From positions 1 to 42,554 of the forward strand of contig CADBNR010000017.1 of the NCBI GenBank assembly GCA_902796035.1: a DNA stretch of 42,554 bases, read 5' to 3'. The notes below the pieces were generated by a model. That model was not told where the DNA came from. It saw nothing but the letters and a program-made list of their open reading frames with translations, and made no database searches. The first letter of the stretch is position 1. Each line of letters begins with the position of its first letter. Both the position numbers and the translations under genes were made by a program. Below are positions 1 through 42,554 of the stretch, piece after piece. The stretch comes from an uncultured Bacteroidales bacterium. Its GTDB lineage: Bacteria; Bacteroidota; Bacteroidia; Bacteroidales; Muribaculaceae.

Positions 1-180
1 CCCGCACCGCTCCCTCCTTGGCTTGCAAAATCATCTCAAAAAATCCTCTCAATCTTAATTTGATTTAAAAGTAAACACACTCTTAGAACAACCGAACTCC
101 GCTTACAGTTTGACCCATTCTCAGCTAACCTGCCAAGCCACCTATTTTGCACGAAAATTCCGAAAGTGAGAATTTTTTTG

Positions 181-188
181 TAACTTTG
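181..188 (+). promoter_or_regulatory. Possible -7 box upstream of etfB
   Basis: TAACTTTG matches the Bacteroidetes -7 consensus TAnnTTTG. No good TTTG -33 element lies 19-21 bp upstream; the nearest is at about 146-149. If used, the etfB transcript would have a leader of about 280 nt that contains the whole 278-468 inverted-repeat element. Bases 1-180 hold no gene I can support. Confidence 0.35.
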
Positions 189-277
189 CGAGGAAATACG
201 TTTTCGCGGCAGGCATCTTCCCTCCTTATCCAGCCGCCGTGAGATAAGAAGACCCAATATAGAAAAAACAAATTCAA

Positions 278-468
278 GAAGTTGTTTATACTAATTTTTA
301 TGGTAAGATTTATTAAGATTTTGGAGTAGGTTTGTTCGATTGAAAAGGGAGCAACCAATCGGTTGGTCCCGATGAAAGCGGACAAAGATGCCCAAAAGAT
401 TAATAAAGATTGTCATAAAGTAAACAACTTCAAGATTTTATTATACGCAAATTAGTATAAACAACTTC
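278..468. repeat. 191-bp element bounded by perfect 20-bp inverted repeats
   Basis: Bases 278-297 and 449-468 are exact reverse complements over 20 bp. The enclosed 151 bp is AT-rich, has no convincing ORF, and contains the short inverted repeat CCAATCGGTTGG near 355. The sequence TAAACAACTTCAA occurs at 421-433 and again, as part of the right arm, at 458-470. The right arm ends three bases before the etfB ATG. It could be a MITE-like insertion or a very long stem in the etfB leader RNA; the sequence alone does not decide. Confidence 0.7.
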
Positions 469-471
469 AAT

Positions 472-1341
472 ATGAGCCTTAACATAATAGTAATGGCGAA
501 GCAGGTTCCAGACACGAGGAACGTAGGCAAAGACGCCATGAAGGAGGACGGGACCATCAATCGCGCGGCGTTGCCGGCGATTTTCAATCCCGAAGATTTG
601 AATGCCCTGGAGCAGGCCCTGCGCCTGAAGGACAAGTATCCCGGCAGCAAGGTCACCATCCTGACCATGGGACCGGCACGCGCCGCCGAGATCATCCGCG
701 AAGGAATGTACCGTGGCGCCGACAACGGCATCGTGTTGTCCGACCGCGCTTTCGCCGGGGCCGACACGCTGGCCACCAGCTACGCTCTGGCTACGGCCGT
801 GAAGAAGATAGGCAACTACGACTTGATACTCGGTGGCCGTCAGGCCATTGACGGCGACACCGCCCAGGTAGGGCCTCAGGTGGCCGAGAAACTGGCTCTG
901 CCGCAGGTCACATACGCCGAGGAGATCATCGACGCCGAGAACGGCCAAGCCACCGTGCTGCGCCGCATCGAAAGCGGCGTAGAGACCGTCAAAGTGCCCA
1001 TGCCCGCCGTGATCACCGTCAACGGTTCGGCCGCCCCCTGCCGCCCCCGCAACGCTCGCAACGTGCAGAAGTATAAGTATGCCGCCGTGCCCTCCGAGGC
1101 TGCCAACGACGAGCGCCGTCAGAAACTGATGGCCGAGCGCGAATGGCTCAACATCGGCGAATGGAACGCAGCTTCCGTCGACGCCGACCTGGACCAGTGC
1201 GGCCTCGCCGGTTCTCCCACAAAAGTAAAACACATAGAGAATGTAGTATTCACTGCCAAGGATGCACGCCGTGTCGAGAACACCGACGCGGATATAGAGG
1301 TCCTGATGCAGGAACTTATCGCTAATCATACCATCGGATAA
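472..1341 (+). CDS. etfB: Electron transfer flavoprotein, beta subunit
   Basis: This 289-residue protein matches the EtfB/FixA family in length and layout. It opens with an N-terminal beta strand and the family motif MAKQVPDT, followed by a Rossmann-like fold with the GGRQAIDGDTAQVGPQVAE stretch (about residues 124-142), where beta subunits bind AMP/ADP. EtfB pairs with EtfA to pass electrons from acyl-CoA dehydrogenases to a quinone reductase or, in bifurcating types, to ferredoxin. etfA follows after 4 bp and an acyl-CoA dehydrogenase after that, so the three form an operon. The ATG at 472 gives the expected N-terminus. Whether this pair is bifurcating cannot be told here. Confidence 0.93.
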   Translation: MSLNIIVMAKQVPDTRNVGKDAMKEDGTINRAALPAIFNPEDLNALEQALRLKDKYPGSKVTILTMGPARAAEIIREGMYRGADNGIVLSDRAFAGADTLATSYALATAVKKIGNYDLILGGRQAIDGDTAQVGPQVAEKLALPQVTYAEEIIDAENGQATVLRRIESGVETVKVPMPAVITVNGSAAPCRPRNARNVQKYKYAAVPSEAANDERRQKLMAEREWLNIGEWNAASVDADLDQCGLAGSPTKVKHIENVVFTAKDARRVENTDADIEVLMQELIANHTIG

Positions 1342-1345
1342 TATT

Positions 1346-2377
1346 ATGGCATCAGACAAGAACAACCTCATAGTATATTGCGAGTATGAGGACGGTAAAG
1401 TGGCCGACGTGAGCCTTGAGCTGCTCACCAAGGGCCGCGCGTTGGCCGACAAGCTGGGCATCAAGCTCGAGGCTGTAGTGGCCGGCGACAATCTGAAAGA
1501 TATCGAGAATCAGCTGTTCCCATACGGAGTGGACACCGTATATAAGGTGGAGGACAAGCGTCTGTATCCCTACACTTCGCTGCCCCACGCCTCCATACTG
1601 ATCAACCTGTTCAAGGAGAAGGAGCCGCGCATCGCCTTCATGGGCGCCACGTCCATAGGACGCGACCTGGGTCCCCGCGTATCGAGCGCGCTGCATTCGG
1701 GTCTGACCGCCGACTGCACCCAGCTGGAGATCGGCGACCACACCGACGCCCGCACCGGCACGGAGTACAAGGACCTGCTGCTGCAGATACGTCCGGCATT
1801 CGGCGGCAACATCGTGGCCACCATCGTCAATCCCGACCACCGTCCCCAGATGGCTACGGTGCGCGAGGGCGTGATGAAAAAGGAGATCAAGGATCCTGCA
1901 TACAAGGGCAAGGTGGTTGACCTGAACGTGGCCGACTACACCGCTCCCGAGGACTTCGTAGTGGAGGTTATCGACCGCCAGGTGCAGAAGTCCAAGAGCA
2001 ACCTGAAGAACGCTCCCATCGTCGTTGCCGGAGGTTACGGCGTAGGCTCCAAGGAGAACTTCGAGTTGCTGCGCGAGCTGGCCGACGTGCTCGGCGGCGA
2101 AGTGGGCGCAAGCCGCGCCGCTGTCGACGCAGGCTGGATTGACCATGACGCTCAGATCGGACAGACCGGTCTGACCGTACGTCCCAAACTATACATCGCC
2201 TGCGGTATCTCCGGCCAGATCCAGCACATTGCCGGTATGCAGGAGAGCTCCATCATCATCTCGGTCAACAACGACCCCGACGCCCCCATCAACACCATCG
2301 CCGACTATGTGATCACAGGCGACATCGAGGACGTCGTTCCAAAACTCATCAAGTACTACAAAAAGAACACCAAGTAA
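1346..2377 (+). CDS. etfA: Electron transfer flavoprotein, alpha subunit
   Basis: This 343-residue protein is a typical EtfA/FixB. Its C-terminal third carries the FAD-binding signature: VVAGGYGVGSKENF (about residues 227-240), then GASRAAVDAGW, GQTGLTVRPKLYIACGISG and the NNDPDAPI segment, all contacts for the FAD pyrophosphate and ribityl chain. The N-terminal part forms the domain that pairs with the beta subunit. It starts 4 bp after etfB stops and ends 3 bp before the dehydrogenase ATG, which implies translational coupling and equal expression. Function: single-electron carrier between an acyl-CoA dehydrogenase and the membrane or ferredoxin pool. Confidence 0.94.
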   Translation: MASDKNNLIVYCEYEDGKVADVSLELLTKGRALADKLGIKLEAVVAGDNLKDIENQLFPYGVDTVYKVEDKRLYPYTSLPHASILINLFKEKEPRIAFMGATSIGRDLGPRVSSALHSGLTADCTQLEIGDHTDARTGTEYKDLLLQIRPAFGGNIVATIVNPDHRPQMATVREGVMKKEIKDPAYKGKVVDLNVADYTAPEDFVVEVIDRQVQKSKSNLKNAPIVVAGGYGVGSKENFELLRELADVLGGEVGASRAAVDAGWIDHDAQIGQTGLTVRPKLYIACGISGQIQHIAGMQESSIIISVNNDPDAPINTIADYVITGDIEDVVPKLIKYYKKNTK

Positions 2378-2380
2378 GCA

Positions 2381-4084
2381 ATGGCTAATTTCTATACAGA
2401 CAATCCGGAACTGAAGCACTATCTTACCCATCCGATGATGGAGAAGATCGTGGAGCTGAAAGAGCGCGGCTATGCCGATGCCGGCAAGTACGACTACGCG
2501 CCCCTTGACTATGCCGACGCACTCGACAGCTACGACAAGGTACTGGAGATAGTAGGCGAGATCTGCGCCGAGACCATATCACAGAACGCCGAGGGCGTCG
2601 ACCACGAGGGACCGCGTGTGGAGAACGGCCATGTCATCTACGCCTCGGGCACACAGGCCAACCTGGAGGCCTGCCGCAAGGCCGGCCTGATGGGCATGGC
2701 TATGCCCCGCCGTCTGGGCGGTCTGAACTTCCCCATCACTCCCTACATCATGGCCGCCGACATCGTGAGCCGCGCCGATGCAGGCTTCGAGAACCTGTGG
2801 GGTCTGCAGGACTGCGCCGAGACAATCTATGAGTTTGCCGACGAGGAGCAGAAGCAGAAATACATCCCCCGCGTATGCGCCGGCGAGACCATGTCGATGG
2901 ACCTGACCGAGCCTGACGCCGGTTCCGACCTGCAGAGCGTCATGCTCAAGGCCACCGAGAAGGAGGACGGCACATGGGTGCTGAACGGAGTGAAGCGTTT
3001 CATCACAAACGGCGACAGCGACATCCACCTGGTGCTGGCACGTTCCGAGGAAGGCTCGCACGACGGCCGCGGCCTGTCGATGTTCATCTACGACAAGCGT
3101 AACGGTGGCGTCACCGTACGCCGCATAGAGAACAAGATGGGTATCAAAGGCAGCCCCACATGCGAGCTGGTGTTCCGCAACGCTCCCGCCGAATTGGTGG
3201 GAAGCCGTCGCATGGGTCTGATCAAGTACGTGATGGCGCTGATGAACGGCGCACGTCTGGGCATCGCCGCACAGAGCGTGGGTCTCAGCGAAATCTCCTA
3301 CCGCGAGGCTCTGCAGTATGCCAAGGAGCGCAAGCAGTTCGGCAAAGCCATCATCGAGTTCCCCGCCGTGTGCGAGATACTGAGCAACATGAAAGCCAAG
3401 CTCGACGCATCGCGCGCCCTGCTCTACGCCTGCTCGCGTTTCGTGGACATATACAAGGCTTACGACGACATCGCCAAGGAGCGCAAGCTCACCGTCGACG
3501 AAAAGAAAGAAGCAAAGGCATTCAGCCGTCTGGCCGACGCCTTCACTCCGCTGGCCAAGGGCATGAGCTCGGAGTTCTGCAACCAGAACGCCTACGACTG
3601 CATCCAGATCCACGGCGGTTCCGGCTTCATGAAGGATTATGCCTGCGAGCGCGTTTACCGCGACGCCCGCATCACCAGCATATACGAGGGTACCACCCAG
3701 CTGCAGGTAGTGGCAGCCATCCGCCACGTCACCACCGGCACATACCTGAACTGGATCAACTCCGAGCTTGAGAAGGAATGCAAGCCCGAGGACCAGGACA
3801 TAAAGGCTACGCTGCAGTTCATGAGCCAACAGCTCGCCGCCGCCGTCGAGACCGTGACCGGTCAGGACAGCACCGAGTATGTTGACTTCCACGCACGTCG
3901 TCTGGTTGAGATGGCCGGCTACACCGTGATGGGACTGCTGCTGCTCGACGACACCACCCGCAACGACGCGTTCCGTCGCTCGCTCCGTGTGTTCGTCAAG
4001 TACGGACAGGCCGAGGTGGCTAAGCACACCGACTTCATCAACAACTTCCGCCCCGACCAGTTGGCCGACTACCTGCAGAAGTAA
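2381..4084 (+). CDS. Acyl-CoA dehydrogenase (long form with C-terminal extension)
   Basis: This 567-residue flavoenzyme oxidises acyl-CoA to enoyl-CoA, or runs in reverse, and exchanges electrons with the adjacent EtfAB. Visible signatures are the FAD/substrate motif MSMDLTEPDAGSD (about residues 171-183), FITNGDSD, the ERKQFGKAI helix and, near residues 430-440, RDARITSIYEGTTQ, whose Glu is the catalytic base in short- and medium-chain family members. Standard enzymes have about 380 residues; the extra C-terminal 110 or so residues match the extension seen in long bacterial forms. It is the last gene of the etf operon and is followed by a strong terminator. Chain-length specificity cannot be read from sequence. 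Confidence 0.9.
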   Translation: MANFYTDNPELKHYLTHPMMEKIVELKERGYADAGKYDYAPLDYADALDSYDKVLEIVGEICAETISQNAEGVDHEGPRVENGHVIYASGTQANLEACRKAGLMGMAMPRRLGGLNFPITPYIMAADIVSRADAGFENLWGLQDCAETIYEFADEEQKQKYIPRVCAGETMSMDLTEPDAGSDLQSVMLKATEKEDGTWVLNGVKRFITNGDSDIHLVLARSEEGSHDGRGLSMFIYDKRNGGVTVRRIENKMGIKGSPTCELVFRNAPAELVGSRRMGLIKYVMALMNGARLGIAAQSVGLSEISYREALQYAKERKQFGKAIIEFPAVCEILSNMKAKLDASRALLYACSRFVDIYKAYDDIAKERKLTVDEKKEAKAFSRLADAFTPLAKGMSSEFCNQNAYDCIQIHGGSGFMKDYACERVYRDARITSIYEGTTQLQVVAAIRHVTTGTYLNWINSELEKECKPEDQDIKATLQFMSQQLAAAVETVTGQDSTEYVDFHARRLVEMAGYTVMGLLLLDDTTRNDAFRRSLRVFVKYGQAEVAKHTDFINNFRPDQLADYLQK

Positions 4085-4166
4085 GGGCTACGGTGCAAGA
4101 CGTAAACGTCTTGGCCTGAACCAACCCACACAGGCAAACAAGACAAAGATAAGCCTGATAAAGACA

Positions 4167-4210
4167 AATAAGGCTCCGCGCTGCAGTCGGCGCGGGGTCT
4201 TATTTGTTTT
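4167..4210 (+). terminator. Rho-independent terminator of the etf operon
   Basis: AATAAG plus CTCCGCGC (4167-4182) pairs with GCGCGGGG plus CTTATT (up to 4204), giving a long stem with an 8-nt loop, followed by the T-rich run TTATTTGTTTTATT. It lies 80 bp after the dehydrogenase stop codon. Confidence 0.85.
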
Positions 4211-4251
4211 ATTATGAAATAATCACTACTTTTGTGGTTACATTACTTTTG
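4203..4251 (+). promoter_or_regulatory. Promoter(s) of the PD40 protein gene
   Basis: TTTG at 4203-4206 lies exactly 20 bp before TACTTTTG at 4227-4234, a complete -33/-7 pair. A second TACTTTTG at 4244-4251 ends 5 bp before the ATG at 4257. The first would give a leader of about 19 nt; the second would give an almost leaderless mRNA. The -33 element overlaps the tail of the preceding terminator. Confidence 0.6.
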
Positions 4252-4256
4252 CAGTT

Positions 4257-5483
4257 ATGAAGAGGATTGTGATGACAATGGCGGCCGCCGCAGTGACGCT
4301 GGCCGCATCAGGACAGAGTACCGAGAACCTGGAGCGTGCGCGTCAGGCATATAACAACTATGACTTCGAGCTGGCCGAGAAACTTCTGAAGCCAACCCCC
4401 GTGCGCAAGGGGAAACGGACCGTGGCCGGCACTCAGACCGAGGAAGGAAGCGAAATGCTGCGACGCGTGGAGAACGCCGCCAACTTCATGCAGCGCGTCG
4501 AGAAGATTGAGATTCTCGACTCTATCTCCGTGCCCCGTCTCGACTTCTTCAAGGCATACAAACTGCCGCCGTCGGCCGGCAAGCTGCGTGACGGCGCGGC
4601 ACTCCCCTCATCCGGTCAGGATGCCGAAGGATTAGTGGACTATGTGTTCACAAACGAAGGAGGCGACTACAAGGTTTGGGCCGAACCCGACTCGCTCGGC
4701 ACATTAGTGCTGGTGGAGGCATCGAAATTAGTGGACGGTTCATGGTCCGAACCCTCTATACTCGACGACCTGGCCGACGAGGGACAGGATGCGGCATATC
4801 CCTTCATGATGGCTGACGGCACGACGCTTTATTACGCGCAGAAATCGCCCGACGGCCTCGGCGGCTACGACATCATGGTGGCCACGCGAGATGCCTCCGA
4901 CGGTTCGTTCCTGCAGCCGCAGAACCTCGGAATGCCATACAACTCCCCTTACGACGACTACCTTCTTGCCATCGACGAAATGAACGGCGTAGGCTGGTTC
5001 GCCACCGACCGCAACCAGCTCGGAGACCTCATCACCATCTATCTGTTCAAGGTGAACGACCTGCGCAAGAACTACGACCCCGACGACGAAGACCTGGCCG
5101 ACCGTGCCCTGCTCGTAGACTGGCAGTCTACACAGGATCCGGACACCGACTATGCGGAACTGCTCGAGGCCATTGACGCCATTGACCCCACCAAGGAAGT
5201 CAAACCGGTGCTGTTTCACCTGCCCATGGACGGAGGAGTGGTGTATACCGATTATTCCGATTTCCGCAACAAGGCTGCGGCAAGCATGATGCGCAAATAC
5301 TTAGTGCAGAAGCAGACCCTGGACAAGGACCTCGACACTTTGGACCGGATGCGCCGCGAATACTACGACTCCCCCTCCGATTCACTGGCCGACGACATCG
5401 CAGCCTACGAAAGCTCCGTCGCCAAGCAGCGTCGCGAAGTGAGCCGCACCCTCTCCGACATCTACAAGGCGGAACGTCATTAA
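4257..5483 (+). CDS. Secreted PD40/TPR-type protein of unknown role
   Basis: This 408-residue protein has a signal peptide (about residues 1-19, MKRIVMTMAAAAVTLAASGQ). A short helical region follows (NLERARQAYNNYDFELAEKLL) that resembles a single TPR unit. The middle (about residues 120-280) contains PD40/beta-propeller motifs such as DGTTLYYAQKSPDGLGGYDI and NLGMPYNSPYDDYL, the latter typical of Bacteroidetes envelope proteins that often also carry an OmpA domain. No OmpA domain is present here. The C-terminal 90 residues are charged and probably helical. It is probably periplasmic or attached to the outer membrane. It has its own promoter and stands alone between a terminator and the cstA remnant. 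Function unknown. Confidence 0.75.
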   Translation: MKRIVMTMAAAAVTLAASGQSTENLERARQAYNNYDFELAEKLLKPTPVRKGKRTVAGTQTEEGSEMLRRVENAANFMQRVEKIEILDSISVPRLDFFKAYKLPPSAGKLRDGAALPSSGQDAEGLVDYVFTNEGGDYKVWAEPDSLGTLVLVEASKLVDGSWSEPSILDDLADEGQDAAYPFMMADGTTLYYAQKSPDGLGGYDIMVATRDASDGSFLQPQNLGMPYNSPYDDYLLAIDEMNGVGWFATDRNQLGDLITIYLFKVNDLRKNYDPDDEDLADRALLVDWQSTQDPDTDYAELLEAIDAIDPTKEVKPVLFHLPMDGGVVYTDYSDFRNKAAASMMRKYLVQKQTLDKDLDTLDRMRREYYDSPSDSLADDIAAYESSVAKQRREVSRTLSDIYKAERH

Positions 5484-5516
5484 GACCCTAAAGACCTTAA
5501 AGACCCTAAAGACCTT
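5481..5516 (+). repeat. 9-bp tandem repeat, four copies
   Basis: Four units of the form (T/A)AAGACC(C/T)T run from the stop codon of the PD40 gene: 5481-5489, 5490-5498, 5499-5507 and 5508-5516. Copies 2 and 4 are identical, so it can also be read as a near-perfect 18-bp duplication. The first unit includes the TAA stop codon. Confidence 0.9.
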
Positions 5517-5542
5517 ACTTCAACCATACTAACCTCATCGAA

Positions 5543-6020
5543 ATGATTTCTTTCTCAATCGCGCTTCTGATCCTCATTGCCGGATACTTCACTTACGGCG
5601 TGTTCGTAAGCAAGGTGTTCGGTCAGGACTCTGCACGTCCCACACCGGTCCATACCATGGCCGACGGCGTGGACTATGTAAAGCTCTCCACCTGGAAAAT
5701 ATTTCTGATCCAGTTCCTGAATATCGCGGGCCTGGGGCCCATATTCGGCGCCATCATGGGCGTTATGTTCGGGCCGGCCGCTTTCCTCTGGATAGTATTC
5801 GGCACCATTTTCGCCGGCACTGTTCATGACCATGGTAACGGTGACATACATCGTGTTCGCGCCCGAAGGATTCTCGTCGCTGGCGCATGCCATGACCGGC
5901 AGCCCGATTCCTTACAGCGTGGCCGTCGGAGCCGGCACAGTGGTGTCGGTTGTGTTCCTGCTGCTGATCGCGCGCTATCTGCGAGGCCTCGACGCCGAGA
6001 CTCCAATACCGGCCGAGTGA
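5543..6020 (+). pseudogene. cstA: Carbon starvation protein CstA, internally deleted and frameshifted
   Basis: Codons from 5543 give a good CstA N-terminus of about 92 residues, including a first membrane helix, TMADGVDYVKLSTWKIFLIQ and FLNIAGLGPIFGAIMG, up to GTIFAGTVHD near 5829. Further on, this frame is nonsense to 6052. A second frame carries what looks like the CstA C-terminus, ALFMTMVTVTYIVFAPEGFS followed by a last membrane helix, ending at 6020. A full Bacteroidetes CstA has roughly 480 residues, so about 300 or more, including most of the transport helices, are missing. The frame changes at the junction, near 5818-5830. The product should be non-functional as a peptide/pyruvate-type permease. 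An assembly collapse is the main alternative. Confidence 0.85.
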
Positions 6021-6067
6021 ACCACAGACGCAAACTAAACGTACTACTATAAACAAACTTTGGAATT

Positions 6068-6544
6068 ATGAATATAGGCGATAAATTTCCTGACGTATTA
6101 GGGCTCGATGCCGAGGGCAGAGAGGTGAAGCTGTCCGACTATCCCGGCAAGCGGTTCATCATTTATTTCTATCCGAAGGACAGCACTCCGGGCTGCACGT
6201 TGGAGGCGAAGTCGTTCCGCGACAACTACGGGACGTTCCTCGACATGGGCTATCAGATAATAGGAGTGAGCAAGGATCCGGCCAAGAGCCATCAGCGCTT
6301 TGCCGAGAAGAACGAGCTTCCTTTCCCTCTGGTAAGCGACACCGAGGGACATCTGTGCGAGCTGGCCGGCGTATGGGCGCTCAAGGTGATGGCGGGGCGC
6401 CGCTACTGGGGCATTGTCCGCACCACGTTCGTATGCGACAACGACGGCACCGTTACCGACGTCATCGACAAAGTAAAGACAGCCACGGCATCGGAGCAAC
6501 TTTTTGCACTTCTTGACAACCGTTACAATCCCAACCCGGCTTGA
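6068..6544 (+). CDS. bcp: BCP/PrxQ-type thiol peroxidase
   Basis: This 158-residue cytoplasmic peroxiredoxin reduces hydrogen peroxide and organic hydroperoxides at the expense of thioredoxin. The peroxidatic cysteine lies in DSTPGCTLEAKSFRDNY (about residues 38-54), the standard BCP motif. In the usual atypical 2-Cys form the resolving cysteine sits five residues further on; here that position is lysine. Two other cysteines exist, in GHLCELAGVW and in FVCDNDG, so it is either a 1-Cys enzyme or resolves through another residue. A weak -7-like AAACTTTG ends 5 bp before the ATG. A terminator follows, so it is probably monocistronic. Confidence 0.93.
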   Translation: MNIGDKFPDVLGLDAEGREVKLSDYPGKRFIIYFYPKDSTPGCTLEAKSFRDNYGTFLDMGYQIIGVSKDPAKSHQRFAEKNELPFPLVSDTEGHLCELAGVWALKVMAGRRYWGIVRTTFVCDNDGTVTDVIDKVKTATASEQLFALLDNRYNPNPA

Positions 6545-6574
6545 CACATACCCACGCATATACCCTATAATCAG

Positions 6575-6615
6575 ACTCCCGACCATGTAACCTCATGACC
6601 GGGAGTTTGTTTTTA
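6575..6615 (+). terminator. Terminator after bcp
   Basis: ACTCCCG (6575-6581) pairs with CGGGAGT (6600-6606), with a further inner CATG/CATG pairing, followed by TTGTTTTTA. It lies 30 bp after the peroxiredoxin stop codon. Confidence 0.85.
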
Positions 6616-6662
6616 TATGCGTCCTCAACCAATTCGCATTTGCTAATAACGGCCAAAATTAT

Positions 6663-6670
6663 TAATTTTG
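6663..6670 (+). promoter_or_regulatory. -7 box of the DUF1846 gene
   Basis: TAATTTTG fits TAnnTTTG exactly and ends 9 bp before the ATG at 6680. Transcription would start within about 6 nt of the start codon. No clear TTTG -33 element lies 19-21 bp upstream. Confidence 0.5.
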
Positions 6671-6679
6671 TATCCCGTT

Positions 6680-8143
6680 ATGAAACACGGATTCGACAAC
6701 GACAAATATCTCCGCATCCAGTCGGAGCATATCAGCGAGAGAGTAGCCCAATTCGGCAATAAGCTCTATCTGGAGCTTGGCGGCAAACTGTTTGACGACT
6801 ATCACGCCTCGCGAGTGTTGCCCGGCTTTGAGCCCGACAGCAAGCTCAAGATGCTGAGCAAACTCAGCGACCGCATCGAGATCGTGATAGTGATCAGCGC
6901 CACCGACATCGAGAAAAACAAGGTGCGCGGCGACTTAGGCATCACCTACGACATGGATGTGCTTCGTCTGCGCACGGAGTTCCAGAACCGTGGTTTCATG
7001 GTCGGTTCGGTAGTGATAACCCATTACAACGGCCAGAGCAGCGCCGACGCCTTCCGCGCCAAACTGGAGCGCATGGGCATCCGCACCTACTGTCACTACA
7101 TGATCGACGGGTATCCCACCAACGTAAAGCTCATTGCGTCCGACGAGGGTTTCGGTAAGAACGATTATATCGAGACCACGCGTCCGCTGGTCATAGTCAC
7201 TGCGCCCGGCCCGGGCAGCGGCAAGATGGCCGTGTGCCTGTCGCAGCTGTACAACGAGCACAAGCGCGGCATCCAGGCCGGTTACGCCAAGTTCGAGACT
7301 TTCCCCGTGTGGAGCCTGCCGCTGAAGCATCCCGTCAACATCGCATACGAGGCGGCCACCGCCGACCTGAACGATGTGAACATGATCGACCCCTTCCACC
7401 TCGACGCATACGGCAAGACAGCCATCAACTATAACCGCGACATCGAGATCTTCCCGGTGCTCAACGCTCTGTTCGAGGGCATATACGGCGAGAGTCCCTA
7501 CAAATCGCCCACCGACATGGGTGTGAATATGGTGGGCTTCTGCATCAGCGACGACGAGGTGTGCCGCGAGGCGTCGAAAAACGAGATAGTGCTCCGTTAT
7601 TTCCAGGCACTCAACAAGCTGGCGCAGGGCGACGGCAACGAGGCGGAGGTGAACAAGATCGAACTGCTGTTCAAGCAGGCCGACATCGACACCTCCTATC
7701 GCAAGCCCATAGCCGTGGCACGCGAGCGTGCCGAGCGTTCCGGACGCCCCTGCTCGGCCATCGAGCTGCAGGACGGCTCCATCATCTCGGCCGAGACCAG
7801 CGACCTGCTCGGCCCGAGCGCGGCACTGATTCTGAACGCCATCAAGCACCTGGCAGGCATCGACCATAGCGTCAAGCTTATTCCCCAGGAACTGATTGAG
7901 CCGATACAGCACACCAAGACGGCCTACCTGCGCGGACACAATCCGCGCCTTCACACCGACGAGGTATTGGTGGCGCTTTCCGTGCTCAGCACCCGCGACG
8001 AAAACGCCCGCAAGGCGCTGGAGCAGCTTCCCGAACTGAAGGGATGCCAGGTGCATTCCACCGTCATGCTCGGCGAAGTCGACCACAAGATATTCAAGAA
8101 ACTGGGCGTCGGCCTCACCTGCGACCCGGCCCGCAAACCTTAA
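6680..8143 (+). CDS. DUF1846 family protein
   Basis: This 487-residue cytoplasmic protein matches the DUF1846 family along its length. Recognisable segments are MKHGFDNDKYLRIQSEHI at the N-terminus, KTAINYNRDIEIFPVL, SPYKSPTDMGVNMVGFCI and ALSVLSTRDENARKALEQLP near the C-terminus. The stretch VTAPGPGSGKMAVCLSQLYN (about residues 174-193) looks like a P-loop-type nucleotide-binding motif, which suggests ATP use. No reaction is established for the family as far as I know. The ATG at 6680 is preferred over an in-frame TTG at 6668 because the TTG lies inside the -7 box. It stands alone and converges with lepA. Confidence 0.9.
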   Translation: MKHGFDNDKYLRIQSEHISERVAQFGNKLYLELGGKLFDDYHASRVLPGFEPDSKLKMLSKLSDRIEIVIVISATDIEKNKVRGDLGITYDMDVLRLRTEFQNRGFMVGSVVITHYNGQSSADAFRAKLERMGIRTYCHYMIDGYPTNVKLIASDEGFGKNDYIETTRPLVIVTAPGPGSGKMAVCLSQLYNEHKRGIQAGYAKFETFPVWSLPLKHPVNIAYEAATADLNDVNMIDPFHLDAYGKTAINYNRDIEIFPVLNALFEGIYGESPYKSPTDMGVNMVGFCISDDEVCREASKNEIVLRYFQALNKLAQGDGNEAEVNKIELLFKQADIDTSYRKPIAVARERAERSGRPCSAIELQDGSIISAETSDLLGPSAALILNAIKHLAGIDHSVKLIPQELIEPIQHTKTAYLRGHNPRLHTDEVLVALSVLSTRDENARKALEQLPELKGCQVHSTVMLGEVDHKIFKKLGVGLTCDPARKP

Positions 8144-8155
8144 TTTTAACTGGAG

Positions 8156-8191
8156 AACTAATTGTTTTAGACAAACTAATTGTTTTAGACA
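8156..8191 (+). repeat. 18-bp tandem duplication after the DUF1846 gene
   Basis: AACTAATTGTTTTAGACA occurs twice back to back, at 8156-8173 and 8174-8191, with no mismatch. A degenerate third copy, ending in TTTTTAGACA, runs into the hairpin at 8209. Confidence 0.95.
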
Positions 8192-8208
8192 GAAGAATCA
8201 TTTGGTTT

Positions 8209-8288
8209 TTAGACAGGAGAACAGGAGAACAGTAGTGACAGCACCAACTGATTCTCCCGTTCTCCTGTTCTCCTGTTCTCCTGTCTAA
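8209..8288. terminator. 24-bp perfect inverted repeat between convergent genes
   Basis: Bases 8209-8232 and 8265-8288 are exact reverse complements, separated by 32 nt. Each arm contains two copies of the 8-bp unit CAGGAGAA. The right arm ends 1 bp before the lepA stop codon. It would form a very stable hairpin in either transcript and probably serves as a bidirectional terminator, although neither side has a long T run directly after the stem. Confidence 0.7.
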
Positions 8289-8289
8289 T

Positions 8290-10077
<1,788 letters not shown>

Positions 10078-10104
10078 TTAACTTCAGTCTTAGTATTTTA
10101 CAAG

Positions 10105-10145
10105 AATATGTTTGGATTCGGCAAATTGCCGGACCCAAACATATT
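10105..10145. terminator. Hairpin between fumarase and lepA
   Basis: AATATGTTTGG (10105-10115) and CCAAACATATT (10135-10145) are exact reverse complements, with an inner CGGC/GCCG pairing. It may partly terminate the fumarase transcript, but no T run follows on the minus strand. Both arms also contain TATGTTTG, a -7-like sequence, on opposite strands, so a lepA promoter on the minus strand is possible; no matching -33 element is visible. Confidence 0.5.
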
Positions 10146-10161
10146 TTATTCCTTACAAATG

Positions 10162-11799
10162 TTATGCCAGCGGGCAGCGGGGCTTGATTTGCTTGAAGAA
10201 GTCGTTGCCCTTGTTGTCCACCAGGATGAATGCGGGGAAGTCCTCGACCTCTATCTTCCAGATGGCCTCCATGCCCAACTCGGGATACTCCAGGAGTTCA
10301 ACGTTCTTGATGGAGTTCTTTGCCAGGATGGCTGCGGGACCGCCGATTGAACCGAGGTAGAAGCCGCCGTGCTTCTTGCATGCGTCGGTCACCTGCTGGC
10401 TGCGGTTGCCCTTGGCTATCATCACCATCGAGCCTCCTGCGGCCTGGAACTGGTCTACGTACGGGTCCATGCGGCCGGCCGTGGTGGGGCCGAACGATCC
10501 GCTGGGCATTCCTTCGGGCTTCTTGGCCGGTCCGGCATAGTAGATAGGGTGGTCCTTGAGGTACTGGGGCATCGGCTCGCCGGCGTCAAGACGCTCCTTG
10601 ATCTTGGCATGCGCGATGTCGCGACCCACGATGATGGTGCCCTTCAGGCTCAGGCGCGTCGACACGGGATATTTGTCAAGTGTCTCCAGAATCTTCTCCA
10701 TCGGCTGGTCAAGGTCAATCTTCACCACCTCGCCCTCGCCGGCATTGCGCATCTCCTCGGGGATAAGCTCTGCGGGGAACGTGTCGAGTTTCTCGACCCA
10801 GAGGCCGTCCTTATTTATCTTGGCCTTGATGTTACGGTCGGCCGAGCAGCTGACGCCCATGCCGACGGGACAGCTTGCGCCGTGGCGCGGCATACGGATC
10901 ACGCGGATGTCGTGTGCGAAGTATTTGCCGCCGAACTGTGCGCCGAGGCCCAGACAGTGGGCAGCCTCGAGAAGTTCCTTCTCCAGCTCCACGTCACGGA
11001 AAGCGTGACCGTATTCGTTGCCCTTGGTGGGCAGATTGTCGTAATATTTCACGCTGGCCTTCTTCACTGCGGCCAGGTTGGCTTCAGCCGATGTGCCGCC
11101 TATCACGAACGCGATGTGATACGGAGGACATGCAGCCGTGCCAAGGGTCTTCATCTTCTCGATCAGGAAGGGAACCAGTGTCTTCTTGTTGAGGATGGCT
11201 TTCGTTTCCTGATACAGATATGTCTTGTTGGCCGAGCCGCCTCCCTTGGCCACGAAAAGGAAATTATACTCCATTCCCTCGGTAGCATGGATTTCGATCT
11301 GTGCTGGAAGGTTGCATCCTGTGTTCACCTCGTCGTACATGGTGAGGGGGGCGTTCTGCGAGTAGCGCAGGTTGTTCTCGGTGTAAGTCTTATAGACGCC
11401 GTAGCTAATCTTCTCCTCGTCGTCGCAACCGGTCCACACCTGCTGGCCCTTGTATCCGGCGCAGATGCTCGTGCCAGTGTCCTGGCAGAAAGGCAGCACG
11501 CCCTTGCTGGCCACCTCGGCGTTGCGCAGCATGGTCAGCGCCACGAACTTGTCGTTGTCCGACGCCTCGGGGTCGCGCAGTATCTTGGCTACCATCTCGT
11601 TGTGTTCCCGGCGAAGCAGGAACGAGCAATCGCGGCTCGCCTCGTTGGCAAGTATGGTCAGAGCCTCCGGATCTACTACCAGAAACTCATGTCCGCCCCA
11701 GTTCTCTACTTTTACATGATCGGATGTCACCAGCCGGTATTCGGTGGTGTCGGGTCCCAGCGGGAACATCTCTTGATAATGAAATGGTTTCGTAGCCAT
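10162..11799 (-). CDS. Class I fumarate hydratase (iron-sulfur)
   Basis: This 545-residue enzyme interconverts fumarate and malate and is the oxygen-sensitive 4Fe-4S class I type. Signatures are [57 protein letters not shown] and [20 protein letters not shown], which include the cluster cysteines and the conserved RNIKAKI. The C-terminal [15 protein letters not shown] and GSIGGPAA are typical of the FumA/B beta-type half. In Bacteroidales this enzyme works in the reductive branch that makes succinate. The start is taken as the ATG at 11799 ([10 protein letters not shown]) rather than an upstream in-frame codon, because a -7 box lies just upstream. Confidence 0.95.
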
Positions 11800-11829
11800 A
11801 TTATTTCGTGTTTTTGTGGTTTCTTCTCG

Positions 11830-11837
11830 CAAAATTA
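11830..11837 (-). promoter_or_regulatory. -7 box of the fumarase gene
   Basis: On the minus strand this reads TAATTTTG, an exact TAnnTTTG. The -33 region 20 bp further back has only a partial match. The leader would be about 27 nt. Confidence 0.5.
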
Positions 11838-11974
11838 CTAAAAATATGTGACTATACCAACAATCTGCCTTTACTATATGGAGTGCAGGGATAGACTTGA
11901 ATCGACCATTTATCCAAATAATATTCCTTTTTGTCCTCTCATCCTCTTTTCTGAGTATAACCTCTGACGTCTGA

Positions 11975-12006
11975 TTTGCTTATTATCGAAAAAAATTATA
12001 ACTTTG
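11975..12006 (+). promoter_or_regulatory. Promoter of the polysaccharide export operon
   Basis: TTTG at 11975-11978 and TAACTTTG at 11999-12006 are separated by exactly 20 bp, a complete Bacteroidetes -33/-7 promoter. The transcript would carry a leader of about 160 nt before the ATG at 12171. No UpxY-type antiterminator gene precedes the operon. Otherwise the 11838-12170 gap holds no gene. Confidence 0.75.
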
Positions 12007-12135
12007 CAACGCTTTATGTCAGACAATTTCAGAGTGTCGGGCATGAATTTTCGTGTCAGGCGGCATTATGAATTTTTAACGGTTTATGATCCCGTCTGCC
12101 TTTTCAAGCGTTATTACGACAGTTTATTAAGTGTT

Positions 12136-12151
12136 TGTTTCCCCGGAAACA
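12136..12151 (+). other. Small hairpin in the export-operon leader
   Basis: TGTTTCC (12136-12142) pairs with GGAAACA (12145-12151) around a 2-nt centre. It lies 19 bp before the start codon. It could be a protein-binding palindrome or a weak stem affecting translation; no T run follows, so it is not a terminator. Confidence 0.4.
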
Positions 12152-12170
12152 TTAAGTAATAGGAATATTA

Positions 12171-12998
12171 ATGAAAATCATACGCTATATGCTGTACGCC
12201 TTGAGCCTGACGGCACTTGCCACGTCGTGCTCCGCGCCCAAGGACATCACATATTTCCAGAGTCTGCAGAACGGCGATCAGCTTGCCCTGTCACAGGCAA
12301 AAGCCATTACTCTTGAACCGGACGACAAAGTAATCATACTGGTGCATACCACCGATCCGCGTCTCAACGCGCTGTTCAATCTGCCGTCCCCCACCACACG
12401 CATCGGGATCTTGACCCAGACAGGCTCGACCGCACCGACATATTCACAACAGGAAACTCCTCCATACACTGTCGATTCCAAAGGTGACATCAATTTCCCG
12501 GTTCTGGGCAAGATTCACGTACAGGGCATGACCGCCGAGCAGCTTTCATCGTATCTGAGCAGTGAACTCACCAGCCGCGACCTGGCCAAGAACCCGATAG
12601 TGACCGTTGAGTTCGTCAATCTGGCCGTATCGGTATTGGGCGAAGTCAACCATCCGGGACGCGTAGGAATAAAACGTCAGGACCTTACCATCCTCGACGC
12701 AATCAGCGAGGCAGGCGACCTGACCATCTACGGCCTGCGTGACAATGTCAAGGTGATTCGCCATGAAAACGGCACCCAGAAAGTATACACCGTCAATCTC
12801 GTCGATGGCAAAAACCTGGCCTCCAGCCCCGTATATTATCTCAAACAGAACGATGTGATATACGTAGAGCCCAACAACACAAAGAAAAACACGTCGAAGC
12901 CCTCGGGCAATATCTGGCAACAGCCCGGCATCTGGATCTCGATGCTCGGAAGCGCCATCTCCGTAGCCACAATGATCATCACTCTTACTAAGAAATAA
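12171..12998 (+). CDS. Polysaccharide export outer-membrane lipoprotein (Wza-like)
   Basis: This 275-residue protein belongs to the Poly_export/SLBB family, which forms the outer-membrane exit pore for capsule or exopolysaccharide. The N-terminus is a lipoprotein signal with lipobox LATSC (lipidated Cys at residue 20), followed by APKDITYFQSL, typical of Bacteroidetes members. The Poly_export domain includes TVDSKGDINFPVLGKIHVQG (about residues 101-120), and an SLBB domain follows (VSVLGEVNHPGRVGIKRQDL and the region after it). A C-terminal hydrophobic helix (GIWISMLGSAISVATMIITL) ends the protein. The tyrosine-kinase gene follows after 20 bp, its standard partner. Confidence 0.92.
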   Translation: MKIIRYMLYALSLTALATSCSAPKDITYFQSLQNGDQLALSQAKAITLEPDDKVIILVHTTDPRLNALFNLPSPTTRIGILTQTGSTAPTYSQQETPPYTVDSKGDINFPVLGKIHVQGMTAEQLSSYLSSELTSRDLAKNPIVTVEFVNLAVSVLGEVNHPGRVGIKRQDLTILDAISEAGDLTIYGLRDNVKVIRHENGTQKVYTVNLVDGKNLASSPVYYLKQNDVIYVEPNNTKKNTSKPSGNIWQQPGIWISMLGSAISVATMIITLTKK

Positions 12999-13018
12999 TA
13001 CGGATTTCAGACATACCG

Positions 13019-15439
13019 ATGGAAAATACATATATCGAAGACCGCTCTGACTATCAGAAAAAAGAAAGAGGCATTAACCTGAAACAATTCCTGTTCCTGT
13101 GTCTGTACAACTGGAAATGGTTCGTGATATCCGTCATCATCTGCCTCGGACTGGCATTCCTGTATATAAAGCACACAGCGCCGACATATACGCGCAATGC
13201 GCTGGTGATGATACGCACCGATGAAAAGGGGACTTCCATGTCGGCCAATTCGGCCATGCTTCAGGACTTGGGCATCAACAACGGCAACTCGCCAGTAGAT
13301 AACGAGATTGCCATCATAGGCAGTCCCGACCTGATGCGTGATGTGGTAAGGCGACTCAGACTTAACATCTCCTATTCCACGCGCAAGGGCATCCGCACCG
13401 AGGACCTGTACGGATCCACGCTGCCCGTCACCGTCACGATGCCGGACATCCCCGAAGAGGACAACGCCTCGTTCAAGCTCCACCTGCAATCTAACGGAGA
13501 TTTCACCATCACCGACCTGAAGCTAAAAAAGAAGACTTTCGAACGTGCTCCCATCCATGGACGTCTCGGCGTGCCTGTCAGCACCCCGCTGGGCAGAATT
13601 ACAGTTAATCCGGCAAAAGGATTCGAAAAGATGGCCCGGGATTCAAAAATAGACATCAACGTAAGCCGCGTTTCCGTGCGTGCCGCCGCTAAAAATTATT
13701 CGGCATCTCTGAAATCCACCGTCGACAAGAAAATGTGGAATGTGGTGGAACTTACATGGACCGGGCCGTCCATCGAAAAAGCCACGGATATATTGAACAC
13801 CCTGATTGCCTCGTATAACGACACTTGGATGCTTGACAAGCGCGAGATGGCCAATTCGTCAAGCGACTTCATCGACGAGCGTATCCAGGTGCTTCAGAAA
13901 GAACTGGGCAATGTAGACCACGACATCTCTCAGTTCAAGAGCAACAACATGCTTCCCGACGTAACCGCAGCGGCGCAGCTGTATATGACACAGGCCAGCA
14001 AAGGCGAAGAAGACCTGAAGCAGCTTGAGAACCAAGCATATATGCTACGCTATGTGCGCAACTCGCTGCGTGACAACAAAAACGGTTACAAGCCTCTTCC
14101 CTCCAGCCTGGGCGTTATGGATGCTCCGGCACTGACCCAGCAGCTGGTGCAGTACAACACCCGTGTAAGCGAACGCAACTCACTGGCAAGCCAAAGCTCG
14201 GAAAACAATCCTCTGCTCACCACTATGGACGCGGAACTCGATGCTTCGCGCCATGCCTTGCTCGTCACCATGGACAATGAAATTGCCGCCATTCAAGAGC
14301 AGATAAAGACTCAGCAGAACCTGATGGGTCACGCAAGATCGCAGATCGCCTCAAACCCCAATCAGGCACGATATCTGCTCAGCGTGGAACGCCAGCAGAA
14401 AGTTAAGGAAGAACTCTATCTCTTCCTGTTGCAGAAGCGTGAGGAAAATCAGCTGAACCAGGCCATCTCATCGTCCAACACCCGCATGATACGCACCACC
14501 GACGGTCCCGACACGCCGGTTGCCCCCCGCAAGGCCATTATCCTGCTGCTGGCTCTGGTGTTCGGTATCGCAATCCCCGGAGGCATACTCTATCTAAAGG
14601 AGGCGAACGTGAGCGTGGTGCGCAACCGCAAGGACATTTCCGGTCTGACCATACCGTTCGCCGGAGAGCTGCCCTTCGACGGCAAAGCCAAGAAATCATT
14701 TTCATCGGCCGGCCGACATAAAGAAATGGCCGTGGTGGCCGTCAAGGCCAACTCCCGCAACGTCATAAACGAGGCCTTCCGCGTGATACGCACCAATCTG
14801 GAATTCATGCGCGGGCGTGACACAAAACCGCAGGTCGTCATGGTGACATCCGCATCATCCGGATCGGGAAAGACTTATATCACCTTTAATCTGGCCAAGT
14901 CATTCTCGATCAAGGACAAGAAGGTACTGGTCATAGACATGGACCTGCGCAAGGCTTCGCTCAGCAAATACGGCGACAGGCACAATTATGGCATCGCCGA
15001 TTACCTGGCCGACCGCATCCAGAACATCAACGACGTGATTCAGCCGGTGCAGGACGCCCAGGGTATGTTCCTGATTCCTGTCGGCACCATGCCTCCCAAC
15101 CCCACCGAGTTGCTGTTCAGCGACAAACTTCCCGGACTGCTCGACCAGCTTCGTCAGGAATACGATTATGTGTTTATCGACTGTCCTCCGGTGGAAGTCG
15201 TGGCCGACTCTTCGATCATCGCAAGCCATGCAGACAGCACCATCTTCGTGGTGCGCGCCGGTCTGTTCCCGCTCGACATGCTCGACATGCTCGAGGGTTA
15301 CTACAAGGACAACAAATTCCCGAATCTGTCGATCATACTTAACGGAACGATATATTCGGAAGGCAGCGTAGTGGGGCATTACGGCAACGGCTTCGGCACA
15401 TACGGCTACGGAATCCAGTATAAATACGGCAAAGACTGA
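13019..15439 (+). CDS. Polysaccharide co-polymerase / tyrosine autokinase (Wzc-like)
   Basis: This 806-residue inner-membrane protein combines a Wzz chain-length domain with a cytoplasmic BY-kinase domain. The first membrane helix is at about residues 36-52 ([17 protein letters not shown]) and the second at about 504-524. Between them lies a long periplasmic coiled-coil region. The kinase has Walker A ASSGSGKT (residues 612-619, Lys618), Walker A' [13 protein letters not shown] and Walker B VFIDCPP. The C-terminal tail carries five tyrosines within about 20 residues ([20 protein letters not shown]), the usual autophosphorylation cluster. It works with the upstream export lipoprotein to control polymer length and secretion. 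Confidence 0.94.
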
Positions 15440-15464
15440 TAACCCAACAAACACGAAATCGGAT

Positions 15465-16370
15465 ATGAAAGGCATTGTATTGGCCGGCGGCTCCGGCACG
15501 CGACTTTACCCCATCACCAAGGGAGTGAGCAAACAGATGTTGCCTGTCTATGACAAGCCAATGATCTACTATCCGATATCAACGCTGATGCTGGCAGGCA
15601 TCCGCGAGATATTGATTATCTCCACCCCCGACGATCTTCCGGGCTTCCGCCGGCTGTTGGGCGACGGCTCCGACTACGGCGTACGGTTTGAATATGCCGA
15701 ACAACCCAGTCCCGACGGTCTGGCTCAGGCTTTCATCATAGGGCGCGACTTCATAGGCGATGATTCCGTCTGTCTGGTACTGGGCGACAACATCTTCCAT
15801 GGAGCCGGCTTCGCCCAGATACTGCGTCAGGCAGTGAACGAACTCGAGTCCAACGGCAAGGCTTCCGTGTTCGGATACCGTGTGGAGGATCCGGAGCGTT
15901 ACGGTGTCGCCGAGTTCGACGCGAAGGGCAATTGCCTGTCCATCGAGGAGAAACCGGCCAAGCCAAAATCCAATTACGCGGTCGTAGGACTCTACTTCTA
16001 TCCCAACTCCGTGGTGGACGTGGCCGCCGCCATCAAGCCATCGGCACGCGGCGAGCTGGAAATAACATCGGTCAATCAGCATTATCTGGCCGAAGGGCTG
16101 CTGCGTGTCGGCATCCTGCCCCGTGGATTCGCATGGCTCGACACCGGAACGCACGACTCGCTGGCAGACGCCTCCATTTATGTGGAAGTGCTGGAAAAAC
16201 GCCAGGGCCGCAAGATAGGTTGCCTGGAGGGCATCGCTTTCCACAAAGGCTGGATATCTAAAGAAAAAATGACCGAACTCGCCAAACCTCTCATGAAAAA
16301 TGAATACGGTCGATACCTGATGAGTCTGGTGAACGAGACCGAGACCGACACATACAATTCCTTCGAATAA
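15465..16370 (+). CDS. rmlA: Glucose-1-phosphate thymidylyltransferase
   Basis: This 301-residue enzyme makes dTDP-glucose from glucose-1-phosphate and dTTP, the first step towards dTDP-L-rhamnose and related deoxy sugars. The nucleotidyltransferase signature [20 protein letters not shown] lies at residues 8-27 and is followed by [10 protein letters not shown]. Other matching blocks are [24 protein letters not shown] and [14 protein letters not shown]. The length fits the short RmlA form. It begins 25 bp after the kinase gene and is followed after 30 bp by rmlC. rmlB and rmlD are not in the window, so the pathway must be completed elsewhere. Confidence 0.96.
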
Positions 16371-16400
16371 CATCATATCGCGAATCACAACCTGACGGGC

Positions 16401-16949
16401 ATGAAACTGATAGAAACAGACATATCGGGCGTATACATTCTGGAGCCACGCATTTTTAAGGATGCGAGGGGTTATTTCTTCGAATCGTACAACAAGGAGA
16501 CCTTCGACAGACTGATCGGCCCGGTTGACTTCGTCCAGGACAACGAATCAAGTTCCGTACGCGGCGTGATGCGCGGACTTCACTTCCAGGCACCTCCGCA
16601 CGCCCAGGCCAAGCTGGTGCGCTGCATCCGCGGCGAGGTACTTGACGTGGCGGTCGATATCCGGAAGGACTCTCCTACTTACGGCCGCCATGTCAGCGTG
16701 ATTCTATCCGAAAGCAATCACCGACAGTTCTTTATTCCCCGTGGTTTCGCTCACGGATTCGCCGTGCTCAGCGACACCGCCGTATTTCAATATAAGTGCG
16801 ACAACCTGTATTGCCCCGAGGCGGAAGGTGGAATATCCATCGCCGACCCGGAACTCGGCATAGACTGGACCATAGAGCCGGCGGAAGCGATCCTGTCGGA
16901 CAAGGATACACGACACCCGCTGTTCCGCGACTTCAAGTCGCCGTTCTGA
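16401..16949 (+). CDS. rmlC: dTDP-4-dehydrorhamnose 3,5-epimerase
   Basis: This 182-residue cupin enzyme epimerises dTDP-4-keto-6-deoxyglucose at C3 and C5 on the route to dTDP-L-rhamnose. It carries the family motifs FFESYNKETF, VRGVMRGLHFQAPPHAQAK (with the catalytic His), EVLDVAVDIRKDSPTYG and FIPRGFAHGFAVLS. The length is normal. It is the last gene of the export operon; after its stop comes a short CT-rich repeat rather than a recognisable terminator, so some read-through to 17143 is possible. Confidence 0.96.
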   Translation: MKLIETDISGVYILEPRIFKDARGYFFESYNKETFDRLIGPVDFVQDNESSSVRGVMRGLHFQAPPHAQAKLVRCIRGEVLDVAVDIRKDSPTYGRHVSVILSESNHRQFFIPRGFAHGFAVLSDTAVFQYKCDNLYCPEAEGGISIADPELGIDWTIEPAEAILSDKDTRHPLFRDFKSPF

Positions 16950-16981
16950 CATTTCACCTTCCGCGACAGATACCCATCACT

Positions 16982-17035
16982 ACTCCCGCCACTCCCGCCA
17001 CTCCCACTACTCCCACTACTCCCACTACTCCCACT
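16982..17035 (+). repeat. 9-bp tandem repeat, six copies
   Basis: Six units of ACTCCC(GCC/ACT) run without gaps: two with GCC and four with ACT. The array starts 32 bp after the rmlC stop. On the minus strand it creates a Gly/Ser-rich open frame, which I treat as an artefact of the repeat. Confidence 0.95.
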
Positions 17036-17046
17036 CATCCCTCCCA

Positions 17047-17078
17047 TTTGTTTTTTACGCATTTTTTTCGTAATTTTG
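17047..17078 (+). promoter_or_regulatory. Promoter of the amidase-TamL operon
   Basis: TTTG at 17047-17050 and TAATTTTG at 17071-17078 are separated by exactly 20 bp. The leader to the ATG at 17143 would be about 60 nt. The -33 element sits directly after the CT-rich tandem repeat. Confidence 0.75.
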
Positions 17079-17142
17079 CTTGATTGTGGAAACCCCGCCG
17101 CAATCCGGCCTGACGGGCTATTACCCTTGAAACAATTACGTT

Positions 17143-20100
17143 ATGCGTCTTAAACATATTATTTACATACTTATCTGCGGCTTGCTTTACTTCGGGGCTG
17201 CCGAATCGTTCCAGGCATACGCCGAACCGGCAGCGAAAAGTGCGAGTGCAAAGAGCAAAAAGAATTCAAAAAGCTCTAAAAGTTCAAAAAGCAGAAAAAG
17301 CTCGAAAAGCAGAAAATCAACGAGCCGTAAGTCAGGTGAAAAATCGACTTCAAAAAAATCCCGTTATAATAAATCCAAAAAGAGCAGCCGTTCCAAAAAG
17401 AAATCATCATCGAGGAGCAAGAGCCGTCGCGGACGCAATGCTGTAAAGACAAAATACACGGCACCTCCCAAGGAGACGCCTCAGAACGACTCGCTGACGC
17501 TGGCCGTGAACTCGGCCCTGATAGAACGCATTCCGTCGCATCTGAATCCCGGCGGTCTGCGCGTCAACAGCGTGCGACCCAACCATTCCTCTCGTCTGGC
17601 CAATGTGTCGCTCAACGAGAATTTCACATATCTGCCCGTTACCAAGGGCCTGATTGACACGCTGCAGAACGATGTGCGCGCCGTGCTCCCCGACTCACTG
17701 TCCGACTACAGGGTGCTGCTCACCGTCGGAGGCAAATCTCTGTCATACTACATAACCAAGGTGGACAAGCTGCCGCCGGAACACCGCAAGAATCCGGCAT
17801 TCGTCACCGAGGTCAATCCCGTATCGTCCACCGCCAAGGGTATGGACAACGACATCGTGGCTCTGTGGCACAGCCACGGCCGTTACTACAAGAACGGCGG
17901 CTGGCAATGGCAGCGCCCTCTGCTGTTCCAGACGGTGGAGGACACATACACCATGAGCTATATCCTCCCCTATGTGGTGCCGATGCTCGAAAACGCCGGC
18001 GCGTACGTATTCCTGCCGCGCGAACGCGACACCAATCCCAACGAGGTGATTGTGGACAACGACACCAATCCCGATGGGAAGGTTTATTCCCAGTCCACCT
18101 ATCGCGAGAACAACGGCGCCCAGCAATGGGCCACCGGCGAGCAGGAAGGCTTTATCTACGACCTGCCCGATTTCCGCGACACCGAGAATCCGTTCGAGAA
18201 CGGCACCTACCGCCAGGTGCCGACCGTGGCCGGAGGCAACACGTCGGCCGCGGCATGGTACGCCGACATCCCCGAGGATGGTGAATATGCCGTTTACGTC
18301 AGCTACAAGACTCTCCCTAACTCCACCACCGACGCACACTATTCCGTCAATTATTCCGGAGGCACCAAGGAATTCCGCGTAAATCAGAAGATGGGTGGCG
18401 GCACATGGATATACCTATGCACCGTACCCCTTGAGAAAGGGTACAGCGACACCGAAGCCATCGTGACACTGACCAACGACACCAAGGGCGCGCCGGGCAC
18501 CATTCTTACCGCCGACGCCGTCAAGATTGGCGGAGGCATGGGCAACATAGCCCGGTCGCCGCGCCGCAGCGACGTATATTACGACCCTTCTACCCCTGAC
18601 ACCGCCGACGAAGAATCGGCCGATGAAGAGGAGTATGAAGAAGACGACGAAGAAGAATCGGAGACAACCGACGAGACCACGGAAAATGCGGAAAATTCCG
18701 AGACCCCCGACAGTCCCGATACCGAAATCGCACAGACAAAACCAGCTGAGAACCACACCCCCAAGGGTGCCGCACCAAGCTTCCGCACCTCGGGTTATCC
18801 CCGATTCCTGGAGGGTGCCCGTTACTGGCTGCACTGGGCCGGTTTCCCGGAATATGTGTATTCCCCCTATCACGGTGCCGACGACTATAAGGACGACTAC
18901 ACGTCGCGCGGTCACTGGGTGAACTATCTGGCAGGAGGATCGCGCGTGCTTCCCGGACGCGAGGGCCTGAACCTCCCCGTGGACCTGGCTTTCGCACTTC
19001 ATTCCGATGCCGGCAAGCGTGCCGACGATTCATTTGTAGGCACATTGGGAATCTACTTCACCCAGAACGGCGCCACATACACCGACGGCACGCCGCGCAT
19101 CAATTCGCGAATGCTCACCGACATGGTGATGCAGCAGATCTCCAAAGATGTGCGCCGCGAATGGGAACCCCGCTGGACACGCCGCTCCATGTGGGACAAG
19201 TCGTATGTCGAGGCTCGTGTGCCCGAAGTGCCCACTACGTTGATAGAGCTGATGAGTCATCAGAACTTCGCCGACATGCAGTATGGTCTCGATCCCGAAT
19301 TCCGTTTCACCGTAGGCCGCGCCATATACAAGGGTATCGCGCGCTTCCTGGCCCAGCGCAAGGACCGCGAGCTGGTGATACAACCCCTCCCCGTCAAGGA
19401 TTTCAGAATCAAGCGTACCAAAAAGAACCATTACCGCCTCAGCTGGGAACCCACTCCCGACGAACTGGAACCTACGGCGATGCCCACGAAGTATGTCATA
19501 ATGGAACGTTCGGGCGACGACTTAGGCTTCCACAAGATAGGCGAGACCAAAGACACCCACTTCGACCTGCGCGTAGCCGACCATGACATCCACTCGTTCT
19601 ATGTCATAGCAGCCAACGAGGGAGGCGCCGCCTTCCCGAGCGAGACTCTGGCACTGCGCGAGGCTCCCGATGCGTCACAGCCCGTGCTTGTGGTGAACGG
19701 ATTCGACCGTGTGTCCGCTCCCGGCTCGTTCTCGGAGAACGGTCGCGCCGGATTCGACAGCGAGAACGATTTCGGCGTGCCTTACATCAAAGATATATCC
19801 TTCACCGGCTATCAGACCGAGTTCCGCCGCAACGCCGGCGAAAGCTTCGGCCGCAGCGGTTCGAACTACGTGACGCAGGTGATAGCCGGCAACACGTTCG
19901 ACTATCCCGCCACGCACGGTGCCGCGATAGCACATGCCGGCAAGGGATTCGTGTCGGCCAGCGCATCGTCCGTACAGAACGGCGAGGTCAAGCTGCAGGA
20001 CTATCCCATGGTCGATGTGATTCTGGGCAAACAGAAATCGACCGTAACGGGCCATTCAAACAAGGGAGTGCGCTACAAGGTGGTACCCGGCGAGATGCAG

Positions 20101-20556
20101 AAGAAGCTCCGCCAGTATTCCGACAAGGGTGGACGCCTGATGCTGAGCGGCGAGTTCATCAGTTCCGACCTGCAGGGCCGTCGCGCGGACCGCAACGACC
20201 GCGAGTTCCTGGAGGAAGTGCTGGGGCTGCAGACCACACCCGACTCCGTGGCGCACCCCACTATGCCGGCCGCCTCCTCGCAGTCGGGCCGTCTGCGAGA
20301 CTCCCGGGGAAACAGCCTGCCTTATTCCTCGACGCTGAACGAGAACATGTATATCGTGGAGAATCCCGACATACTCACCCCCGCCGACGACGACACCGAA
20401 ACCCTGCTGACATTCACTAACGGCGGCGTGGCCGGCCTGCGCCACGACCGCGGACGCGGCAGGGTGTTCGTATTCTCCGTGCCTTTCGAGGCCATTACCG
20501 ATGCCACGGCCCGCGACCGCATCATGAAACAAGTAATAGATTCCATTAAGAAATGA
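17143..20556 (+). CDS. Large periplasmic amidase-like protein with golvesin insert
   Basis: This 1137-residue secreted protein has a signal peptide (1-27, ending AYA) and a Ser/Lys/Arg low-complexity linker (about 30-100). An N-acetylmuramoyl-L-alanine amidase (Amidase_3-like) domain appears split. Its first half has [11 protein letters not shown] (His243 and His245); its second half has FALHSDAG (His620) and [14 protein letters not shown] (Glu702), placed like zinc ligands and catalytic Glu. Between them lie a golvesin-like beta domain (about 365-470) and a very acidic spacer (about 485-545). A fibronectin type III domain (about 745-845) and a C-terminal alpha/beta domain of about 290 residues (from [11 protein letters not shown]) follow. 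Relatives are often labelled xanthan lyase, which the sequence does not support. It is the first gene of the operon. Confidence 0.8.
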
Positions 20557-22040
20557 ACATATTGAGATTCACCACCGTCAATGCCTTGCGCGAACACATA
20601 TTCCGCTCAGGTCTGGAGCAATACGTGCTGTTGCAACTTGACGACAAGAAGATAGACATCTCCCCCGCCGACATACGGAGAATGCAGGAAACGGCATCGG
20701 AAATAGACTCCACGCTGACCTACAGTTACTTCCGCGAGGTACTTCCGGACGGATCGCTCGAGAACCATCCGGTAATAGATTATCAGCCCGGTTCGGTGCG
20801 CGACTCGTTCGACTTCGGCTCGCTGGTGCTTCTTAACGCTGCCGATATACTGGCCGCCACCGAGGATTTCACCGACAAGGAATCGTCGATGATGGACGGA
20901 GGCTGGTACGCGCTGCGCCTGCGCGTCACTATGGGCAAGATGGTGGTGATGATTCCTGAATACCTCTATACCGTTCAGAAGGTAGACTTCCGCGACTCCG
21001 GACAGAAACAGCACGATTATGTCAATCCGCGCAACAGAGCCTATCAGGTGGAGATGGAACAGGTGCTGACCGAATACCTCGGTGATATCCGCGCGTTGGT
21101 CAACAATCAGCATGAGCCGATAGACTATGACGCCGAGGCGTTCGACTGCGAGGCGTCGGTGATAATACCTGTGCGCAACCGCGTGGCCACCATAGCCGAC
21201 GCCGTACGCTCCGCACTGAGCCAGCGCACCGATTTTCCGTACAACGTCATCGTGGTGGACAACGACTCTACCGACGGCACTCGCCAGTTGCTGGAATCCA
21301 TATCCGATCCGCGCCTGATACTCCTCAGGCCCGGAGCAGACGACGGCCTGGGCATCGGCGGTTGCTGGAACCTGGCCCTCAACGACAGCCGGTGCGGGCG
21401 GTTTGCCGTGCAGCTCGACTCGGACGATAAATATATTGACAACAACACACTGCAGACCATCGTCAACAAATTCCGCAGCGGCAACTACGGAATGGTGATA
21501 GGCAGCTACACCATGACCGACCGGGAATGGAATGTAATTCCTCCGGGCGTAATCACACACGACGAATGGTCGGACGCCAACGGTGCCAACAATGGACTTC
21601 GCATCAACGGCTTCGGCGCCCCCCGAGCCTATTTCACGCCTTTGGCGCGCAGGTTTCCATTCCCGAACGTGTCTTACGGCGAGGACTATGCGATGGTGTT
21701 ACGCATCAGCAGGTCATACGCGATAGGCAGGATTTTTCATTCGCTTTATATGTGCCGCCGATGGGAAGGCAATTCCGATGCGAGACTCTCGATAGAGAAG
21801 AGCAACGCCAACGACACGTACAAGGATTTCCTGCGGTCGGTCGAGCTGATGGCACGTGTACGTGAGAACGTGTCGGACGAATCAGGACGACGTGGCGACT
21901 GGCAGCTGTTGGGTTCGATACCCGGCGGACCGATAGGCGATGAATTCTGGAACAACATCCAGGACTATATCGACGGCGACGATGACGATGACGACGATAA
22001 CCTATTAGACGATGACGATGACGATGACGACAACATCTGA
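20553..22040 (+). CDS. Family 2 glycosyltransferase with acidic tail
   Basis: This 495-residue cytoplasmic protein has a GT-A fold glycosyltransferase domain from about residue 201: [30 protein letters not shown], then the metal-binding motif [11 protein letters not shown]. Residues 1-190 resemble the second half of a GT-A domain ([35 protein letters not shown]) without the nucleotide-binding half, so the protein may be a degenerate tandem. The C-terminal 20 residues are almost all aspartate. Its ATG overlaps the previous stop (ATGA), and its last 29 bp overlap the next gene. Donor and acceptor are unknown. Confidence 0.85.
21980..22033 (+). repeat. GAC/GAT repeat coding for poly-Asp and start codons
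   Basis: Two blocks of GATGAC-type hexamers flank a short CTATTA spacer. In the glycosyltransferase frame they encode aspartate runs; in another frame they supply ATG codons at 21982, 21988, 22012, 22018 and 22024. The first two open an 8-codon frame that stops at TAG (22006), directly before the starts of the next gene. Confidence 0.85.
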
Positions 22041-22995
22041 CACAAAATCCCTCCGCCCCTCGCCGCTGAACTTAGAGACCATCAACCTGTTGGTTGAGCA
22101 TCAGCTGGGCGAATGGCCCGATGCCGCGGTCCGTTACCATGACCTGGGCAGAACACAACGCAAGCCGCTGGACATAGGCGACCTTCCATTCGCCTTGCAG
22201 CTTAACCCGGCGCGCATGGTGTCCACAGCCGCCGACACGTCAACGGAGGCCATAGCCAGCCGCCCCTGCTTCCTCTGCGCCGACAACAGGCCCAAGGAGC
22301 AGATGTGTGCCGAGTGGATGCCTGGCTGGGACCTCTGCGTCAACCCCTTCCCCATCCTGCCGATTCACTTCACGATAATATCGCGCGAGCACCGTCCGCA
22401 GGACCGCCCTCCGTTCGAGATGGCGGCCATGGCCGAGGCGGCCCCCGATCTGGTAATATTCTTCAACGGAGCCGCCGCCGGTGCCTCCGCGCCCGACCAC
22501 CTGCATACGCAGGGCGTCCTGAAGTCCGAGTTGCCAATGCTCGCGCTGGCCGAGAAACATCATCCCTCCGACCGTACCGGATTCCTCAGTTCCGAATCGT
22601 TCGGGCTGAACCTCCCCTTCCACTTCGTCAGCGCCGTAATCACGCCCGACCGCCAGGGAGCAATGATGCTACGCGCCATCGCTTCGGCTTTCGGCATCGA
22701 TACCGACGGCAACGTGAATCCGGGCCTGATCAACGTATTCTACTGGATGGGCGACGACGGTATGCTTCGCGCAGTGGTCGTGCCGCGTCTCAGCCACCGG
22801 CCGCATCATTACTTAGATGACGAACCTGACAGAATCGTGGTGGGTCCCGGTGCCATAGACATGGCCGGTCTGATGATAACGCCCCGTCCACAGGATTTCG
22901 AGCGCCTTGACGCCCGCCTTGTCAGGGAAATATACAACGAGGTCGCTTTCGCCGACAGGCTCCCGGAACCCGTCAGACAACATTTCGCTTTATGA
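22012..22995 (+). CDS. DUF4922 protein, HIT/GalT-like nucleotidyltransferase or phosphorylase
   Basis: This protein of up to 327 residues shows the GalT/Apa-type histidine motif H163-L-H165-T-Q167 in [18 protein letters not shown]. The HxHxQ form is that of nucleotidyl transferases and phosphorylases (galactose-1-P uridylyltransferase, Ap4A phosphorylase, GDP-hexose phosphorylases) rather than HIT hydrolases. A CxxC pair (CFLC, residues 86-89) and [17 protein letters not shown] fit the same superfamily. Three in-frame ATGs (22012, 22018, 22024) lie in the repeat; 22012 is taken, the others are equally possible. It overlaps both neighbours. Substrate unknown; a sugar nucleotide is the natural guess given the adjacent glycosyltransferase. 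Confidence 0.85.
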
Positions 22996-24308
22996 ATTCC
23001 ACAGCGCGCAGATCGCCCTGGGCATGGATTCCGGCCCTGTATGTGGCCGAGGGAATACCCAGCTTCGTGGTGAACAGCTTCACCGTCATAATCTATACCC
23101 AGATGGGCATAAGCCTGACCGATATGGCGTTCTATACCGGCTGGCTCTACCTCCCCTGGGTCATCAAGCCCTTCTGGAGTCCGTTCGTCGACATATTCAA
23201 GACCAAGCGCGCCTGGATAGTCAGTATGCAGCTGCTGTTGGGCGTGGCCATGGCTGCGGTGGCGTTCATGCTGCCCGCACCTTTCTTCTTCACCGGCACA
23301 CTGGCGGTGTTCTGGATCATGGCGTTCCTGTCGGCCACGCACGACATAGCCGCCGACGGATATTATATGCTGGCCCTCACCCAGCATCAGCAGGCGGCCT
23401 TCGTGGGCGTGCGCAACACCTTCTACCGCCTCGCCTCGCTGTTCGGGCAGGGAGGTCTCGTGATGTGGGCGGGATATATGCAGCAGAAAGGGATGGCCGT
23501 GTCGTCGTCATGGAGCATGGTGTTTGTGGCCCTGTCCGTGCTGTTCCTGTGCATCACGCTGTACGACTGGCTCATACTGCCGCACAGCCCCAACGACAAA
23601 CCGATGCCGGGCGTCACGGCCCGCAGCATCGTGAGGAATTTCTGCATGACGTTCGTAAGTTTCTTCCGGAAGCCACATATCGTTACAGCTCTCTGCTTCA
23701 TGCTTCTGTACCGCCTGCCGGAAGCGCTGTGTCTTAAACTGACCCAGCCTTTCCTGCTGGCGCCCCGTGCCGAAGGCGGGCTGGGCCTCACCACCATCCA
23801 GCTCGGTCTGGTCAATGTGTGGGTGGGCGTGCTGGCTCTGCTGGCCGGCGGCATCCTCGGCGGCGTGGCCATAGCCAAAGGGGGCTTTAAGAAATGGCTC
23901 TGGCCCATGGCGCTGTCGCTGACACTGCCATGTATATTCTATTGTTTCCTGGCCATGTTTCAGCCTCAGAATTTCGTGCTGATATGCATGGCCATCGGAA
24001 TCGAGCAGTTCGGATATGGGTTCGGCTACACCGCGTTCATGATGTATCTGATATACTTCAGCAAGGGACCGAGCGAAACCTCGCACTTCTCGTTCTGCAC
24101 GGCGTTCGCCTTCATGGGACTGATGGTGCCGGGCATGTTGGCGGGCTGGATTCACGACACGCTGAGCCGTTACAGTTTCTTCGGACTCGACGGTCCGCAG
24201 GGATACGTCAATTTCTTCTGGTGGGTAATGATATGCTGCATCGCCACGTTCGCGGTCTGCCTTAAAATCAAAGTAAATCCAAATTTCGGCAAGAAGCAGG
24301 CCGGATGA
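22992..24308 (+). CDS. AmpG-like MFS permease
   Basis: This 438-residue inner-membrane protein has about 12 hydrophobic helices and fits the AmpG branch of the major facilitator superfamily. Matching segments are LYVAEGIPSFVVNSFTVIIY at the first helix, LYLPWVIKPFWSPFVDIFKT and AFLSATHDIAADGYYMLAL, which correspond to the AmpG motifs around helices 2-5. AmpG imports anhydro-muropeptides for cell-wall recycling in Proteobacteria; transport specificity here is inferred only. Its ATG overlaps the DUF4922 stop and its end overlaps the TamL-like start, both as ATGA, so it is translated in a coupled way with both. Confidence 0.85.
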   Translation: MNSTARRSPWAWIPALYVAEGIPSFVVNSFTVIIYTQMGISLTDMAFYTGWLYLPWVIKPFWSPFVDIFKTKRAWIVSMQLLLGVAMAAVAFMLPAPFFFTGTLAVFWIMAFLSATHDIAADGYYMLALTQHQQAAFVGVRNTFYRLASLFGQGGLVMWAGYMQQKGMAVSSSWSMVFVALSVLFLCITLYDWLILPHSPNDKPMPGVTARSIVRNFCMTFVSFFRKPHIVTALCFMLLYRLPEALCLKLTQPFLLAPRAEGGLGLTTIQLGLVNVWVGVLALLAGGILGGVAIAKGGFKKWLWPMALSLTLPCIFYCFLAMFQPQNFVLICMAIGIEQFGYGFGYTAFMMYLIYFSKGPSETSHFSFCTAFAFMGLMVPGMLAGWIHDTLSRYSFFGLDGPQGYVNFFWWVMICCIATFAVCLKIKVNPNFGKKQAG

Positions 24309-26683
24309 CGCTGAACCTTATGACACGGTTACGGGATTGCCTCTTATACTGGCTGTGCGCCGCCACGCTGTGCGGTGCCGCGGCCTTGTTGCAGTCCTGC
24401 TCGTCCACCAAGTTCGTGCCCGCCGGCAGTCTGCTGCTCGACGACGTCAAGGAGGAAGTGAAGGATTCGTCGGAAACGCTGACCAACCGCGAACTGCTGA
24501 CATACGTGCATCAGCGTCCCAACAACCGCTTCCTGAACATCGCCAAGCTTCGTCTCGGAGTGTACAATATGTCGGGACGCGATTCCACTCGATGGTGGAA
24601 CAAGTGGATGCGTCGCCTGGGCGAACCTCCCGTAATATATAATTCCGAAGCATCGGCCAGCGACGAACGCCAGCTGCTGCGAGCCGTAAACAACGCAGGA
24701 TTTCTGGACGCCACAATCGTGACTGACTCATTTCCCGACTATCGCAGGAAGCGGACCAGACTGCTATACTCCATCGAAGCGGGTCTGCCCCATACCATCC
24801 GGAAAATAGAATACTCCTTCCCCAACGACACAATCCGTGAGCTCGTGATGCGTGATTCTCTGTTGTTCCCCGTCGGACCGGGCGAACGGCTTGACCGCGA
24901 TCTGCTGGAACAGCAGCGCGACCTTGTGACACGACGCATGCAGAACAGCGGCTATTGGGCTTTTGGCAAGGAATACGTCACTTTCACGGCAGACACTGCA
25001 GCAGGATCCAAGCTTGTGGACCTGACCATGTTCGTGAGGCCTCCGTCCAAGGACTCGGGACAGCGGGGACTGGACATTACGCGGCATCACCGCTATCTGG
25101 TGCGCAACATTTACTGCATTCCCGACTATAACGGTGCCGACTGCCCCGATCCGCGCGAGTATCAGGCCAAGGACACGGTGCATTACCGGAACGTGACGGT
25201 GCTGTACGGCGACAAGCGCTATCTCAGGCCAAGTGTACTGAACGAAAACTGCTTCTTCACACCCGGACGCCCGTACCGCATCAGCGACCTGGAAAGCACC
25301 TACTCCGCATTCGGACGCCTCTCCATCCTGAAGTTCATCAACATCCGGCTGATGCCCGCAGGCTCCATAGGCACCGACGGGCTGCTGGATGTATACATAC
25401 TGCTGACTCCGGGCAAAAGCCAGTCCATATCTGCGGAAGTGGAGGGCACGAACTCGGAGGGAGACTTCGGCGTGGCCCTGGCCCTGGCATACGCCCACCG
25501 CAACATCGGCAAAGGATCCGAGACGCTGAACCTCAGGGCCCGCGGATCATATCAGGCGTTGAACGGCAACCTCAAGGGATTCATCCACGACCGCTTCATG
25601 GAATACGGCGTGGACGCCTCCGTGGTGTTCCCCAAGTTCAAGATACCGTTCCTGCGCGAAAGCTTCAAGCGCCGCATCAAGGCGTCCACGGAGTTCAATA
25701 TGTCGATCAATTATCAGGAGCGCCCTGAATACACGCGCATCGTGTCGGCCGTGGGCTGGAACTACAAATGGACGTCACGCCGCAATCCGTCGCGCTACGT
25801 CTGGACTCCACTCGATGCGTCGTACGTATACCTGCCGGCCAGCACCAACGACTTCATCGACCAGATAGCGCCCGACAATCCGTTGCTGCGCTATAGTTAC
25901 GAAGACCACTTCATACTGCGCTCGGGCTTCCAGTTCTACCACACCACCAAGCGCCCGGATGTGCCGGGCATACGCCACAAACTGCAGCGCGACATATTGA
26001 CGTTCCGCACCAATGTGGAGATTGCAGGCAACCTGCTGTTTGCCATAAACCGGCTGATCAATCCCAAGCGGCAATTCCACGAGCATCCCTACAAGGTGTT
26101 CGGCATCCGCTATTCGCAGTATGTGAGGGCCGACGGCGACTTCACGTACCTGCACACGTTCGACAGTCGTAACTCGCTGGCCTGTCACGGCGGCTTCGGC
26201 ATCGGGGTGCCTTACGGCAATTCCAGCATCCTGCCGTTCGAGAAGCGATTCTACGGAGGCGGTGCCAACGGAGTGCGCGGCTGGTCGGTGCGTACCCTCG
26301 GACCGGGACGCTACCCTGCTACCAACTCGCAGTCCGACTTCATCCACCAGTGCGGCGACATCAGGCTGAACCTCAGTGTGGAATACCGCGTTAAAATGTT
26401 CTGGGTGGTGGAAGGCGCGCTGTTTGTGGATGCCGGCAACATCTGGACCATACGCAACTATGCCACCCAGCCGGAGGGAGTGTTCAGGTTCGACTCGTTC
26501 TATAAACAGATTGCACTGGCATACGGCGCCGGAATACGTCTGGACTTCAACTACTTCCTGATCCGTTTCGACCTCGGCATGAAAGCGCACAATCCGGCCA
26601 TCAACGCCGAGCCCTGGCCGCTGATACATCCTGAATGGAAACGCGACCGCGCCTTCCACTTCTCTATAGGTTATCCTTTCTGA
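24305..26683 (+). CDS. TamL-like BamA/TamA family outer-membrane lipoprotein
   Basis: This 792-residue protein has a lipoprotein signal with lipobox LLQSC (lipidated Cys32), followed by SSTKFVPAGSLLLDDV, the N-terminal hallmark of Bacteroidetes TamL. Residues 100-380 probably form POTRA-like domains (for example IRKIEYSFPN, RNVTVLYGDKRYLRPSVL, FGRLSILKFINIRLMP). The C-terminal half is a 16-strand barrel of the D15/Omp85 type, with FYGGGANGVRGWSVRTLGPG (the VRGW/F motif) and a terminal Phe. TamL partners TamB to move lipids or proteins to the outer membrane. No tamB is adjacent. Its start overlaps the permease stop. Confidence 0.9.
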   Translation: MTLNLMTRLRDCLLYWLCAATLCGAAALLQSCSSTKFVPAGSLLLDDVKEEVKDSSETLTNRELLTYVHQRPNNRFLNIAKLRLGVYNMSGRDSTRWWNKWMRRLGEPPVIYNSEASASDERQLLRAVNNAGFLDATIVTDSFPDYRRKRTRLLYSIEAGLPHTIRKIEYSFPNDTIRELVMRDSLLFPVGPGERLDRDLLEQQRDLVTRRMQNSGYWAFGKEYVTFTADTAAGSKLVDLTMFVRPPSKDSGQRGLDITRHHRYLVRNIYCIPDYNGADCPDPREYQAKDTVHYRNVTVLYGDKRYLRPSVLNENCFFTPGRPYRISDLESTYSAFGRLSILKFINIRLMPAGSIGTDGLLDVYILLTPGKSQSISAEVEGTNSEGDFGVALALAYAHRNIGKGSETLNLRARGSYQALNGNLKGFIHDRFMEYGVDASVVFPKFKIPFLRESFKRRIKASTEFNMSINYQERPEYTRIVSAVGWNYKWTSRRNPSRYVWTPLDASYVYLPASTNDFIDQIAPDNPLLRYSYEDHFILRSGFQFYHTTKRPDVPGIRHKLQRDILTFRTNVEIAGNLLFAINRLINPKRQFHEHPYKVFGIRYSQYVRADGDFTYLHTFDSRNSLACHGGFGIGVPYGNSSILPFEKRFYGGGANGVRGWSVRTLGPGRYPATNSQSDFIHQCGDIRLNLSVEYRVKMFWVVEGALFVDAGNIWTIRNYATQPEGVFRFDSFYKQIALAYGAGIRLDFNYFLIRFDLGMKAHNPAINAEPWPLIHPEWKRDRAFHFSIGYPF

Positions 26684-26695
26684 ATTGACTACGAT

Positions 26696-27352
26696 ATGAA
26701 AAAATTTGTGATATTCGACCTTGACGGCACATTGCTCAACACCATAGCCGACCTCGGCAACGCCTGTAACCACGCCTTGAAAGAGGCGGGGTTCTCCACC
26801 CATCCCCTGTCGGCCTACAACTATATGGTAGGCAACGGGGTGCGCAAGCTTCTGGAGCGTGCCCAGCCGGACGCCGGCCCGGAGGTGATCGACGCGATGC
26901 TGGCATCGTTCCGCGAGTATTACGACCGGCACTGCACGGACATGACCAAGCCTTATCCGGGCGTTCCGGAGCTTCTGCTCGACCTGCGCGACCGAGACAT
27001 TGCCATAGCCGTGACCAGCAACAAATACCAGAAGGCCGTGGACGCCATCGTCAGGCATTACTTTCCCGACATAGAGTTTGCGACCATACTTGGCGAGGTG
27101 CCGGACCGTCCGAAGAAACCGGACCCCTCCATTGTGTTCCAGGCGCTGAGCGACCATCCGTGTCCGAAGCGCGATGTGCTGTACTGCGGCGACTCGGCGG
27201 TGGATATGGAGACGGCACGCCGCGCCTGCGTGGAGTCGGCAGGCGTGACATGGGGCTTCCGTCCCGTCTCGGAGCTGAAGTCGGCATACGCCGACCACAT
27301 CGTCTCCACCCCCGCGGAAATCCTCGACCTGGCCCTGGCCGTCGACTATTGA
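26696..27352 (+). CDS. HAD-family phosphatase, phosphoglycolate phosphatase-like
   Basis: This 218-residue cytoplasmic hydrolase shows all HAD motifs: nucleophile DLDGTLLNT (Asp8 and Asp10), motif II VTSNK, motif III Lys in RPKKPDPS and motif IV YCGDSAVDMETA. A helical cap lies between residues 16 and 85, the C1-type cap of Gph and beta-phosphoglucomutase. The substrate cannot be set from sequence: phosphoglycolate, a sugar phosphate or a nucleotide are possible. It follows the TamL-like gene after 12 bp and is the last gene of the operon. Its stop lies 4 bp from the convergent P-ATPase stop, leaving no room for a terminator. Confidence 0.88.
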   Translation: MKKFVIFDLDGTLLNTIADLGNACNHALKEAGFSTHPLSAYNYMVGNGVRKLLERAQPDAGPEVIDAMLASFREYYDRHCTDMTKPYPGVPELLLDLRDRDIAIAVTSNKYQKAVDAIVRHYFPDIEFATILGEVPDRPKKPDPSIVFQALSDHPCPKRDVLYCGDSAVDMETARRACVESAGVTWGFRPVSELKSAYADHIVSTPAEILDLALAVDY

Positions 27353-27356
27353 CGCA

Positions 27357-29381
27357 TCACATCGGGACTTTGCGTAGCATCAGCAGGGTAAAGAGGATGG
27401 TGATGAGGGTGACGCCGGTGTCGGCGAAGACGGCAGCCCACAGTGTGGCGATGCCGAATGCTCCAAGAATCATCACCACGGCCTTGACCAGCAGCGCGAA
27501 CGTGACGTTCTCGGCCACGGTCAGCTTGACTCGGCGCGACAGAAGAACGGCGCGGGCCAGATACTTCAAGTTGTCGCCCGATATGATGACGTCGGCTGTA
27601 TCCATCGCCATACCGGTACCCATCGTGCCCATGGCCACGCCCACGTCGGAGGCTGCGATGGCCGGGGCGTCGTTGATGCCGTCGCCCACAAAGGCAGTAG
27701 GCGCCTGCTGATGCATCGTGTCTACCTTCTTCTGTTTATCCTCGGGCAGCATCTCAGCCTGCCATGCATCGGCGCCGACCTGACGGGCCACACGCTCCAC
27801 GGCTTCCTTGCGGTCGCCGCTCAGTATCATCACTTTGATGCCGAGCCTGTGCAGGTCGGCTATTGCCTCCGCGGCCTCCTGCTTCACGGTGTCTTCCAGA
27901 TATATCGAGCCTAAATACTTTCCGTCACGTTCCACGCATATACGCGAACCCGGCTCGGACGATTCCGGCACCTTGACGCCAAGCGTCTCCATCAGCGTAC
28001 CTGAACCTACCGACACTTCAGCACCATCTACCGTGCCACGCACGCCGTGACGAACGGCCTTGACACCGGCAGCCACCGGCACCTTATCGCCCTTGGATGC
28101 GGCATACGCGCATATCGACCTGGCAAGCGGATGGGTGGAATCGGCGTCGATGGCGGCTGCAAGAGAAACCAATGTATCGGCGTCGACGCCTTCGGCCGGT
28201 TTGACGACGCTTACGTGAAACTCTCCGGTGGTCAGCGTGCCGGTCTTGTCGAACACCACGTTCTTCAGCCGGTCCATGCCGTCAAGATACTTCGAGCCTT
28301 TGAACAGCAATCCCAAGCGTGAGGCGGTGCCGAGCGACACGAAGTAGCTGAGCGGAATGCTCACCACCAAAGCGCAGGGACACGAGCATACCAAGAACAC
28401 CAGCGAACGGCGGAACCATGTCTGCCAGTCGAACGCTATGCCCTGCACGCCGGCCACAATCCACGGAATAAAGAATACGCACAACGCCAATGCGAATACC
28501 GCCGGTGTGTACCACTTGGTGATACGGCGCAGCATCGTCTCGGTATGCGACTTGCCGGCCTGCGCATCCTCTATCATCTTCAGGATGCGCGTCATAGACG
28601 AGTTGTCGAACTCACGGACTGTGGTGGCCTCTATCGGTCTGTCAACGGGTATAATGCCCGAAGGCAGTTCCTGGCCGGGGCTGAACGACCTGGGTACAGA
28701 TTCTCCGGTTATTGCAGCCGTGTCGAAGTCGACGGGATCGTTGCCTTCGAGTTTGGCGTCGATGGGCACACGCTCGCCCGGCTGCACCATGATGCGGGTG
28801 CCGACGGGCAGATTCTTCGGGCTGACCTTGCGCCGCTCGCCATTGTCTATCACAGTGGCGCTGTCAGGAATACGGCCCAACAGCGAGCGCACACGACGGC
28901 GCACATCGTCCGACGCCACGTCTTCGAGCTTCTCCCCTATGGCATAGAACAGCAGCACGGCCACTCCTTCGGGGTATTCTCCTATTATAAATGCACCGAC
29001 ACATGCGGCCACCATCAGCGTGAATTCGTTCATAACACTCCCGCTGCCCCACGACCGGAACATCTCTACTACCACCGGCAATCCCACCGGCAGAAGTGCT
29101 ATGAGATATGCCGTCATCGGGAGCCAGTCGAATCCTGAGGCGTTGATACCTATGGCCGCGCCCATCGATGCAAACGCGCCGGTATGCTCAAGCACAAGAC
29201 ACACCACTAACAGCACGCCGCTGATTATCTCGCGTGTAAATCCGCGCCAGCCTTCCTGACTGCCGCCGTGATCGTGATCATGACTGTGATTGTGACTGTG
29301 GCAATGCCCTCCATGACAATGTCCGTGTCCGTCAAGGTCTATATGCGCATCTGCCGCATTATCGGTATGTGAGTGTGCCAT
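27357..29381 (-). CDS. P1B-type heavy-metal exporting ATPase (Zn/Cd/Co class)
   Basis: This 674-residue inner-membrane pump exports metal cations using ATP. Motifs are TGES (225-228), the membrane metal site SCPCAL (Cys334 and Cys336), the phosphorylation site DKTGT (Asp378), STHPLA (the P1B His-Pro motif) and VGDGINDAPA. The last helix has FADTGVTLI, with the Asp typical of the Zn/Cd/Pb subgroup rather than the copper one. The usual N-terminal CxxC metal-binding domain is missing; instead residues 3-38 are a His-rich stretch with two cysteines (HGHCHGGHCHSHNHSHDH). It has its own promoter with two palindromes, downstream of a Fur-family gene. Confidence 0.95.
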   Translation of the reverse strand: MAHSHTDNAADAHIDLDGHGHCHGGHCHSHNHSHDHDHGGSQEGWRGFTREIISGVLLVVCLVLEHTGAFASMGAAIGINASGFDWLPMTAYLIALLPVGLPVVVEMFRSWGSGSVMNEFTLMVAACVGAFIIGEYPEGVAVLLFYAIGEKLEDVASDDVRRRVRSLLGRIPDSATVIDNGERRKVSPKNLPVGTRIMVQPGERVPIDAKLEGNDPVDFDTAAITGESVPRSFSPGQELPSGIIPVDRPIEATTVREFDNSSMTRILKMIEDAQAGKSHTETMLRRITKWYTPAVFALALCVFFIPWIVAGVQGIAFDWQTWFRRSLVFLVCSCPCALVVSIPLSYFVSLGTASRLGLLFKGSKYLDGMDRLKNVVFDKTGTLTTGEFHVSVVKPAEGVDADTLVSLAAAIDADSTHPLARSICAYAASKGDKVPVAAGVKAVRHGVRGTVDGAEVSVGSGTLMETLGVKVPESSEPGSRICVERDGKYLGSIYLEDTVKQEAAEAIADLHRLGIKVMILSGDRKEAVERVARQVGADAWQAEMLPEDKQKKVDTMHQQAPTAFVGDGINDAPAIAASDVGVAMGTMGTGMAMDTADVIISGDNLKYLARAVLLSRRVKLTVAENVTFALLVKAVVMILGAFGIATLWAAVFADTGVTLITILFTLLMLRKVPM

Positions 29382-29413
29382 AACCTTGCTTTGTTTTATA
29401 GTTTACAACAAAT

Positions 29414-29430
29414 ATCGTATTTATTACGAT
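29414..29430. promoter_or_regulatory. Palindrome at the P-ATPase transcription start
   Basis: ATCGTA-TTTAT-TACGAT is a perfect 6-bp inverted repeat with a 5-bp spacer. It lies directly downstream of the -7 box at 29432-29439 and should cover the transcription start, a position suited to a repressor. A Fur-family protein is encoded next door. Confidence 0.5.
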
Positions 29431-29431
29431 G

Positions 29432-29439
29432 CAAAGTTA
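29432..29439 (-). promoter_or_regulatory. -7 box of the P-ATPase gene
   Basis: On the minus strand this reads TAACTTTG, an exact match. The -33 position falls in the second palindrome, around 29459-29462, without a clear TTTG, which suits a promoter needing an activator or a weak regulated promoter. Confidence 0.55.
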
Positions 29440-29451
29440 CGACAAAGAAGA

Positions 29452-29466
29452 TGCACAGGCTGTGCA
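29452..29466. promoter_or_regulatory. Palindrome over the -33 region of the P-ATPase promoter
   Basis: TGCACA-GGC-TGTGCA is a perfect 6-bp inverted repeat with a 3-bp centre, placed where the -33 element should be. It is a candidate operator for a dimeric regulator. It could also be a weak hairpin in the 3' end of the Fur-family transcript, but no T run follows. Confidence 0.45.
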
Positions 29467-29514
29467 GAAACTAAGTATTAGGTATAAGTGATGAGTGATG
29501 AGGTTATTAAACCT

Positions 29515-29925
29515 TCATGAGCAGCGGGGGCAGAGTCCGGTGATGATGCAGTTGATGCCGTCCGGCTGGAATCCCTCGGGCAGATTCACATCCGGCAGAG
29601 GGTTGCCTTCCAGGCAGATGGTACGGCCGCATTTGCGGCAGTGGAAGTGCATGTGGCCGTCGTTGGGGTTGTGGTGATGGTGCGAGGGACAGACCTCGTA
29701 TTTCGGGGTGCCGCTCCCGTCGTCTATTACGTGCATCAGGCCTTTCTGCACGAACAGAGTCAGCGTGCGGCTGATGGTGGAGCGGTCCACGGTGTCGAGT
29801 TCCGACTCTATCCGCTGGGCGGACACGGGTCCCGGCACACGGTCAAAAAGTTTAAGGAGCATGCTGCGCACCGCCGTAGGGCGCACACCATGCTCCTTCA
29901 TTCTATCGTCCGTATCTTCGCTCAT
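29515..29925 (-). CDS. Fur-family metal-responsive regulator
   Basis: This 136-residue DNA-binding protein fits the Fur/Zur/PerR family. The N-terminal winged helix includes RPTAVRSMLLKLF and the recognition region VDRSTISRTLTLFVQKGLM. The C-terminal dimerisation domain has CPSHHHH, HMHFHCRKCGRT and a final GLCPRCS, giving the two CxxC pairs of the structural zinc site and several His ligands for a sensing site. The downstream zinc-type pump suggests it senses Zn or a related metal, but Fur, Zur and PerR cannot be told apart with certainty here. The ATG at 29925 is preferred over a TTG at 29949. No own promoter was found; it may be read from the glutamate dehydrogenase transcript. Confidence 0.88.
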   Translation of the reverse strand: MSEDTDDRMKEHGVRPTAVRSMLLKLFDRVPGPVSAQRIESELDTVDRSTISRTLTLFVQKGLMHVIDDGSGTPKYEVCPSHHHHNPNDGHMHFHCRKCGRTICLEGNPLPDVNLPEGFQPDGINCIITGLCPRCS

Positions 29926-30001
29926 CGTGAAGACAGCAGCGGCAGTCAAGCAGATACCGCTGTTTTTGGATTAGTTGGATATTATAATCAATCGGATATT
30001 A

Positions 30002-31339
30002 TCAGATTATACCCTGAGCCATCATGGCGTCGGCCACCTTCATGAATCCGGCGATGTTGGCACCCTTCATGTAGTTGATGTAACCGTCCTCCTGACGTCC
30101 GTATTCCACGCATGCCTCGTGGATGTTGAGCATCATCTCGTGCAGCTTCTTGTCCACTTCGGCGGCACTCCACTGCAGGTGCTCGGCATCCTGACTCATT
30201 TCCAGACCGGAGACGCCCACACCACCGGCGTTCACAGCCTTGCCGGGTGCGTACGGCAGCTTGTTGGAGATGAAATAGTCGATAGCCTCGGCGGTGCAGC
30301 CCATGTTGGAAACTTCGGCCACCATCATCACCTTGTTGTCGACAATCATCTTGGCGTCGGCCTCGCTCACCTCGTTCTGTGTGGCGCAGGGCAGGCAGAT
30401 GTCCACCTTCTGCTCCCAGGGCTTGCGGCCCGGGAAGAATGTGGAGCCGGGGAACTTGTCGGCGTACGGAGCCACGATGTCGTTGCCCGATGCGCGCAGT
30501 TCAAGCATATATTCTATCTTCTCGTCGTTCAGACCGGCAGGATCGTAGATGTATCCGTCGGGACCGGACAGAGTCACCACCTTGCCGCCGAGTTCGGTGG
30601 CCTTCTTGGCGGCGCCCCATGCCACGTTGCCGAATCCGGAGATGGCGATGGTCTTGCCCTTGATGTCGGTGTTCAGGTCCTTCAGCATGCTCTCAACGAA
30701 ATAGAGTGCGCCGAAACCGGTAGCCTCCGGACGGATGCGGCTGCCGCCGAACGACAGACCCTTGCCGGTGAACGTACCCGTGTTCTCGCGGGCCAGCTTC
30801 TTGTACATACCGTACATATAGCCTACCTCACGGCCGCCTACGCCGATATCGCCGGCGGGAACGTCGCGGTCGGGACCGAGGTTGCGCCACAGCTCAAGTA
30901 CGAAAGCCTGGCAGAAACGCATTATCTCGCCGTCGCTCTTGCCGCGCGGGCTGAAGTCGGAACCTCCCTTGGCTCCGCCCATAGGCAGTGTGGTCAGGGC
31001 ATTCTTGAATGTCTGCTCGAAGCCCAGGAACTTCAGGATGGACAGTGTGACGGAAGCGTGGAAACGGATGCCTCCCTTGTACGGGCCGATCGCGTTGTTG
31101 AACTGCACGCGATAGCCTATGTTGTTCTGAACCTCTCCCTTGTCGTCTACCCACGTCACGCGGAACGTGAAGATACGGTCGGGTTCCACCATGCGCTCTA
31201 TCAGTCGTGCCTTCTCCCACTCCGGATGCTGGTTGTACACATCCTCCACTGACAGTAAAACCTCACGCACTGCCTGGTGGAATTCCTTCTCTCCAGGATG
31301 CCTTGCCTCGAGGCCGGCCATGATTTCGTTGATTTTCAT
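30002..31339 (-). CDS. gdhA: Glutamate dehydrogenase, hexameric 445-residue type
   Basis: This enzyme catalyses 2-oxoglutarate plus ammonium to glutamate, the main ammonium entry route in many Bacteroidales. The signatures are IGPYKGGIRFH, LTTLPMGGAKGGSDF (with the catalytic Lys), DVPAGDIGVGGREVGYM and the Rossmann segment AISGFGNVAWGAAKKATELG. The length of 445 residues is standard for the bacterial S50-I type, most often NADP(H)-dependent. The ATG at 31339 (MKINEIMAGL) is preferred; an upstream in-frame start would add 26 residues lying within the leader. It has a perfect promoter upstream. Confidence 0.96.
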   Translation of the reverse strand: MKINEIMAGLEARHPGEKEFHQAVREVLLSVEDVYNQHPEWEKARLIERMVEPDRIFTFRVTWVDDKGEVQNNIGYRVQFNNAIGPYKGGIRFHASVTLSILKFLGFEQTFKNALTTLPMGGAKGGSDFSPRGKSDGEIMRFCQAFVLELWRNLGPDRDVPAGDIGVGGREVGYMYGMYKKLARENTGTFTGKGLSFGGSRIRPEATGFGALYFVESMLKDLNTDIKGKTIAISGFGNVAWGAAKKATELGGKVVTLSGPDGYIYDPAGLNDEKIEYMLELRASGNDIVAPYADKFPGSTFFPGRKPWEQKVDICLPCATQNEVSEADAKMIVDNKVMMVAEVSNMGCTAEAIDYFISNKLPYAPGKAVNAGGVGVSGLEMSQDAEHLQWSAAEVDKKLHEMMLNIHEACVEYGRQEDGYINYMKGANIAGFMKVADAMMAQGII

Positions 31340-31436
31340 ATACTTCGATTTAAGTAAATGTGGCACTTCCTGTGCCCTGTTAGGTTTCCATTGGGGTGTC
31401 TCGACCGATAAATACACCGGCCTTATAACTCCATTG

Positions 31437-31468
31437 CAAACTTACAACCTTTTTTCAAGTTTACCAAA
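31437..31468 (-). promoter_or_regulatory. gdhA promoter
   Basis: On the minus strand, TTTG (31465-31468) and TAAGTTTG (31437-31444) are separated by exactly 20 bp. The leader to the ATG is about 94 nt. Confidence 0.75.
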
Positions 31469-31579
31469 CAAAAAAACATGTTGCTTGACATATTTCTGCG
31501 GGTTTCTTCACAACTTCCTGTCATATTGTAAGGGGAACATGAATTTGCGCCATAAAGGCAGACCGCATACAACACAAAA

Positions 31580-31604
31580 AAGGCCGCGCACGGGGCGCGG
31601 CCTT
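31580..31604 (-). terminator. Terminator of the OmpA-family gene
   Basis: A perfect 10-bp stem, AAGGCCGCGC with GCGCGGCCTT, around the 5-nt loop ACGGG, is followed on the minus strand by TTTTGTG; counted from the end of the stem the T run is six bases. It ends 22 bp after the gene's stop codon. Confidence 0.9.
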
Positions 31605-31625
31605 CCTTATTTCTATAAGTCTCGA

Positions 31626-32888
31626 TTACTTCTGAGTGAAGATTACGATACGGTTCCAGTCGTTTGTGCTGTAAGGCTGAACATCGCTACCGTCCCACTT
31701 AACAGTCAGACGATCTGCTGCGATTCCGTAAGTGTCGGTAAGAGCCTTGGCAACGGCGTTGGCACGACGCTCGGACAGACCCATGTTGTACTCGGCTGTA
31801 CCGGTATCCTTGTCAGCATAACCAACAACCATGATCTTCTCGTTGGGGTTAGCCTTCAGCCACTCGGCCATGTTGTAAACGTTAACCTCTTCGGTAGGCA
31901 TGATCTTGTCGGAGTTGATCATGAAGCGAACGGTGCTCATCAGAGGAGCGTTCACGCAATCCTTCTGAACCTCGGGGCAGGGGAGCTGAGCCTGGAGGGC
32001 AGCCACTTCCTGACCGCAAGCCAGCAGCTGGGCGCGGAGGTCGTTGACCTGACCGTTCAGAGCGGCGATCTGCGATACATAGTTGCACTCGTTGAATGTG
32101 TTCCAGCCACGGCCACCGATGTTGAAGTTGAAACCACCCATTGCGCTTACCAGAGCGTCGATGGAGTTACCGGTCGAGCAATTGTTCCAGTTGTCGCCGT
32201 AGAACTGTGCGCGGGCCTCGGCGAAGAAGTCTACATACTTGCAGAGACGGAAACGGAACTGGATACCTGCGGATACGGGAAGAGTCCACTGTACGCGCTT
32301 CGAGTGCATTGCGGGAGAAGCAGCGGCATTGTTGTCAGCACCCTGATATGCAGGCCACTTGTTGCCCTTGTTGGTGAAATCCCAGCTTACACCGCCACCA
32401 AGTCCGAAGAACGGAATGATGCTGAACACACGCTTGGGGTTGTAGTTGATGGAGTTCAACATATCCCACAGCATTTCAACCTGCAGGTTGGCGGCCTTCA
32501 TGTGGATGAAACCCATGCCTGTTGTCTGACCTGCGGCAGGAATGTCATAGTGGATCGAACCACCGATTCCCTTGAAGCGGAATCCGATGTAGGGAGATAC
32601 CCAACGGCCGAAACCTACACTGTATGTACCGGTCCAGAGAGCGCCGTCAACGCTCTTCATCTGGTCACTGCTGAAACCGCGCTCTACAAGAGGCTGGTTG
32701 CCGCCGGCGCTAACCTCGATGAACCAGTTGTCACGCCAATTCGAGAAATAGTGGTCGTTGTTGTCACAGGTAAACTCCGTTACCGAAGCAGCATCGTCCA
32801 CAAAAACGTCCTGTGCGGATGCGCTGTTGCAAGCGAATGCGCCGGCAGCACACAGGGCCATCACGTAGTAAAGATTCTTAGCTTTCAT
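31626..32888 (-). CDS. OmpA-family outer-membrane protein
   Basis: This 420-residue protein has a signal peptide (1-25, ending SASA, before QDVFVDD) and an N-terminal beta-barrel of about 250 residues with many aromatic residues (GTYSVGFGRWVSPYIGFRFK and similar strands). A short coiled linker (VNDLRAQLLACGQEVAALQA) leads to a C-terminal OmpA peptidoglycan-binding domain: IMVVGYADKDTGTAEYNMGL and SERRANAVAKAL, with the NxxLSxxRA-type signature. It anchors the outer membrane to the cell wall and is usually very abundant in Bacteroidales. It has a perfect promoter, a leader of about 255 nt and a strong terminator, so it is a single-gene transcript. Confidence 0.94.
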   Translation of the reverse strand: MKAKNLYYVMALCAAGAFACNSASAQDVFVDDAASVTEFTCDNNDHYFSNWRDNWFIEVSAGGNQPLVERGFSSDQMKSVDGALWTGTYSVGFGRWVSPYIGFRFKGIGGSIHYDIPAAGQTTGMGFIHMKAANLQVEMLWDMLNSINYNPKRVFSIIPFFGLGGGVSWDFTNKGNKWPAYQGADNNAAASPAMHSKRVQWTLPVSAGIQFRFRLCKYVDFFAEARAQFYGDNWNNCSTGNSIDALVSAMGGFNFNIGGRGWNTFNECNYVSQIAALNGQVNDLRAQLLACGQEVAALQAQLPCPEVQKDCVNAPLMSTVRFMINSDKIMPTEEVNVYNMAEWLKANPNEKIMVVGYADKDTGTAEYNMGLSERRANAVAKALTDTYGIAADRLTVKWDGSDVQPYSTNDWNRIVIFTQK

Positions 32889-33148
32889 AACTTGTGATTT
32901 TAGATGTGTTTGTTTTCAATTTATCAGTTAAACGTTAAGAACTTTTAATTTGTTTGCACAAACTCAAGTTTTAACTTTCGGACAGCCGATTATTATTTTT
33001 TTGGGGTTAAGACTTTGGGTTGGTTATACTTAGCCGTCATTTCATTTATAGTGAAATCTTTTAACATCCTAAACGCAACCATACCGTCCGAGAGTTTCCC
33101 CGGGCGACGCATTGCATTTAGCAATTGTTAAAATCCGACATTTCAGCG

Positions 33149-33179
33149 CAAAATTACACATTTTTTTCCGAATTACAAA
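33149..33179 (-). promoter_or_regulatory. Promoter of the OmpA-family gene
   Basis: On the minus strand, TTTG (33176-33179) and TAATTTTG (33149-33156) are separated by 19 bp. Transcription should start near 33145, giving an unusually long AT-rich leader of about 255 nt before the ATG at 32888. No ORF is seen in the leader. Confidence 0.75.
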
Positions 33180-33243
33180 CAAATTGCCATTAATTTTTTT
33201 AACATTTCGCTGTTAAATCATCATTATTTCGTCATATTTTTTT

Positions 33244-33251
33244 TAATTTTG
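33244..33251 (+). promoter_or_regulatory. -7 box of the M23-like gene
   Basis: TAATTTTG, exact match, ends 6 bp before the ATG at 33258, so the mRNA would have a leader of only about 3 nt. No clear -33 TTTG is present; the upstream region is very AT-rich. Confidence 0.5.
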
Positions 33252-33257
33252 CAAAAA

Positions 33258-34073
33258 ATGAGACAAAAACGTATTTATCGGCTTAATCTTGAAGACGAGG
33301 CGCACCTGCGTCGGCGCGTCTCGCTCGTCCTTACGCCTGTGCGTATATGGCTGGGACTGTCACTGATCATCATGCTGCTGATATTCGTCACGGCCCTGCT
33401 GTTGGCGTACACGCCCATGCGAAATTTCCTGCCATCGTATGTGCCCGAAGCCCAGCGCATCGAGGCCCAGCAGGCCATGATGCGCATCGACTCATTATCG
33501 CGACAGGTAGCGCTGACAAATGCCTGGATCGACAACTACCGCCGGGTCTCGAATCCCGGACGCACCGTCACCGACACAGAATCGGCCGACTCCATATCCG
33601 GCGACTATGACCCCGAAATGCTCCCGGATGCCTCACCGGCCGAAAAGCGCTTCGTCTCCGCCATGGACGAGCGCGAACGTTTCAACATCTCGGTGCTGGC
33701 ACCGCTCGATGCCGACGGGATGCTATTTGTGCCGGTATCCCCTCACGCATATTTCCCCGAAAATTCCCGCAAGGCCACAGATCCGACAATACTGCTCGCA
33801 TCCGACGCCCCGATCCAGGCCGTGGCCGACGGCACGGTGCTGGCCGTGTACTATCACGCATCCATGCACGGCTACACCATACTGATACAGCACGCCCGCG
33901 GCTTCGTCTCGTCTTATTCCCATGTCGGCACGCCCTTGGTGGTGAACGGCGACGCCGTCAACGGCGGCCAGCCCATAGCCTATCCCGCCAACCCCGACTC
34001 GCGCTCCACCCGCTGGCTGCAGCTCCGCCTCTGGCACAACGCCACCCCCCTGGTTCCCTACTCCTTCTTATAA
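33258..34073 (+). CDS. Degenerate M23 (LytM-like) membrane-anchored protein
   Basis: This 271-residue protein has a short basic cytoplasmic N-terminus, one membrane helix (about residues 31-50, IWLGLSLIIMLLIFVTALLL), a helical periplasmic stretch (EAQRIEAQQAMMRIDSLSRQ) and a C-terminal LytM/M23 fold (about 165-271). The fold is clear from IQAVADGTVLAVYYH, GYTILIQHARGFVSSYSHVG and NGDAVNGGQPIAY. The zinc motifs are lost: the first HxGxD is absent and the final HxH is replaced by LQL in RWLQLRLW. It is therefore probably a non-enzymatic LytM protein, like EnvC/NlpD regulators of amidases. The ATG at 33258 is preferred over an in-frame TTG inside the -7 box. Confidence 0.85.
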   Translation: MRQKRIYRLNLEDEAHLRRRVSLVLTPVRIWLGLSLIIMLLIFVTALLLAYTPMRNFLPSYVPEAQRIEAQQAMMRIDSLSRQVALTNAWIDNYRRVSNPGRTVTDTESADSISGDYDPEMLPDASPAEKRFVSAMDERERFNISVLAPLDADGMLFVPVSPHAYFPENSRKATDPTILLASDAPIQAVADGTVLAVYYHASMHGYTILIQHARGFVSSYSHVGTPLVVNGDAVNGGQPIAYPANPDSRSTRWLQLRLWHNATPLVPYSFL

Positions 34074-34104
34074 TTTGCGGTATGCCGATTTTTTCGTAAC
34101 TTTG
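34074..34104 (+). promoter_or_regulatory. dxr promoter
   Basis: TTTG at 34074-34077 follows the M23-like stop codon directly, and TAACTTTG at 34097-34104 lies 19 bp on. The ATG at 34114 is only 9 bp after the -7 box, so the leader would be about 6 nt. Confidence 0.75.
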
Positions 34105-34113
34105 CTCTTTGAA

Positions 34114-35292
34114 ATGGCAACACAACAGGACATAACGATATTGGGCAGTACCGGCAGCATCGGCACCCAGACACTCGATGTGATAGAATCGCATCCGGAG
34201 CGTTTCCGCGCCCGGATACTCACGGCAGGCCGCAACTGGCAGTTGCTGGCCGAGCAGGCCTTGCGCCATCACCCCGACTTTGTGGTGATAGGCGACGAAA
34301 CGGCCCTACCTTCTCTGCGCGAGGCCCTGCGCGGTTCGGGCATCGGAACTGCCGCCGGCGCCGAGGCCATCGCCGAGGCCGCAAGGCACCTTGATAACGA
34401 CATCGTGGTGGGCGCGATGGTGGGCTACAGCGGCCTTGCACCCGTGCTCAACGCCCTGGAGCGCGGCAAGACCGTCGCGCTGGCCAACAAGGAAACCCTC
34501 GTGGCCGCCGGCGAGATTGTGACTGCCACAGCCAGGCGCAACAACGCCCGGATCCTCCCTGTCGATTCCGAGCATTCCGCCATATTCCAGTGTCTGCAGG
34601 GCGAACGTCACGAGGACATCCGCAAGCTGATACTCACAGCCAGCGGTGGCCCGTTCCGCACCATACCGCGCGAGGAGCTAAGCACTGTGACCCCGGCACA
34701 GGCCCTGAAGCATCCCAATTGGGACATGGGGGCCAAAGTCACCATCGACTCGGCCTCGATGATGAACAAGGGATTCGAGATGATCGAGGCCCGCTGGCTG
34801 TTCGACATACAGCCCACAAACATCGACATCCTGGTGCATCCCGAATCGGTGGTGCATTCCTTGGTGGAATTCATCGATGGCTCGGTCAAGGCCCAGTTGG
34901 CCGACCCCGACATGCGTATGCCCATCCGCTATGCGCTCGGATACCCCGAACGTCTTCCGGCTCCGCAGCATCATTTGTCGCTGGCCGACCACGCCAACCT
35001 CTCTTTCTTCCTCCCGGACATGGAGAAATTCCCCCTGCTGCGCCTCGCTTTCGACGCCATAGGCACAGGTGGCACCGCTCCCACCCTGCTTAACGCCGCC
35101 AACGAAGTGGCCGTAAAGGCTTTCCTGCAGGAACGCATCCCCTTCACCGACCTTTACACCGTGGCTGACAGGACGCTCCAAGCCATCCCAATTACAGGCA
35201 TCAATTCCCTCGACGACATCGCCGAAGCCCACCGTCTCGGCACGGAGGCTGCCATAGGCATCGTCGACAGTATGAACATTCACACCGCGTGA
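34114..35292 (+). CDS. dxr: 1-deoxy-D-xylulose 5-phosphate reductoisomerase
   Basis: This 392-residue enzyme (IspC) converts DXP to MEP with NADPH, the committed step of the non-mevalonate isoprenoid pathway. It shows the NADPH-binding GSTGSIGTQTLDVI near the N-terminus, ALANKETLVAAG, the metal-binding PVDSEHSAIFQCL, LTASGGPFR and the active-site segment KVTIDSASMMNKGFEMIEA. The length is normal for the family. The ATG at 34114 (MATQQDITILG) is taken because the longer in-frame start lies inside the promoter. rseP follows after 30 bp. Confidence 0.97.
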   Translation: MATQQDITILGSTGSIGTQTLDVIESHPERFRARILTAGRNWQLLAEQALRHHPDFVVIGDETALPSLREALRGSGIGTAAGAEAIAEAARHLDNDIVVGAMVGYSGLAPVLNALERGKTVALANKETLVAAGEIVTATARRNNARILPVDSEHSAIFQCLQGERHEDIRKLILTASGGPFRTIPREELSTVTPAQALKHPNWDMGAKVTIDSASMMNKGFEMIEARWLFDIQPTNIDILVHPESVVHSLVEFIDGSVKAQLADPDMRMPIRYALGYPERLPAPQHHLSLADHANLSFFLPDMEKFPLLRLAFDAIGTGGTAPTLLNAANEVAVKAFLQERIPFTDLYTVADRTLQAIPITGINSLDDIAEAHRLGTEAAIGIVDSMNIHTA

Positions 35293-35322
35293 CCCGTCAT
35301 GGCCACGCCACTCATTATTTAA

Positions 35323-36759
35323 ATGGAAACATTTCTGATTAAGGCAGCCCAGCTGATACTGGCATTCGCTTTCCTCGTCATAATCCACGAGTTCGGACAC
35401 TTCTTCTTCGCCCGCATCTTCGGCGTGAAGGTGGAGAAGTTCTACATCTTCTTCGACCCCTGGATCGAGCTGTTCAAATGGAAGCCCAAGGAATACGTCG
35501 GAGGTCTCGGCAAGACCAGAAAACTGAAATGCAAGGACAATGACGACACCACTAAGCCCAGGAAGAAAAAAGGCTTCTGGGGAGATACTGAATATGGCAT
35601 AGGATGGCTGCCATTGGGCGGCTATTGCAAGATTGCGGGCATGATCGACGAGTCGATGGACACCGAGCAGATGAAGCAGCCGGCCCAGGAGTGGGAATTC
35701 CGTTCCAAGCCGGCGTGGCAGCGACTCCTTATTATGATAGCGGGCGTGCTGTTCAATTTCCTGCTGGCAATCCTGATCTATGCGGGCATAGTCTATGCTA
35801 CGGGCGAGAAGTACGTGCCTTTCAAGGAAGCCAAGATGGGTATGCAGTACAGCGGCGCGGCTCTTGACGCCGGTTTCCGCAACGGCGACATTCCCCTGAT
35901 GGCCGACTACAAGGAACTGGACAACCCTGCCGAGGCCCTGATGCAGATGGCCCAGGCCAAAAGGGTGACGGTGTTGCGCGAAGGCAAGCAGGTGGACATA
36001 CACATACCGTCTGACTTCCTGCTGCAGCTTGACCGCGAGGCCAAGGCCGACACGGCCACGTTCAGCTTCTTCACCTACCGCATCCCGGCGCAGGTGAGCC
36101 AGGTGCAGACCGGTGACGGCGCCGACAAAGCCGGCATAGTAGCCGGCGACCGTATAATAGCAATCGACACCATCCCGACTCCCGAGCTGTTAGGATTCAT
36201 GCGCACCCTCAAGGGACACGACAACCAGACCTTGCCGATCACAATAGAACGCAAGAACGGCACGCGCCTCGACACCATCGTCAAGAACGTCACCCTGTCC
36301 GCATCGTCCAAGATGGGAATCGGACTGGAGATCAACCCGGCGGCTTTCTTCAAAAGCAAGGAGATTCATTACAACCTGCTCCAGTCCGTGCCTCGCGGCG
36401 TGGAGATGGGCACCGACAAACTCACCGGCTATGCCAAGTCAATGAAGATGGTGTTCACCAAGGAGGGTGCCGAGTCCATCGGCGGCTTTGGAGCAATCGG
36501 CTCAATCTTCCCCTCGTCGTGGGACTGGATAGCGTTCTGGAACATCACGGCATTCCTGTCGGTGGCACTGGCGTTCATGAACATTCTGCCTATTCCGGCA
36601 CTGGATGGCGGCCATGTCATGTTCCTGCTCTACGAGGTGATATTCCGTCGCAAGCCGAGCGAGAAATTCATGGAACGCGCCCAGATTGTGGGCATGATCA
36701 TCCTGTTCGGCCTGCTTATATATGCCAACGGAATGGATATAGTCCGTCTGTTCAAATAA
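35323..36759 (+). CDS. rseP: Site-2 zinc metalloprotease RseP
   Basis: This 478-residue inner-membrane protease cuts anti-sigma factors or signal-peptide remnants within the membrane. The zinc motif HEFGHF (His22, Glu23, His26) lies in the first helix and the second catalytic motif PALDGGHVMF near residues 424-433. One PDZ domain with TGDGADKAGIVAGDRIIAID (about 262-281) lies between, with a second, weaker PDZ-like region before it. An unusual Lys-rich insert (RKLKCKDNDDTTKPRKKKGF, about 66-85) follows the first helix, as in other Bacteroidetes forms. It lies in a row with dxr and the rRNA methyltransferase. Confidence 0.95.
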   Translation: METFLIKAAQLILAFAFLVIIHEFGHFFFARIFGVKVEKFYIFFDPWIELFKWKPKEYVGGLGKTRKLKCKDNDDTTKPRKKKGFWGDTEYGIGWLPLGGYCKIAGMIDESMDTEQMKQPAQEWEFRSKPAWQRLLIMIAGVLFNFLLAILIYAGIVYATGEKYVPFKEAKMGMQYSGAALDAGFRNGDIPLMADYKELDNPAEALMQMAQAKRVTVLREGKQVDIHIPSDFLLQLDREAKADTATFSFFTYRIPAQVSQVQTGDGADKAGIVAGDRIIAIDTIPTPELLGFMRTLKGHDNQTLPITIERKNGTRLDTIVKNVTLSASSKMGIGLEINPAAFFKSKEIHYNLLQSVPRGVEMGTDKLTGYAKSMKMVFTKEGAESIGGFGAIGSIFPSSWDWIAFWNITAFLSVALAFMNILPIPALDGGHVMFLLYEVIFRRKPSEKFMERAQIVGMIILFGLLIYANGMDIVRLFK

Positions 36760-36785
36760 TTCCTGTCTCTCTAATACATTAGAAT

Positions 36786-37970
36786 ATGCCACACAAAATA
36801 ATAAAGCTGAAGCCCGGCAAGGAGGAATCCGTAATCCGCCGTCATCCCTGGATATTCTCGGGAGCCATAGCCACATTGCCTCCCCATCTGAAGGAGGGCG
36901 AACTGGTTACGGTGGAGGACAGCACGGGACGTGTGTTGGGTTGCGGTCACTACCAGATAGGGAGCATCGCGGTGCGCATGCTGCAGTTTGATGCCGACAC
37001 GCTGCCCGACGACTTCTTCATGCAGCGTCTGGAGTCGGCTTTCCGTCTGCGCCAGGATCTCGGCCTGATACGCCCCGACAACAACTGCTACCGCCTGGTG
37101 CATGGCGAGGGCGACTTCCTGCCCGGCCTGGTCATCGACATTTACGGCGACACGGCCGTGATGCAGGCGCACAGCCCCGGCATGCACTTCGCACGCGGCG
37201 AGGTGGCCGACGCGCTCACACTCCTGCCCGACGCCCGTATCAGAAACGTGTATTATAAATCGGACTCCACACTTCCCTTCAAGGCCGAGCTGGAGCCGGA
37301 AAATCAATACCTGATCGGTCAGTACGACGGCAACATCGCCCTGGAGAACGGCCTGCAGTTCAACATCGACTGGCTGAAGGGGCAAAAAACAGGCTTCTTC
37401 GTCGACCAGCGCGAAAACCGCAAGCTGCTGGAGAAATTCGCGCAAGGCAAGCATGTACTGAACATGTTCTGCTACACGGGCGGTTTCTCGGTATACGCCA
37501 TGCGCGGGGGTGCCGCTTCGGTCGACTCGGTCGACTCGTCGGCCAAGGCCGTGGCACTTACAGACGCAAACATCGCGCTCAATTTCCCCGACGACTCACG
37601 CCACCGTTCTTTTACCGAGGATGCCTTCAAGTTCCTGAACGACATGCCGGCCGACCACTACGACCTCATCGTACTCGACCCGCCGGCATTCGCCAAGCAT
37701 CGCGGCGCAATCAAGAACGGTCTGATAGGCTATCGCCGTCTCAACACCCGGGCATTCGAGAAAATCAAGCCCGGCGGCATACTGTTCACGTTCAGCTGCT
37801 CGCAGGCCATCACCAAAGAGATGTTCCGCCTGGCGGTGTTCTCGGCCTCGGTCAAGGCCGGACGCCGCGTGCGCATCCTGCACCAGCTCACACAGCCCGC
37901 CGACCATCCCATCGACATTGCCCACCCCGAAGGCGAATACCTCAAGGGCTTGGTATTGCAAGTAGAATAG
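36786..37970 (+). CDS. Class I SAM-dependent rRNA methyltransferase (RlmI-like)
   Basis: This 394-residue cytoplasmic enzyme matches the RlmI/RlmL-C family, which methylates cytosine-5 in 23S rRNA. An N-terminal PUA domain (about 1-75, with HPWIFSGAIATLPPHLKEGE) binds RNA. An EEHEE-type linker domain and a Rossmann methyltransferase domain follow: KTGFFVDQRENRKLL, VLNMFCYTGGFSVYAM (SAM-binding motif I), DLIVLDPPAFAKH (the DPP catalytic motif IV) and FTFSCSQAI with a Cys near the active site. The exact target base is not proven. It follows rseP after 26 bp and is probably in the same transcript. Confidence 0.92.
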   Translation: MPHKIIKLKPGKEESVIRRHPWIFSGAIATLPPHLKEGELVTVEDSTGRVLGCGHYQIGSIAVRMLQFDADTLPDDFFMQRLESAFRLRQDLGLIRPDNNCYRLVHGEGDFLPGLVIDIYGDTAVMQAHSPGMHFARGEVADALTLLPDARIRNVYYKSDSTLPFKAELEPENQYLIGQYDGNIALENGLQFNIDWLKGQKTGFFVDQRENRKLLEKFAQGKHVLNMFCYTGGFSVYAMRGGAASVDSVDSSAKAVALTDANIALNFPDDSRHRSFTEDAFKFLNDMPADHYDLIVLDPPAFAKHRGAIKNGLIGYRRLNTRAFEKIKPGGILFTFSCSQAITKEMFRLAVFSASVKAGRRVRILHQLTQPADHPIDIAHPEGEYLKGLVLQVE

Positions 37971-37973
37971 CTC

Positions 37974-38067
37974 CCTCGCGAAGCTTAACCCCACCTCGCG
38001 GAGCTTAAGTAACCTCGCGGAGCCGTTTCCGTCAGGAGCTCAGCTCCCGGGCCTTCAGGCCTCTCAT
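37974..38067 (+). repeat. Intergenic repeat cluster with small inverted repeats
   Basis: Three degenerate copies of CCTCGCG(A/G)AGC(TTAA) begin at 37974, 37994 and 38013. They are followed by two small inverted repeats, GGAGC-TCA-GCTCC near 38036-38048 and GGCCTTCAGGCC near 38051-38062. No T run follows. It may be a dispersed intergenic repeat family of this genome. Confidence 0.65.
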
Positions 38068-38100
38068 CCCTCCCCATTGCTCATTTTAATTCCTATTTAT

Positions 38101-40191
38101 ATGAAACACATAATTCCCGCTATCATCATGGGCACAGTAGCGACACTGCCGGCCGGCGCAGTGGTAGACAAGAACTTCAACTACCATGTGGACCGTTTCG
38201 CCGACATCGAGGTGCTTCGCTATGAGGTGCCGGAGTTCGACCGCCTGTCACTGAACCAGAAGACGATGCTGTACTATCTGAGCGAGGCCGCGCAGATGGG
38301 CCGCGACATCATCTGGGACCAGAACGGCGTGTACAACCTCCAGATCCGCCAGTTGTTGGAGAACATCTACAACAACTACAAGGGCGACCGCAATTCCAAG
38401 GACTTCAAGGCATTCGAGAAATACCTGAAACAGGTATGGTTCGGCAACGGCATACACCATCACTACAGCACCGACAAGTTCACCCCGGAATTCTCGGAGG
38501 CATTCTTCACCGAGCAGGTCAAGGCTCTGCCCGCAGCCAAGCTGCCCCTGGAAAAAGGCGAGACACTCGACGCGATGCTGACTAAGCTGACTCCGGTCAT
38601 ATTCGATCCAACAGTGATGGCCAAGCGCGTGAACCAGGACGGCACCGTCGACGTGGTGGTGAACAGCGCCAACAACCTGTACGGACCGGGCGTGACCCAG
38701 GCCGAGGTCGAGGAATTCTACAACAAACTGAAGGACCCCAACGACCCCACACCTGTCAGCTACGGTCTGAACGCCAAGGTAGTGAAGGACAAGAACGGCA
38801 ACCTGCGCGAGATGCGCTATCATCTCACCGGTCTCTACGGGCCGGCCATCGCCAAGATAATATACTATCTGGACAAGGCCAAGCAGTATGCCGAGAACGA
38901 CGCTCAGAAGGCTTACATCACCAAGCTGATAGACTATTACGTGACCGGCGACCTGAAACTGTTCGACGAATATTCCATCCTCTGGGCCGAGGACACCAAG
39001 AGCGACGTAGACTTCGTGAACGGTTTCATCGAGAGCTATGGCGACCCGCTTGGCATGACCGGAAGCTGGGAGTCGTACGTAAACTTCAAGAACGCCAAGT
39101 CGTCCGACCGCACCGAGAAGATCTCCGGCAACGCCCAGTACTTCGAGGACAATTCGCCGGTAGACAAGCGCTTCAAGAAGGAGAAGGTTAAGGGTGTGTC
39201 GGCCAAGGTGATCAACGCCGCCATGCTTGCCGGCGATGCATTCCCCTCTACGGCCATCGGCATCAATCTGCCCAACTCCAACTGGATCCGCGCCGCCCAT
39301 GGCTCGAAGTCAGTGACCATCGAGAACATAACCGAGGCATACGAGATGGCTTCGCACGGCAACGGCTTCAACGAGGAGTTCGTGATTGACGCTCCGACAC
39401 GCAAGATGCTGGACGACTATCTCTACATCACCGATATGCTCCACACCGACCTGCACGAGTGTCTGGGCCACGCATCGGGCAAGCTGCTGCCCGGCGTTGA
39501 TCAGGATGCTCTCAAGGAGAACGGTTCGGCATTGGAGGAGGCTCGCGCCGACCTGTTCGCGCTCTATTACCTGGCTGATCCGAAGCTGCAGGAGCTCGGC
39601 ATCCTCGACAATCCCGACGCTTATCAGGCCGAGTACTACAAGTATATGATGAACGGTCTGATGACTCAGCTGAACCGCATCGAATTAGGCAAGGACGTGG
39701 AGGAAGCCCACATGCGCAATCGTCAGCTGATAGCCAAGTGGGTGCTGGAGCACGGCAAGAAGAAAGGCAAAGGGGGCAAGGACGTAGTAGAGCTGGTGAA
39801 GAAAGGCGGCAAGACCTACGTCAAGATCAACGACTATCGCAAGATGCGCGAGCTGTTCGGCCAGATGCTGGGCGAAGTGCAGCGCATCAAGAGCGAAGGC
39901 GACTATAAGGGCGGCAACGAGCTGATCCAGAAGTATGCCGTCAAGATCGACCCGAATTTGCACAAGGAGGTGATCAAACGTTTCTCCACACTCGATATTC
40001 CTCCCTATCGCGGATTCATCAACCCGGTCTACACCCCGGTGAAGGATCAGAAGGGCAATATCACCGACATCAAGATCTCCTGGCCCGAAAGCTACGTGGA
40101 GCAGATGATGCGTCTGTCCAACCAGTATTCGCCTCTGACCGGCAAGGTTAAGTGCGAGAACGGATGCGCCACAAGCTGCGGTGCCGAGTAA
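38101..40191 (+). CDS. Secreted M49-family dipeptidyl peptidase (DPP III-like)
   Basis: This 696-residue zinc peptidase removes dipeptides from the N-terminus of peptides. The M49 motifs are HECLGH (His452, Glu453, His457), matching HExxGH, and EEARAD (residues 479-484), matching EExxxD. A signal peptide (about 1-19, MKHIIPAIIMGTVATLPAGA) sends it to the periplasm or surface, unlike cytosolic eukaryotic DPP III. The C-terminus has several Cys residues (CENGCATSC), which may bind metal or form disulfides. The ATG at 38101 starts the signal peptide; an upstream in-frame TTG is less likely. It would help in using dietary or host peptides. Confidence 0.93.
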   Translation: MKHIIPAIIMGTVATLPAGAVVDKNFNYHVDRFADIEVLRYEVPEFDRLSLNQKTMLYYLSEAAQMGRDIIWDQNGVYNLQIRQLLENIYNNYKGDRNSKDFKAFEKYLKQVWFGNGIHHHYSTDKFTPEFSEAFFTEQVKALPAAKLPLEKGETLDAMLTKLTPVIFDPTVMAKRVNQDGTVDVVVNSANNLYGPGVTQAEVEEFYNKLKDPNDPTPVSYGLNAKVVKDKNGNLREMRYHLTGLYGPAIAKIIYYLDKAKQYAENDAQKAYITKLIDYYVTGDLKLFDEYSILWAEDTKSDVDFVNGFIESYGDPLGMTGSWESYVNFKNAKSSDRTEKISGNAQYFEDNSPVDKRFKKEKVKGVSAKVINAAMLAGDAFPSTAIGINLPNSNWIRAAHGSKSVTIENITEAYEMASHGNGFNEEFVIDAPTRKMLDDYLYITDMLHTDLHECLGHASGKLLPGVDQDALKENGSALEEARADLFALYYLADPKLQELGILDNPDAYQAEYYKYMMNGLMTQLNRIELGKDVEEAHMRNRQLIAKWVLEHGKKKGKGGKDVVELVKKGGKTYVKINDYRKMRELFGQMLGEVQRIKSEGDYKGGNELIQKYAVKIDPNLHKEVIKRFSTLDIPPYRGFINPVYTPVKDQKGNITDIKISWPESYVEQMMRLSNQYSPLTGKVKCENGCATSCGAE

Positions 40192-40224
40192 AATCGGAAC
40201 AGCATATAAAATCGAAACAGCATG
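40189..40224 (+). repeat. 18-bp tandem duplication between the M49 gene and the next
   Basis: Two back-to-back copies (40189-40206 and 40207-40224) of TAAAATCG(G/A)AACAGCAT(A/G) differ at two positions. The first copy begins with the stop codon of the peptidase; the second ends with the ATG of the next gene, so the duplication may have set the spacing between them. Confidence 0.9.
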
Positions 40225-40623
40225 GAGATACCTGAAATAAAACAGTGGTTTTTCGCCCGCCGCAACGGCAACACGGCCGACATCCTGAAGCGTGGCGGAT
40301 CGCCGTTCAAGATGATATTCGGCTGCGATGTCCCTTCCATGTCGGAATTAGGACGGCGCATCGGATTCAACCGCGAGCTGGCGCTGACTCTGTGGAACGA
40401 CCGCAACGTGCGCGAATCGCGTCTGCTGGCTCCCTGGCTTATGAAGCCGGAGGAGTTCACACAGCAGGAATGCATCGACATGGCGTCGGACAGCCGTTGT
40501 ATGGAGGACGCCATGATGCTCGCATTCCGACTGCTGAAGCGCCGCGACGACGCGCAGGAGATTCTCAGGGCCTTACCCGAAGGCTCCCACGCCGCCAAAG
40601 CCTTAAGGCAGCATCTTGAATAG
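40222..40623 (+). CDS. Small AlkD-like helical protein, function uncertain
   Basis: This 133-residue, mostly helical protein resembles part of the DNA alkylation repair (AlkD) HEAT-like family: LALTLWNDRNVRESRLLAPW has the same pattern as the repeat in which AlkD proteins read LxxxLWxSxxxExRLLA. At 133 residues it is about half the family length, so it holds only two or three repeats and may be a shortened paralogue or a separate small family. No catalytic residues can be assigned. It lies 30 bp after the M49 gene and is probably co-transcribed. No signal peptide. Confidence 0.65.
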   Translation: MEIPEIKQWFFARRNGNTADILKRGGSPFKMIFGCDVPSMSELGRRIGFNRELALTLWNDRNVRESRLLAPWLMKPEEFTQQECIDMASDSRCMEDAMMLAFRLLKRRDDAQEILRALPEGSHAAKALRQHLE

Positions 40624-40659
40624 CACTGTATTTCACGTATTTATCAGCATAACACAAAA

Positions 40660-40688
40660 GATAGGGCCGCAACCAATGCGGCCCTATC
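40660..40688 (-). terminator. Hairpin, likely terminator for the minus strand
   Basis: A perfect 12-bp stem, GATAGGGCCGCA with TGCGGCCCTATC, surrounds the 5-nt loop ACCAA. On the minus strand it is followed by TTTTGTGTT; on the plus strand no T run follows. It lies about 220 bp beyond the stop of the minus-strand gene at 40909. Confidence 0.65.
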
Positions 40689-40858
40689 GCGATTCCACTA
40701 TAAACTATATCTAACTAAACATAATCGGCAACACTTTCTCGCGAAACCGTATACCGACTTTCCATATTGCTTACCTACATAACGTATGGAATCTGTATTT
40801 GTTAGACCCTTTAAAGTTTGTTGACAGATTTAACACAATACATGTTAACGTTTTATCT

Positions 40859-40890
40859 TCCGGAAGCCCGGCATGACTTCCGGATTTTTG
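40859..40890 (+). terminator. Hairpin, likely terminator for the plus strand
   Basis: TCCGGAAG (40859-40866) pairs with CTTCCGGA (40877-40884), followed by TTTTTG. The T run is on the plus strand, 236 bp beyond the end of the small AlkD-like gene. The 170 bp between the two hairpins has no ORF and no clear promoter. Confidence 0.65.
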
Positions 40891-40908
40891 TTTCTCAGTG
40901 CTTTAACG

Positions 40909-42174
40909 TTATCTGAAACGGGTCACGAGGAAGCTGACGGCATCCACATAATCGCCCCGGTTCATGGATCCCGTAATCCTTACCTTGAACCATCTGAAGC
41001 CCTGATGCGTGGCCGCCGACACCCATCCGCGCCTGCCGTCGGCTATCAGCCGCCAGTTCTGTCTGTGACGCGAGGCATACACTCGGATACGGATGCTCTT
41101 ACGGTCGAAACAGCCTCGCAACGCCGCCATATACATCCATTTGCGGCGTTCCGGATCACCAAGGTCAAGCGGATTGGTCTCCTTATCTATATACGGCTCC
41201 CATTTATCCTCCTGGTTGCCCTGATTGTCATCCTTGTCGTCTCCGTCCCCCGTATCTCCGTCGCCTCCCGTACTGAATTTGTCAAGAAGCTTCCAGTTGC
41301 TTAAGGCTCCGGGAATCAACTGTACGGTCATTGGCTTGCCCTCGGTCATTTCACCTACTGGTATCGAGGCTATGATGCGAAGATCGTTCTGAATGGATGC
41401 CGCACCGCACACTTCCGTATCATCAAGACGATTGTAACGGTAGGCGCGCTGACGCTTGTCGCCTACCATTACGGTGGTCACCCCCGTAATCACCATGTCT
41501 TGTGGAATTAACGATGCCGGAGGTGTGGCGATGATGTCTATGTGAGAGACCTCTCCCCACTCGGTAGGAATCGATGACGGAGTGATCTGAATGCTACCCG
41601 GATTGTTGATGATGTCGTTCAATGTCTGTGCCTCTTCCTGACGCACGGAATAATTAGCTATAGGTAGTATCGGGGAATTCGGATTAATTTGCATCAGGGT
41701 CAGCGGCTGTGTCATTTCGCGTGTGCCGTCTCTTTTTCTGAGCGCCCATCCTACCTTGAACGGAGATGTAAACAGGTTATGACCGCTCGCGGCCGCAAAG
41801 TACTGCTTCAATAATCCTGACACTGCTGAAGTGACATTCCTCAGAAGTGAATCCGAAGCCGGGGCCGTCACATTGCCGAAATCTCCGGTCATCCAGGCCA
41901 TAACCCTTTCCATGTCCGCTTCAGGATACTTAAAGCTGACCATACCGCGCGGATACCCGCTCACATCCGATGTCCAATCCTCTAACTCAGCCTTCACCAT
42001 ACTGAACGTCACCGTCATGGTTCCCGGCACGGATCTTTGCCTCTCCTGTTCCGTCAAGTCATCCCATACTTCCACATCCTGCAGTTCTTTGTCGGGATTC
42101 CACAATTGCAGCAACTTGATCCGGTCATGCAGGTTCTCCTTCCCCAGCTTCACCCTTACAATTTTGCCTTTCAT
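40909..42174 (-). CDS. Uncharacterised 421-residue protein
   Basis: I do not recognise this protein. It has no signal peptide or membrane helix. Residues 1-310 look like a folded, strand-rich region, including VGWALRKRDGTREMTQPLTL (about 143-162), a pattern I associate loosely with Bacteroidales phage-like or baseplate-like hypothetical proteins. An acidic linker (GGDGDTGDGDDKDDNQGNQE, about 304-323) leads to a C-terminal segment rich in Arg and aromatic residues (IRIRVYASRHRQNWRLIADG, then RGWVSAATHQGFRWFKVRIT). Local codon use looks less GC-biased than in the neighbouring genes, which may mean transfer. It stands alone between rpoC and the M49 gene. Confidence 0.8.
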   Translation of the reverse strand: MKGKIVRVKLGKENLHDRIKLLQLWNPDKELQDVEVWDDLTEQERQRSVPGTMTVTFSMVKAELEDWTSDVSGYPRGMVSFKYPEADMERVMAWMTGDFGNVTAPASDSLLRNVTSAVSGLLKQYFAAASGHNLFTSPFKVGWALRKRDGTREMTQPLTLMQINPNSPILPIANYSVRQEEAQTLNDIINNPGSIQITPSSIPTEWGEVSHIDIIATPPASLIPQDMVITGVTTVMVGDKRQRAYRYNRLDDTEVCGAASIQNDLRIIASIPVGEMTEGKPMTVQLIPGALSNWKLLDKFSTGGDGDTGDGDDKDDNQGNQEDKWEPYIDKETNPLDLGDPERRKWMYMAALRGCFDRKSIRIRVYASRHRQNWRLIADGRRGWVSAATHQGFRWFKVRITGSMNRGDYVDAVSFLVTRFR

Positions 42175-42182
42175 TTTTTCAG

Positions 42183-42190
42183 CAAAATTA
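42183..42190 (-). promoter_or_regulatory. -7 box of the 421-residue protein gene
   Basis: On the minus strand this reads TAATTTTG and ends 8 bp before the ATG at 42174, predicting a leader of about 5 nt. No clear -33 element is seen. Confidence 0.5.
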
Positions 42191-42272
42191 CCTCACCCCT
42201 CCCATCCCCCTTCCTTATCCGTTAAAAGAAGATTCTGAAAATCCTAAAAAGATTCTTCAGATACAGTACACA

Positions 42273-42315
42273 AAAAAGAGAGAGCCGGGCCTGCGGGGCC
42301 TGACTCTCTCTTTTT
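42273..42315. terminator. Terminator of rpoC, possibly bidirectional
   Basis: AAAAAGAGAGAG (42273-42284) pairs perfectly with CTCTCTCTTTTT (42304-42315), with a GC-rich inner stem. The U run is part of the stem on both strands, so it can work in both directions. It lies 20 bp after the rpoC stop codon. Confidence 0.85.
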
Positions 42316-42334
42316 CTATGCAATGTCAGTAATT

Positions 42335-42554
<220 letters not shown>

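What the first reader, a model, noticed from the sequence alone, without database searches (positions are those of the whole stretch)
17143..27352. Coupled six-gene operon joining cell wall, glycan and outer-membrane functions
A single clear promoter precedes a split amidase/golvesin protein, a GT2 enzyme, a DUF4922 HIT-like enzyme, an AmpG-like permease, a TamL-like lipoprotein and a HAD phosphatase. Junctions 1-2, 3-4 and 4-5 are ATGA overlaps, junction 2-3 overlaps by 29 bp and the last gap is 12 bp. Such coupling across outer membrane, periplasm, inner membrane and cytoplasm suggests one pathway. A possible reading: cell-wall or glycan fragments are released by the amidase, imported by the permease and processed by the phosphorylase-like and phosphatase enzymes. 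The role of TamL in it is unclear. I know of no described system with this set.
Basis: partly seen in the sequence, partly recalled or inferred. Interest (0 to 1): 0.7.

Follow-up and report, generated by a model that had tools for sequence, protein, structure and literature searches.

The report
Trimmed Bacteroidales cell-wall-fragment salvage operon
This gene cluster looks like a shortened and rearranged version of a known bacterial operon for taking back fragments of the cell wall, with two further genes attached, and its relatives point to an uncharacterised set of cytoplasmic enzymes at its heart.

The parts
17047..17078 (+). Bacteroidetes-type promoter TTTG-N20-TAATTTTG
   Evidence: 7 sites in the window, 0.14 expected; a strict or relaxed site ahead of the amidase gene in 9 of 17 relatives examined (L107, L109, L110, L111, L112, L113, L114, L072, L073), none in 7, one (L108) begins inside the gene; relaxed pattern without a chance estimate
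17143..20556 (+). Gene 1: N-acetylmuramoyl-L-alanine amidase split by a golvesin domain, with a signal-peptide-like N-terminus, so probably periplasmic
   Evidence: H245, H620, E702 invariant in 20 of 20 homologues and E294 in at least 90%; their roles as zinc ligands and catalytic Glu are recalled
20553..22040 (+). Gene 2: GT2 glycosyltransferase, no export signal, with an extra N-terminal domain and an Asp-rich tail
   Evidence: best Foldseek match chondroitin synthase 2z86, E 7e-18, TM 0.39
22012..22995 (+). Gene 3: DUF4922, Ap4A-phosphorylase-like HIT-superfamily enzyme with intact HxHxQ
22992..24308 (+). Gene 4: AmpG-like MFS permease
   Evidence: TIGR00901, 154.7 bits, below the cut-off 350
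24305..26683 (+). Gene 5: TamL outer-membrane lipoprotein (module 2)
   Evidence: 729.8 bits, cut-off 400; LLQSC lipobox seen in the N-terminus
26696..27352 (+). Gene 6: HAD phosphatase, usual partner of TamL (module 2)
   Evidence: adjacent to TamL in 16 of 20 stretches from relatives

Best explanation
Genes 1-4 are a reduced form of the Bacteroidales peptidoglycan-fragment salvage operon known from Tannerella forsythia. Proposed working: the exported split amidase strips stem peptides from glycan strands or muropeptides in the periplasm; the AmpG-like permease imports the resulting GlcNAc-MurNAc or GlcNAc-anhydroMurNAc sugars; in the cytoplasm a GT2 plus DUF4922 unit (in most Bacteroidales relatives seen joined by, or fused to, a signal-less SpoIID lytic transglycosylase) processes the sugars, the DUF4922 enzyme handling a nucleotide-sugar or nucleotide phosphate bond by phosphorolysis. 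In this lineage SpoIID and the MurNAc arm (NamZ, MurT-like, kinase, MurQ) are not at the locus. TamL-HAD is a separate module that became attached in this genus and its close relatives and probably shares only transcription. Shown here by sequence: families, order, fusions, lack of export signals, predicted fold, catalytic residues. Shown in T. forsythia by others: co-transcription and AmpG function. Inferred: the compartments, the substrate of GT2-DUF4922 and the order of steps.
For: Gene order over fetched loci, all chosen because they carry DUF4922. GT2 directly upstream of or fused to DUF4922: 27 of 36 order-level, 39 of 39 family-level, 75 of 80 named, 14 of 20 phylum-level loci. SpoIID directly downstream or fused: 21/36, 34/39, 63/80, 4/20. 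AmpG-like gene within 3 kb downstream: 25/36, 32/39, 66/80, 4/20. Full operons L075, L076, L081, L101 read kinase-AMI-GT2-DUF-SPO-MFS-NamZ-(about 930-aa gene)-MurT/NagX-like-kinase; a MurQ hit follows on the same contig in G152, G168, G170 (the last just under cut-off). DUF4922 and SpoIID co-occur across 119 family genomes: both 99, neither 12, DUF only 3, SpoIID only 5, Fisher p 2.6e-10, not corrected for shared ancestry. T. forsythia order 'xanthane lyase'-gtf-gtf-lytB-ampG-ybbC-murTKQ, one transcript by RT-PCR (PMC5388701, passages); AmpG there takes both disaccharides (PMC7670621, abstract). Export-signal-like N-termini: amidase 54 of 61, NamZ 34 of 36, SpoIID 1 of 124, DUF4922 1 of 152, GT2 1 of 145; fusions with a membrane-like stretch 0 of 63. 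DUF4922 fold. TamL-HAD as its own unit.
Against: The permease scores below the AmpG cut-off. In other classes of the phylum the GT2-DUF4922 pair is mostly seen without SpoIID or an AmpG-like gene beside it (14 of 20 loci against 4 of 20; an AmpG-like gene anywhere in 6 of 20), so its function need not be wall salvage. In 11 of 36 order-level loci no AmpG-like gene was found, and the amidase is close upstream in only 5 of 36. The module is dispensable: 17 of 119 family genomes lack DUF4922. The window genus keeps GT2-DUF4922 although NamZ (0 of 8) and true MurQ are missing, so the route after import is unclear; AnmK is missing in 12 of 12 genomes tested, full-operon ones included. No T. forsythia sequence was reached, so identity of Tanf_08355 with DUF4922 rests on gene order only. 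TamL-HAD is attached in several relatives (window order in L107, L108, L109, L111; with SpoIID in L110, L113, L114), which may mean more than chance.
Confidence: 0.72

Rival explanations
1. All six genes form one envelope pathway in which TamL helps place the amidase or another outer-membrane protein needed for fragment release, and the HAD enzyme removes phosphate from a recycled sugar (MupP-like).
Against: TamL-HAD is an independent pair in 16 of 20 other stretches; in the genus it also sits between DUF4922 and SpoIID (L067), on the opposite strand (L072), 8-11 kb away (L073, L068) or not near (L071, L074), and in named relatives inverted (L121) or 4 kb off (L123); L108 has a strict promoter site ahead of TamL.
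Confidence: 0.12
2. GT2-DUF4922 is not part of salvage but makes or repairs a nucleotide sugar for a surface glycan; the salvage genes are neighbours through operon packing.
For: The GT2-DUF4922 pair mostly occurs without SpoIID/AmpG beside it in other classes of the phylum; the fold is shared with Ap4A and nucleotide-sugar phosphorylases; the window operon lies downstream of dTDP-sugar genes.
Against: Fusions of DUF4922 with SpoIID (4 of 36, 9 of 39, 48 of 80, 0 of 20 loci) and co-occurrence with SpoIID tie the pair to a wall-glycan enzyme; in L067 a fumarase gene, not sugar genes, precedes the amidase.
Confidence: 0.2
3. The gene order is chance neighbourhood in one genome.
For: The overlaps are not conserved.
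Against: The order of the core recurs across many families and in fusions.
Confidence: 0.02

Closest known systems
Tannerella forsythia AmpG/MurNAc operon Tanf_08345-08385 (PMC5388701, PMC7670621)
   Same: Same order of amidase-like gene (named 'xanthane lyase' there), glycosyltransferase, second 'gtf' (position of DUF4922) and AmpG
   Different: Window lacks lytB/SpoIID, ybbC/NamZ and murTKQ at the locus, and carries TamL-HAD downstream
E. coli AmpG-NagZ-AmpD-AnmK-MurQ recycling (recalled)
   Same: AmpG-type import of wall sugars
   Different: No AnmK or true MurQ found in the window genome; amidase probably exported; GT2 and DUF4922 have no counterpart that I recall
Yeast Ap4A phosphorylase Apa2 and plant GDP-sugar phosphorylases (GGP/VTC2)
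   Different: 13-15% identity to Apa2; CxxC pair invariant here; fused to SpoIID or GT2 in relatives
SpoIID of spore formers (with SpoIIP) and of Chlamydia (recalled; PMC6635528 seen in a listing only)
   Same: SpoIID domain with an amidase gene in the same operon (relatives, not the window)
   Different: Here SpoIID has no export signal and is often fused to cytoplasmic enzymes
TamL of Flavobacterium johnsoniae (PMC12045153, passages)
   Same: TamL lipoprotein, its gene not in an operon with tamB
   Different: Here attached to a salvage operon together with a HAD gene

Membership tests
Bacteroidales AmpG salvage operon (T. forsythia kind) | amidase-GT2-DUF4922-AmpG in this order on one strand | tested here: met
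   equivalence to the Tanf genes by order and names only
Bacteroidales AmpG salvage operon (T. forsythia kind) | SpoIID/LytB gene between DUF4922 and AmpG | tested here: not met
   absent from the locus and not found in the 92% complete genome
Bacteroidales AmpG salvage operon (T. forsythia kind) | NamZ and MurT-MurK-MurQ genes downstream | tested here: not met
   not at the locus; NamZ 0 of 8 genus genomes; in the own genome only weak MurQ-model hits, 36.7 and 18.6 bits
Bacteroidales AmpG salvage operon (T. forsythia kind) | co-transcription and muropeptide uptake | not testable with these tools
   shown for T. forsythia in PMC5388701 and PMC7670621 only
AmpG muropeptide permease (TIGR00901) | score over the curated cut-off | tested here: not met
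   154.7 bits, cut-off 350, though the best NCBIfam match; hence 'AmpG-like'
Amidase_3 | Pfam score over cut-off | tested here: not met
   17.1 bits, cut-off 27, second half only; golvesin insertion splits the domain
Amidase_3 | zinc ligands and catalytic Glu | tested here: met
   H245, H620, E702 in 20 of 20, E294 in at least 90%; roles recalled
DUF4922 (PF16269) | score over cut-off | tested here: met
   157.3 bits, cut-off 23.6
Ap4A phosphorylase-like HIT enzymes | fold and HxHxQ motif | tested here: met
Ap4A phosphorylase-like HIT enzymes | phosphorolytic activity | not testable with these tools
   needs enzyme assay
TamL (NF052279) | score over cut-off and lipobox | tested here: met
   729.8 bits against 400; LLQSC
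MupP / phosphoglycolate phosphatase | score over a specific cut-off | tested here: not met
   125.6 of 225 (PRK13222) and 72 of 359 (MupP) bits

The most novel reading that the evidence does not exclude
In Bacteroidales, imported wall glycan is taken apart in the cytoplasm by one multi-enzyme: a cytoplasmic SpoIID cuts MurNAc-GlcNAc bonds, and GT2 run in reverse with UDP, coupled to phosphorolysis by DUF4922, cuts GlcNAc-MurNAc bonds and keeps the bond energy as UDP-GlcNAc or GlcNAc-1-phosphate. The window lineage would keep only the GT2-DUF4922 half. An inverting GT2 would fit the beta linkage (recalled chemistry).
Probability: 0.08. Interest if true: 0.82.

Novelty: new variant of a known kind. 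Interest (0 to 1): 0.5.

Why it matters
Wall-fragment salvage affects how much peptidoglycan gut and oral Bacteroidales release to the host and to neighbours. In the T. forsythia papers that I saw, two genes of the AmpG operon are called only 'gtf' and its SpoIID only 'amidase enhancer precursor'. The fusions and the lack of export signals suggest that these three act together and in the cytoplasm, which gives a concrete, testable enzyme complex. The window lineage, which keeps GT2-DUF4922-AmpG without the MurNAc genes at the locus, separates the two arms naturally.

Tried and rejected
E. coli sigma-70 and terminator scans gave only chance numbers. A hint at the function of GT2-DUF4922 from neighbours outside Bacteroidales failed: L195 faces a response-regulator/SpoIIE, STAS, sigma-54-activator and histidine-kinase cluster on the other strand, and similarly sized genes lie beside L187, L190, L194, L197, L205. 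The roughly 180-aa insertion in two long AmpG-like proteins gave no Pfam match. Mpl: no score over cut-off in 12 genomes. GH3 (NagZ superfamily) is present in 12 of 12 genomes tested, so a NagZ-type route is not excluded. Chance neighbourhood, and conserved overlaps as evidence for coupling, were rejected. Searches lost DUF4922 in some loci because overlapping ORFs were dropped or the domain rule was too strict; searches use domain coordinates and replace their counts. (a pattern in the own genome) only served to learn the window's place. No paper on a cytoplasmic SpoIID or on the function of bacterial DUF4922 turned up in searches (listings; passages of PMC5388701, PMC7670621, PMC10465942, PMC12045153, PMC9871823, PMC11047344 seen; abstract of PMC7670621); most papers of subscription journals are not held.
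Full report
OBSERVATION. The six ORFs, their strand, overlaps and the 12-bp gap are as stated. One Bacteroidetes consensus promoter, TTTG-N20-TAATTTTG, lies at 17047-17078 (7 such sites in the window, 0.14 expected); no other follows on the + strand before the end of gene 6. In gene 1 a Golvesin_C domain (aa 353-462) lies between conserved residues of the two amidase halves: H245 and E294 before it, H620 and E702 after it; H245, H620 and E702 are invariant in 20 of 20 homologues and E294 in at least 90%. Their roles as zinc ligands and catalytic Glu are recalled.

CONSERVATION. DUF4922 was the anchor. It is found in 37 of 148 order-level genomes, 102 of 119 family-level and 31 of 198 phylum-level (one of them below cut-off), own genome included in each. 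The sets overlap: L110, L117, L124 and L138 have the contig lengths of L070, L074, L068 and L071. Counts, with profiles built here: GT2 directly upstream or fused 27/36, 39/39, 75/80, 14/20; SpoIID directly downstream or fused 21/36, 34/39, 63/80, 4/20; AmpG-like within 3 kb downstream 25/36, 32/39, 66/80, 4/20; amidase within 3 kb upstream 5/36, 28/39, 22/80, 0/20; NamZ anywhere in the locus 13/36, 21/39, 0/80, 2/20; TamL 0/36, 5/39, 10/80, 0/20. Missing neighbours can be due to contig ends or divergent sequences.

The fullest operons read kinase, amidase, GT2, DUF4922, SpoIID, AmpG-like, NamZ, a gene of about 930 aa (an FAD oxidase/4Fe-4S protein in L075, the one scanned), a NagX/MurT-like membrane protein and a BadF-type kinase (L075, L076, L081, L101; labels). 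In G152, G168 and G170 a MurQ hit follows on the same contig, and in L032 a SIS-domain gene is in the cluster.

LITERATURE. In T. forsythia an operon 'xanthane lyase', gtf, gtf, lytB, ampG, ybbC, then murT, murK, murQ is transcribed as one unit and controlled by GppX (PMC5388701, passages); its AmpG takes GlcNAc-anhydroMurNAc and GlcNAc-MurNAc (PMC7670621, abstract). The order matches amidase, GT2, DUF4922, SpoIID, AmpG-like, NamZ. I did not have the Tanf protein sequences, so this match rests on order and names.

TWO MODULES. TamL is in 119 of 119 family genomes, with 1-4 matches each. In 20 stretches around a TamL gene from other genomes (chosen by me; 18 outside the genus, 2 inside; one, L226, a distant TamL), HAD is directly downstream in 15, upstream in 1 and absent in 4, and no amidase, GT2, DUF4922, SpoIID or AmpG-like gene is in the 5.9-7.5 kb fetched. 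The pair is attached behind the permease in L070 of the window's genus (with SpoIID) and in named relatives whose genus I did not check: window order in L107, L108, L109, L111, with SpoIID in L110 (= L070), L113, L114; L112 ends in TamL. In the genus it also lies between DUF4922 and SpoIID (L067), on the opposite strand (L072), 8-11 kb off (L073, L068) or not near (L071, L074); in named relatives inverted (L121) or 4 kb off (L123). L108 has a strict promoter site ahead of TamL. I conclude that TamL-HAD is a separate unit that joined this operon; a shared function is possible but has no support beyond position.

LOSSES. The window has no SpoIID between DUF4922 and the permease, and none was found in its genome (92% complete) or in G247 of the same genus. 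In L107, L108, L109 and L111 the two genes are likewise 5, 29, -8 and 19 bp apart, so the absence is not an artefact of this contig. NamZ is absent in 8 of 8 genus genomes; AnmK in 12 of 12 genomes tested, full-operon ones included, so it is no special loss; only weak MurQ-model hits, or none, occur in the 8 genus genomes; GH3 genes are present in 12 of 12.

CYTOPLASMIC UNIT. GT2-DUF4922, DUF4922-SpoIID and three-part fusions are common: of 80 named loci 44 carry all three in one chain, mostly labelled Prevotella or Prevotellaceae (for example L136 Prevotella micans, L146 Hoylesella marshii, L156 Segatella buccae). By a hydrophobicity measure (not SignalP), signal-like N-termini occur in 54 of 61 amidases and 34 of 36 NamZ but 1 of 124 SpoIID, 1 of 152 DUF4922 and 1 of 145 GT2. 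Counting any membrane-like stretch, 0 of 124 SpoIID, 4 of 152 DUF4922 and 2 of 145 GT2 have one, and 0 of 63 fusions (window, order, family and named sets, overlaps counted twice; not the phylum set). SpoIID keeps an invariant Glu (E120, 30 of 30; catalytic role recalled) and matches solved SpoIID structures (4rwr, E 2.1e-32). A SpoIID acting inside the cell is unexpected; I found no paper on it (searches named under Tried and rejected).

VERDICT. Genes 1-4: reduced variant of a known salvage operon (confidence 0.72 for the explanation as a whole; the gene-order part is much firmer than the chemistry). Genes 5-6: separate module. The most novel reading that is not excluded is a cytoplasmic SpoIID/GT2/DUF4922 machine that recovers nucleotide sugar from imported disaccharide (0.08).

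Noticed in passing
window 16978-17035: A 9-bp CACTACTCC tandem repeat (6.4 copies, 91% match) lies just upstream of the operon promoter.
   Followed up: no
window 21977-22036: GAC/GAT repeat encoding the Asp-rich GT2 tail and, in another frame, the start of DUF4922; the repeat makes the true start uncertain.
   Followed up: partly
L031:10272-12146, L045:6111-7973 and other AmpG-like proteins of about 540-660 aa: Many AmpG-like relatives are about 600-630 aa; in those looked at, an insertion of up to roughly 180 aa sits in the middle, without a Pfam match in the two scanned. Possibly a docking domain.
   Followed up: partly
genus g1 genomes, e.g. G000:C27:9742-10569: All 8 genus genomes have a GH3 gene with an open frame of about 380-445 aa, while the 4 other family genomes tested have one of about 990-1020 aa (G168 also a short one).
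   Followed up: no
L075:15112-17907; L198:5642-8575: An FAD-oxidase/4Fe-4S protein of 931 aa sits between NamZ and the NagX/MurT-like gene in L075 (similar size in many other loci); a related 977-aa protein follows DUF4922 in L198.
   Followed up: partly
L035:3940-5379, L036:8292-9206: A GNAT acetyltransferase with two matched stretches (in L035 also a GDSL hydrolase) takes the place of SpoIID between DUF4922 and the AmpG-like gene.
   Followed up: partly
L037:11939-14112: MurF and a HAD phosphatase follow the AmpG-like gene in one order-level locus.
   Followed up: no
window 13019-16949: A Wzc-like protein (my reading of the sequence), a nucleotidyl transferase of the sugar-nucleotide kind and dTDP-4-dehydrorhamnose 3,5-epimerase lie directly upstream of the operon.
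   Followed up: no
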